A DNA stretch of 64,000 nucleotides from Paramecium tetraurelia (Eukaryota > Ciliophora > Oligohymenophorea > Peniculida > Parameciidae): contig NW_001799641.1 in NCBI RefSeq assembly GCF_000165425.1, forward strand, positions 315,027 to 379,026, read 5' to 3'. The translations under genes and the position numbers were made by a program. Below the pieces are notes generated by a model. The model was not told the DNA's origin. It did not search any database and saw only the letters and a list, made by a program, of their open reading frames with translations. Below are positions 1 through 64,000 of the stretch, piece by piece. Within the stretch, counting starts at the first letter, position 1. Each line of letters begins with the position of its first letter.

Positions 1-1
1 T

Positions 2-1066
2 ACATTAAGATAAGAAATGGTAATAATTCTAATCTATTTAAAGCATTCTTTATTGGAAATTCATTAAAATTGTAGCGATTTTACAATATTTACTAAGAGT
101 GGTACCTAATATGCCTTACATAAGAGTCTTATAAAAGTTAGATGCCCAATTTTATTGTAGTTTCAAAATCTGCAGTTTTCAGATATTCTGGTTTAAATCC
201 TGATAAAATACATTTATAAAGCAGAGTTAGCTTTGGATTTACTTAGTAAAGTTGAGATTAGAGAGGCTCTTTAATTTAGTGCTTTCATTTCTGATGAATT
301 GTTTGCCACTGCCATTATTTAATATTTCCTGATTGATTCAAGAGGCTAAAGCGATTATGATTTTATTGAAAAAGAGTTGTAACAAATTCAAGGTAAAGGC
401 AATTCTAGTGCACAGATTAATTTTCTATTGAAAAGTGTTTTGTAGATATTAGAATAGAGAAAACAAAAATAATTAGTCAATTTATTTCAACAACAAAGAA
501 TCATATTTAACAATGTTTCTAATTAAATAGTAATGAAATTTTATCAAGATATGAGAAAGTTATAGTATCATTCTGAAACTGATACAATAATTACTGCATA
601 GGATAAATAAATAAATGTACATTCATTTGTATTGGTTGCAAGATCAGAATACTTTAGAGAAATGATCCATTTTGAGAATGGAGTAATTCAGCAAATCTAG
701 GTTGACTTTGATCCATAGATTTTATAAAATATAATCAACTATCTTTATTGTGGATACTAGGCATTGTAAAGGTAAAATGAAGGGAATTTCGATCATTTAA
801 TCAATGCATTCAAAGCATCTAGTTATTTCATGTTGAGTAACTAAACATTTCTATACTTGATCTAAGAAGGAATGGCTGAATTTATAAGTAAAGACAATGT
901 ATTTGATTTGGCTGAATTAGCAGAGCAATTGAATGCAACATATTTACTTTATGAATGTTGTACTTTTATTTCTGAAAACCTAAAAGGAGTATCTTTATCA
1001 GATTTGAGAAAACTATCAAAAGAAGTATTAATTCGTGTTCTTGAAGTAATAGGATAGAAATAATGA
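2..1066 (+). CDS. Tandem BTB/POZ-domain protein, 5' partial
   Basis: The frame is already open at the window edge and runs to TGA at 1064-1066, so the N-terminus lies upstream. Two BTB/POZ modules can be seen. The first covers about codons 20-75 (motif CSDFTIFTKSG...YALHKSLI). The second starts near base 590 (DTIITAQDKQINVHSFVLVA, then YFREMI and a final YLYCGY). Each is followed by a helical stretch. BTB domains dimerise and often bind Cullin-3; tandem pairs occur in IBtk-like and Rho-BTB proteins, often with RCC1 or ankyrin repeats, which could lie outside the window. Many in-frame TAA/TAG codons read as Gln, and no intron is needed in this part. It converges on the next gene with 32 bp between stops. 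Confidence 0.85.
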
Positions 1067-1098
1067 ATATATAATTAACATTATCAAAATTTAAAGTT

Positions 1099-2377
1099 TC
1101 AGTATAAAGTGGGTTTCTACATTTCTTTATGGTACTAGATAAATATTAATGAATACAAAAAAGTCTGCAGTTTTTCTGGGGATTAGATTTCCATCCTTTC
1201 TAACTTATAGAACACTAGTTTTATTTTGCATCAAAGATTTAAGATTGTTGTACAATTACACTGCTTCTTCGATCTAGGCTTCAACGCATTTATTTTTAGA
1301 AAAGCTTATCTAACTATTGTATGATTCCTTATGCTAATGAAACTAATTAAATGGATAAACTTACATAAGAAGTACTGTTATTTTTAGTAGAACTACACTC
1401 CACAGGAATTGAATTAAATTGGACTTTCAAAATAGATTTAACAGGAGTACTCTATTTCTTTTCATAAGTTGGAGTATCTTATTTAGATTGACTTCTATTA
1501 ATTTAGATAATAGGTTTAGGTATTTTCCTTTCGCTTTATACAATTTTGTTGGTCATATCTTTATTTTCAGATTCAACTGTATTTGTCTTGTTTATTGATT
1601 GATTGATTTTCTTTTCAGATGCACTCCTTAACTATAAAAAATTGTATTGTGTCTTGGGAGGTTGAGGTAGTTTCTTCAAACTGGAGCTTCTTATGACTCC
1701 TTTGAAACATTCAGCCTTTTTAGTGTAAGAAGCATCGGAAATCCGAGATTCTTTACTTGAAGGTCTCTATCTTAATTCAAAGTATGCTTTTGATTATTAT
1801 TGTTGTGATGAGCTGGGTCTTGAATTAGTTTTCGTAACTGATTCTTTAAGATTTCTTGGTTGTTAAGATAATTAAGATTTATTTAATAATTTCTCATTTT
1901 AAAAGTCTTTAGTTTCTCTAGTTAATCTTTAAATTTCTAGATCCAAATTACCTATATCTCTAAGCAACATCTTTTTGATACTAGGCTTTTGTGGTTTATC
2001 AATTAAAGGAGATTATTCAGGAGGGATTGGTTCAACAGGTTATTATATTTGATATTCGATTTCTTATTCTTGGGGTGGAGTTGGATTCCGCAGAGGTTAT
2101 TCTTCTTTAACAAACTATAATTTTTTAGATGGCTTTTAAGATGGTTAAGATGATTGCTTTTTAGTAGGATTAAAAACAATGAATTCTTGTTGATTGGGTT
2201 ATTGTTATTACTATTTGGATTGCTTTTTATTCTTTTAAGTATTTGCATTTTGGTATTGTTCTTACAAATTACCCAATAACTATTATTTTCTTAAGTAAAT
2301 TAGGATGTGTACCTTAATTCGAATTGAGCTGCAGCCTCCTCTTCACTTAATTTACTATATCTACCTTATTCTGCCAT
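1099..2377 (-). CDS. Unknown Q/S-rich protein
   Basis: I do not recognise a family. The start at 2377 (MAEQGRYSKLSEEEAAAQFE) is followed by a short acidic helix, then a long Q-, S-, P- and K-rich region that looks disordered. Three introns of 22-23 nt join the frame; the first ends in AAG rather than TAG. A helical patch (IGNLDLEIQRLTRET) lies near the middle. The product is about 400 aa. Its 5' end is 69 bp from the divergent start of the large acidic protein gene, so the two share a promoter region, and its stop lies 32 bp from the stop of the BTB gene. Coding status rests on a long frame without TGA and on intron-like joins. Confidence 0.7.
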
Positions 2378-2446
2378 TCAGTTAAATAAATTAATAAGTA
2401 TATTGAGAGTGAATTAATTACAATCCGTTTTTATTATAATAAAAAA

Positions 2447-5400
2447 ATGGTCAAACAATGCTATCTATTGATCACCTTATTGGTGATTGTCCATAGTCTG
2501 AATTATGGAACGGTTCTGATTCAAAATGAAGGGGGAGGACAAATTCAATCAAAAGTAATTCGTTTGATTAATCGAAGGAAATAATCTTCTCAAAACCGTT
2601 CTAGCAGATGCCTTAAGTTGCTATAGCACTTCTTAATGGTCGTGGAGACATTTTTGCAGAAATTCATGAGGTTAATCAAAGAAGGTACTCAAGTATCTAT
2701 TTAATAAAAGGATTCACATTACAGATGATGGCATCCGATGAGATTGAGGCTGAATTTGCCTATTTAGCCATAGAAAATGATGAGAACTATCAAATTGAAT
2801 GTTTCAATCGTATTGCTGTTGGAAATGAGATTCAAATTCCTCTAATCATCTAGAGACCAACATTTATTGGTGTTCTAGCTACCAATACACATGCAAACAA
2901 TTTCAATATTGGTAATTTATTGATGTAATTTGGCAAAGATCTACTTGATGGCAATCTCATTGTTGATAATGATGGAAAATTGAATATGTGTATAATCATC
3001 ACAAATGAGGAGCAACCCATTAGATCTGATTGGTTATGAGAATTATCAAGAACAAGAAGCAGCGGAATTTCATCCATTTAAAAAACAAAATGCCATGTAA
3101 CCCTTAAATATTAATTCAGCTTAGGAGCTTAGTATAAGCACAACAATCCCTTGAAATCACACATCTAGATCAGCATAAATCCTTTGAAATTTGGCATCAT
3201 CAATCTATTGAAATAATTAAGGATTCCTCAATTGAAGTATATCCAGCGCATAGATCTTTGGAAGTTGTGAATGATGATTAACCTAATCAACCAGAATTCT
3301 AATAGGAGGAATCATTAGAAATATTTAAATTGGATAATAAAGACTCACAATCAACATCTGATTAGAAATTAATTGTTGAAGACATCCGTCTCGACAACCT
3401 AAATCAAAATCTTGAATCTGAAAATACCCAACTTGAAGATATTAAATTGGATGATCAACCAATCGTTACTTAACAGTAAACAACTGTAGCTGTATCCGAT
3501 TAATTAGAAGATATTAAAATAGATCTTGAACCTACTAAGGAAACTGAATAATCTGAGATTATCCCTATTGGCGATTAATAATAATAAGTTGAATAATCAG
3601 AATAATAATAATAAGAAACTAGTTAATAATAATAGCTTGAAGATGTGAAGTTAGAATCTGAGGATGCTGGAAATAATTAAGAATCATAATAAATTAACTT
3701 GACTAAAGAAGAAGAAATCCATTTAATAACAAACTCAGAAGAATAATCAAATGCTAATATTGAATAAGTTAATGAATAAAAGGATCCTTACAATTAAAAT
3801 GAGGATGTTGAGAATTTACAATCTAATGTTGCCAGTAATACTAGCGATTAAGTGCTCTAATAAGAAGATGTCACATTTGATAACTAAGAATAAACTACTG
3901 TAAATTAATAGGAGGATTCAAAATAAGAGGTCTAAATTGAAGATATTAAATTAGATAATACAGATATATCTTCCATTAATGTTGATGACATTCCTCAATA
4001 ATAATAAGCCAAAGAAATTTAAAACGATTAATTATCTGTTTAATCTGAAGTGAAACCAATTGAGGATATATCAATCGCTGAAGATGTTGTTGTTCATGCT
4101 GATGAAGTAAAAATAGAAAATGTGAAGATCTCTGAATCAAATTTGGAGGATATAGTCACATAGTAATAGGCTCAAGAAGATTATACAAATAATACAGAAT
4201 AATAAGTTTAAGAGTAATAGGTTTAGGAGGATATTCAAGAGAATAATGAAATCGATGGGCAATCCGAAGATGTTTCAGTTGATCCTGATGCTTTCTCAGA
4301 ACCTTAATAAAAAGTCACTTAAATAAATGATGAGGATCTTCTTAAGCAAGAATCAGATATTGATGAAATGATTAGGTATGCTTAAGAATTGAAAGAGGAA
4401 GCTAAACAATTAAAAAATAAAAAAAGAGGAGAATAACAATTAGAAAAAATGGATATCATGGAAAAGGCAGCTTCTTTAGAGAAGGAAGTTAACTAGTTAG
4501 AAAATGAAAGTGAAGAACCTCAAGTTATAGAAGATTAAATAAGTTTAGATGTTAATTCTGCTTATGAAGATCAAAAGGAAATGTAAGTTGAATAGCCTTA
4601 GGAAGAATAACAACCTCCTGTAATTTATTTAAATGATGCTGGAGTCAATCCTGAGCAATAGTTAATAACATAAGAAATCAAGGGTGATGAAAAACTAATG
4701 ATCACTGAAAACTAATTATAGGAAGAGATTGATAAAGAATTGTAATCACAAGAGCAATAAGTGGAAAGCACATCTCAAATTGAAGAAGACGATGTCTAGA
4801 TTGTTGATGCTTCTATTAAGTTAGATGAAGATCATTAAGATATGGAAGTATATGAATCAGGTTAAGTGGATCTCATTCCTGATGAAACTTAATCTTAAGT
4901 TGAGGAAGTCTAATAAATTGAATAGCCTCAAGAATAAGTGGAAGTAGTTACTCCTCAAGAGGATTAGTTTTAGGATTAGGACACAACAAAAGAAGAAGGG
5001 GCTGTTGAAATTGGGTTGACAACAGATGAAGGAGAAGCATTTATTAGAAAACCTAAGAAATCTGATTTCTTAAGGGAAAAATAAAGATTAAAAGATAAAT
5101 TAACTAATGTGATCAGAGATTTTAAATTGGACACTGTTTAAAGTAATTCTTTGGATTCTGTAGTTGAAGCAGATAAATAATATTCATTGATTATTGATAG
5201 ATTAGATGTGCCTGAAAATAATGAATAAGTTATTGTGTTGAAGGATGATGATTATGAATAAAGTCAAATTGAACCAGAACCAGAATAAGAAGTCAAATAA
5301 CTTGGTGATTATTTGGAAGCAGTAGAACCAGATGTTGAAAATGTTAATTTTATCTATGATGATGAATAACAATAGGAATAATAAAACATTTAAATTGAAG

Positions 5401-7736
5401 ATATCAAATTAAATGATGATAATACAGATGAAGAAACCAATTACAAAATTGTTGAAGCCAAAGATGATGATCTTGAAGATGCCCCATTAGAATCTGTTGA
5501 TGATTCACAATAATAGTTCTTATCAACTGATGTGGCTGTTACTGCTGAAGAAACTTCTGCTTCTAATATTGAAAATTAGAGAGAGGATGAAGTTATTTCA
5601 TTCGATGAATTCCAAAAAGAACTTGAAGTCTTAGCTAATACGATTGGTAATATCAAATAAGAAAATGAGGAATCTAAACAGTCTAGTGACTATATTATTG
5701 TTAATGATAATAGTTAGGTCTATGAAGCCACTTATGATGAATAAAGCAATGAATTATCATAATAAGATGAACCTTAAGTTCAAGAGGATTAAAAGTAATA
5801 TTACTAAGGATTTGAGGATGATCAAAATATTGAACCTGAAATTTAGTAATCTGAAAATTAAGAATAATAATAGGAATAATAAGAATAATAGGAAGTTGAA
5901 TAAACATTTGATGCTCCAGAATAAGAAGCTGAAGATTAATCTTTTATGAATGAATAATAAGAATAAGAGGATGCTGCTTAATAAGTTGAAAGATATGATG
6001 ATGCTGAGCCTCAAGATTAATATTTAACTATTGACAACCTTGTCAAGGATAATTCTTCTTTTGGTGAATCTTATGAATAGCCACCCTAGTATTATGATGA
6101 ATCAGATAATCAATCAGTAGAATAATAGCCAGAGAATGAAGATGGAAACACTTTAGAATCTGATTATGATATTTCTGAATAATAATCATAAAATTAGGGA
6201 TATTAGTAATAATAATAGAACGATTATGATTAATAAGAATAAAAAGAATAAGAATAAGATTTTGTTGTTATGAAAGCAGAGTAATTTATACCATAGGTAT
6301 AAGATGAACCTCAGTAATAAGAATAATCATCTGATAATTAAAAAGAAGACGACATTTATTCAGAAACTCCTAGAGATGAAAATGAAATAGATATTATCGT
6401 AGATGTAGGAAATTTGTAAGATGATTAACCATAATTGAATGAGCAAGATTATGATTATGAAGACAATTTTGAAACTTAATAGCCAACATAGAATAAGCAA
6501 CCATAATAATAATAATAAACTTAATAATAATTATCATCAGATTCTATTTCTAATTAGAAACATAAATAAAAAATCTAGCATTCAATTACTATTTCTCATA
6601 ATCCTTAATAAGGTAATACTAAATAGAGTGAAAGATCTATCGAAGTATAGCATGAAGATAAATCTTTAAAGATCGAACATTAAGTCAATTAAGATGAGTT
6701 AAAGAAAGACTTAAAGGAATAATTAAAATAGGAACTTAAAGAGGAATTAAAATAAGAAATAAAGTAAGAAATCTAAGATTCTCATAATCGAAGAAAGTCA
6801 CCAAGTCTTGTCATTGAAGAGAATGTGACCAAAGATCCAGAAAGACCTGCCCAAAAGGCCATAAACAATTTTAACAACTTACTTAATGATGTTGTAGATG
6901 ACACCTTAAAGGAGGAAGGCAAAAAGCACTATTAGAAATTACCAATCGTAGATGTTAAGAGAGATAGCTTTAATAAAGTGGAACCAAAAATTGAATAAGG
7001 AATTGATGACTTAAAGAAAGCATTAGGATTAAAAGGAGGTTTAGAAGTTGTTGATAATAGTGGCAAGAAGTAAGTCATTAATGTTGATGATCTCAAAAAA
7101 GAGAGTGAGAAATTTTTAACTCGTCCAGAAAGAGATAATAAAAAGGATAGTCCTTAATATGAGGAATACCTAAAGAAAGTGACTGAAAAGACTTCAAAAA
7201 ATAATGATTAGATGAGTAATTATGAAGAATAACATAATATGAGAAAGTAGGAGATTTTAGAGAATATCAAGAGGGAGTTAGAAATTAAGAAGGGTCACAT
7301 CACAGTTCCAAGTGATTCTCCTCAAGGTAATGGTATTAATTTAAGCTTTAGCAGAGTTATCACCTTATGAATTCGAGAGAGTTTATTTGGATTGGGAAAA
7401 GAATAAACAGGACATCATTCCAAGCATGCTCTAACATTCAATTGAATAGCCTAGTATTTAGGAAATAAATTCTAATTCTGAATAAGTATCATAGAGATCC
7501 ACTGAGAGAATGTCTAAAAAAGAAGAAGTGGAAAAGGAAGTTTAAGAGTTACTATATGGAAACCAAAAGAATAGGAAATAGTAATCAAAATAATCTTCAA
7601 AGGGTAATTTATTTATTATAAATTTAAAGAGTTTAAAGTGGAAGATTTGAAATACATAAAGGATGATCCACTTTTAGATGCTACTTATAGTGGATTTGTA
7701 TAAGTGAAGGCAAATTTAAGAAAGAGATCACATTGA
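2447..7736 (+). CDS. Giant secreted or luminal acidic Q/E/D-rich protein
   Basis: About 1,714 aa. The start at 2447 gives a clear signal peptide (MVKQCYLLITLLVIVHSL). A globular N-terminal domain of about 200 aa follows, then roughly 1,200 residues made almost wholly of E, D, Q, N and S. This tail carries a degenerate repeated motif of the type LEDIKLD (also IEDIKLD, LEDVKLE, IEDIKLN). A short basic/coiled-coil patch lies near base 4350-4520 and a K/E-rich region near 6650-7300. Five introns (23, 34, 37, 25 and 26 nt) are needed, four of them at the two ends. Standard-code ORFs at 5644-6669 on either strand are shadows. Family unknown; a high-capacity calcium-binding or matrix role in a secretory compartment would be inference from charge alone. 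Confidence 0.8.
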
Positions 7737-7782
7737 TTAATATAAGTTTATAAATTAACAGAAAATAAAATGGAAAGAAAAA

Positions 7783-8038
7783 TCATTACTTCTTGGGCAA
7801 ATCCCACTTCTTTCTTTAAGTAACAGGGTAGTAGTCATCAGTTAATTCTGGATTTTTGATCTTTTCTTGTAAGAACTGCATCAGGTCGAAGTGCTATTCA
7901 CTTCTTACTTTAGCAAATTCTTCAAGTAAGTCATATAAGGATATATTTTTGAGTGTTTATGTTACATTTTATTTCTTTTAGCTTCTAGGTTTGGTAATAG
8001 AAGAAGGAATTGGAAGTCTTCTTCGGCAATGAGGACAT
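7783..8038 (-). CDS. Small basic protein, unknown
   Basis: The second exon is convincing: FAKVRSEQHFDLMQFLQEK and PELTDDYYPVTQRKKWDLPK before TGA at 7783. The first exon starts at 8038 (MSSLPKKTSNSFFYYQ). Joining them in frame needs removal of 46 nt (GTAACA...TTGAAG), longer than the local introns, so the 5' exon or the join may be wrong. The product would be about 69 aa. It sits 29 bp downstream of the stop of the GFA-family gene on the same strand. No family recognised. Confidence 0.5.
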
Positions 8039-8067
8039 TATTGATTCATCAGAAAAATAAATTAATT

Positions 8068-8466
8068 TCATTGTTTAATTGATTCTTTAATTGATTATTC
8101 AAGTCCTTAAGTCACGTATGTCAATTTGGCATTAGACGGTAATTACACACAATATATGGTAACTGCAATCATGTTAGGGTTAAATCTGGGATAAAAAAAG
8201 GATTGCACTCCACAGGTCTTGCAAAAGTAATGCTTAGCCTATATACAGATTTGAGTCACTCATACTTGTTTGGTATTGAATGTGTACAGACTCAGTTCTT
8301 CCATACTTGTGAGCATTTTAAATTTGGAATCTTGAATCAATACATGATGATTTTGCTTCATTTTGCAGATTGAACAATGACATCTGATTACTTCCATCTC
8401 AAGGGGTCCTGTAAATTGAAATTACACCTTTTGGCAATGGCAACTTCCTGAATATTAATATTCCAT
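8068..8466 (-). CDS. GFA/CENPV-family zinc protein
   Basis: About 123 aa after removing one 27-nt intron. The start at 8466 gives MEYQYSGSCHCQKVQFQF, then RCHCSICK and, after the intron, HYFCKTCGVQSFFYPR. This is the cysteine pattern of the GFA superfamily (CHC...CxxC...CxxCG), named for the glutathione-dependent formaldehyde-activating fold and shared with vertebrate centromere protein V. The cysteines bind two zinc ions. The length is typical of single-domain family members. Substrate or partner cannot be read from sequence. Its ATG is only 18 bp from the divergent ATG of the next gene. Confidence 0.85.
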
Positions 8467-8484
8467 TTTCTTATTTTATTATAT
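8467..8484. promoter_or_regulatory. 18-bp divergent intergenic region
   Basis: Only 18 bp of pure A/T-rich sequence separate two divergent ATG codons (8466 minus, 8485 plus). Both genes need transcription starts here or within the other gene. No recognisable motif. Confidence 0.4.
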
Positions 8485-9142
8485 ATGTAATCAGTGAGCT
8501 AAATCTCTAAATCTGATCCAACTCGTTATGGTGATTCATTTAAACCTACTGCAAAGAAAATGACTCATCGTTTGCTTTCACATTGCGATAGTGAGATGAC
8601 ACTTAAGAAAATGGACTTTACTTTGGCAGGAAATGGTAAACATGTCCCAGATTATAACATCAAATCAACTTAAGTAGAGACAAAGCAAATAGAACCATTC
8701 AAAATCAAGGATTTCATACCATAAATCAACCCATCAATCAAGGGGGAATTGAGTCGTCTAAATAAGAACAACTTTTTAGACTTCCTCTTAATATAAAAAG
8801 CTGGCAAAGTAAATATGACTAATTCATTATTGATAGTCAGGGGATCAGAAGTTCTTTGATCTATTGATTTAAGAATACAACTTTGACCCTTTTAAAAAAA
8901 CATTGAAGATGCAAGACAATAAATAATAAATTCAATATCTTCAAAAACGAGACGAAAGAGAAGAACAAATTGCTTTGCAAGTCAAGCAATTTTATAAACA
9001 TATGCAACACAAAAGAAGTGGCACAATCAATGATTAGCCTTTAGACCGAATGATCATAGAAAAAAATAATTATTTGATCCAAAAACTTCCACGCTTTAGA
9101 GCTAAATTAGAGGCTTTGTAAGGAAAAAATGATTATATATGA
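8485..9142 (+). CDS. Unknown conserved-looking protein
   Basis: About 208 aa with one 28-nt intron. It begins MQSVSQISKSDPTRYGDSFK and contains a helical C-terminal half with a K/E-rich stretch (YLQKRDEREEQIALQVKQFY). If the ATG at 8485 is wrong, the next in-frame ATG is at about 8554. The stop at 9140-9142 abuts the stop of the converging gene with no base between them. No family recognised; coding status is supported by the spliced frame and by normal codon use. Confidence 0.7.
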
Positions 9143-9562
9143 TCAAAATATAGTAGAAGTAGTGTACTTATGAGTTGGGATGTAACCATGGTTTCGACGA
9201 ATAATTTTTTCGATTTCAAATATCACATGTATGTCAGTGTTTCGAACCTTAGGTTTAGTATGATGAGGTTTCATTTTTATTAATGAGAGTTATGGCAAAA
9301 AGTGTTTTTCATTTGAAGATTCCTTAATCTTTATGAATTTGTTGATATATTGTTATTTTACTGCTTGTCTTGGTGATAAACTATTCAATTTTAACTTAGG
9401 TAATTCACTTTTCTTTGCTGTTAATATCGTATGTATTGTATGATGAGTCTCTTTTATTTCTGTCTTTTCTTTATGTAATGGTACTGTAATCTAACTATGA
9501 TATCGTGAACGAGGTCTATAATCATCACTGCACCAAGGACTTAAGTCTTCATCAAAGTACAT
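9143..9562 (-). CDS. Small unknown protein
   Basis: 139 aa, single exon, start MYFDEDLSPWCSDDYRPRSR at 9562 and TGA at 9143-9145. Lys/His-rich and basic in the second half (KMKPHHTKPKVRNTD). The opening acidic block followed by SPW resembles the start of another unknown gene in this window at 34313 (IEDEFDVEDVSPW), though the rest does not match. Family unknown. Confidence 0.65.
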
Positions 9563-10132
9563 TTATTTATCAAATTATTAATATTATGTCTGAAAATTTT
9601 ATATATTTATTTTCCCCACATTTGAGACACAACATAAAAATGTAGAAACCAATCAATAAATTAATATTATTCTAATTTTAGAAGGAAGGAATAATTTCTT
9701 ATAATTAGTTATTAACAAATTTAACAGATTAAGTTGATACATTAATGTTTCTCCGATATCATTAATTGAAGACAATGATTTTGAGTAATTTAAATTAAAT
9801 TCCAATTTAATAGTTATTTTCTTGGTAAGAATACATTAATTTGATTTTAATTATGTAAGAACTTCACGTTAAATTAATCCTAATTATTTTAAATTAAAGA
9901 TAACACTGATTCAATTGAAATCAATATAATGTGATTACTTTGAATATCTTTATAAATTTCCTATTTTGAAATTCTACCAAGTTCTAATTAAATTGAATTT
10001 AAATTTGTTAACTTAGGAATATCATAATGAATTATATTAATTAAGAATATAGTTAGTGAAATCTCTGACTTTACATTATATTCAATATTTACATAAATTT
10101 AATATTTATATAACAGCAATATATTTTGAATA
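9563..10132. other. AT-rich intergenic region
   Basis: 570 bp between divergent genes, long for this window. I see no ORF of note in either strand with the ciliate code, no tRNA-like fold and no repeat beyond simple A/T tracts. It probably holds the two promoters. Confidence 0.5.
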
Positions 10133-11632
10133 ATGATAAGTTTAGATGAGATGGAGTCAGTTGCTAATTCATTTCGCAAAAAGCCAAAGAAAAATACATC
10201 AATGTAAATACAAACAGATGATACGATGGCCATGTTAGAAATTTTAGAAGCGGATATGAATAAATTTAGAATTGAAAATTTAAGGCTTTAACAATAGATA
10301 AAGCAATTATAAGAGAGTTTAGTTCATTGTTCTGTCAATGTTACGAATACATCTTCTAAATTTATGTTGCCAAGTGAATTTAAACTAAAATATGAAAATA
10401 TGGTCAAGGAAACACTTCCATCGGCATTTGGTTATCTTTTTGATTAGCCAAAAGTGCTAGTCTAAGTTGTTCAATAGAGTTGTCTCTTTTTAGAACATGT
10501 GATTAGAGAAGAACTAAATAATAAGACTTCACAAGTTGCTTCAATTCTTGGAATAAATTGTTAAGGATTATTCAGTCTTTTATAAAAGTTATATTAAGAT
10601 AATTACTAAAGTGTTTTAGGATTCAATGAAACAACAATAAACAAATTAAAATCACATTCTGAAAATTGAACATCAAAAACATAGATGAATTTATAGAAGA
10701 AGATAATGATGATCTGATTGAATGGATGAAATAATATTGGCTATTATTATCTTATATAATTCTGAGTGATTAAGAGATTAACATAGGTTTCAGTAGAGTG
10801 ATTTACGAAATAGTGTCATATCAAAAGAATGAATATTATTGTGTTGATGGTTTTGGTAAGGAAGGAGCGAAAAGTTTGGTCATTCTCCCTCCGATTATGA
10901 GAAAGAATCAATCCTTCAATGGAGTCAAACATGCAGTGTTGATTTTACCAAACAATTTCGATTGTTCAATATTTAGTTAAGAGAGCAATTTATAGGATAC
11001 TATTTAAGAGTTGAAGTCCTATAATTCACCGAAATAACTTACTATTCCTCAAGAGATTAAGGTTATTGAGGAGACTAAGAGAAGTAGTTTATAATATAGT
11101 GCAAGAGAGAACACATTTTAAAGCCAAGGATCTGAAAAATTTGATACTTTTGAGGAATGCAGAATTAAACCATAACAAAAGTAACCATTAAAATCAATGA
11201 AGGAAACTCTTAATAAATTAAACTAATATAATAATAGCAGCAATAATTAATCATTCAAAGAGATTTCAAAACTGCTTAAGCAAGACTCGAAAGACAATAG
11301 CAAATTTAGGTAAATTATTACTCATATTTAGTTAGTTAAACTATATTTAAAATAAGATTAGCGATAAAAATTGGAGTAGGATTCTAGCTAATAAAAGAAA
11401 CAAAGAAAACAATCAGCATCTCAATCAATCTTAATAACAAACACCTTAATTAACTATACAATAATTTATAAAGAAGATTAAGATAGATTTCTCTCGTCCT
11501 CTGAAGAGTCGTCATGAAGAATCAAAGTTCATTAAGTCACAATAGGATAGTTTCAGATAGAGAGCACAGTCGAATGATGGAAAATTTGTTAAATATTATA
11601 ATGATTCCTTTAATTAGAAGTTTAATAATTGA
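10133..11632 (+). CDS. Unknown coiled-coil protein with one frame break
   Basis: The start is at 10133 (MISLDEMESVANSFRKKPKK). A coiled coil covers about residues 35-65 and a helical domain follows (SVLGFNETTINKLKSH). The frame then hits TGA, but adding one A to the four-A run at 10662-10665 continues the protein smoothly (EKLNIKNIDEFIEEDNDDL, then LLLSYIILSDQEI). One 22-nt intron near 11310 joins the basic C-terminus. The total would be about 490 aa. The break may be an assembly error or a real loss of frame. No known domain recognised. Confidence 0.6.
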
Positions 11633-11662
11633 TTTACTATTATAATTAATTATAACAGCTAA

Positions 11663-12891
11663 ATGAATAGACCCAATAGTCAGACTAATGAGTACTTTAA
11701 TTTAATTGAAAAATGCATATGTAGAATGTGTCCATCTATCTTTAGAAATTCCCAAGGATGATCGACTCTATCTAAGATAATGTGCATATTAAAACAATCC
11801 AGACATCATCTCAATCCTTTTTTAATATAAAAAGAATAATGGTATAAATTCTAATCCATAGAGACCAAAGAAGAATGTATATGGATTTACGCAAATTCTT
11901 GTAATAAAACAAATAGGTCCGTATTCTCTAAAAGAAATAATAACAATTCAAAGAAAATTTGAGAAATGGATCTCCTTAAGCCAAAAGCAAATAATAGTCT
12001 AGATAAAATAGTATAAGAAACAACAATCCCAGATCATTGAGCAAACAACTCTAATGTATCCACCAGACTGATAAATAATAACATTTGATAATGTATGTTA
12101 AAATTAAGAAATAAGGACTACTCCCCATAAATAATAATAAGATAGATTGTCTTAGAATTAAAAATTCCATACAAGTAGTGGAGGGTTCTTTAAAGAAGTT
12201 TAAAAATTCGATGAAACAATAAAGAAATCTCAAAGATAGAAAAAGTGGACTGAAGAAGAAATTGTGAGGAAATATGCTGATCTATTCACAGCACCTGATT
12301 TTCTTAAGAAACATAGAGCAATATCATAGGACACAGATCCAGATAGTAAAGATTATAATTTTGCAATTTCTTGTTAGAGTTTCATTTGCTAGCCTAAATA
12401 TTATGCTTTGTAAAAATTTAGAGCAGAACAAATATTTGGATTCATTTTTACGGAGACATCCTTGGATAAAATAAGCAAGAATTTCTTTTAGTATAAAATG
12501 GAAGCATTTTACAACGAAATAGATACTGAAATACCTGATCTACAAGAGATGTTTATTTTCATAGATAAAAACAATGATGGTTTTATAGATGTTAATGAAA
12601 TGGGATAGTTCTTAGATTTTGTATGTTAGAAGGAAGATAGAAAAAGTTTCTTGAAATTAGATTCAAATAATTAAGGATATTTTACAGAGCATTAAATGCT
12701 TCAATAAACAAGAGATCGACAATTAACAAGAAAGTATAAAACTAAGATTTATTTTAATAGCTACTTTTAAGAATATGATATAGAATAGACAGGTAGGATC
12801 ACTTATTGGGAATATTATCTAAGGTATTTATTTTTAATTTATTAGAAAAACTACTTAGCTCGGATAAAATTTAAATAAATTACTAAAATGA
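11663..12891 (+). CDS. EF-hand calcium-binding protein, gene model uncertain in the middle
   Basis: The 3' half is clear. From about 12130 one frame reads through a WTEEEIVRKYADLF segment into a canonical EF-hand loop at about 12560-12600 (DKNNDGFIDVNE, with D, N, D, F, D, E at the ligand positions), then a degenerate second loop and a third EF-like loop (DIEQTGRITYWE). A 22-nt intron leads to the last ten codons and TGA at 12889. The 5' exon (MNRPNSQTNEYFNLIEKC) is joined by a 25-nt intron. Between about 11840 and 12130 no single frame is open; the likely readings need either unusually long introns or single-base shifts. It probably acts as a calcium sensor. Confidence 0.6.
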
Positions 12892-12932
12892 AATTATATA
12901 TTATTAATTTTTCCGCAATTTTTTAATTTTAA

Positions 12933-13483
12933 ATGTGTTTGGAAGAAGTCTAGGATGATAAGGGATTGGAGAAATTTTTGAAAATGGCTACTAAATAGTA
13001 AGTCAATTCATTAAGTTTAGTTATGAGACAAAATATGGGACCCCTTAAAAAAATTTGAGGGAAAAGGCTATGACTTTGTGGTTGGATTTGCCGTCATTTA
13101 AAGACAAAATGATAGTTATGGAGTTTATGTAAAGGAAAATAAACAGGATTGAATCTTCGTAGACAAAAATTACTTAGTTTTTTAAATCTCACTCAAAACC
13201 ATCAGCAACCAAAATTTAGAGATAGATTGATTTAGGGGATGATTAAGATATAACAGGTCCATTGATAGGTGACAACACTCCATTGAAAAGAGATCGATCT
13301 CCATATAGCAAATTTTATGAAGAAACTTATTGGAAACTCAAATTAGAGTACGAATTTCTGAATTAGAAAGAGATAAGATAAATGGTTAAAAAATAATGGG
13401 ACAGTAATAGAGAAGATAATATAAAATATATGATTTTTTAGTTATGCATTACTTAGAAAGCAAAATCTTTTTTTTCTGTTTGA
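12933..13483 (+). CDS. Small coiled-coil protein with one frame break
   Basis: The start is at 12933 (MCLEEVQDDKGLEKFLKMA). The frame meets TGA just after the seven-A run at 13047-13053. One extra A would continue it into LREKAMTLWLDLPSFKDKM and a basic, Q-rich C-terminus ending at TGA 13481. About 180 aa. It follows the EF-hand gene by 41 bp on the same strand; a joint gene is possible but not supported by a good splice. Family unknown. Confidence 0.5.
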
Positions 13484-13530
13484 CTAACATATATATATTA
13501 ATAATATAATTTATTATAAAAATCGTTAAG

Positions 13531-15758
13531 ATGTTAAAGAGAAACTCCCATCGTCAATCTGACAATTAGTTAAGATATTCGTCATTGACTAAAAATGATG
13601 AATCAGAGTTTAATCTAGGAAAATTTCGGGGGAGTGTCTATTCAAAGATGTAGCAATTAGGCAATTAAGAGTAATAGTCTTATGTGAAGGGTACTGTCTC
13701 AAAAACTGCTAAATCTTCATAAGTTTAAGAAATGAGGGGAAGGTATAAAACAGATTAAGTTTAGTGTTCCATCATTTGAAGATATTTTTAAAAAGATGTA
13801 TTCATACAAAGACAATTCACATAATATATTGAAACATGATGGATCTTTGAGGTCTAGTATTTAATGCAAAATCGAGCAGTTTGCCGAACCACCCTAGAGC
13901 AGATTATCCTAGAGATCAGTTGGGATGACTTTGCACATTTCTAATCGATTTGCATCTTAAACTAAATTGGATTCTAAATAGCAATCTACAGGGAAATTCA
14001 CTTCAAGTTTTATGGAAAAGCCTATCATTTCTTAACCGCTGAAAACAAGTCTTATCGATAAATTGCCATTAAAAGAACTATCTGATATTAGAAATAGACT
14101 TGAAGGGAGTACATAGAGTGAAGTATAATAACTGTCCAAGAATTATGTGTCTGAATTGGTGAAATTGGCACAAATCATAAATAAATAAGTGAGAAGATGC
14201 AAATTATGATATTATTAATATGTTATAATCTCATGTTAATGGAACCATAAATCAAGAGTATAAAAGAGTGGTAGAGAAATACTAGAGGTATTTGAATGAA
14301 AGATCTAAATTAAAACATCAATCTAATGATAAGTTAAGTGCAGCAGTCCGAAAGATATATCTGAATCCTCTCCTTCCTTCATTATAATCTGATCATTAAC
14401 AATCTACTAATCGAATACGGAAACGGCAATCTTTATTGTTAAAAGAGCAATATTCGCATTTTAAGCAAGAATCTGTAGAGTAGATAAATGCAAATCTCCA
14501 ATTATCAATTGCTAATCATAATTCAAATTCAGTACCCAAAAAATAAAATCACTCACAAGCCAATCTTGAAACACCACAATAGCAAAGTTTTTTTATTGGT
14601 TTATATAAAAATTAGAGGATTGAAAATTAATGCAAAAACATCACCATTAAGGATTTGGTATAATATAACAAAAGTTCATAAGAACAATTATAAAATATAA
14701 CACATCTGCCATAGTTGCAATAATAGGCATCAAATGAAATCAATCTAAGTAAATATTTTGTGAAAAAACCAAGGCCAAAGAAGATCTCTTTTGATGAAAT
14801 CTCATTTTCTAATAAATGGGAAAGAGAAAGAGGAAGCAATTTAGTGAGGATTGATAAATTACAAGTAGAAGAATTTTCAGAAAATGTGGTAGAATATCTC
14901 TTAAAGTAAGATATTATGAGATTATTCTTTTAAAATTCTAGTGTTCTATAATTGAAGGCAATAATGCTAGAACTATTTAAAGGAGTTTATTATGAAAGTA
15001 CACTTAATTTTGAATCAATTATAGAATTCTTTACAACACAATAAATAACATATTTGGAAATATTTTATATAAAGTATTCAATCTCTTAGATCTTGATTAA
15101 TGCTAATTATAATTATATTTTTGTGGAAAGAGCTCTCAATTAATTTGAAGAATATCGCTATCTTTTGTAAAAGCCAATCCCATTTATTACTAAATTATTT
15201 GATAATACATTTTACTCCAATGTTGTCAAGGGAATTATGATGAAATTATTGAAAAGTCCTGCTTACAATAAGTTCATGACTAATTAGAAGTACGAAAGCG
15301 AATCCTTCATATATGCAGTTAAAAATGGCTTATTTCCATATTTGGTTGGAGAGTATGTAGGATTGCCTCTGCATGCAAGGGTTAAAGATGTCAAAGCTGA
15401 ACAATTCAGATAACAAATCTTATAACCATACATAAACTAGGTTTTTGTGATTCAAGTAAAAAATCTATTGAATGAGTATTTTCTTGATGAGTTTTATATT
15501 AAGGAAGTAGAAAGGAGATTACAATTTCCAAAACAAGGTTAAGATTTGCCAGAAGAAACATATTTTCCTCTTCATTATATATAATCTTATTTACAATGTA
15601 AGAATACTATTATACCATCATATGATATCAAGGCTATGATGAGGTTAATAAAGATTAATTCAAGCTAGTTGGATTCGGATTCAGATGTATTTGCAGAGAA
15701 TATAAAATATTTGGATTAATTCGAATAAATGAAAGAAGAATTGCAACTATTTAAATGA
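13531..15758 (+). CDS. Large unknown protein, one or two frame breaks
   Basis: The start is at 13531 (MLKRNSHRQSDNQLRYSS). The first ~60 codons join the next block either through a 31-nt intron with a GTT donor (about 13725-13755) or through a one-base change in the AAAA run there. A second join near 14190 (AATAAGTGAGAAGATGC) needs a one-base change; no intron fits. From there to TGA at 15756 the frame is open for over 500 codons, with an S/Q/N-rich middle and a globular helical C-terminal domain of about 330 residues (for example FENTFYSNVVKGIMMKLL is not exact but the region around 15200-15400 is rich in hydrophobic helices). No family recognised. The stop lies 3 bp from the converging GNAT gene. 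Confidence 0.6.
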
Positions 15759-15761
15759 TTA

Positions 15762-16312
15762 TCATTTTTTTTATTCTATTCTATATTGTTCTACAGTTTT
15801 GATAAACTTCTTATATTAGGTATTGTCTAAATTAGAGATACCTTCATATGTAAATCCACATCTTAGAGCAACATTTGCACTTTTCACATTTTCTACTAAA
15901 CAATGTATTATTAGAAGATCTAATCCAAGAACTTCGAAGGCATGTTTTAAGAGTGATTAGCAGGCTTTTGTAACGATTCCTTTGCCTTAAAATTATTCAT
16001 CGACCCAATAAAATATCTTGACATATTGAAACATAATACTTCGGCTTAGCATGTGAAATTTTCAATACAGAAAGAGTGTAAGCCAATTTAACCACAGTGT
16101 GTATTGTCATAGCATATAGTAAATCTTTTGAGTTCAAGATTTTAGAAATCACCATAGATTCTGAGAAGATATAGAAAATAATCATTTGTATTTTTAATGT
16201 TGGGATAGCCTTCTCCAAAGCTTTCCAAATAGGCTTCATTTTTTTGGATCATTTTGTAATCCTAGGCTATTCTGTTTTCAGTTAATGGAATGAGAGTTAC
16301 TTATGAATTCAT
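15762..16312 (-). CDS. GNAT-family N-acetyltransferase (RimJ/RimL-like)
   Basis: About 175 aa with one 23-nt intron ending AAG. The start at 16312 (MNSQVTLIPLTENRIAQDYK) fits the family's usual opening. Key GNAT features: a strand-4 segment IFYWVDEQFQGKGIVTKAC, in which QGKGI is the Q/RxxGxG/A-type acetyl-CoA pyrophosphate loop, and the later segment VENVKSANVALRCGF typical of RimJ-like enzymes, where N and the CGF element close the acceptor site. Expected reaction: transfer of acetyl from acetyl-CoA to a protein N-terminus or another amine; the substrate cannot be told. Cytosolic, no signal peptide. Confidence 0.9.
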
Positions 16313-16394
16313 TTAAGGGAGTGGATATGTTGTGAAAAAATAATAATGAATAGAGATTAAGTTTAATTTATAATTAAAAAGTAGTTAAAATTGA

Positions 16395-19930
<3,536 letters not shown>

Positions 19931-19972
19931 AATATAAATGAATGAATTATATAATATAAGATAACTTGCCAT

Positions 19973-22355
19973 ATGATTAGTTTTCTGTTGTTTTGTATTG
20001 TCAATGCCATTGATGTTAGTATTTCAAATATGGATAGTGCTATAATAGATATCGTCTGGTGTGGTGCTCATAATAAGTCAAATGACAATGTACTCAATCA
20101 ATATCTCATTTATTTAGATCTTAGTTATGAGTTCAAAAGGAACAATCTATTTAAGTCAGGATAACGGAGATGATTGGTAGAAATTGGCAGAAGTATTCCA
20201 TAGAAAAGGATTGCTTGTATTATAAGATGAAAATGAAAAAGTAGGAGTAGTAAATAAAATATAAAAAAGTCCAATAGACCCACAATTAATAATATTCTTA
20301 GGAACAGAATTTGTAAATTGGATATCTCCTGATTGTGGACAAACAATAAATGCAATTTATACAGGCAGATAAATGAGGGAATTTCAATTTCATCCTTCAC
20401 GTAAAGATTGGATATTGGCATCTTCATGGTCAAAATGTCAAATGAAATAAAAGGATTGCTTTGTAACTAAGGACCTTATGGTTAGTTAAGATATGGGTTT
20501 AAATTGGGAAGTTATTGCTAAATATGTAAATTAATATTCTTGGGGATTTAAAAGTCCTAATAATGATGTAATCCCAGAGTAAAGAATAATGATCACTTTG
20601 GAGCCAAACGGAAAAGGACACTAATAATTGTCGGGTTGGAACATGAAGACCCATTTATTTTATAGTGATGATTTTATGAAAACGAAAACGATGTTAGTTA
20701 ATTAAGGCAATAAATTTCAATTAACTCCTAATCACGTATTTGTAGCTTAAGTTATGAATTCTTCCAATTAAGAGGTAACATTACTTGTATCAGAATCTGA
20801 TCAATATGAATACAATTTCAGATATGTCCAAATGCCAGACATACTTAAAGATCATAGTTACACCATAGTTGATTCCTAATATGGAGCCTTTATCAACATT
20901 AATCATCTGAAACCCAGTTCGATTATGGGTACAACCTATATATCAGATTCAACTGCTTCTAGATATAGGATCTCATTAAATTACACAGTGAGAACTGAAG
21001 AAGGGTAATGTGATTTTGAGAGAGTATTGGGTTTGGAAGGAATTTACATTGCAAAATGTTTATGCATCAGAGTAAGCAGAACTATATTAATCTGAAATTG
21101 ATGAGGACTCTCCAAGAATCAAAGAGAGTGATTTAAGTAAATTTAAATAAACTAAAATTACTTTTGATAAAGGAAGTAGATGGTAACCATTGACACCGCC
21201 TTAAGTAGATTCAGAAGGTAAAAAGTTGTAATGTGATTCTAAATCATGTTCATTGCATTTGCATTCAGTTTCTACAAAAATGTAATTCGGTCCATTTTAT
21301 TCAACCAAAAATTCAATTGGTTTGATATTAGGAACAGGAAACATTGGAAAATATTTAAGTTATAGACCTGATCAAGTGAATACTTATATGTCAAGAGATG
21401 GAGGTTTAACATGGTTTGAAATAGCCAAAGGATCTCACATTTATGAAATTGGGGATCATGGAGGTGTCATTGTATTGGCAAGTGATCAATAAGCTACAAA
21501 AGTGCTGAAGTATTCATGGAATGAGGGATTGACTTGGGAAGTATTCTAATTTAGTGAACACCCAATTGAAATCACTAATATCATAACTGAACCATCTAAT
21601 ATTGGTGCTAGATTTATCATTTATGGTACATCAGATTTATTCATAAATGAAGAAAATATTGAATAAGGTAATATTGTTAAAATCGATTTTTCTTAAATTC
21701 ATGGCAGAGAATGCATAGGAGAAGACTCGCCATCAAGTGAGAATAGTGATTATGAGTTATGGTCACCTACAGGTAAGATTAATCCAGATTGTTTAATGGG
21801 AATGAGAGTAGAATATGTGAGAAGAAAAAGAGATGCCAAATGTTTTAATGGAGAAGATTTACAAAGATAACATTCAGTTCAATATTGTTAATGTACTGAG
21901 GAAGATTGGGAATGCGATCTCAATTTCCATAGAGAAAACTCTGATCCAAATGCAAAATGTATTCCCTATGAACTTTATGAATAAAACTTCGAGGCTCCTG
22001 AAAATTGTGAAGATTATTATGAGGTTACTAGGGGTTATCGTAGAGTGGCAGGCAACAAATGTTAAGGTGGGGTTGAATATAATCCAGTCAGTCTATTATG
22101 TCCTGGATTCAAATTTTGGAAATTCAGAAATGTAAATGTCATATCATTATCTAGATTTGGGACTTTATGTTAATATGTATCTTTGCAGCTATCATCTATT
22201 TTATATATAAGAATAGACATCATTTCTCTAAGAGAAAGGATCATACAAAGGAACAATAGTAATCAGCAAGGGCATATGGATAAAAAATGGTTGAAAGGGG
22301 ACTCGGATATAGAGAATTTGATGAGGATTTAATTGACGAGAATCAAAATGTGTGA
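19973..22355 (+). CDS. VPS10/sortilin-family sorting receptor
   Basis: About 777 aa. Signal peptide MISFLLFCIVNAIDV, a ten-bladed VPS10 beta-propeller with BNR/Asp-box motifs (SQDNGDDWQKL, SRDGGLTWFEI, SWNEGLTWEVF), then a cysteine-rich 10CC module (CIGED..., YCQCTEEDWECD, CQGGVEYNP), one membrane span (WDFMLICIFAAIIYFIY) and a short tail ending in an acidic stretch (YREFDEDLIDENQNV). Introns of 28 and 23 nt flank the ends. Receptors of this family carry cargo from the Golgi; in Tetrahymena a sortilin is needed for mucocysts, the relatives of trichocysts. One extra A in the run at 21053-21056 breaks the frame in the conserved GIYIAN element. Confidence 0.92.
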
Positions 22356-22522
22356 ATATATATCATTCTATCATAAATATTGTTATTATATAATTCATAT
22401 ATGACACTCGTTTTAAATTTATTATCAATTTAATTAATATGTTATTTTTATATATAATTCAACTCAAATATTAATAATTAATTGTTAAATATAAAATTAT
22501 AATTCAAAATTCAAAGGACAAC

Positions 22523-24628
22523 ATGAACGAAAATGAAAATATCCTCCTTTCTGATAACAGTTTCAATTAATAAAAGTTTTGTATTACTCCATCAAAACCT
22601 GAAAGGAAAATAAAAGAAAACTACATTTTGCAAACTCCTATAACTCCCAATGTATAAAGAACTTTATTCACTAATCATAAAAATCTGTCTGCTTCAAAGT
22701 TTATTATTGACGAATAATTGGTTGATTAGTAAATTTCTTAAATTGAAGTTGATTAAGCGGTCGAATTGATCTAAGAAATTTGCTTAAGATTTAATCTCAC
22801 TTTTTCAAAATTTTCAATTGTTTCTTAAGATGTAATTAGACTCATCTATTTATTTAAAGAAATTAAAATGATTTGTACATATCCTATTGAAAAACTATAC
22901 GATTTTTTAAATGTAGTTTAAATGAGATACCCAAGTTCAATAAGTTTAGTGGTTTCATCATAGAAATTACCAAGCTTGTCATAAATCAACGACATCTTCG
23001 AATTGAGGTAGATAAAATAAGGTTTAGTGAACATTACATATTTATAATTATATCGTCGAGATTCAGATACAATAATGCAAATTTTAAGAAGTCTAAATGT
23101 GAAGTAAGCATTCTATTTTGACGATGTTGAATAATGCCGATATTTGCTTTCTGATAATATTAAATAACATATAGTCTGCAACAGAGGAGTCTTGCCAGCC
23201 ACAAACATACAAGAATTAAGAAACTATCTCTCGATATAAACATCATACATAGGACCTACTTTAGATATTGGCCATATTTAAAGTGAATACAAACCAAATT
23301 ACTAATTAAACAAAGTAATTTTTATGGATTCAGAAAGTTTTTCCAGGATGCTTACTAGATTAGAAGAATAAAATTTATAAAGTGTAGCTTTGAAATTTTC
23401 AAACAATAAAAACATTACAGCTTTCGAAGATTTCTGCATTAACAATTAGATCACTTGTAAATACCAAGCTATTTCTTCTTCTGCAGAATTGAAAACCTAA
23501 TATGAAGTGTTAGTTCACATAGATTAAGTTAGCAGTTTGTAGGCTTATTTGAATGATTGTGCATTTTTGAACAAAGATTGCATAAGCATAGTCTATTTAT
23601 CCAAAGAATAATATTTGTTAAAAAGGAAGTCTTTGTTCTTTTAATAAACAAGTTTAGAATTATTGGAGGCAATATATAATCAAATGTGTACAAATTAAAA
23701 TAAAGTCAATTTGAATCAGATTAAATAATCATTTATGATTGATAATCCAATGAAATTAATGAATATGTTAGAAAAACATCAATTAATTCAAATTGATACA
23801 GTGATACCATTGAAATGTTCAGTATCTATTGACACAATGGCAGACACAAACTCAGAGTAAATCAATTAATTAATAAAATACATTAAATTGCACAGTAGGA
23901 GAATAATATCCTTAAGAAAGGATGTCAGTACTATAAAGCATTTTGAAATAGATCTGGAAGATGTATCGAAATTCATGAATAAGCCAATAATAGAATTGTG
24001 TATTTAGATTGAATCAAAAAACAAGGTATTTTTAGAACCTGAATTTTATGATTTTTTGATAAATTACTAGATTACTGATCATTAATTACATTTTGCGAAT
24101 AATAATAAAATGAAGAATTAATTGTTTTAATGTGCATAGGATATAACAAAAATTAAATAATAGCAAATCTAAGAATTAGACATTTGGTTTTGTCTTGGCT
24201 AAATGTTAAAAATATCATCATTGTCCAAATGTGTAAACTACTATTCAAATTAATAAAAGTTTGCTGAAATTGTTGATAAATATTTTACAGCTGAAAATAA
24301 GTTAACAGTAGGTGAATTATTTCAACATAATCATATAAAGTATATGCCAATCAAAACTATTGAAGGGTTGAGAGAAAAAACAAAAATAATTACAGATATC
24401 AGAAAGATCTATCAAACCATTTAAAAAGAGAATGATCGAGACATTTAACATAAAATACCTATAAATAGGAGAGTACATTACGAATTGATGAAACAGTATC
24501 TATCATATGATTTGGATCAACTCTCGGATTTAGTTAATTACTACATTGATTAATAGAATAAATAAACATAGAGATATAGAGTAAAGGGATGGCTATTAGA
24601 TTTACCAATTAAAAAAGTGAAGTATTGA
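22523..24628 (+). CDS. Large single-exon protein, unknown
   Basis: 701 aa without introns, start MNENENILLSDNSFNQQKF and TGA at 24626. The N-terminal ~70 residues look disordered with S/T-P sites. The remainder is rich in alternating hydrophobic segments and appears globular (for example the LKFSNNKNITAFEDF and LLDLPIKKVKY regions). I could not assign a family; there is no signal peptide or membrane span. The frame is intact throughout, in contrast to several neighbours. Confidence 0.8.
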
Positions 24629-24673
24629 TGATATAATCATTATTTCTTTTATATATATATTTATATTTTAATA

Positions 24674-25005
24674 ATGTCAAAGAATGTTAAACAGTTACTT
24701 TAAGATCCAAATTACACAGTGCCCCTAGATGTAATCAAAAGAGAACTCAGTAAAATACCTGGAGGGGATGATGTATAAGATTAGATTTGAATTTAGAAAT
24801 ATAAAGAGATTCAATAAACATTATTGCCTTTGTTGATGGATGGAATTGAGGAATTATCAAAGGAATTGGAAACAATGATACAGAATCCTGAAAAGATTGA
24901 TCCTGAAGAAAGAGAACGCTTTAATCCTTGCATTTATTTGGGGTATGTCAAGAGTACTATTTTTATAGATAATATTTAATGAGAAACAATCCAAAGTAGT
25001 ATTGA
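24674..25005 (+). CDS. Small Dpy-30-motif protein
   Basis: About 93 aa with introns of 24 and 26 nt. The C-terminal 50 residues follow the Dpy-30/RIIa-like dimerisation pattern: LLPLLMDGIEELSKELE and then NPCIYLGQYLMRNNP, matching the family's LLxGLxxLxxxRPxNPxxYLxxYLLxNNP arrangement. Such motifs dock proteins in COMPASS histone-methyltransferase complexes and, in cilia, in radial spokes or AKAP-type scaffolds. Which applies here cannot be told. The second intron join produces the conserved end exactly, which supports the model. Confidence 0.75.
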
Positions 25006-25043
25006 TTAATATAATAATATATTAATTAAATATTTAATTTTAT

Positions 25044-25272
25044 ATGATTAGAAGAATCTTTTGGAATGTCAAGAATTCATTTTTTGGAGCAGGAATGCTT
25101 ATTTTGATTCCAGTACAATTCATGTATTTCCCAGTTTTACTAGGAGTCCCAACATATGCAGCAACTGTATTGTAATCAGGTAATAATTAACCTTAAAATA
25201 GGCTTAACATATTATGACGAATATGATGGAGATGTCAATGAAGGAAACTATTATAAAACCAAGAGTGCATGA
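25044..25272 (+). CDS. Small single-pass membrane protein
   Basis: About 68 aa with one 22-nt intron. MIRRIFWNVKNSFFGAGM leads into a hydrophobic segment (LILIPVQFMYFPVLLGV) and then an acidic soluble tail (YYDEYDGDVNEGNYYK). The basic start followed by one span would fit a mitochondrial or ER membrane subunit, but no family is recognised. It lies 38 bp after the Dpy-30-motif gene. Confidence 0.65.
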
Positions 25273-25522
25273 TCATTATAAATCAAATAAATTATTCAAG
25301 CATTATTTATATCATTTATGTAATTGCTCTCTCATAGGCAATCTAAATAAAGCATTCACTTTTTTATATAATCATTCACAATTTAATCAAAAAGAAACAA
25401 ATCATTCAATAATTATTGCTACATGGATAATGTCATGCTCATTGAAGATTGATATAAAATTATTGCTCAAACAATAAAATAACATTTTTAATATATAATA
25501 TATAATTGTAGATTGTTATGGT

Positions 25523-26340
25523 TCATTTGTAAACCTTACTAGATGTGTTTTTAAGCACTTTCCCTATATTCTATTATAAGGCAATAAGTTCTTATAAATA
25601 TGCACTACTTAATTAAGTAGCTTCCGCTTACTAAACATCTTGAAGATGGTTTGAAATTCTGATTATTTCTGCAAGTGTTGCTCTTTCTGTTACTGCCTTA
25701 TTCCTTTTCATATCAAGTAAATCTGACATTGGTTTGGATGAGGAGTATTACTCTTTTTTAGAGGATTAAACTTTGACCTTTTCCTTATTTATTGCAGAAC
25801 CAAATGCACTTTGATAATTATTCTTAATTTAAATATCATCCAATGGATGATACTATTTCTGACTCGGAGAATAAATTGCACGAGTTAAACCCATTTTAAT
25901 AGGAGATTCTTATTTTGGAAACTTATTATCCATAAGATTCTTTAAATGAGTAGCAGATTATCTGTGCGATAAGGGTTGATTAGAATTCTTTTCTTCTTGA
26001 TTCTTAAAATTATAAAGTAATTCGCTTTTTTATATAAACTTCTGATTCTCAAATCCCTAGACTTTTGAATAAACCTTATCTCTAATGCCCTTTTTAACAT
26101 CATTCCAATTTTATGAATCGCTACTGTTCACTGGAATAGTAAATTGGGATGGTGAGTTTTAAAGCTAATGTTTATGAATACTTTTACAGTTGTTTAAGAA
26201 TATTTCATTTACAGTTAAAAAATATTTTTTATTATATTTAATAATTTTAAATTCTTTGTCGTTTTCAAAATTATCTAAAAATAATAGTGGTGATAAAATT
26301 GACTTATCATAATAAAGGTCACTTTTAATTATGACACCAT
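25523..26340 (-). CDS. Unknown protein, probable one-base break near the start
   Basis: A 267-codon frame on the minus strand ends at TGA 25523. It has a hydrophobic/charged N-terminal domain (LLFLDNFENDKEFKII), an S/Q/K-rich middle and a C-terminal coiled coil (RATLAEIIRISNHLQDVQQ). The best start is ATG at 26340 (MVSQLK), which needs one more A in the AAAA run (plus-strand T-run 26323-26326) to enter the main frame. This reading replaces a tempting plus-strand membrane-protein ORF in the same place, which contains an in-frame TGA. Family unknown. Confidence 0.65.
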
Positions 26341-26696
26341 TTACTCATCATTGAATATTAATATAACATTAAATGTTTATAATTAAAATTAGATTAAAAC
26401 CATTGATTTTTAATAATTTTATATAAGTAATTGATTAATAACAAAATATGTTTGTACATCTAGAATTATAAATATTAACAATGCTACTTTTGATATAAAC
26501 TTGATAATCTCTAGTTTAAGTTAATTGATTTTAGTTTCAATCAAGAAGGGGCATTTTTGGGGGTTATTCTAGAGATTTGAGAAATGGGTTGTAATTATTT
26601 TATTAGATTTTATAAAATTGTTATCTAATATTTGGATAGTTAATCTTTTTACTTTTGAGTAGTGATATTTGGAATATAATAAGTTAAAGATAATTA
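26341..26696. other. AT-rich intergenic region
   Basis: 356 bp between two divergent genes. Only A/T-rich sequence and one short G-tract near 26560 are seen; no ORF, RNA or repeat that I can support. Presumably the shared promoter region. Confidence 0.5.
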
Positions 26697-27485
26697 ATGC
26701 AGGAGGAGTAATCTAAAAAAGTAGATCCTATGGAAGCATTTAGAAAAAAAGAGGATTATAGAGAGGCATGTCAGAAATTAGATGGGTTGCACTCTTAAAA
26801 TAAAGAAAATGATGAAACTAAATATTTGATGCTATTCAAGAAATAAGAAACTTCCCGAAAGGATTTGTGTGTAATAATAAGAGTATATAATGGGAATATG
26901 TTATGGATGTAAAAAATTGATAGAGCAGCATTAGATGAAATGATTTTAAAAACTGACATCAAAGGAACTTATTCATCCTTTTGTGAATTAATCAGATTTG
27001 CGATTAGTGAAAATTCATATGATTTTGTTCAATTCGAAGCTCAATTAGATATCGTTCTATACTTCTCCCTCCAAAGGCATGTTTAACTAAAAGGATAAAT
27101 ACCATTAGATTAAGGACTGCCAATAACAAATGATGAAGACACTAGAAAAATACAATTTTAATTTGTTTGCGATTTAGTCGATGTTTTAAAAGCTACTCAA
27201 TTATAATTTACAAAAGAAATTGAAGTGAATACAATTAGGAAGAAAAAAAATGAATAAATGATAGATGTAGAGTAACCACCACTCCAAAAGCCTCCTCCTC
27301 CACCAAAGAAAAACTTACTTACTATTGGTTAAGAGATTTTGACCACTCCAGAAGTAATACTGCCAAGAAAAGGTCCTTATGGTATACCCTTTTATGGGAA
27401 CCAATATGTATAATTTCCTTCAAATGCCGATTTAGTCAATCCAAATAAAAAAAAGAGAAAAACAAATGGGGGAAAAATTGATTGA
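26697..27485 (+). CDS. Nuclear-looking protein, possibly XRCC4/PAXX-like
   Basis: 262 aa, single exon, start MQEEQSKKVDPMEAFRKKED. Residues ~55-135 show a pattern of short strands then a helix (DLCVIIRVYNGNMLWMQKID, then LDEMILKTD, then VQFEAQLDIVLYFSLQ) that resembles the head domain of the XRCC4/XLF/PAXX superfamily. A Pro-rich linker (PPLQKPPPPPKK) and a basic C-terminal block (NPNKKKRKTNGGK) that would serve as nuclear localisation signal follow. The superfamily call is inference from a weak pattern; the protein could be an unrelated nuclear factor. The gene itself is sound. Confidence 0.75.
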
Positions 27486-27529
27486 AATTTAATATATATA
27501 TTTACGAATAATTATAATTATTATAAAAT

Positions 27530-28265
27530 ATGATCAAGTAAAAATACTTTAAATAATTTACAAAAGACTTAAATTGAATTATCGAAAAGTCGTAGAAATT
27601 ATTATACTCTATTTATGATATTATACTTTATTATGAGATTGAGAACATAAATGAATTTCATTGTTAAGGATATCTTTATATAAAAAATATCTCAATTCTT
27701 ATACATTAGATGAAGTCATTCTTAGAGAATTTAAAAGATAGAAACATTAATGAAAGATAGATATTATATAGAAAAAATAATTAAACTTTTATAAGATCAT
27801 TAATATGTAGTTAAATAAAAATAGGAAATAATATTCAATATATCAATTCATCTAGGATTTATATAAATTAATTTCATACATATAATGAATGTATTTCATA
27901 TTATTATAACTAAATATTCATCAAAATTTATTGTATATTGATATTAACTATTATTAATTTTATTATTATTCTTAAGGCTTTTTCTCTAATTCAATATAGA
28001 ATAAGATACCTTTAAGGTTCTTTCAAGGTATGGAGTAAAAGATGATAAACTCTTCTCATGTTTATTAAAGTAAAATGGCAGAATTGCTACATTATAAAAA
28101 CTATAATATCTATGTAGAAATACATATAGAATGTTGTATTATTTAAAATTATCTATATTTCTAACAAGATTGTTTGGAGCAAAGAAAATGCTAGTATTAA
28201 TTATTTTTCTAGGAAATAATGAATATTGTATATAAATATTGATACGAATATGGAGGTTTCAGTGA
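27530..28265 (+). pseudogene. Probable decayed protein-coding gene
   Basis: An ATG at 27530 opens a frame that meets TGA at 27575 and then continues coding-like to about 27800 (IIEKSQKLLYSIYDIILYYE, SFLENLKDRNINERQILYRK). It degrades into N/I/Y-rich sequence. A second frame from about 27990 to TGA 28263 is again protein-like (DTFKVLSRYGVKDDKLFSCL, NGRIATLQKLQYLCRN). The pieces look like one gene that has lost its frame. Paramecium genomes hold many decaying duplicates from whole-genome duplications, which would explain it. The alternative is AT-rich noise. Confidence 0.4.
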
Positions 28266-28451
28266 GTCAAATTCAATAAAACTACGGTTAGGATTAAGAT
28301 AATTTGGATTGCAATCATTGCTATTACATAGGGCTTAGTGGTTGCTAAAAGCGGATAATGATCATCATCTGTCATAGAGATTTTTTATTTATATTAATTC
28401 ATTATTAAGCCCCTTACCCGTTTTTATGGAAATATTATTAATTTTATTGAC

Positions 28452-29676
28452 ATGAATAAGTTCATAACCATAGCTTTGATTGCCTTAGTAAGTGTTTAAG
28501 CCTTGGATATCGATTTCGCTCTCCTCTTGCAGGTATGAATTATGAATATATTAAAAGACAGGATCAGAATCAAATGATGCTGTTTAAGCCGTCTATGATT
28601 TATTGAATGATTTGAAAACCAGCAACATTGAAGCTCAAGGTGTTGCAGATGAAAAGAACATTTCCGATGAAGAAATCGGATAAGGAAGAATTGCTGCTCT
28701 TTCCAAAGTTAATGAATTAAATCAAAAAGCCTGGGCAAGTGCTAAGGCCAGAAGAGAACAAATTGGTGTTGAATACAGAGTATTTTGATTTAATAAATTT
28801 CAGGAAGCAACAGACTACATTGCATGGGCAACATAAAGATTAGCTGATATTGATAGAAGAGAAGTTGAACTTGAAGAATTGAGATGTTTCTCAAATGGAT
28901 TGTTTGTCAGAGCTATCAAATAACATAATGATGCTTTGGGAGTCATCAAAATATTGAAGAATGATTTAAGGTATGATTGATATATTAACATCTAGCGGTT
29001 ATTTAACAGGAGCTCCATCATCAATGGTTGAATTGAAGGTTGAGAATGTTGCTGACAAATTGAAATAATACAGTCAATTGTTCAATTAAGATGCCATGTC
29101 CAAATTTGCTCAATTAGCTGCTGAATAAGCTTCTGGAAATGCTGAATTACATGCATTAGGAGAATCTGATGCTTCTACTAGTGGAGAAAGACAACCAGGA
29201 GTTAACGTTGGATAACTAGTTTATAACGCCTTGAGTGACTTAGAAGATCAATTAAGAGCTGCTCTTGCTGCCTTAGAACAAAATGAAATAGCTGGATATT
29301 ATCAATTGGCTGATTGGTTGGCTGATTCTGAAGCTGAAAAAGTTCACCTTTAAGACGAAATTCAAAGAAAAACTTAACTCCAAGATAAGTTGGTTGTGGT
29401 AATGCTTTTCCTCTATAATTCTTTAGTAAGAATAAGCTGCTCTTGCAGTCTAAGCCAAGGCAAATTCAGTCTTAAAAGATTCATAGAATGCTATTAATGC
29501 TGCTACTGCCAGTCTATACGAATTGAGAGATCTTTATGAAACTGAACTCAATAGAAGAAATGGTATTTAATAATTTCATTATTTTAGAGGAAAATGCTAT
29601 TATTGATGAAGTCATTCACATCTTCAAATAGTAAGTTTTAGAAATGGCTAACTAATCCTCCTATGGCAAAAAGTGA
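28452..29676 (+). CDS. Trichocyst matrix protein
   Basis: About 365 aa with five introns (24-28 nt). Signal peptide MNKFITIALIALVSVQA, then a heptad-rich, largely helical protein with Ala, Glu and Gln (for example WASAKARREQIGVEYR, ADWLADSEAEKVHLQDEIQ). This composition, the two pairs of long helices, and the spacing of an N-terminal pro-region match the trichocyst matrix proteins (TMPs) of Paramecium, which are made as precursors, cleaved, and packed as a crystal in the secretory trichocyst. The first intron ends AAG; a competing CAG five bases later would break the frame. The frame is intact and ends with a short basic SYGKK tail. Confidence 0.92.
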
Positions 29677-29794
29677 TTATGACATATAAAAATTATCAAT
29701 TTAAACTGAAACAATTAGTCTCATCTTTTATATTAATAAATAATTATAAAAAAACAAACTTAAAAAATGGTTTGTAAATATTTTTAATGATTTT

Positions 29795-30649
29795 TCACTT
29801 AGGTGATCCCCAAGAAATTGGTTGAACTTATTCAGTTGTTGCTTCAACCTTCCATTCATTATTGTTACTACTTGTTTTCCATTCATTATTTCCACTTGAT
29901 TTCCATTCATTATTATTTCCACTAGTTTTCCAATCATTGTTATTTCCACTAGTCTTCCAGTCATTATTTCCACTTGTTTTCCATTCATTATTATTATTAG
30001 CAGCTGACTTCCATTCATTATTATTTCCACCTGATTTCCAATCATTATTATTCCCACTTGATTTCCAATCATTATTGTTTCCATTTCCTTGCTTATTATT
30101 CCAGTCTCCATTAGGATTACCTCCTCCATTCCTCTTGCCATCCTAATTCTATTTCCAATTATCTCCTTTCTAAAAGTTTCCTTTTCTACCATCTTTATTT
30201 TCCCAAGGTCTACTCCTATCATTACCTCCATTTTTATCGAAGCCACTTCTTCCATTTTCTTTATTCCCATAATCATTCCTTTAATTATCATTCCAACCCC
30301 CTTCTGTATTTCTCTTTTTAAATTTGTTATTTTGAAAATTATTATTTGACTCAAATTTTTAGTTGTAATTATTGTTTGGTTTATCATACTTTCCTGAATT
30401 CCAATCAACTTTCCCTTCAGGATCCTTTTGCTTATTCTCAACATTGTTAAGAATAGCCTTTAGAATGTCTGTTATACTCTTGTTCTCTGATTCTTTGGCA
30501 AACTCATCTAAAATATCCAGCAAGGTTATTTTCTACAAACTTGCAAATAGCTTATCTGTTTAGATCTTTTGGTTTCCGGTTTTGTTCTTATCATCTTGTT
30601 ATGATTCTGAAGGATAGGTTTTCTTTTTTATTGGCAACTAGTTTTCCAT
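29795..30649 (-). CDS. Tryptophan-repeat protein, candidate Argonaute/Piwi-binding factor
   Basis: 284 aa, single exon. The N-terminal ~95 residues are basic, then helical (KLFASLQKITLLDILDEFAK). The rest is N-, G- and K-rich and low in other hydrophobics, but has about 17 tryptophans: GGWNDNQ, SRPWENK, GDNWKQN, GDWNNKQ and then nine near-identical units of the type DWKTSGNNN or EWKSSGNN. Evenly spaced Trp in a disordered G/N/S context is what Argonaute-hook proteins use to fill Trp pockets on the PIWI domain; Paramecium Nowa proteins and development-specific Spt5m are precedents for such hooks. Here Trp is flanked by D/E and K rather than G, so the role is inference. Confidence 0.85.
29851..30087 (-). 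repeat. Tandem 24-30 bp coding repeat (W-repeat)
   Basis: Nine in-frame copies encoding [D/E]-W-K-[S/T]-[S/G/A]-[G/S/A]-N(2-4). Copies differ in length by one or two codons of Asn and by silent changes, so they are not a recent clean duplication. On the plus strand the array gives a false hydrophobic ORF (repeated FPLVFHSLL-type units). Confidence 0.9.
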
Positions 30650-30690
30650 TTAAAAATAAATACTTTAAATTTAGTTAAATTAAATAATAA

Positions 30691-32671
30691 TCATTTTTTA
30701 GATTTCGATTTGCTCTTCTTCTCTTTAGATTTAGACTTAGATTTTGATTTCTTCGGCTTCTTTTCTTTAGTTTCTGCTCCAGAATCCTTAGTCTTATTAA
30801 CAGAAGTATCAGCAGTACTAGATTTTTTGACTTTTTATAACTGAGCCAACTCTTCTTTGGTGAATTACTTCTATCCATTGATCCAAATCCCTTTCTGTAA
30901 TCTCTGATCAGGCCAAATCATCAAACCTTTACCATGCATAATCCCATTCTTCCATCCTCCTTTGTATGTTCTACCATCTGGCCAACTGTACTCTCCATAC
31001 CCTTATCTTACATTGTTGACATATTCCCCTTTATAAGATTTTCCTTCCCCCCATATAAACTCTCCTTAGCCATGCATTTTCCCATCCTTCCATTCACCTT
31101 CGTATCTTCTTCCATCAGGCCAAGTTTAAGTTCCTTTTCCACAAATCTGTCCTTCTTTGAACATCCCTTCAAAAATACTCCCATCCACATATTCCAATCT
31201 ACCCTTTCCATCCTTTTTACCTGTTTTGAATCCTCCTACATATACATTCCCATCCCCTGTTTATTCTCTCCCTTCGCCACTCTGTTAATATTATAACTAC
31301 ATTTACCTTTTAATTCTTAAGCCATTTACCTTCATATGATGAGCCATCCTAATATACCAAAACTCCAACTCCTTCTCTTTCTCCATGAACAAATTCCCCT
31401 GCATAGTAATCACCATTCTAAAATATGTATCTACCATATCCTTGGAGAAAATCGTTAAGCCATTATCCTTCATAAAAAGCTCCATTAGAAAATATTTGTT
31501 TTCCAAATCCATGCCTTTTACCCATTTACCATGTACCTACATAAACATCTCCAGTATCAAGAATGATATATGGTCCTAACATTTCACAATTATTCATATC
31601 AACATTTATGTTTATAGGCTCCAATTAGGCTGATAATGCAACTACATGTTCATTTTCAATCTTTAAAACATCTGTATTTGATGGCACTGCCTTTTCTAAA
31701 CTTGGTTTATGATTTAGAACTTCTACTTCATTCTCAGGTACATTTTATTATTAGGACTTGATGAATTATTATTATTAATTGGGTGCAAAGGACATGATCA
31801 TTTACTCTCCTCTTGAAGATTGAAGGATGATTTATCGTTCCTAAGGAGGGGGAGGTGCTTGTTGTACTTCTTCAGGATTATCATCTACCAAAGAGATCGT
31901 ATCTTCTTGATGTTATTAAAAGAGTGGATTATCAAGCACTACCTATGATTTTGGTTATTCTGTTTTCGGAGATTGTTATATTAAGTTTGGATCCTCCTTT
32001 TATTCTACTATTTCTTATTCTAATTCTAATGGTTCTTCTTCTAATTCTTCGCATTCAGATTCAACATCTTGTTTTGGAGTTGCTAATGGTGTGATTTCTG
32101 CACTATCAAATGCTTCATATACTAATTCACCGTTTCCTTACAAATTTAATGGGGAAGGGAGAGGCTGAAATAGAACATCTTTTTCCCCTTTGGATAAATA
32201 ATCAACCAATTGCTTATTTGATTCTTACTATTTAGTTGGACTTTTATTTTTTTCCTTTTAGGATTGTCCTTATGTAAAAGACCTTTCTTATTTCTTCTCA
32301 ATTTCAAAAAGAGGAGGACTTGCTAGTTAGTTCTTATCAGCTGGTTGAAAGTTTAGTGATCTTTACTCTACATCGAGATTTAAGTTAGATGACTGATTTT
32401 AAGGATCATATAAGTTTAACTATGAATGATTATATAATATTTGTACCATTTACTGATGTATTTTCTGGTTTTCTAAGACCTATTGCCTTTATTGTTCTTC
32501 AGCCTCTAATTATCTTTTGAGCATACTTTCCTGCATATTATATATACATTACCTCTCCATTGTTTTGTCTTTGCCATTCCAATTCTTGTTGGGGATCCAT
32601 GTAGATGTGTCTATTTTCATAGAGTCTAATTTAGTCCATGGTGTTGAATTCCAATTAATGTTATTGTCCAT
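30691..32671 (-). CDS. MORN-repeat protein with long N-terminal extension
   Basis: About 650 aa with one 25-nt intron inside the repeats. The N-terminus (MDNNINWNSTPWTKLDSMK) is followed by a Q-rich coiled coil and an acidic E/P-rich linker of about 250 residues. The C-terminal half has about nine MORN repeats of the form YxGxWxxGxxxGxGxxxWxDG (clear copies: GKMHGQGEFIWGEGKSYKG, GYGEYSWPDGRTYKGGW, GVGVLVYQDGSSYEGKW). It ends in a K/S-rich tail (repeated KSKSK). MORN proteins bind membranes or lipids and, in protists, build cortical and ciliary scaffolds. An internal ATG at 31801 could start a shorter form but the frame is open upstream to 32671. Confidence 0.88.
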
Positions 32672-32733
32672 GTTAAACACAAGTTCCCATTATTATTATA
32701 TAAATATTTTATAAACAGATATAGTATCAAAAT

Positions 32734-33687
32734 TCAGTCATCCGAACTTTAATATTCTAATTTTCTCATGCCCTTATCAATAAATTGGTAAGCAATTTTA
32801 TTACTTAAGTTTGCTTTATTGACATCTTCTGTATTTAACAGTTAATGCTTTGAAGCTAATTTTTTTAATATTTAATTCTTTTGTTCTTCTTATTTCTTTT
32901 TTTCCTTTTCCTCGAGACATTCAAACTTATTCAATTAGTCAATCATCTCCTACTTCATTTATTTAATGTCTGAATATTTAGCAGTCCTATGAATTAGTTC
33001 TAAGACTTCTTATTCATATCTTATAAACTATAATAAATCTCTACTCTAAAAGTTTATATTTAATTCTCCATTGTCGTAAAATTCATCTATATCCTTATTG
33101 TCTTAATTCTATTCCAAAGACTTCAAGAATTACAGGTTAATTTTATCATCCTCATTATCAGTAGCACTTTGTTTTCTCGGATGAGTTATCAATGGTAAAC
33201 TAAGCCTGTTATTTAAGGGTGATTAAGTGCGTTTGAATGGAGATGCTTAATTTATATTCATATTTGTAAGTTTTGCAAGGGTTTCTTTCGCTTGTTGGAA
33301 TTATTGATTAATTTCTTCATCAAAAGATGATTCTATTGAACTGTCATTTGAAAATGAGACTTCCAATTTGAAAGGAGATTCTTTTCTCTATTGGTTTAGC
33401 TCAGATATTCTTATTTCTTTTGTGGACTAGGCTTAATTGCTCCTAATGGAAGGTTATGGAGAGGTTGTTCTCGATAGAGCATCATTTAACTTTACTTTCA
33501 ATTGATTAAATTGGTATTAGATTCTATCTTTAGGACTCTAATCCTATCTAATTCTTAATTCCGATCCTTTTCTTTGGCTATCTCTAAGAGGAATAGATAG
33601 ACTTCCATAGTTTTTTTATTATTGATGAATGATTAAAGATCGAGAAATAGAAGGACGAGTATATTCAGAAGGTTTAATTTAAATCAT
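32734..33687 (-). CDS. Unknown S-rich/coiled-coil protein
   Basis: 317 aa, single exon, start MIQIKPSEYTRPSISRSL. The first 200 residues are S-, P-, R- and N-rich and look disordered, with several S-P sites. A coiled coil covers about residues 215-285 (YEQEVLELIHRTAKYSDIK, then a run of K/E). No recognised domain. It lies 62 bp upstream of the start of the MORN gene on the same strand, and 38 bp from the next gene's stop. Confidence 0.75.
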
Positions 33688-33725
33688 TTTATTTATAAAA
33701 ATGAAAGTCTAAATACAGATTAATA

Positions 33726-34313
33726 TCAAACTTAAGTACTTAGAAAAGTTTAAAATTTGGGGTTTGAGAGTCTACGAGCACCAATTTCCCAACATGATTT
33801 CTTTTATTATTACACTTGTTCTTCCATTTTTTTCATTTGCATCTAAAGCTGTAATAATTATGGATTGAGTTCTTGAGAATGAACAGTTTTTTTTCTGCTT
33901 TGGGATTTTTTGAGTCTTTAGAATGATAAGAAATTCCGAGGCAAAGTTTGTTTAGGAAAATCAGCAGTATTCCTATTCATCAACAACTCCTTTGACAGTT
34001 TAAAGTCACAATACTATTTTACAGGAGTAGCTATTAATAACTATTTCTAGGTTTAATTTATGCTCCTAACTCTGTTTCTTAAACATCTTATAGGAAAATC
34101 TGTTATAGTTGTTGCTGCTGTCTGTTTTGTTTAATTAGAATAACTGGTTTTTGTATTTGTTACTTTCTACTTTTCATCCTTGCCAGAATAAATCGTTGAA
34201 CTTCGATACTATTGATTTGATTTAAAAAGGGTTTACTGCGGAGACAAATTAAATTCCTGCCAAGGACTTACATCTTCGACATCAAATTCATCTTCGATAT
34301 AACATTATTACAT
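33726..34313 (-). CDS. Unknown small basic protein
   Basis: 195 aa, single exon, start MQQCYIEDEFDVEDVSPWQE. The acidic head is followed by a basic S/T/Q-rich body and a C-terminal coiled-coil segment (LLQLQMQMKKMEEQVQQQKK) before ARRLSNPKF and TGA at 33726. The VSPW near an acidic head recalls the small gene at 9143-9562. Family unknown. Confidence 0.65.
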
Positions 34314-34679
34314 ATAATTATAAATATTAAAATTCAGGTTTTGAATATCAACTGTTGATAGACAAACGCTTCATCTCTTATTACTCTCTTCCATAACTAT
34401 CAAGGTTAATAAATTAAATATATTATAAAACACTCAATTATTGATAAGTTTTTTATTGACTAGGCTTTAAAGAGCATCATATTAAATAATTTTATGGCAG
34501 TAATCCTATAATTAGTGTAATTATATCTTCATCCTATAAAATTCAAGATCAAGCACTAAATTTTTAATTATTCTGATTGTAAAATAAATTTATTAAGGGT
34601 TTTATTATATATCTTTATTTGTTCATTCTTGATTGAGATGTAAATCGTTTAATATATATATATTATTTATTCAAATATT
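34314..34679. other. AT-rich intergenic region
   Basis: 366 bp between two minus-strand genes. No ORF, RNA or repeat supported. It should hold the 3' end of the upstream gene and the promoter of the downstream one. Confidence 0.5.
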
Positions 34680-35923
34680 TCAAAATATCTGGCATCCTGC
34701 ATTAAATTCGTGCTCATTAGCTTCATTTTCGATAAATACTATCTCCTCAACGAATTTCTTAGGTAAGTCAACTAACTTAAAACCATCACATTTTACATTT
34801 ATAACTTGGTTTATTAAACATATCCACTGGTTCCTACTTGAATTGTGATTCAGGCAATTTCTAACCTGATAATTGATATTGTTATTATTGAGTATATACT
34901 GGAGTTGTTGGTCTATATACTTATCCATTCTTAATTGATTCTGCATGGATTGAAGGAGGATTTTATGTTTTAATAGGTTCTACAGGTTTTTGAGTTTTGA
35001 TTTGATAATCTGAAGGCATCTTTGGCTCTTCAGTCTTTCTAGGTCCTACACTTAAGGATTCATTTTGGAGTGGATAGTTTAGAGTAGTTCTATTCAGTTG
35101 TGTATCCAAAGTAATTCTATCAGGATTGTAAGGAGTATATTGAGTTTGACTAGGTTAAACAAATGAATTACATAACTGATTAATTGGGTTATACTTATGG
35201 AATTGATCTATATGATGGTTGACGATCCTTTGGTTATTCAGGTATATTAAAATCATACTTCATTGGTTCAAATTTGTATTGTTCAAACTTATCATAAGTT
35301 TTAGGTTATTCAAAAGTAGTTTTATATTTATCGAATGGATTCAATTCATATTTTGTAAATGTGTTGTCTTATTTTGGTGGTTCATACACAGATTTATTTT
35401 GATAGTTAAGTGAACTGCCTATAGGTTCTTGAACTTGAGTGATAAATATATTAAATACATGTTGTATTGTACGCTATGATAAATAGTTCAAGTACCTGAC
35501 TAAATGTAAGATCCTGTACGACCAGCGTCTGGTTTTTTGTATTCAAAACTTTAGTAATTGAATTAAGTAATTGGCTATGCACTTACTTCTTAAGGTTTAT
35601 AAGTTTGAACTGTTCTAAAATTGAGAGTGTCCGTTTCTGGTTTCCGATAATCAAAATTCTCTTAAGTAAATTAACGTGAATTTTAAGCTTTCCAAATTAA
35701 CTAATTACATACAATTCAATTCATAGGAACCTTAAACCCCCAAAGTAAGCTAATTTTGGTATTATTATTTTTAATCTGTTTATTGTGGATCTGTGCTAGT
35801 GTTTCTTATTGATCTTGTTAATCGCTTAGTGGGTTCTTGTTCTGTGCCTGTGTCAAAAATGGCTCTTGCAGTTCCCATCTTTTAGCTTGTAGCCATGGGA
35901 CTTTGACTCCTACGATCTATCAT
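34680..35923 (-). CDS. Unknown Y/F/P-rich repeat protein
   Basis: About 370 aa with five introns (19-25 nt). MIDRRSQSPMATSQKMGTAR starts a disordered head. The middle is made of loosely repeated segments with aromatic residues next to K and P (FDYRKPETDTLNFRT, SFEYKKPDAGRT, YDKFEQYKFEPMKYDFNIP). The last exon is acidic (DLPKKFVEEIVFIENEANE). Such Tyr/Phe-Pro repeat proteins are common among microtubule-associated and inner-lumen ciliary proteins, but I see no defining motif. The five joins all keep frame, which supports the model. Its ATG is 27 bp from the divergent p32 gene. Confidence 0.7.
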
Positions 35924-35950
35924 ATTGTTAATAATTAAAATATAATAATA
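35924..35950. promoter_or_regulatory. 27-bp divergent intergenic region
   Basis: All-A/T spacer (rich in TAATAAT) between two divergent start codons. It must hold or overlap both promoters. Confidence 0.4.
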
Positions 35951-36738
35951 ATGTTAAGATTCATGACTTTCTATAGGTTTTCGAACATTACAACAGCAAG
36001 AGGGGCTCTCTTGAAAACAGTGTCCAAAGAGTACAAATACGAATTCCATCAATACGAATAAGAACCTTCATTAATGAAATAAATCAAACATCTAGGATAT
36101 TAATTGATAGATGATCCTAAAACCAATAAAGTTATTCTAAAGAAAGAATTTCCAACTGCTAAGATATCTATTGAATTCAGAGGCACACCTCCTCCTCTGG
36201 AAGGCAAAATGTAATGATTTTTAAAAACACTTTGTAATTAGAAAAATACCAAAGGAAGATTAATCCCTCTCTTAACATCCAAAATACCAAGACTAAATCT
36301 AAACTAAAACATAAGAGAAGAAAGAAGTATATGATTTAGGAACTCTCTCTGTGGATTATACGGTCCTAATCGAATCTGAAAAAGGAGAAGCTGTAGCCTT
36401 TGAATGCAATACAAGTATTACTTGAAAGGAATGAACTACAGGTAACCAGACTACTTTCATAAATTCCGTACAACCGGTCTATGATATCCAAGAGTACAAA
36501 ACACAATCCAAATATCGTAAATTCATAACCGACTATTCAGGACCAGAAATTAATAAATTAGATGAAGTTAAAATAATCATAAATTTTATAGCAATTAAAG
36601 CAATCTTTCTATACTTACCTAGAAAGCTTTGGCATTAATTAGTCATTTAATGCATTAATTGAGGCTTACTCCTTAGACAAAGAGTAAAGATCATACATGT
36701 AGTTTTTGAAATCAATGGAAAGGTTTTTAGCAATTTGA
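35951..36738 (+). CDS. Mitochondrial p32/MAM33-family (C1QBP-like) protein
   Basis: About 234 aa with three introns (31, 27 and 25 nt; the last has a GTT donor). The N-terminus (MLRFMTFYRFSNITTARG) looks like a mitochondrial targeting peptide. Family hallmarks are the central VDYTVLIESEKGEAVAFEC strand region and the C-terminal helices (SGPEINKLDE, YTYLESFGINQSFNALI, YSLDKEQRSYMQFLKSME). p32/MAM33 forms an acidic doughnut trimer in the mitochondrial matrix and supports mitochondrial translation. The exact fit of the C-terminus across the third intron confirms that GTT donors are used here. Confidence 0.9.
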
Positions 36739-36814
36739 TAAATTTTATGATTATTAGTTATTCTTAATGATTGTTCCTAATATAATATTAATTAATATAA
36801 ATAAAATAATACGC

Positions 36815-37653
36815 ATGTTGTTACCTTATGAGCACACAGGAAATAAAAAATCAAACATTCTACTGATTTTCTTGCATGGATTTCCAGATTCAATGAGATT
36901 ATGGGATTGTATCTATTTATTGATAATTTAGAAACAATTACAGGAATTCAGAAATAGGATGTTCAAATACTTAACATATCTTATCCAAATTATCATGAAT
37001 CCTAAAATCTAAAATTTGGATTAGATTTCCCAGAAGTAGTTAAGAGAATTAGATCTACTATAGAGCATGTGGACAATGGATAGAATCTGAAAAAATTGTT
37101 GATCACTCATGATTGGGGAGCTTTCTATGGTTATCTTTATGACTAGAAATATCCACAAACAGTTGATGATATTATTGCTCTAGACGTAGGGGCATAAGTT
37201 GATCTGTCACTCAAACCAGGATTACTTATTGAATCCTATCAAATAACATTTGCCCTAGCATTCTTATTAACACTGATACCTATTGTAGGAGAATTCTTTG
37301 GAACTCTATTAGCCAAATTATACATGAAATTTATTCTAAGAATCCCAATTCCACAAAATTATACTGCCAAGATCAATTATCAATATTTCTATTTCTAGAA
37401 GAATTTGCTATTTCATTCCATCATCAACAAGTCTAAGAGGTTCTTATATAGATATAAGCCTTCTGTTCCAGTTGTATTTATATATGGAGAGAAAAAACCT
37501 TTTCATTTTCATAGTGCTAGATGGCAATTGACTCTATCATAAAATGCAGATTCAGAATTTATTGGAGCCAAAACAGGACATTGGGTCTAAGTCGAATAGG
37601 TTGATCTTGTTATCAATAAAATAATTGGTAGAATAGCAAGATTAAAGAAATGA
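36815..37653 (+). CDS. Alpha/beta hydrolase (epoxide hydrolase/dehalogenase type)
   Basis: About 270 aa with one 23-nt intron. Oxyanion-hole motif LIFLHGFPDS, nucleophile elbow THDWGAF with Asp as nucleophile, as in epoxide hydrolases and haloalkane dehalogenases, and a C-terminal GHWVQVE with the catalytic His. The third triad member is likely the acidic residue near YGEKK. A hydrophobic cap-domain insert (LAFLLTLIPIVGEFFGTLL) may anchor it to a membrane. Expected reaction: hydrolysis through a covalent aspartyl-ester; substrate unknown. Confidence 0.9.
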
Positions 37654-37748
37654 GCTTAACAATATTAAAAACGACAAATAATTTATCATATATTAATTAA
37701 ATCTTCTTAATGTATAATAGATTATAAATAAATAAGATGATTGATTTA

Positions 37749-38723
37749 TCAAGTATTCACAATTCTTAAACCCATAATTTGTGGTTCAGGTTTAGAATCA
37801 TAAAATTCAGAACCAATCTTTGCTAATTCTTGAATATCTTTTTTAAAGTCTCTCTTCTATTCCATCATATCAGCTTCTTCTACACAGATGTCAGTTATAA
37901 TATTTTTAATAACGGGAGCAAGATAAGGTAATACTACTTTTTTAGTGACTGCTGGTCTTCTGATTTGCTTAGCTTTTTCTAAAAATCCCCTTTTATCCTG
38001 GGCTTCTTTCATTTTCATTTTGACAACAGAATTCCCCCATTTTTAATTAAAGAAATTCATTTGTTATTATCGAAGACGATTTCTTAATTATTCAGCTTAA
38101 TTATGGTAGTTCTTATAGTAAGTTTCATATGAGACAGTTGGCTTTTATTCAAATTATTCTAATTTTAAAGAAAGTCTATCTTTGCAATAACTATCCCGCA
38201 GACTTTCATTGAATTCTGTTCTGACTCTTAAATCTTCATATTGGCTGATTTCCTAAAATAATTAGAGTTATGGATATTCCTTCATGTCTACATTTTTAAA
38301 TTTATCTTTTAATATAGATGACAAATTTTCAACCTCTTTGCAAAGTTTGGGTTCATATTTTTCGAGATTCAGATGAGTTTGAGCTTTTTATAATAGAGCT
38401 ACCTTATTTCGATATTAAGTCTAAGGAGGTTTCTATTCGAACTAGAAGTAAGCAGGGTATTCAGATTTCCATTTTTTGAGTTTTAGTTTAGTTTTAATGA
38501 GGGTTTATTAACTTTCAAATAATGCTTATCTCTCTGGAGTTGGCTGTTCTTTGTTCATGTCTTTCAGTAAATCTGTGACTGTGAAAAATGTATCTAAGTT
38601 TTGAAAGTCTTTCATCCCTTCATCAAATCGTTCTTCTTTGTTTAATGATTAGATTCCAAGTTTTTAAGTTATCTTTTTAAACCTTTTGGATGTAGCTTTA
38701 GTCTGTTCTTTCTTAAATTCCAT
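37749..38723 (-). CDS. Unknown helical protein
   Basis: 324 aa, single exon, start MEFKKEQTKATSKRFKKITQ. Highly charged and mostly helical, with K/E/Q-rich coiled-coil stretches (ESQQTLIKTKLKLKKWK, LRNRLRQQQMNFFNQKW) and a conserved-looking C-terminal segment (PAVTKKVVLPYLAPVIKNI). No signal peptide or membrane span. Composition and length resemble ciliary or basal-body coiled-coil proteins, but no family is identified. Confidence 0.75.
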
Positions 38724-38773
38724 GTAAAAAATTGTAATAAAATTATGATAATAAAATTTAATATTCAATTGTT

Positions 38774-40534
38774 TCATTCAACATTTCTATGTTCATTGGA
38801 TGTTTAAATATTTTCATATGATTGAATGATTTATTAAATTTTCTGTTTGTTGGCACTGATGTTTTGTTTCCGTTATGTTTTTTATTACTACGAAGAATCT
38901 TTCATTCCAGGAAGAAAGTCCAAATAAGGAGATTGAAATCTAGCACTATCAAAATTTAACGTTGGTATATCTTCTTTTCTATTTCCTCTAACCTTCATAG
39001 ACTCTCCTCTAAGCTTTCCATTTTTCCTATTTTTTCTATCTGGAGACTGTTTACCACTTCTGGTATTTACTTTGATTCTTTTAGATTCCTTATATGATTT
39101 TTCCTCTTCCTCTTTGGATGTCTTCTAACTATTGTTCCTTCTAGCCACAGTTCCAACTTTGCTTCCAGTCCCAAATTTACTTCCTAGACCACTCCCTAAT
39201 GATTAGTTCACAGGAGATCTATTATTAATATTGCTAAGAGGTTGTAAGGGTAAAATTTTAGGAGTTATTCCTCTATCGAATTCTGCTTCTTATAAGTCTT
39301 GATTGAATGAAGATTTAAAGTTGCAGGCCTCCTCTTCATCAGGTTCTTCCCATTAATGAGGAATTTCATTTCTTTAGGATAATTCTGATCCTATTGGACT
39401 GATATTTTTTAAGAAATCAATTGGGTTGAATTAAGGAGGTGGACTATTAGCATCCTCTTTAAACTAAATCAAATCACAATTGATATTTTCTTTTTGATTT
39501 TCATCAAAATCTTGATTCTACATATAGATCTCCTGTTCCTATAATCTATTCTGCTGCTCTTCCTGATTTTATTTATTTTTCTAACTTGAATAGAATTGAG
39601 GTCTAGGCAAGTTGGGTTTAGGAGATCTGTTGGTGACTTTAGAATGATACAATGCTTCTAATTTTACTCTCTAAACCTTCTTCTTTTTAAATTGGTTGTC
39701 TTCTGGTTAAGTATCCATTTCAGTTTATTAATTTAAATTTTGCTTATTGTTATTCTACTCAGTATCAAGTGCCTAGTCAGAATCTAAGATTGGCAGTTCC
39801 TTTACATTTTCTATTATATCTAGTTTGGTATCCTCAATGGTACCAAGGTTAGCAGATGTAATTCTGAGAATTTAGTGTTTGTTTTGAATCAAATCATGAG
39901 TAGAGTTATGGTTAAGAATGTTTAAATTGGATTGATCCTTACTCATTCCACTAATATTCACATGGGTATCATTCATAATATATTTCTATGGACTCTTAGA
40001 AATCAACATCAAAGGTTTATAGAATTCTGCTAAAATTTGCATTTCTGTATAGACTTAATCAGGTCCTTACAAGATCCATTTCTAGGTTAATCTTTTAGAA
40101 TAGATAATGCAGAATGAAACTCTTAAGAGTTATTCTAAGAGTAATCCATAGAGCCAACTGAATGTAAATTCCCAATAAATGTCATTGATCTAAAATGACA
40201 ATAAAAAGCTTAGTCCAAAAAATGTTAGGCACCATTTTGGTTGAATGTTATGTTATAACAAATTATTATAGGATATAAGATTAGGATAATAATTTTAAGT
40301 TGTTTTAATTATATTGCCAATAAATTCTGATTATTACTCATCTCTTTATTTATCTATTTCTTCATTTACTTCCTAGTTGGTTTATTTATTTATTTTAAAT
40401 AATTCCCTTAATTTTTCAAGTTTTAAACAGGTTTCATGCATATGTTAATCAAGATTTTATTTTGGTTTATAAAATATACTAATCATCAAATTTAAACCGC
40501 TAAATATCACTAAACCTCCTATAAATACTCCCAT
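38774..40534 (-). CDS. Membrane protein with long disordered tail, unknown
   Basis: 586 aa, single exon. MGVFIGGLVIFSGLNLMISI is a membrane anchor. After a helical loop come further hydrophobic segments (WCLTFFGLSFLLSF, FTFSWLYGLLLEQLL). The C-terminal two-thirds are S-, N-, Q- and K-rich with basic blocks (QFKKKKVQRVK, SPDRKNRKNGKLRG) and a G/S patch (SLGSGLGSKFGTGSKVGT). No known domain. The long uninterrupted Gln-containing frame makes the gene certain even though the function is not. Confidence 0.78.
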
Positions 40535-40656
40535 ATTTTATATTTTAAATGAAATGTATGCTGATAATTAATAAAATATAAGTGGTAACAATAATAAATT
40601 CCAATGAAATTATTAGTTTCTACAGGTAAATAATTGCCATTCTTTCTTGAAAAATG

Positions 40657-40990
40657 TCACAAAATGAAATAGGTGAGTATAATTTAAAAGAGTATACTAA
40701 AGAAAGAACTTTTAAAGGAACCAAAATTATTAAATGATGTGTTCATTCCTTGGTGTGGAAATGGATTATTATTCATTATCCTATTCATTAAACTATGGCA
40801 AATCAGTGATCTGTTGATCTTTTAACACTTTTTCCCAAAATTGTTTTTTGTCTAATCAATCACAACATATTGTACTTTAACTATAATTGATTGGTGTTTG
40901 TTTTATAGGCATTTTTTTCTTAATCATCATATAACATATGAATATTAGGATATTCTCTACCATCATAAAAATAGCTGAATTCGAATACAT
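40657..40990 (-). CDS. Small unknown protein with frame breaks
   Basis: Two coding-like blocks on the minus strand. The first reads FYDGREYPNIHMLYDDQEK; the second reads QFWEKVLKDQQITDLPQFN and QSISTPRNEHI. They join through a 24-nt intron if the six-T run at 40844-40849 (six A on the coding strand) is counted as five, and the start ATG at 40990 needs one more T in a TTTTT run. About 95 aa. A plus-strand ORF in the same place is more hydrophobic and needs its own frame shift, so the minus reading is preferred. Low certainty. Confidence 0.4.
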
Positions 40991-41372
40991 TTCTCTTTTT
41001 TATTCAAATTTAAATTGCTTAATGAAATAAATATATATGTCACTTATTAACGATAATAAATCAAGAAATTAGAAAATAATAATTTATATACATTATATTT
41101 CAATTTCAAATCATGAAACTTTAAAATAGTTCTATGGTGATATATGGAATTCTAAAATTGATTAATAAGTCTTAGTAGAATCATAGAATGGGGGTGGGTG
41201 AATTTTTAAAATTTGCCTTATTATTCTGTAATTAATGATTAATAAGGGAAACTTAAAATATCTGTATAAGATTTGAGTATTGATTATATACTATATATAA
41301 GAAGATAAAGTGGGCAGAGTATTAAATTTATTTTAAGTTCTATTTAAGAATAAAAACGACAATAATCAACAA
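40991..41372. other. AT-rich intergenic region
   Basis: 382 bp. A G-run and the motif GGGGTGGGTG near 41190 stand out from the A/T background, but I see no gene or structured RNA. Confidence 0.4.
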
Positions 41373-43827
41373 TCATTAGTTCTTTCTTAAAGATTTACTA
41401 AATACATTTTCTATAATTTCATCATCATCTAAATATTCCCTAATTTTAATGGCCATCACTTTCACATAATAATTAAAAGTGTATTTTTATAACTTTAATA
41501 ACTTTCGAATATATTTGGGTTTTTGATTTAATTCCTTAATCACCTATTTAAAATTGTTATGCTTCATATATATTTCGTATTCTTAAATTGAATCTATATC
41601 TAAATAATGGAATTGTAGTTAATCAATGAAGCTATCTAACATATTCCATTTGGTTATACCTTTGGATTCATGGATATTCTTTGGTGGGCTATTATGATTA
41701 GAAATAGTTAATTAATTTTAATTCACTTTTATATTGTATTTGTCCTTAGAAGATTAAATAACAGACTGTCTACAGAACCCAAAATGATTTTAATTAATTG
41801 ATAATCTTGAAGTTCTAGTCATCATCTATGGGTTTTTTGGTACCAAATTTATGTTTTTCATGCTTTATTGATTTTCATTAATAGGATATAGTTATTCTTC
41901 ATTGAGTGAATTAGTCTATATTTCACTTTATAGATTATCCTCTACCTAATCTATTCCATTGATTTCTTAATACTCCTTAATGTTATCAAAGGTTTCTTTT
42001 TGCAATACCAACGAATTTTTCTTTTTTTAAATTCCTCTTTTGAATGGCTATCTCTCTTAATATTAGGGATACAGCTCTTCCTTCTTTAATCTAGATTCCA
42101 TATCTGGTTGATATGATAACATGGGGCATAGATAAAAGATGTGAGAAATCTTTTTACAAAATTTACAAGTGATCATAAGATCGCTGTAATCATTATATAA
42201 CAAGATTTTATCTTTGATTTAATGAAATTTTTCCTAATCTTTTTTTACATCCTATAGAATCTTTAGTAAAGTCTCCCTTTTAATTTTAGCAATAATTGAG
42301 AAACCACTACTTATGGCTGACACTTTAGGATTGAAACCAGTAAAAAATTAAAACTCACCAAACACTTCTCCTTGTTTCAACTACTGAATATTCTATTGGC
42401 TCTACTCCTCCATAATATTTACAGAACCTTGATAGACATAATATCTGATATAGAATTAATATGAATATTTACATTTCAATATTTTGATTGGTATCCTAAT
42501 GATATATGTATTCTCCAGGTGTGTAACTAGCTAATTCGATTTTATCAATCAATTCTGATTTGGTCCATTTTGTGAATTAGTCAAACACTTTAATCTTCTG
42601 CAAAATTCTGTTGTTAATATTCTGAGTGATTTCTTATTCAATGCCTTTTGGTAATTATTTGAGTATTTGGATGGCATCTTTTGAAATTTCATTATACTCA
42701 TTCTCAATCTGATATTTTAGATAATTCCTAACTTTATCCTAAATGTGATTGGATATATCATTCTTCTTCATATACTAATTAAGAATGATGGCTCTCTTTC
42801 TAATGATATTTCAATAGTATACTTATAATTGACTTTCTTATCATTAATATTTTTGAGTATGATTCCAATCGAATTCATAGAATATGCAAAAACACAACTT
42901 GATAAAAACATAGCAATATCACAAAAAATCATTTCTGTCTAATTTTTTGGAGTAATATCACCATATCCAACAGTTACCATGGTCATAGTTGCCCAGTAGA
43001 ATGAAGTACTATATTTAATCCAGATATCTTGGTTTGATAATTCATAATAAGTTATCCAGGATCCGTTTTCTTCTTAAAGCAATCCGCAATATAACCAACA
43101 ACATGCTATAAAATGGGCAAAATAGTATATTGAAATAATTAGTGTGATGAGATCCAATAGATCGCTAGGAATTGAGAGTTAATATAATGTGTCAATTAGA
43201 TTATCATATTATTATAATATCCTTCCAATTATGACTGCCAGCAATATGAGCAATAGGATGGCTCCATTATTTTGTAAAAAGTTCTTGTTGAATGATATGT
43301 AAACACATATTATGATTTCTAGTGAATATAGAAAAGATGATTGTTTAACAAAATTTTAAAATATAATTGATCGATCTTCTATAATCAGACCTTGTATTAT
43401 GATTGCTCTATTGAGTGAGAATATGAGTTCTAAAACAAGGAAGACGGTTATAAATAGAATAATTTGAGCTTGATTATCATCTACATTAGTAAATACAGCC
43501 ATAATGGAAATTATCCATAAAGCCATTAATTGAACGATGATGCTCATCATGTCAAAGATTTATGAAATGGGACTTGAGGGTGAAATAAGAGGGATTTATT
43601 TACTTTGATGGTTTCTTTCTATAAAATTGAAAAACGATTATACTTTTTGAGTCGTTCTAAACAACAGTGTTTGTATACTTTTCTTGCTTTTAAAACTGCT
43701 CCTATGATTTCTTAGGAAGTATATAAGCATTTAAGAATAGATTTGTCTTAAATCTTTACACAATCCCCATAGTTTTTGTGACTTTTAAAAATTTAACAAT
43801 TTAAGAAGTTTGAGCTTTCGGTCTCAT
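41373..43827 (-). CDS. Cyclic-nucleotide-binding K+ channel (CNG/HCN/EAG type)
   Basis: About 790 aa with three introns (25, 23 and 28 nt). Six membrane segments start with IVQLMALWIISIMAVF. The pore carries YWATMTMVTVGYGDITPKN, a K+-selectivity filter (GYGD). After S6 (FLSSCVFAYSMNSIGIIL) a C-linker leads to a cyclic-nucleotide-binding fold (SYTPGEYIYHQ ... GEVFGEF). The usual phosphate-binding RA after GEFxxxxG is not evident, so nucleotide binding is unsure. A long N/Q/S-rich tail follows. Ciliates have many such channels in the plasma and ciliary membranes, where they set swimming behaviour. Start chosen at 43827 (MRPKAQTSQIVKF). Confidence 0.88.
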
Positions 43828-44051
43828 TGTTTATTGCAACTATATAATATGTTATTTATCTAATGTGTTGAAAGAATTTTAGTATGTAATCTTCTTCCTT
43901 TGCCAATTTTAAGGCGAGTTTTCTCTAAAGGGAGATAACAATTCTTCTGATTATAGTGAAATATTGGATTCAGGCGTCTCTTTATAACAGACCTTAGCAT
44001 TTGTAGTTTATTGTTTAGGTCCGAAAGATAAGTTGAAGTTATGAATCGCAT
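43824..44051 (-). CDS. Small basic ORF abutting the K+ channel gene
   Basis: 75 aa, start MRFITSTYLSDLNNKLQMLR, basic, with NCYLPLEKTRLKIGKGR. Its TGA overlaps the channel ATG (ATGA), which is odd for two eukaryotic genes. Either it is a separate small protein (the TRLKIGKGR end faintly recalls mitochondrial ribosomal protein uL16), or its frame is a 5' exon of the channel joined by a 26-nt GTT...AAG intron at about 43842-43817, which keeps frame. I cannot decide. Confidence 0.4.
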
Positions 44052-44193
44052 TATCTTGCAACATTTAATTTTATTATTTATAATATTATATCAAGTATAG
44101 TTATATGCTCGAGAGATTAAGAAATTACTTTTGGATTTGTACATATTAAAAGTATTCATTAGGATATAATTATTATTAAAATCATTTAATAAT

Positions 44194-45337
44194 AATGACA
44201 GTAGCGATAGAAATCAACTCACTTGATATCAAACTAATTTAGACTTTATTTGAGAAGGAAACAATAATATGAATGGATAATTTCTTAAGCATGAAGATTA
44301 GAGATGAAATTGGAAATAAAGAATTTTCATAATCGCTTTGAAGGGGAATTTTATTTAGTTTTGTTTCAAGAGTTCTATTGGTTCTAGATACAGATAAACA
44401 TCATAAACATCTCTATCAATCTTATTAGAAATAAGTGGAGAAAGAAAAATATTATAATTCGACAATTATGAATTATAAGATATTAGAAGATATTGACTAA
44501 GAAATAATGTTGTGATTTACCTTGAGTATGATACTTTTGGTAAAGATGAGAAACCTTTCACAACAACACTTAAATATGTATTTAATGAATCTACTTCATT
44601 TGAGACAAATTTTAAGATGAGATTATTAAAAATTTTAGGACTCTGATATTAGGTAAGTATGGTATGTAAGAAAATAAATAGTCAAAAAGAGAATTACAAA
44701 TTTGAAATCTTGAAAAAAATTTTGGAAACAGACTTATTGAATTTTTTATTCTATAATTAATTCCCTTTATAATATGAAAAAAGAGAAAGTATCAATATTA
44801 CATTAAATGTATATCAAAGAATATTACCAAATAGTAATTGGCTAAAACTTAAAGAAAATTAGAGAAATCTTATCGTTAATTATTTATAGAGAATGAATAG
44901 GCAGTGTACTCAAAAGTTTTATAAAAGAATGAGGGTTTCTTTGAGTAAATGCTAATGATAAAATAATGATCGCAGAAAATTAAAGAAAAAATGGTCTAAA
45001 TTCCAAAAGAAAAACAATTTTTAATGAATATCAATTTTTGGTTAGAAAAGAATATTTATGCTGAATTAATCATGATAAATTAAATGATGGTGTCAATCAA
45101 CTTATGAATTCTCCTTATCAACAAGCTTAATTTGATCCAGTTACACTAATTTTACCAATATCATTCTAATTACGTTACTTTGAAAGCAATAAACAGAATA
45201 GGTTATTGGAATTAGAGAATATTGACTTATCTAATACCTTAGTGGTCAGTAAATAGGATGAAAGTAATCTTTAATTCTGCGAATGCAAAGAAGATATTCT
45301 ACCTAGTAGAATTTAAGATAAAATATATTAAAATTGA
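44194..45337 (+). pseudogene. Decayed protein-coding gene
   Basis: Coding-like blocks follow one another on the plus strand but in changing frames and with in-frame TGA codons. Blocks include MDNFLSMKIRDEIGNKEF near 44276, IYLEYDTFGKDEKPFTTTL near 44510, KKILETDLLNFLFYN near 44720 and ENIDLSNTLVVSKQDESN near 45215. TGA interrupts otherwise continuous frames at 44494 and 45062, and several one-base shifts are needed. This is far more damage than in neighbouring genes, so true decay is likely. About 1.1 kb, perhaps a lost whole-genome-duplication copy; the family is not recognised. Confidence 0.65.
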
Positions 45338-45407
45338 TAATCAGAGATAATGAGGAGGTAGATTAGTAGTGATAATTGATTGAATCAATATTAATAAATA
45401 AATAATA

Positions 45408-45857
45408 TCATAATTCCCCAAATATTCTTGTTACTATTTTTTATTGAGGTCTACTCTTTAAAAATGATTTTTAGCCTTGCTTCTATTTATTGAAGCTCAT
45501 TTAACTAGACATTTTTTAAGGGCTTGATTCATTTGATTTATTTATGTTGGTATAAGGAAATCTTTCTGCTCTACTTGCATTTGGTGTATAGAATTAATCT
45601 TTGATGAAATTGCTTCTGAGCTTTTTGTGACTATCGGGAGATTCAGCCTCTGTGTATAATTACAATTTAGGGAGTTCTATTTAACTATTTGTTCTTTTTA
45701 TTTTGATGTTACTATTAGATCCTTTTTTATAAGGATCGATGCATATAATTTAGAGAGATTTTTGTTGTTGTTTCTAAGGAGAATAAGGAGCATTTGATTG
45801 AATTGGAAAGAAAAACTATGCGGTTTTATCAAAGTCTGTGGTTGAGCAAGTGTTCAT
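45408..45857 (-). CDS. Small unknown S/Q-rich protein
   Basis: 149 aa, single exon, start MNTCSTTDFDKTAQFFFPIQ and TGA at 45408. Basic and disordered-looking throughout (KKGSNSNIKIKRTNSQIELP, SSPQKMSSQMSFNKQKQG) with a small hydrophobic end (KIVTRIFGEL). It converges on the decayed gene with 70 bp between ends. Family unknown. Confidence 0.65.
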
Positions 45858-45975
45858 AAATAATTATTTATTTCTTATTTATTATATATAAGCTAATTAT
45901 TGAACAAGATATAGAAGAGAAACATCTGTAATAAATTGATGGATTTATATTGTTAATATAATATTACTACTCCAT

Positions 45976-47433
45976 TCAATGGTATTTTGGAAGTTCATTA
46001 TCATAAATGAAACTATCGAACATTTCAAATCCATTTTGTCTTTGATCTTCAGGGACCATCTAATTTGAATAGATATGAATAACTTACATGTCCAGCTCCT
46101 CTTACGACGACGAACTTCAAGTAATTATATTTTGTGACCCAACCAGCCAAATCTAAATCAGTATTGCCCCATGGAGTCCATGAATCCAATTCTTAAATTC
46201 CTGGTATCACATTGATTGATTATTCAGTATCTACAACACTGACGATGGCATCCTGATCACCAGAGTAGATTAAAATTCTGACTCCTGCTTAGCTTAAAAG
46301 TGGAAGTAACTAGTAGCTTCCACTTTTACTGATATTGTAGGCTTGATTGATTTCCATATTGCAAGCAGACCAAAAGTAGGGTCTTTCTAAGATGTGCAAT
46401 GCTTCTTGGACTTAAGCATTATTGTAATATTCAGTGATGGGTCCGAAATCAGAACAAGGAGCACCACTATTTCCTACCTTCTAGAAGTTGTTTCCTTCAT
46501 ACCAGGAGACATATGGGTATCTGATCTACTTGCCTGAATTAGTTTTTGGTTTCAAAAAGTCAGGAGTTGTGTCATCTTTGCAATATCCATAAACATTATA
46601 AATATTAATGTTGGATCCTAAGCAGATTTCCTCAAATTGAGATTGTGCCAATAAACATTTAATTGAGTCTGGTTTCACACTGCATATTTTTCTAATTGTG
46701 TTTGTAGCTGTGGGAGGCATGAAATTTCTTCTAAGGAAATACTCTTGTAAGGCTGTAAATCTCTTCTATTAATCGGATACCAACAAACCATTTCCGATCA
46801 AGATACCCTCCAAAGGTATTTTTAAAGAGGCTGATTTATTTCCATCCACAATAGCTTTGGCTGTATATGGAATGTACATTCCTAGTGAGTATTGAATTTT
46901 TAAGTACCTGCATATGATTCTCCTGCAATGAAGAATCTATTTCTTTGGAATTATTTGAATGCTTAAAACCAAGCCAATATAGCTTAGTAATTGTCTTGAC
47001 CAGAATTCTCATCATTGTATACATATGAATCATCTTTATTCAATGAGAATCCTACTCCTGCAGGTGATTCCAAGAACAACAGGTTGGCTCTGGCATTCCA
47101 AGGATAAGGATTCTTCTTGAATTTCCTATCCTCATCAACCATCACAAATGGACCAATTTCTTCATTCAATCCCAATAATGAAGAACATCCTGGTCCACCA
47201 TTCAACCATAATACAACAGGATCAGTTGAGGGATTGCTTTGACTTTCAAGGAAAACATAGTGCAATTATCTACATCATTATTCATCATACCTTAATTCTG
47301 TTCCAACAGGCAAATATCCTGAGTAAGAATTAAAATTATAATCTCCCCATCCTGGAAATACGGCTTTATCAGTAAGAGGGTTGACAGCATAAACTGTTCC
47401 AATGACAAATCCTGCGATTAATAATGACATCAT
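45976..47433 (-). CDS. Serine carboxypeptidase, family S10
   Basis: About 460 aa with three introns (21, 26 and 28 nt). Signal peptide [16 protein letters not shown]. Family S10 features in order: YSGYLPVG, substrate-binding [28 protein letters not shown], nucleophile GESYAG, catalytic Asp in YSGDQDAIV and catalytic His in GAGHMVPEDQ. It removes C-terminal residues from peptides at acidic pH, in lysosome-like food vacuoles or after secretion. The GESYAG and GAGHMV motifs are each split by an intron and restored exactly on splicing, which confirms both. Length is normal for the family. Confidence 0.95.
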
Positions 47434-47729
47434 TATTATTATTTTATTAAAATACTATCGATTCAAATATATCATTGTTTCATTACGATCATCATTCCGT
47501 AAGTAAACTTAATTTATCTTTTTGTTTACTCATTTTATCTTATTATTTCCTTATCACATTTTCCAGATTCCACTAAATTACTTTGTAATTATTTTGTTAT
47601 TCATTTTAAAATATAGAATAATTTAGAATTGAACATCAACCTTCCATTTAAACTCTCAAGGACCCCTCTGCATCAGAGTTTTTTGAATAATTAATTAAAT
47701 CTTAATAGTAATTAATTATTATTTGCCAA

Positions 47730-48185
47730 ATGAAGAGAAAAACATACAAGAGGGAATATGAGGTCGAATCCATTATAGATCGTAGATTTGATGAACAAGC
47801 CAAATCCTATCTATATTAGATTAAATGGAAGGGCTACCCACATTCTCAAAATACATGGGAACCAATTGAACATTTATAAAATCCCCATGTGAAAACAATG
47901 GTGAAGGAGTTTGATTCAGCACAAGAGATTGGTTCCTCCAAAAAATAAATTAATTTAGAACTCCTTAAACAATGTTTGCTAAGGAAACTCACAGAGTTTT
48001 TATTTAAAAATGCTCCTCAAGAAAATGATTTACAGGAAATTATTTTAAGTGATTTCGACATGTCATCTAATGAAAACAACTCTAATTATATAATGCCTAA
48101 TTTTAAAGAGGATACCAAATAGTCAAATAAGAAGACCCATCAATTGTTCTAAAACGCTATAAATTCTTTAAATTCCAATTCTTGA
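47730..48185 (+). CDS. Small chromodomain protein
   Basis: 151 aa, single exon. Residues 8-58 form a chromodomain: EYEVESIIDRR, YLYQIKWKGYPHSQNTWEP, EHLQNP. The aromatic cage positions (Y near the start, W in IKWKGY, W in NTWEP) are kept, so methyl-lysine binding, as in HP1 (H3K9me) or Polycomb (H3K27me), is expected. The rest is acidic and N/S-rich with no visible chromoshadow domain. In Paramecium both marks direct DNA elimination and silencing, so a nuclear role is likely; which mark is read cannot be told. Confidence 0.93.
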
Positions 48186-48401
48186 GTACAATTTTAACTT
48201 TATCAATAAATATATAATATATTTTAATAAAGAGAAAATTATAAATTTTGTCTGCAATCAATCGCTATCCCTTTCTCGTTTTATTACACTCTATTAAGTA
48301 GGTTGATCTAATTATTCTAAGAATTGGTACTCACTATATTAAGATAATATTTGCAATAATTAATTTATTTCTGAATTAAGAAATAAAATATTTTATAATA
48401 T

Positions 48402-50387
48402 ATGCAAGGAAAATCTCAGAGAGAAGTTGCTAGCTCAGTGGATCTCAACTCATCCTACATTACTTAATCTCAAAATTAGGTTATATTTAATGGATTGACT
48501 TTAAAACCCAATTCTCCAAGAACAGTTTTAGCATGTCAGAAATTAGGAATAGACATGGGCATTTTCCAAATTAAGTAATAAGATGCCCCACTTATTGTTA
48601 TAGAGATCTCAACCATTTTCGTGCGAATGATAGTGGCAGTGATGAAATAGTTCAAATAAGATATGAGCATTACATTAATAAAACTCATTGTAAAATTCAA
48701 CAATTATTTTAGAACTATTGAATGAAATATTTTAGAAAAGAAAAGAAATCATACAAAAAAATAGATAACGCCAATTATAATGCGCCTCGATGGAGTCTCT
48801 CGAAAGATCGGTCTCTCTTAAATAAGGTTCTACTATCGATTAATTAGAGTATGTAATTCTAGTTTATATATTATTCTAGACTCAAAAAACAAATGGATTA
48901 TGCTTACAATAAGACTTTACAATACTTATAACATTAGGAATTAGTTGAGGGGTCCATTCCATAATCTCTAGGGGAATGCCAGGATGTTGCAGAATTAGAA
49001 GGAGGCCTTAATAAAGAATTGTCAAGATATAATAAACATAAGATATAGAAAATAGTAATTAAATTAATTATTTAAGAGAGAAGCTCAAATTAAATTAGAA
49101 GAAGACAAAAAGAGAGTTGAGTTACTAGAGAAAATTCAGGAAAGAGATTAAAGAATAGTTCAAATCATGATAAAAAAATAATAAGAAATGAAAGAGAAAT
49201 ATTGTACATCTAAGAAAGTTGAAAATAGAAGAATTGACACTCAGGAAATGGAAAGCAAATCTTAACCTAGAGACAATGAAGCACAAAAAAATCTATAGTA
49301 ATAATAATCGTAAAAAGTTAATCAAATATTAAGCACTTATGAAATCAGAAGTAAAATGATATTTAAAGGGGAGGATAAAAAAGAAAAGAAAAAAAGAGAA
49401 CAAGCTTTATAGAGAAAGGAAGAATTTGAAAAATAAATTGATATGGAATGTCAAATTCAAATGGCTAAGATATAATAAAAATTAGAGAACAGTGGAAAAT
49501 TATAAAAGGAATTAATTTAAAACAAAATAGAAAAAATAAAAGAGTAAAATCATAAGGAGCAACAAATCATGAAATAGCAAAAGTAACTTAAAGACAAGAT
49601 ATCACAAGATCAAATCAATCAGCTTTTAGAAAAAATGGTGCAAAAAGAAAAAGATTTTTAGATTAACTAAAAATCAATTTAGAATGTAGAATAAGAAAAA
49701 AAATTAGAAATTAAATCAAAATAAAGAAAGATTAAATCTAATTAAGGAGACATTTTTAAAGACAGAGAGTAAATATAAATTATAGTTTTTTTAGTGAAAA
49801 ATTAAAATAATTAAATGAAAAATTTTTGAAGGTCGAGTAATTTAATAGAATGAAAAAAGTAATTCAATTAATCAATTTAGGAAGAATAAGATAATAAAAT
49901 CTTATTAAAATAAGAATTAAGAAAACTTAAAGAATAGGATAAACAGGACATTTTAGAGAGGCAAAAGAGATAAAACGAATACAGAATGTTAGAAATCACA
50001 GAAAAATACAGATAAGTTGATGAAAAAAACTAATTAAAGCAATATTAAAATGTAACATATGGATTTATTAAATATAGACTCTCTTATAATAGACATCTAT
50101 GCACATCAGTAAATAAGAAATATTAGAAAGAAATAGAATATACTCTCATTTATAGTAAATGAGTGATAATCTCTTCAATAAAAAAGTTAGAAAAAGAAAG
50201 TAATCAATCAAAAAATTAAATTAGTTTAAGCCAATTAGAAAAAAATATTCTCACAATTAAACCTAAAGTTAATAATCAAAAAGAGGATACAGAGTTTGAA
50301 GATCATACAAGATTATTAATAACAATGCTTTAAACATCAGATCCAGAAGAAACATTAAAAAATAAACTAAGTAGAAGACATAATTGA
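48402..50387 (+). CDS. Long coiled-coil protein of a common ciliate family, with frame breaks
   Basis: The start at 48402 gives MQGKSQREVASSVDLN. The segment NSPRTVLACQKLGID... followed by IVQIRYEHYINKT is typical of a large ciliate family of ~500-700 aa coiled-coil proteins. From about 49080 the protein is almost all K/E/Q coiled coil (LEEDKKRVELLEKIQERDQR). Six introns of 22-27 nt fit. Three one-base breaks are seen: near 48577, in the six-A run 48884-48889 and in the six-A run 50180-50185 (five As each would restore the frame). The function is probably structural, perhaps cortical or ciliary; no direct evidence. Confidence 0.65.
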
Positions 50388-50590
50388 TAAGTTTTTATTT
50401 TTCCTTATTTATATTTATATCCAATTAGTAATTGTTCATTTCATACTATTGGATTGATGGGTAATATCTAATTTATTATTATGTTTTTATTCATCCTTCT
50501 CAATAATAATATTTGATTGTTTCAATGAATATATATATATTCTTACAAAACTCAATTTTTTTAATATTTAAAAATAAAGAATACATTTAA

Positions 50591-51836
50591 TCATACATAA
50601 CATTTGTTAGTGGTTATATCAAAATAGCAGTTTAATATTGGGTCATAGATTATTTTTACAAAATTTTCTTATTCTTTCCTATTTTCTAATATTAATGTAG
50701 TTTTTCCTTATTTTGTGATTGTTGTACATCCTATTGGATTTTTTATTATAATTTCTGATTTCGAACTTTCTTAGTTTTCAATAGCATTAATTGCATTCAT
50801 GATATTAATTAAATCTCCTTCTTCATTTTATTCTTTATTTTTTTCAATTTCTTTTGCTTTTTATTAATTACTATCTTATTCTATAATTTTAATGAGTTCA
50901 TCTATGTTTTTTAAATCAATTTCATCATTCTCTAAATTCTTTTATTTTTTATCAATGTTTAAAGATAGATCTAAAAATTCATTTTCTTTATTTTATTTTG
51001 CTTTTTTCTGTGGTTTGCTTTTTACTTTTTATTCACATTCCTTTACTTTTGATTCACGCTCTGTTGAATTATTCTAGGGTAAGGGTTCTTGAATTTTTTA
51101 TGGATTTAATGTTAACTTCTATACTTTAGGAATATCATATTATATTTATTTAAGCTTAGCTTATTTAAGTGCATTAGCATTCAACTATTATTCTTGATTG
51201 CTATCTACAAATAGTTCCTATTCATTTTGAAATGAAATCAAGAAACTCTTGGGATTAGATTCAATTGGATATTGAAACTAGGATAACAATGATTCATTAA
51301 AGGTTTGCATTGTAAATATTCTTCGTATAGAGCAAGAACTCTAAACTAAGATTGATTCCAAACTTCTATAACTAGACCCTTTGAATTAGGATACAAATGA
51401 AGGCATTTGAATTAGGATGGTAACCCAATTATTATAGATTGACTATGATTACAAGGGATACGAGATAAAAAATGGTTTACATTCACTTTTTTTCAAAGAA
51501 TTCAAAATTATCCTTCTTCTTGTTGATTTTGTATCAACTACAAATAATTCAATATGTATAGAGTCTTTAAAGTATCCTTGAATTCCAATAATAGGATGAA
51601 CCAAAGATAACTCAGAATCCTTTCCATGCGGCAATTTAACTTATTTCGTCATTAGAAGGTATGCTGTAATGAATTTAATCTTTACTTTTTAAGAGTGAGT
51701 TATATTCATAAACAGAGGATTGAAGATCTACCAATTTAGAGTAATGTTTGAGTTTTTCTTTATTTCCATTTGAATTCTTAGCGTCTTTTGAATTATAGAC
51801 CTCAAAAATTGGGGATTGATAACAATTTAAAAACAT
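50591..51836 (-). CDS. CFAP20-domain protein (CFAP20DC-like)
   Basis: About 407 aa with one 22-nt intron. The start MFLNCYQSPIFEVYNS matches the MFKNxYQGGxxxEI opening of CFAP20-domain proteins. Residues to ~180 follow the CFAP20 fold: IHIELFVVDTKSTRRRIIL, NWVTILIQMPSFVSQFKGSS, YRSLESILVQSSCSIRRIF. CFAP20 is an inner-junction protein of ciliary doublet microtubules; the longer CFAP20DC type has a variable C-terminal extension. Here the extension is K/E/Q-rich and ends in a compact block (ITKQGKTTLILENR ... YDPILNCYFDITTNKCYV). A ciliary or basal-body role is inferred from the domain. Confidence 0.85.
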
Positions 51837-51852
51837 AAATAATAATTAACTG

Positions 51853-52269
51853 TCATTCTTCTTTAATTTAAGAAAGAATATAATGTTTGTAGCCTAATTT
51901 ACGACTATATTCAATTGTTTTATGAATTGGAATGACTAAAAGAGCTGTACCCAATCCAATTCCTTTTTTATAAGCCATAGCTCTTAAGAATTTGATCCAT
52001 AATGTTGGTCTTTGCTTTGAAAATTCAACATTAGCATTGAGATATTCACTGACTATTCTTGCACTTAAAACCAGTGGTATTGATAACAAAATTTAATATT
52101 GAAGTTTGTTCCATTGTTTTTTATCATATTCATCTTATTGAAATTAGAATAGTAGCACTTTGCCCATCATTTTTTTAAAGTCTGATCTTTGATGATCTGT
52201 AAGGAATTGCAATCTTTCAGCAATATCTCTTTATGATAGATTATTTAATTATTCTCTTATCTCTCCCAT
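51853..52269 (-). CDS. Small membrane protein, unknown
   Basis: 138 aa, single exon, start MGEIREQLNNLSQRDIAERL. A soluble helical head is followed by a hydrophobic segment (ILLSIPLVLSARIV) and a second weaker one (GIGLGTALLVIPIHKTI). The stop lies 16 bp before the start of the CFAP20-domain gene on the same strand. No family recognised. Confidence 0.7.
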
Positions 52270-52533
52270 AATTAAATTTAATAATTATATTATGCATTTA
52301 CTTTCACAGAACTTAGATACTTACAAAAATTAAAAATTAAAATATATATCATATTAAAATACTATCAAACTCTTCGTTTAGCAATTACTTATTTACAAAG
52401 TAACAAGGGAAAATGAGATCTCCATCAAAAATGATAGCTGCAAAATACCAAATATTATCATTTTTATATAATTTTTTTCGAAATTCAATTAATTAAATTT
52501 CCAAAAGCATCCAAAAATAAATGATAATGATGA

Positions 52534-53294
52534 TCACAAACCTAATTATATAAGAAATTACCAAAGAGTTGCAGTTTCAAAATTATCAAACAATAAGACT
52601 GAATATACTCCTCCAAATTCTAGAATAATTATTATACTGATTCTAATTTTATTATTTACAATAATTACCTTAATAATTAATTTTTTATTAGAAAGCAGTT
52701 TTTGGTGTTTGATTTCCTATCAACTTGAAAAAAGATTATCATCAAAAGTAAATTAACGAATATTAATAATTAAATCAATTCAAATCTTATGAAATCAATT
52801 AGCACTACTAAATAGGCTATCCAAAATATTCTAGATAATGAGTTGATGATCTATAAAATTATAGTAATAACTATTTCATACAAACAATATAATATTTTTA
52901 GGAAATGATTATGTGATATCTTATTCGAATTATCCAACAACCAAAGTTATTACATAAATAACCAATAGTACTAATAAAACGATAATCGATATTTCTTCAT
53001 AAATAGTAAATAATTCTATGACCAAAAATATTCCTATAACTAATAAAGTAAAAAACTAGAGAGTTGCTAACATTATTAAAAATCTCATTTGATTTTCCTG
53101 AATTGTGAGAATTTCATCAGGCAGAGAAGGATTCTTAATACCTCCTTCAACTACTGCATTTGCACTTATCATTGCTTTTTTAACTGTGTATTCAGTGTTC
53201 TTGGCAATTTTATGGATTAAGGGATTATGAGATGGAGCATTTCCCTTCAAAACATATTAAAATTTACATCAATGAGGATATCTCTTTCATTCAT
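52534..53294 (-). CDS. Multi-pass membrane protein, unknown
   Basis: About 225 aa with three introns (23, 31 and 26 nt). The start MNERDILID joins GNAPSHNPLIHKIAKNTEY. Four hydrophobic spans follow as two close pairs: LLVIGIFLVIELFTI with ISIIVLLVLLVIYVITLVV, then IFWIAYLVVLIDFI with LIQLLIFVNLLLMIIFF. The tail reads LEFGGVYSVLLFDNFE. The frame is restored by each splice. No family recognised; the paired-span layout resembles membrane-shaping proteins, but that is speculation. Confidence 0.72.
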
Positions 53295-53727
53295 AATTAT
53301 AATATAAAAAAATCATCATTCAAACAACTAAATTAGATAATTTGTGAAAACACTTGTGATAACTATTATAATTTTATTTCAAATTAATCCTTATTTTTAA
53401 TGGTACTATTAAACATAGTAAATTTCTGTAAAATAATTTTTATTAACCGAAGTATTCTATAAAATATACTTATTGAATTTTATAGTTTACAAAATGCTTT
53501 CTCTTAATTTACATAATTGTTCGTCATCAAAATAGATCATTAATAAATAAATTTTATGATACTTGTAGACGTTTCAATTCCTCTTACATATTGGATTGAT
53601 TAAAATTAGGTAAAATAATATTAAATTAAAATTAATGTTTCCTCTTAAGCAGATTTATATTTATATTTAATTTAGATCAATATATCTTTAAAATAATATT
53701 CAAATGCATGATGTTCATTATCACAAA
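53295..53727. other. AT-rich intergenic region
   Basis: 433 bp with long A/T tracts. No ORF, RNA gene or repeat that I can support. Confidence 0.5.
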
Positions 53728-54193
53728 TCAAATATTTACTTATTCTAGAATTTCCTCTATTGTCTTTCTTATTTAAATTTTTAAGCAATTTTTAGATGAA
53801 ATAATCTCTTCAATAATACTGACAAAATTAATCTTATCATCATCAATTAATGCTCTCGAATTTCTAAAGAATCTGATTTGTCAACTTTTAAGAATGCGTA
53901 TCTATTTCAAGTGTATATTCCTTTAACTTTTTGTGCGATTATTTTTTAATTCTTCTTACAGGTCAATCATTTGATATTTTCGTAAGTAATTAGTTGAGCC
54001 TCCTCTCTTTTTCTTGCTCTACCAATTCTAGCTTTATAATTGCCTATTTAACTCCACAATTTGTTAATCCATTTCTAATAACTTATCTTTAAGTGCTTAA
54101 TCTAATTCTATTACTCTTATATCATATTTTCGTCATCTATTGAATCTGTTTGATTTTAAATAGAGTAGTTGCTAACTTCTCTATATCTATCAT
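53728..54193 (-). pseudogene. Broken coiled-coil gene
   Basis: Strong coding blocks on the minus strand: MIDIEKLATTLFKIKQIQQM, then IRVIELDQALKDKLLEMDQQ and DLQEELKNNRT, then KLKEYTLEIDTHSQKL, then ALIDDDKINFVSIIEEIISS to TGA at 53728. To read them as one protein of about 155 aa, three one-base changes are needed, all in A-runs (plus-strand T-runs at 54127-54130, 53928-53932 and 53861-53863). Three breaks in under 500 bp suggest either a dying gene or a poorly assembled stretch. No family. Confidence 0.5.
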
Positions 54194-54379
54194 TTTCCTT
54201 TATCATTTATTATATTAATTACCTAAATGAATATTGAAAATTAATAATAGCACCAATTGTAAAAGAGAATAAAAGAAAGGTTTGTTTACGAGGCCAAATT
54301 TTTAGTCGATTAATGGAGGTATTTGGTTTATTAATGTACTAGATCTATTTTTGAACAAAGACACCTTTAAGATGGAAAA

Positions 54380-54671
54380 ATGATCAAGTACACTCTCGAC
54401 CAAGCTGCTGATATTGTAGGAATCTCAAGAAAAACATTAGAAGATTATTATTATTGTCTGAAAAAAGCAGAGAAAATAAGTAAGCAATTTAACCTAGTGG
54501 GTAGTTGATATAAATTAATTTATGAATTGTAAAATGGGAGTAATCCGAAGAATTATAAAAGAACATAAGAAGTAAATTGATGAGTAAAATTTAATGGATA
54601 CAAATTAATTCTTCGCCTTAGATGAAGAAAATAAAGAGCCAAGAAAAAATAGTTTTGAATACGATGATTGA
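54380..54671 (+). CDS. Small ciliate-specific-type protein
   Basis: About 88 aa with one 25-nt intron. YTLDQAADIVGISRKTLEDY and, after the intron, CKMGVIRRIIKEHKKQID match a short helical element that I associate with many Paramecium proteins, where it stands as (Y)xLxEAAxIVGIxKKTLDDYY...NxKMGVLRxFIK. The first half looks like a helix-turn-helix. It ends in an acidic tail. Here the element is the whole protein. Function unknown; the family association is from memory of ciliate proteins and should be checked. Confidence 0.7.
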
Positions 54672-55796
54672 GTAACAATGATAATATATATTTGTGTAAA
54701 CACTATACAGTATTATTAAATGAAAATAATTACGTATTAAAATACATATTATTTCAATCACAATATAACTGTTATTCATTAAATGGGTCACTTCAAATTG
54801 ATTATTGAGTAGTATTGAATTGAATTTAGTTGATCTCAATATTAAACGAATTCACTCTAAATTAGTGATAGATAGCTCAAACGTATATAACGGATTTTGT
54901 TTAGTTAGAAATTTCATTATGATATTTCGATAATTATCTATAAAATTATTTCATACAATGAAAATATATAAAATGGAGGAAAAAAGTTTTACACAAGTTT
55001 GATACTAACAAATTATATCAATATCTAAATTAATGATTTTCTAATTCAATAGAGTAGATCACTTATCTATTATTATCAAAATTATTAATAAATCATATAG
55101 CATAGTATAGTATTTCCATATTCTATTAAGTTTAGAATCTACTGAAATCTAGATAGCTTAAAGTTATAAAGTTAGATGAAGCGTTAATATTAAAATTTAA
55201 ATTATTGCTAAATGAATTAGCCATCTGTTAAACTTATACTTGATGCTTATTTTATATTTAATTATATAAAATTGATATTCTAATAATGGCACAAAAATAT
55301 TACAAATAATCTAATACAATGTTTATACACATATATATTTAATCCAATAATGTTAATAAAGCTTTATCTAAACAAAATAAAGTGATTTCACTCTATAACG
55401 TTATAAATATATCATCAGTATATTTTAAGTACAAATTATTTCCAACAATTTTTATAAATATCCATGTAATTATTTGAATAGAATCAATTAGATAGAATAG
55501 TTGATATGATATTAGCATTCACGAGTAATCACTCTATTGAAACAAATCTATATTTAGAACAGGTTTGGTATATCAATATTATTGAATTATCATTTTCATA
55601 TTCAGGACTAATAAAACTATCTAATTTGTTGATTTGAATGAAGGGGAGAGGGAAATAGAGATGAAAGAGATCATTTTGAATTTATTATATTCGTTAAAAT
55701 AGGGAAATAAATTATTTGGGGGTCATCAAAAATCCGTTTTTCAATAATTCCGTGTTATATAAGGAAGACAATTGCAAAATTTATTTCATTATTAAA
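54672..55796. other. Long AT-rich intergenic region upstream of the matrix protein gene
   Basis: 1,125 bp, the longest gap in the window. No TGA-free frame of note on either strand after allowing the ciliate code, no tRNA fold. A standard-code ATG at 55716 continues in frame into the next gene, but the signal peptide starts at 55797, so it is probably 5' leader. The gap may hold the promoter elements that coordinate trichocyst gene expression. Confidence 0.5.
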
Positions 55797-56944
55797 ATGA
55801 AATCAATCGTCATTTTGGTTTTGGTTGCCACAGCCTTCGCCACAAACTTAGCTGCATTCGAAAAACTCGAAAAGAGCAAACTTGGAAAGACATTGTTGAA
55901 CACAATTGCCATCCAAATGCAAACAGGTGAACCACTTGAAAGAATCTTCTAAACCCTCTATGATTTGGAAGAAAGATACTAAAACGATTAAAGAGAAGAT
56001 GATGCTGAAAACAAGGCCTTCTAAGGTGTCTGTGACGCTGACCTTGCTGGACTCAACTAAGAACTCGCCAACCTCGAATAAAAGGATACAGAATTATAAG
56101 CTAGACTTGACGAACTCCAACCAGTCCATGACTAAAAGGTCGGATAAAGAGTTGCCAAATTAGCTGAAAAGGCCCTCCTCTAAAAGGTTATCGATGAAGC
56201 CACAGCCAAGAGATAAGAAGAAAACACAGACTTTGAAGCCTAAAGAGAAGAATTCACCTTCGTTTCAAGCGTCCTCGCTGAAGCAAGAAGACTCTTCACA
56301 GACAACTTATAAGCCCCAGCTTTCTTATAAAAGGGAGCTAGCGAAGCCGTCCACTTTACCCCATAAGTCTTTGCCTAAGTCGCTTCACACTTGAACGCTG
56401 CTGCTCACAAGGCTGGATAAATGAAACACATCAGAACTTCGGAAAAGCCATCAAACTTATGGCTTAATTGGCTGTCAAGGCTTAATAATATGCCAACTAA
56501 GAATTAACCGGAAGAATCATCCAATTGATCGACGACTTATAAAACTAATTATAATAAGCTTTCGATTTGGCCAGAAAGACTGAAGACGCAAAGAGATAAG
56601 CCTTTGAAGCCTACAACACCCTCTTAACCAGAGACATGAACAAGCTCAACTCCGCCATCGCCAACTTAGAAGCTGAAATCTAATCATTGGCTGACTAACT
56701 CGCTGCCACCCACAGCTCATAAGATGACAACACCGCCAGACATGAAGCCAAGACCTAATAAAGAGATGACAGAAGAGCTGAATGCTAATAAGCTGCTTAT
56801 GAATATTAATAAAGAAGATCCGCCAGAGATGCTGACAGACAAACTGTTTCTGACTTGATTGGTCACTTGAACACCAACATGAGAGACTTAAAGGAATACA
56901 TCGCCATGAGAGTTGCTGCTGGTGATACTGATTTGGGATAATGA
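55797..56944 (+). CDS. Trichocyst matrix protein, with one frame break
   Basis: Signal peptide MKSIVILVLVATAFATNLAA, then a Q/E/A-rich helical protein of about 381 aa (YDLEERYQNDQREDDAENKA, ARRLFTDNLQAPAFLQKGAS, AIANLEAEIQSLADQLAATH). It clearly belongs with the trichocyst matrix proteins. It is GC-richer, with C-ending codons, than nearly all neighbours, as expected for a very highly expressed gene. Intron-free. At 56426-56430 an extra CA (CACATC for CATC) breaks the frame inside the conserved QMKHQNFGKAIKL segment; both sides are otherwise perfect. It differs enough from the matrix gene at 28452 to be another subfamily. Confidence 0.88.
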
Positions 56945-57825
56945 GTATATAACAATATACCTATTTTTACATAACAGCTTTCCATTTTGTATCTTCTAAT
57001 TTTCAAATAAAATAATAAATTAAATTGAGCAAATAACTTTCTAGATTATGGGCGACATGTACACAATGTTCAAAAACAGTAACGCTTATTTTATTATTTC
57101 ATTCTATGGCCCAATATTCAAAATAGAATTCCCATTTTTAGTATAGATTTTCCACTCTCCTCAAGTTTTAAATTATAATATACCCTATTCATTTACATTT
57201 TCTCCAGCCAATTTTTATTCGCAATTATGCTTGTTGCTTATTAACACTCTCACTAATAATTAATACAGAAATTCTAAAATATGCAAAATAATGATTAATG
57301 TAAATTTGAATTCATATCTTTGACTAGTTTCTTAACTATATAGATGAAAATTAATAAAAAAAGCATTGTTCTAACTCATTATATGGCTGAAAAGTCAAAA
57401 TCAGCCTCGGTAGTAATTGCATATATTATAAAAATATGCTGTCAAAGAAAAGAAATTAGTTTTACTTAATGATAACTTTATAGAGAAATTGAAAATTGAT
57501 TAATCTAATTAATTAAATTGGATGAAACTAAATTTATCAAAGAAACAAACTAATGTTTGGTTTTTTATTATTTTATAAAATCATGTTAGATTAATTTTGT
57601 AGACTTTCTATTAGCTCCAAAATTATTGATTATTATCAAATTATAGAACTTAAAGATGTTTTTTATATCTATCAATCATTTTATAAATTCTAAGTGATTA
57701 AAAATACTATAATCCTAAAAATCTATAAGTTCAAATAAATATTTACTTTTATAATCATTTGATGTAAAATATATAATTAATTACAAAAATAATAATAAAT
57801 TACTTTTTGAATATATGTCATTATT
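56945..57825. other. AT-rich intergenic region
   Basis: 881 bp between two converging genes, unusually long for convergent ends in this window. I see no convincing frame or RNA; a further decayed gene cannot be excluded. Confidence 0.4.
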
Positions 57826-59464
57826 TCAACTAAGCTATTAAGTAAATTTTGAAGGGTTAAATCTATCTTACCTTGGTGCAAAGTTTTAAAAATAGTTTTA
57901 TTATTAATTTAATTTCATCGATTAATTTAGTTAAAATATTGGTTGTGTCTAAGGTTGTGTAGATGAATTCCTATTTTGGGTAAAATTCTATTTTGGTCCA
58001 TCTATTGATAACGGTTGAGATTGGTTTATGTTTCCAAAATTATTGCCTTGCTTTTGTGGATTCTTTTCTTAAAATGAGTTTGAAATAGTAGAATTAAATC
58101 TTACTTTTGTAATTTGTTGAGTGTTCTATGGAATCTATTATTGTGGAGGAACTTATTATTTTTGAACAATTTAGTCTTATGCCAAACTAGAAGGTTATTT
58201 TTATTCAAGTTCCATATTTGCCTTAATTGAGAAGGGATTGATTTAAATAGATTTTCCAATATTTGATGGTTGGTTACCTTAAAATTTGGGTTAAGGTTAA
58301 TCAAATTTTTACATGCTTGAATTTTTTGGGGGAATGTTACATGCATAATTCATCTAGCTGCTTACCTTATTTTAGGTTTGGTTGTTGATATTAATATTCA
58401 TTTATTATTATTTCTCCTTAAGTTATTAAGGCGCTGGTAAAATCTCTGTTTTTTGAAAATTTTGAAGGGTTTTTGTTGGCATTGGTATTGGAAGATCAAA
58501 AATTGGATACTTTTTAGGTACTAGGTTTGAAATTTGCTATCCTGAATTTTGCTATCCTGAAATAATTTGAGATATTCTTGAGTTTGGAACTTGATTTCTA
58601 GTAACATTTTGTGACTATCCTCTTAAATCTGATTAAACTTGGTGAATATCATATCTTTTATTAGTATCTATTTGAAGCATATTTAAGAGTAGAGTTTTGT
58701 ATTTCCTTTCTAAACGCAAATTAGTATTAATTTTTTCATCAATTTGTTCTTGAGTCGTTGAAAGAATTTTCTAATAGACTTCCTCTTCACTATATCCTAT
58801 GTTAAATAATGAAAATACCATCGAACAAAGGAATATTGGTCATTAATTCATATATCATAGCTCCAAAAGCCCATATATCAACTTTTGATGTGTATGAACT
58901 ACCTTAGTTGGTTTTGATCAATTATTCCGGAGCTAGATAGTACGCAGTGCCAATTGCTTACGTTTGAAGGACATCAACATCTTTTATTGTTCCAAAATCA
59001 CAAATTTTATATAGTTCTTATGTTGTACCGTTCAAGTCTTTCTTCTAAAATATCAATACATTTTCAGGCTTCATATCCCTATGAGCATAACCTAGATCAT
59101 GAATTTCCTTTAATCCATTTCCTATTTCTTTCATTATAAACCTTATCTGATCTGGATTTATTGTACCTTTTGACTTAATCCTATCATATAGAGATTCTGT
59201 GCAATATTCCATTACTATATAATAATAGTTGTCTATTTATTCAATTTCGAAAATTTTAATTAAGTTCCTAAATTCTTTTCCTTTCATTTTATTTAACATC
59301 TCCTTCTCATTTTCTTTCATTTCTTATTATATCTTAATAGCCACTATTTATTATGTTGATTAATTTTTGCCTTTTAAAACAATACCAAAGGTACCCATGC
59401 CGAGTTGTTCTTAAATTTCATAAGTGGTTAGCCTTATAGTTATGAATTTTTATAAATTCATCAT
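57826..59464 (-). CDS. Serine/threonine protein kinase with Q/N-rich tail
   Basis: About 538 aa with one 22-nt intron. The kinase domain covers residues ~15-285: glycine loop LGMGTFGIVLKG, VAIKI lysine, HRDMKPENVL catalytic loop, CDFGTI, GTAYYLAPEQL. The AYYLAPE and NEK/ULK-like layout is common among the many ciliate kinases; no subfamily can be fixed. The C-terminal 250 residues are Q-, N- and P-rich and disordered. A stretch with GTAAG near 58370 could be taken for an intron, but the frame reads through, so none is called. Confidence 0.88.
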
Positions 59465-59830
59465 TTTTCTATTATAATTTAAATATTATTAATCAAGAAT
59501 GTTTCTGGTAATAGATTATCATAAATTATTGAATTTTTGTGATCAAAAGTCAATGAGATCAATGTATTTAAAAAATCTATTCTTAATCTTTATATTCATA
59601 ATTATTTTCTAAAATAGTATTATTTAAATTAAATCGTTAAATAAGAACTTGAATAATGTATTCCCATCAAAAACAATTAATCGACATCAGTAAAATAAAA
59701 TTAATAGATAGATTCATTAATTCAAACAATAGAGAATTAATTTAGAAAGAATGAAGAAATGTATTAAACAATATCATTATAAATTCCCTGTGACATTGAG
59801 AGAATTGATGCCTAATTATTTATATAAGAA
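59465..59830. other. Intergenic region with possible 5' exon
   Basis: 366 bp between divergent genes. Two short frames (MYSHQKQLIDISKIKLIDRF near 59675; MKKCIKQYHYKFPVTLREL near 59752) are coding-like but I found no splice that joins them to the next gene. Confidence 0.35.
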
Positions 59831-60412
59831 ATGAGAATATCATTAAAATAACCAAAATCAAATGTTGAAGTGTTATTGAAAAAATGTTAATCGATGATTG
59901 ATAAATTATTGGATGAAGAATTCAATTTGGATAGATTGATGTCTAAATTGAGATCAAAAAAAAGAAGAAATAATAAAGCATCCACTGGAAATGTGTTACA
60001 ACAAATAGATGAAAACACTCTTAAGGAAATTCAAACATTTAGTAGATGTTAAGTTGCCATTAAAAATGAAGAAAAAAAAGTTATTGAGAAACAAGAGAAA
60101 TAAGGGAAATAAGAGAGATAAGAGAAAGAAACAACAAAAAGAACTACAGAAGTAGATCCTTTTGAGAAGTTAGTTAATATAAATATGCAGATTGAATAAT
60201 GTCTTGGTAATAAAGTTTAACTTAACATAGAGTTATTATCAAATTAAAATAAGATAGAAAATGAGAGTGATATGGAAGTGAAAATCAATAATCTGGAGGA
60301 GTAGATTTATAAGTTGACTGAGAATAGAGTATATAATGATGAAAATGTCGAGGTGTACATAGTGTAGAAGACTAATAAGAAAAGAATGCCTAATTTACAA
60401 ATTAATTATTGA
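59831..60412 (+). CDS. Unknown charged coiled-coil protein
   Basis: 193 aa from ATG 59831 (MRISLKQPKSNVEVLLKKCQ) to TGA 60410. K/E/Q-rich, with a basic patch (LRSKKRRNNKAS) and coiled-coil C-terminal half (DMEVKINNLEEQIYKLTENR). The 5' end may be incomplete, because coding-like short frames lie upstream. No family recognised. It precedes SF3B3 by 44 bp on the same strand. Confidence 0.65.
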
Positions 60413-60456
60413 TTTTATTTAATATATTCTTTTTTGTTTTTATTTAAATATTGGAT

Positions 60457-63400
60457 ATGCAACTATACAGTCTAACTTTACAAAAAAGCACAGGAATACA
60501 AAAAGCCATATATGGAAATTTCTCAGGACCAAAAGCCTAAGAGATTGTTGTATCAAAAGTAAAGCACATTGAGCTTCTGAAGATAAATGATAGCAAGTAT
60601 AATGATGTTATATGATGTTTAGTGGTAAATTAGAGACAATAGCATCATAGGAAGTATTTGGAATAATACGTTCAATCCATTCATTCAGATTTCCTGGAGT
60701 AAATATTTTAATTAAATTGTAGAACAATAGAGATAATTTGGTTATTGGTAGTGATTCAGGTCGAGTAGTAGTGTTGGGTTTTGATGGGTAGAAAAACATG
60801 TTTGTAAAAGTGCATTAAGAAACATATGGGAAAACCGGATGCAGAAGGATAGTGCCTGGCTAATACCTGGCATGTGATCCAAAAGGAAGAGCCTTTATGA
60901 TTAGTGCAGTAGAGAAACATAAATTTGTATATATTTTAACTAGAGAAAATGAAAAAATAACTATTTCTTCCCCTTTAGAGGCACCAAAGTCACACACTAT
61001 TGTGTTTGATATTGTAGGGTTAGATGCTGGATATGATAATGCATAATTTGCAGCTATAGAATCTGATTATGGGGATTGGTAAGACAAGGACAGTGCAGTT
61101 TGCACAGGCATATAAACAAAATTCTTAACAATATATGAAATGGATTTTGGATTGAATACTGTAAGGAGATAAAGATCGGATCCTATTCATATTTCTTCTC
61201 ATTCTTTATTAATGGTTCCTAATGCACCTGATGGACCAGGAGGTGTTATAGTGTTATGTGAAGATTTCTTGCATTATAGAGGGCCAAAGAATTAAGAGAT
61301 GAAAGTGCCATATCCCAAGAATCAGGGAATGCCTGCTGATAGGGGAGCGATGATAAGTTCATTTGGATTTTATAAATAAAAAGTAATTATCATTAAATAT
61401 ATATCTTAGTCATCCTTTTTATATTTGTTATAATCAGAGTATGGTGATTTATTCGAATTATCATTACAATTCACTAAAGATGAGGTTCATTCAATAAGAA
61501 TGATTTACTTTGATACTATTCCAGTAGCTAACAGTTTGTGCTTGATGAGAAGCAAACATCTATTTGCAGCTTGTGAAAAGGGAAATCATTGTTTCTATAA
61601 ATACTAGAGAGAGGAGACAAGCACAAACATTATCTGCACTGATTCTAGCATGGCTTTGGAAGAATAAATATTTTTTAAGCCTTAAAAGCTTAAGCATTTG
61701 TCACTCTTATAGGAACTTAATAATTTTAGTTGTATTAGTGATTTAAAGGTGGCTGATTTAGCAAAGGAAGGCAATCCATAAATATATATTTGTTGTGCTG
61801 CTGGTAATAGATCAACTTTGAGAGTTCTAAGACATGGTTTAGAAATTACACAATTGGCTAATACTAATTTATAAGCTAAGCCATTAGGAATTTGGACTTT
61901 AAAAGAGAGGTATGAGGATCCAGTTCATAAATACATAGTGATTTCATACATCAATAAAACTTTAGTATTGAAGATTGGTGAGAAGGTGGAGCAAGTTCAT
62001 GATACAGGATTAGAAGGAACTAAATAAACAATTCATGTCGGAACTTTGATAGATGATTCATAAATTCAAATTTTGACAAATGGATATAGACACATTAGAA
62101 AGAACAAACCCCCCACTGATTATATCATAGATGGCAAAGTTATTAAAGGAGTTTCAAATGAGAAATAAGTAGCATTTGCTTTGGCAGGAGGAGATGTTTA
62201 CTATTTTGAATTGGATACTACAAGTGTCTCAGGAAATTTGATAGAGATTACAAAGGATCAAATGGATAATGAAATTAAAGCTTTAGAATTGGGCCCTATT
62301 GAAGAGGGGAGACAAAGGTGCAAATTTCTATGTGTGGCTTTGAGTGATTAAACAATCAGATTGTTGAGTTTAGAGCCTGAATCTTGTTTTGAAAGAGGAG
62401 CCATGTAAGCGTTGCCCAGTGAGGCTGAAAGCTTATGCATGATGGAAATGGCCTCTGAATAGGAAGGGTAATAAAGTTTTACAAAATAGTTATTTTTATT
62501 TATAGGTTTGAATAATGGTCTCTTAATGAGAACTTCAGTTGATTAATTGTCAGGAGGTTTGTCTGACACAAGAACAAGATATTTAGGAACGAAGCCTGTG
62601 AAATGTCTGAGGATTACAGCCAATTAATAACAGGCTATGTTGGCATTGTCGTCTAGATCATGGTTGTGTTATAATAACAGTGGTCGCATATTCATGTAGC
62701 CATTATCTTATGATTATTTGGATTATGCTTCGGCTTTTCTTGCTAAGGAATTTTAAGGTATTGTTGGTACTAATTAAAGTACTTTACGAATTATCATGCC
62801 AGAGAGATTTGGTGAAATATTTAATTAGTAGTCATTAGATTTGACATATTCTCCTAGGAAGATGATTTTTCATGAACCTAGCAAAGCAATATTCATAATT
62901 GAATCTGACAACCGATCCTACAACAATATTTAATAGAAGGTTTAGGAAGTCTATTAGACTGAAGAGTTACCAGAATAATGGAATCAAATTCAAGCTGAAC
63001 AATATAAGTGGGCATCTTTGATTCGAATAGTTGATGCTACTAAATTGGAAACTGTTAACGTTCATCAATTCTATGAGAATTAACACGCATGTTCAATCTG
63101 TTACATTTAATTTGCTGGCTATCCAGAGTAATACATATGTGTTGGCACAGTGAAGGATCTTGTGAATGAGCCATCTAGGAAATTCAGCCAAGGATTCATT
63201 CACACATTTGTTTATGATAATAAGACTTTGAAGTTGAAACATTCCACTCCCATTGATGAAATTCCATACGCATTAGCAGCTTGGAGAGGAAGATTGTTAG
63301 TCGGAGCTGGATGCAATCTAAGAGTCTATGAAATGGGAAATCAAAGAATTTTGAAGAAGGCAGAAATTAAAAACCTGAATTCTTTCATCACTTCAATTAT

Positions 63401-64000
63401 GGTCAAAGAAGATAGAATCTATGTGGCAGAAGTGGCTGATTCCATTCATCTCCTTAGATATAATATAAGAGATCAAACATTCATGGAATTGGCAGATGAT
63501 ATCCTACCAAGATATGTAACTGCTAGTACTGTACTAGATTATCACACTGTTATTGCAGGCGATAAATTTGAAAACATTTTTGTTAGCAGAGTACCATTAG
63601 ATATTGATGAAGAATAAGAAGAACATCCATATGAATACAAGATGAAGATGGATCAAGGTTGTATGAATGGAGCTCCATTCAAAATGGATTAAATTTGTAA
63701 TTTTTATGTAGGTGAAGTCATCACTAGTCTCTAAAAAATTGCTTTAGTGTCTACCAGTTCAGAAGTGGTTGTTTATGGAACATCCATGGGATCAATTGCT
63801 GCGCTTTATCCATTTGATAATAAAGAAGACATTGATTTCTTCCTCCATCTTGAAATGTATCTTAGAGTTGAACATCAACCACTTTCTGGAAGAGATCATA
63901 TGTAATTTAGATCTGCCTATGGGCCTTGTAAAGTAAATATTCTATATAACATTTTTATAGTCTATCATTGATGGAGATTTGTGTGATCAATTTGGAAATA
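60457..64000 (+). CDS. SF3B3: Splicing factor 3B subunit 3 (SF3b130/Rse1), 3' partial
   Basis: About 1,150 codons before the window ends, of the family's ~1,200. It opens MQLYSLTLQKSTGIQKAIYG. Family hallmarks: VFGIIRSIHSFR, VIGSDSGRVVVLGF, HQETYGKTGCRRIVPGQYLA, DPKGRAFMISA, LDAGYDNAQFAAIE and near the end LLVGAGCNLRVYEMG and VYGTSMGSIAALYPF. SF3B3 is the triple beta-propeller scaffold of the SF3b complex in U2 snRNP and helps recognise the branch site, of note in a genome whose introns are 20-30 nt. Introns of 26, 27 and about 38 nt fit, and a last one starts at 63931. The frame is intact throughout. Confidence 0.96.

Follow-up and report, generated by a model that had tools for sequence, protein, structure and literature searches.

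Argonaute hooks are recognised by multiple tryptophans spaced roughly at least eight residues apart in a disordered chain. Such hooks are plausible in ciliates, since the Tetrahymena proteins Wag1 and CnjB are described, in the sections of the source drawn on here, as GW-repeat proteins required for scnRNA selection (PMC5666084), and Nowa1/2 are credited in similar excerpts with putative Argonaute-binding domains (PMC4231744). A preliminary description of the locus reported here, which read its product as an Argonaute/Piwi hook, named these proteins as precedents, and as precedents they stand. Its further example, Spt5m, is unsupported by the portions of the literature used here, which describe the SPT5 isoforms of Paramecium as devoid of any repeat structure at the C-terminus (PMC12716044) and the Spt4/Spt5m data as giving no proof of physical interaction (PMC8934623). 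Animal AGOs strongly conserve the three tryptophan pockets of AGO2, which are highly variable in the PIWI clade, according to part of a 2025 analysis that also cites reports of GW proteins bound to PIWI-clade Argonautes (PMC12477606); variable pockets would therefore still allow binding to a Ptiwi. A second system with regularly spaced tryptophans is Spt5 of S. pombe, which in the excerpt consulted carries 18 copies of the nonapeptide TPAWNSGSK (PMC10659198), so that a Trp at every ninth residue of an N/S/G/K chain is not enough to mark a protein as a hook. A third is formed by the aromatic-sticker low-complexity domains of prion-like RNA-binding proteins, with dispersed aromatics in an N/G/S-rich chain.

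The window that we analysed, a 64,000-nucleotide stretch of the Paramecium tetraurelia genome, contains a gene for a Trp-repeat protein that belongs to a family of three. The features of this gene, and the position of its distant paralog, are as follows.

29795..30649, minus strand: coding sequence of the Trp-repeat protein, 284 aa + TGA in code 6, intron-free; dN/dS 0.177 against the close duplicate
30620..30649, minus strand: N-terminal motif, residues 1-10, M[ED]NQ[LM]PI..K, common to all three paralogs
30425..30553, minus strand: conserved segment, residues 33-75, with short helices predicted at low confidence (mean pLDDT 60), present in all three paralogs; dN/dS 0.019 with dS near saturation
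30092..30424, minus strand: low-complexity linker, residues 76-186, with dispersed W83, W119, W149, W165 and W183 plus Phe/Tyr
29846..30091, minus strand: Trp array, residues 187-268, nine [DE]WK units from W195 to W266
29798..29824, minus strand: C-terminal tail, residues 276-284, QPISWGSPK (QPVSWGSPK in the duplicate)
C231:60935-64549: distant paralog (L003), 248 aa and 3 Trp, with the same N-terminal segment

The intron-free open reading frame claimed for this position is borne out, running for 284 codons from ATG to TGA under NCBI code 6 and containing ten in-frame TAA/TAG codons that are read as Gln. The same frame stays open upstream to an ATG at 30694, overlapping the stop of the next gene; we adopted the start at 30649 because the duplicate has no ATG at the position matching 30694 and because M[ED]NQ[LM]PI opens all three paralogs. 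A candidate GTA..TAG intron across the start ATG was rejected, the duplicate having TAA, not AG, at the intron end. As its coding status and the selection described below indicate, the Trp-repeat protein is a real gene product.

Directly upstream, at 30691-32680 on the minus strand, lie two open frames that both match Pfam MORN and look like exons of one gene. The 41 nt between the stop of the MORN-repeat frame and the ATG of the Trp-repeat gene (30650-30690) may hold the end of one gene together with the promoter of the next. This spacer is identical to that of the duplicate at 42 of 43 positions (counting two stop-codon bases), though the coding dS is 0.64; a 20-kb alignment contains 39 segments with 39/40 identity, this one among them, and the spacer is hence not unique. 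The convergent neighbour (28600-29690, plus strand) encodes an Ala/Glu-rich, probably helical protein that has no Pfam match above the cut-off and that we take to be reminiscent of trichocyst matrix proteins. Besides MORN, Pfam gave only chance-level rows on the neighbouring frames.

The protein contains 15 tryptophans, rather than the approximately 17 first counted. Nine of these form an array (W195, 204, 213, 223, 231, 240, 249, 257 and 266) with gaps of 9, 9, 10, 8, 9, 9, 8 and 9 residues, which agrees with the nine units 8-10 residues apart in the preliminary description; all nine have the core [DE]WK, and the stricter consensus [DE]WK[ST]xG holds for only six. Every Trp between W195 and W266 sits in [DE]WK (9/9), as does every Trp between W189 and W254 of the duplicate (8/8), and neither array contains a gap the size of a skipped unit; the array limits were set by the [DE]WK motif itself, which places the adjacent W165 (NWK) and W183 (DWN) outside. 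Ser or Thr follows WK in eight of nine units here and in six of eight in the duplicate. TP or SP is absent from all 17 units of the two genes, a single SP lying in the C-terminal tail, and the Cdk9-type site that would be expected in each unit of an Spt5 C-terminal repeat is accordingly missing (0/17). Only two of the 15 tryptophans have a Gly neighbour (GGWN at 119 and SWGS at 280), so the protein is not to be classed as a GW protein, a result that does not bar the hook mechanism if flanking residues vary as the preliminary description states. Multiple tryptophans about eight or more residues apart in a low-complexity chain are thus seen directly, in a chain that is presumably disordered. Beneath the array is a 27-bp tandem DNA repeat (8.8 copies, 79% matches by TRF). 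Eight successive gaps of 8-10 residues arose in none of 200,000 shuffles of residues 76-284, with the same outcome for the duplicate, in a test that takes no account of tandem duplication. As tandem duplication yields regular spacing cheaply, the evolutionary comparisons outweigh the shuffling.

Protein searches of the whole genome (69 Mb in 231 contigs) found three family members: the window gene, a close duplicate on contig C143 and the distant paralog on C231. The close duplicate is a protein of 272 aa with 14 Trp and an eight-unit array, 77% identical to the window gene in the genome search and 80% in the alignment of the paralogs. Among the matches listed, its contig is collinear with the window over ~18-39 kb and again near 45-46 kb, a stretch that takes in the left-hand gene and the right-hand MORN-repeat gene. 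From this collinear gene order we infer a block duplicate, which probably stems from the last whole-genome duplication. Between the two copies dS is 0.64 and dN 0.11, and the ratio of 0.177 indicates that the protein is selected. By region, dN/dS is 0.155 for residues 1-32, 0.019 for residues 33-75 (at dS 2.05 over few sites), 0.226 for residues 76-186, 0.285 for the array (at dS 0.49) and 0.651 for the last 16 residues, the last value resting on two silent differences. Residues 33-75 are therefore the slowest of the five regions.

This selection extends to the tryptophans. Fourteen of the 15 align to Trp in the duplicate and the remaining one falls in a gap, as against 138 identical positions among 180 other residues (one-sided Fisher p = 0.029 with the gap Trp dropped, a modest value, with array units that are not independent of each other). 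The dispersed tryptophans outside the array are also retained. Within the array, the Lys is kept via AAA/AAG codons and the acidic residue via D/E exchanges. The preliminary description would have Trp number and spacing conserved between relatives, and in this same-genome duplicate both are kept (15 versus 14 Trp, arrays of nine versus eight units); such conservation does not point to Argonaute in particular. The similarity of units within each gene (0.789 and 0.777) is no higher than that between the genes (0.793), and the array therefore predates the duplication that gave rise to the two copies, without later homogenisation.

The distant paralog shares with the other two proteins the opening M[ED]NQ[LM]PI, the core of segment 33-75 (LQKITL[LM]DILD[EQ]FAK[ED]SE[NS]KS) and an NNY..NQKFE..NKF stretch that lies in the linker of the window gene. 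It has no Trp array, its tail being D/R/Y/N-rich with DRYDR-like units; within one genome, then, the array is kept in the close duplicate and missing from the distant paralog. Past residue 75 the distant paralog has 10 Tyr, 7 Phe and 3 Trp, against 3 Tyr, 5 Phe and 15 Trp in the window gene, a comparison that involves one paralog with a poorly aligned tail. The aromatic fraction of this part is nonetheless 0.110 in the window gene, 0.107 in the duplicate and 0.116 in the distant paralog, with mean aromatic spacings of 9.0, 9.2 and 7.9 residues, respectively. On the simplest reading, spaced aromatics rather than Trp itself would be the family property, with Trp specialised in one branch; alternatively, the distant paralog may have lost the array or changed function. 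The surrounding region of C231 has matches, among those listed, to the window genes lying at 14-15 kb and at 46-47.6 kb, with order and strands inverted as for the Trp gene, which suggests an older duplicate block. Further listed matches at 41-43.8 kb (25-56% identity) are collinear, but the largest of them have the wrong strand, and they were left uncounted.

The most slowly evolving part of the protein, the predicted helical segment at residues 33-75, did not figure in the preliminary description. A single-sequence structure model of residues 1-88 has helices at 15-38, 43-52 and 59-74 (mean pLDDT 60, pTM 0.26); predicted helices within the conserved N-terminal part are the sole usable outcome of this weak model. 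Pfam gave no match of weight on the three paralogs, the single row being GET2 at E 3.6. Spt5 carries NGN and KOW domains; Pfam detected neither in the protein, nor any domain linked to transcription or deadenylation, nor a recognised RNA-binding domain. Matches in the PDB, a single row at E 1.9 for the single protein and five rows for the N-terminal profile (the best, a designed protein, at E 0.35), were dismissed as chance. No relative was confirmed when the N-terminal alignment was scanned against viral contigs (170 pattern stretches) or the full alignment against contigs of bacterial and archaeal genomes (212 stretches).

Elsewhere in the genome, the [DE]WK-encoding pattern GAWTGGAAR is common (5713 places versus 2234 for a control), and the array used as a protein query found only the window gene and its duplicate (both of two candidates). 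The spaced pattern GAWTGGAN{17,21}GAWTGG occurs at 127 places versus 21 for its control. Among the 100 of these 127 matches that were listed, three within 250 bases occur only in the duplicate, and contigs C22 and C46 each have two close together; the window gene itself is among the other 27, where further arrays are possible. A DNA pattern for Nowa-like GW repeats hit 54 genome places, of which 53 were telomere-like by eye, with G4T2/G3T3-type repeats that we take to be Paramecium telomere repeats, and the remaining one (C17) had no convincing GW-repeat frame. Titles and abstract openings among the literature matches listed name no DWK/EWK repeat protein in Paramecium, and as far as seen the protein is an undescribed, Paramecium-type one. 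In word searches of the main texts of two papers on Ptiwi09 partners or PRC2, one, which describes Gtsf1 as a partner yet to be characterised, does not contain the word 'hook' (PMC11724296), and the other contains none of the terms tried (PMC10073204). Main-text literature thus yielded no link between the Trp-repeat protein and Ptiwi; the protein tables of Ptiwi purifications sit in the supplements.

What the array does can be read in several ways. If it were a hook, as the preliminary description proposed, its spaced tryptophans would enter PIWI-domain pockets of a Ptiwi, bringing in Ptiwi-small RNA complexes or gathering them into clusters. The recurrence of Trp every ~9 residues along a low-complexity chain, preserved in the duplicate, fits this proposal, as do the GW-repeat Argonaute partners known from the Tetrahymena work excerpted above (PMC5666084) and the many Piwi-domain genes of this genome (20 matched places, 19 above the cut-off, some of which are by position exons of one gene). 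Compared by description only, the protein resembles GW182/TNRC6, Wag1, CnjB and Nowa1/2 in having several spaced tryptophans in a low-complexity, hydrophobic-poor chain and differs from them in the D/E before and K after its array tryptophans and in the scarcity of adjacent Gly. Nor does a hook account readily for a paralog that dispenses with the array yet retains the N-terminal segment and a similar density of aromatics, mostly Tyr/Phe in place of Trp. In addition, the Piwi segments at three of the 20 places, when compared with the PDB, all best match PIWI-clade structures (in one example at E 1.6e-49, versus 9.1e-29 for the AGO clade), the clade in which the part of the 2025 analysis used here finds the Trp pockets to vary (PMC12477606), and the excerpted S. 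pombe Spt5 repeat provides a look-alike rhythm (PMC10659198). The hook is possible; as the other evidence leans against it, we consider it unlikely. That Spt5 rhythm is itself the starting point for a reading of the array as a Trp-nonapeptide platform for a non-Argonaute partner, either a stand-alone counterpart of the Spt5 C-terminal repeat or a Trp-pocket ligand for an RNA-processing complex such as a deadenylase; phosphorylation of the Ser/Thr two residues past Trp might tune it. TPAWNSGSK, as given in the same excerpt (PMC10659198), has the same period as NNDWKSSGN and a similar N/S/G/K setting, with one Trp per nine residues in a tandem array, and the role would be vacant, since the Paramecium SPT5 isoforms are reported, in the portion cited, to have no such repeat (PMC12716044); the frequent Ser/Thr past WK is also in keeping with it. 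The likeness is nevertheless one of period and composition only: the units of this stand-alone 284-aa protein have no TP or SP, Pfam finds no Spt5 domain and nothing tying it to transcription or deadenylation, and the array is missing from the distant paralog, all of which makes this platform, in our view, as unlikely as the hook; both are live rivals of the reading favoured below.

We regard as quite improbable a broader version, in which a separate nonapeptide platform with the acidic-Trp-Lys core would act in trans, anchored through its N-terminal helices. It would provide transcription or small-RNA machinery, Ptiwi included, with a Trp array equivalent to the repeat that Paramecium Spt5 is reported to lack, in a context unlike GW/WG. 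The least probable reading is that of a neutral coding minisatellite, a 27-bp repeat that slippage expanded within a disordered tail able to tolerate it, the tryptophans being meaningless. The tandem repeat at the DNA level, the difference in copy number between the duplicates (nine versus eight), the distant paralog without an array and the faster evolution of array and linker than of segment 33-75 would all follow from slippage, but the dN/dS of 0.285 within the array at dS 0.49 and the retention of all 14 aligned tryptophans, dispersed ones included, would not, and this reading is already weakened.

We tentatively favour, at a little short of even confidence, a disordered aromatic-sticker scaffold of a small family, docked or dimerised via its N-terminal segment. 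The helical segment at residues 33-75 would dock to a partner or self-associate, and the long N/G/K-rich tail would offer aromatics about every nine residues as multivalent stickers, including the [DE]WK array in the window gene and its duplicate and mostly Tyr/Phe in the distant paralog. These stickers would hold a ribonucleoprotein or other condensate together via aromatic, cation-pi and RNA contacts; we infer the disorder, the condensate, the binding of RNA or partners and the protein's place in the cell from sequence. This reading is preferred because aromatic fraction and spacing stay close across three paralogs while Trp gives way to Tyr/Phe, because segment 33-75 is the slowest part and occurs in all three with no Pfam match of weight, and because the aligned tryptophans are kept and the two arrays are wholly [DE]WK, with Lys and acid retained. 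The protein shares with aromatic-sticker domains its dispersed aromatics in an N/G/S-rich low-complexity chain and the use of Trp versus Tyr/Phe among paralogs, and differs from them in its strict [DE]WK units and in having no recognised RNA-binding domain by Pfam. Sticker models suit nearly any aromatic low-complexity chain and predict little, and the strict [DE]WK core with its near-fixed period looks more specific than stickers require. Overall, the protein resembles a sticky scaffold of a general kind more than it does an established partner of small-RNA machinery. Should it be no more than such a scaffold, the family would be a modest, neat case of Trp versus Tyr/Phe exchange at similar aromatic spacing. 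If the array binds Ptiwi or polymerase machinery, it would present a new Trp-ligand context, and the family, in which two of the three paralogs of a single genome have the array, would offer a clean ciliate test of how a Trp array originates after duplication.
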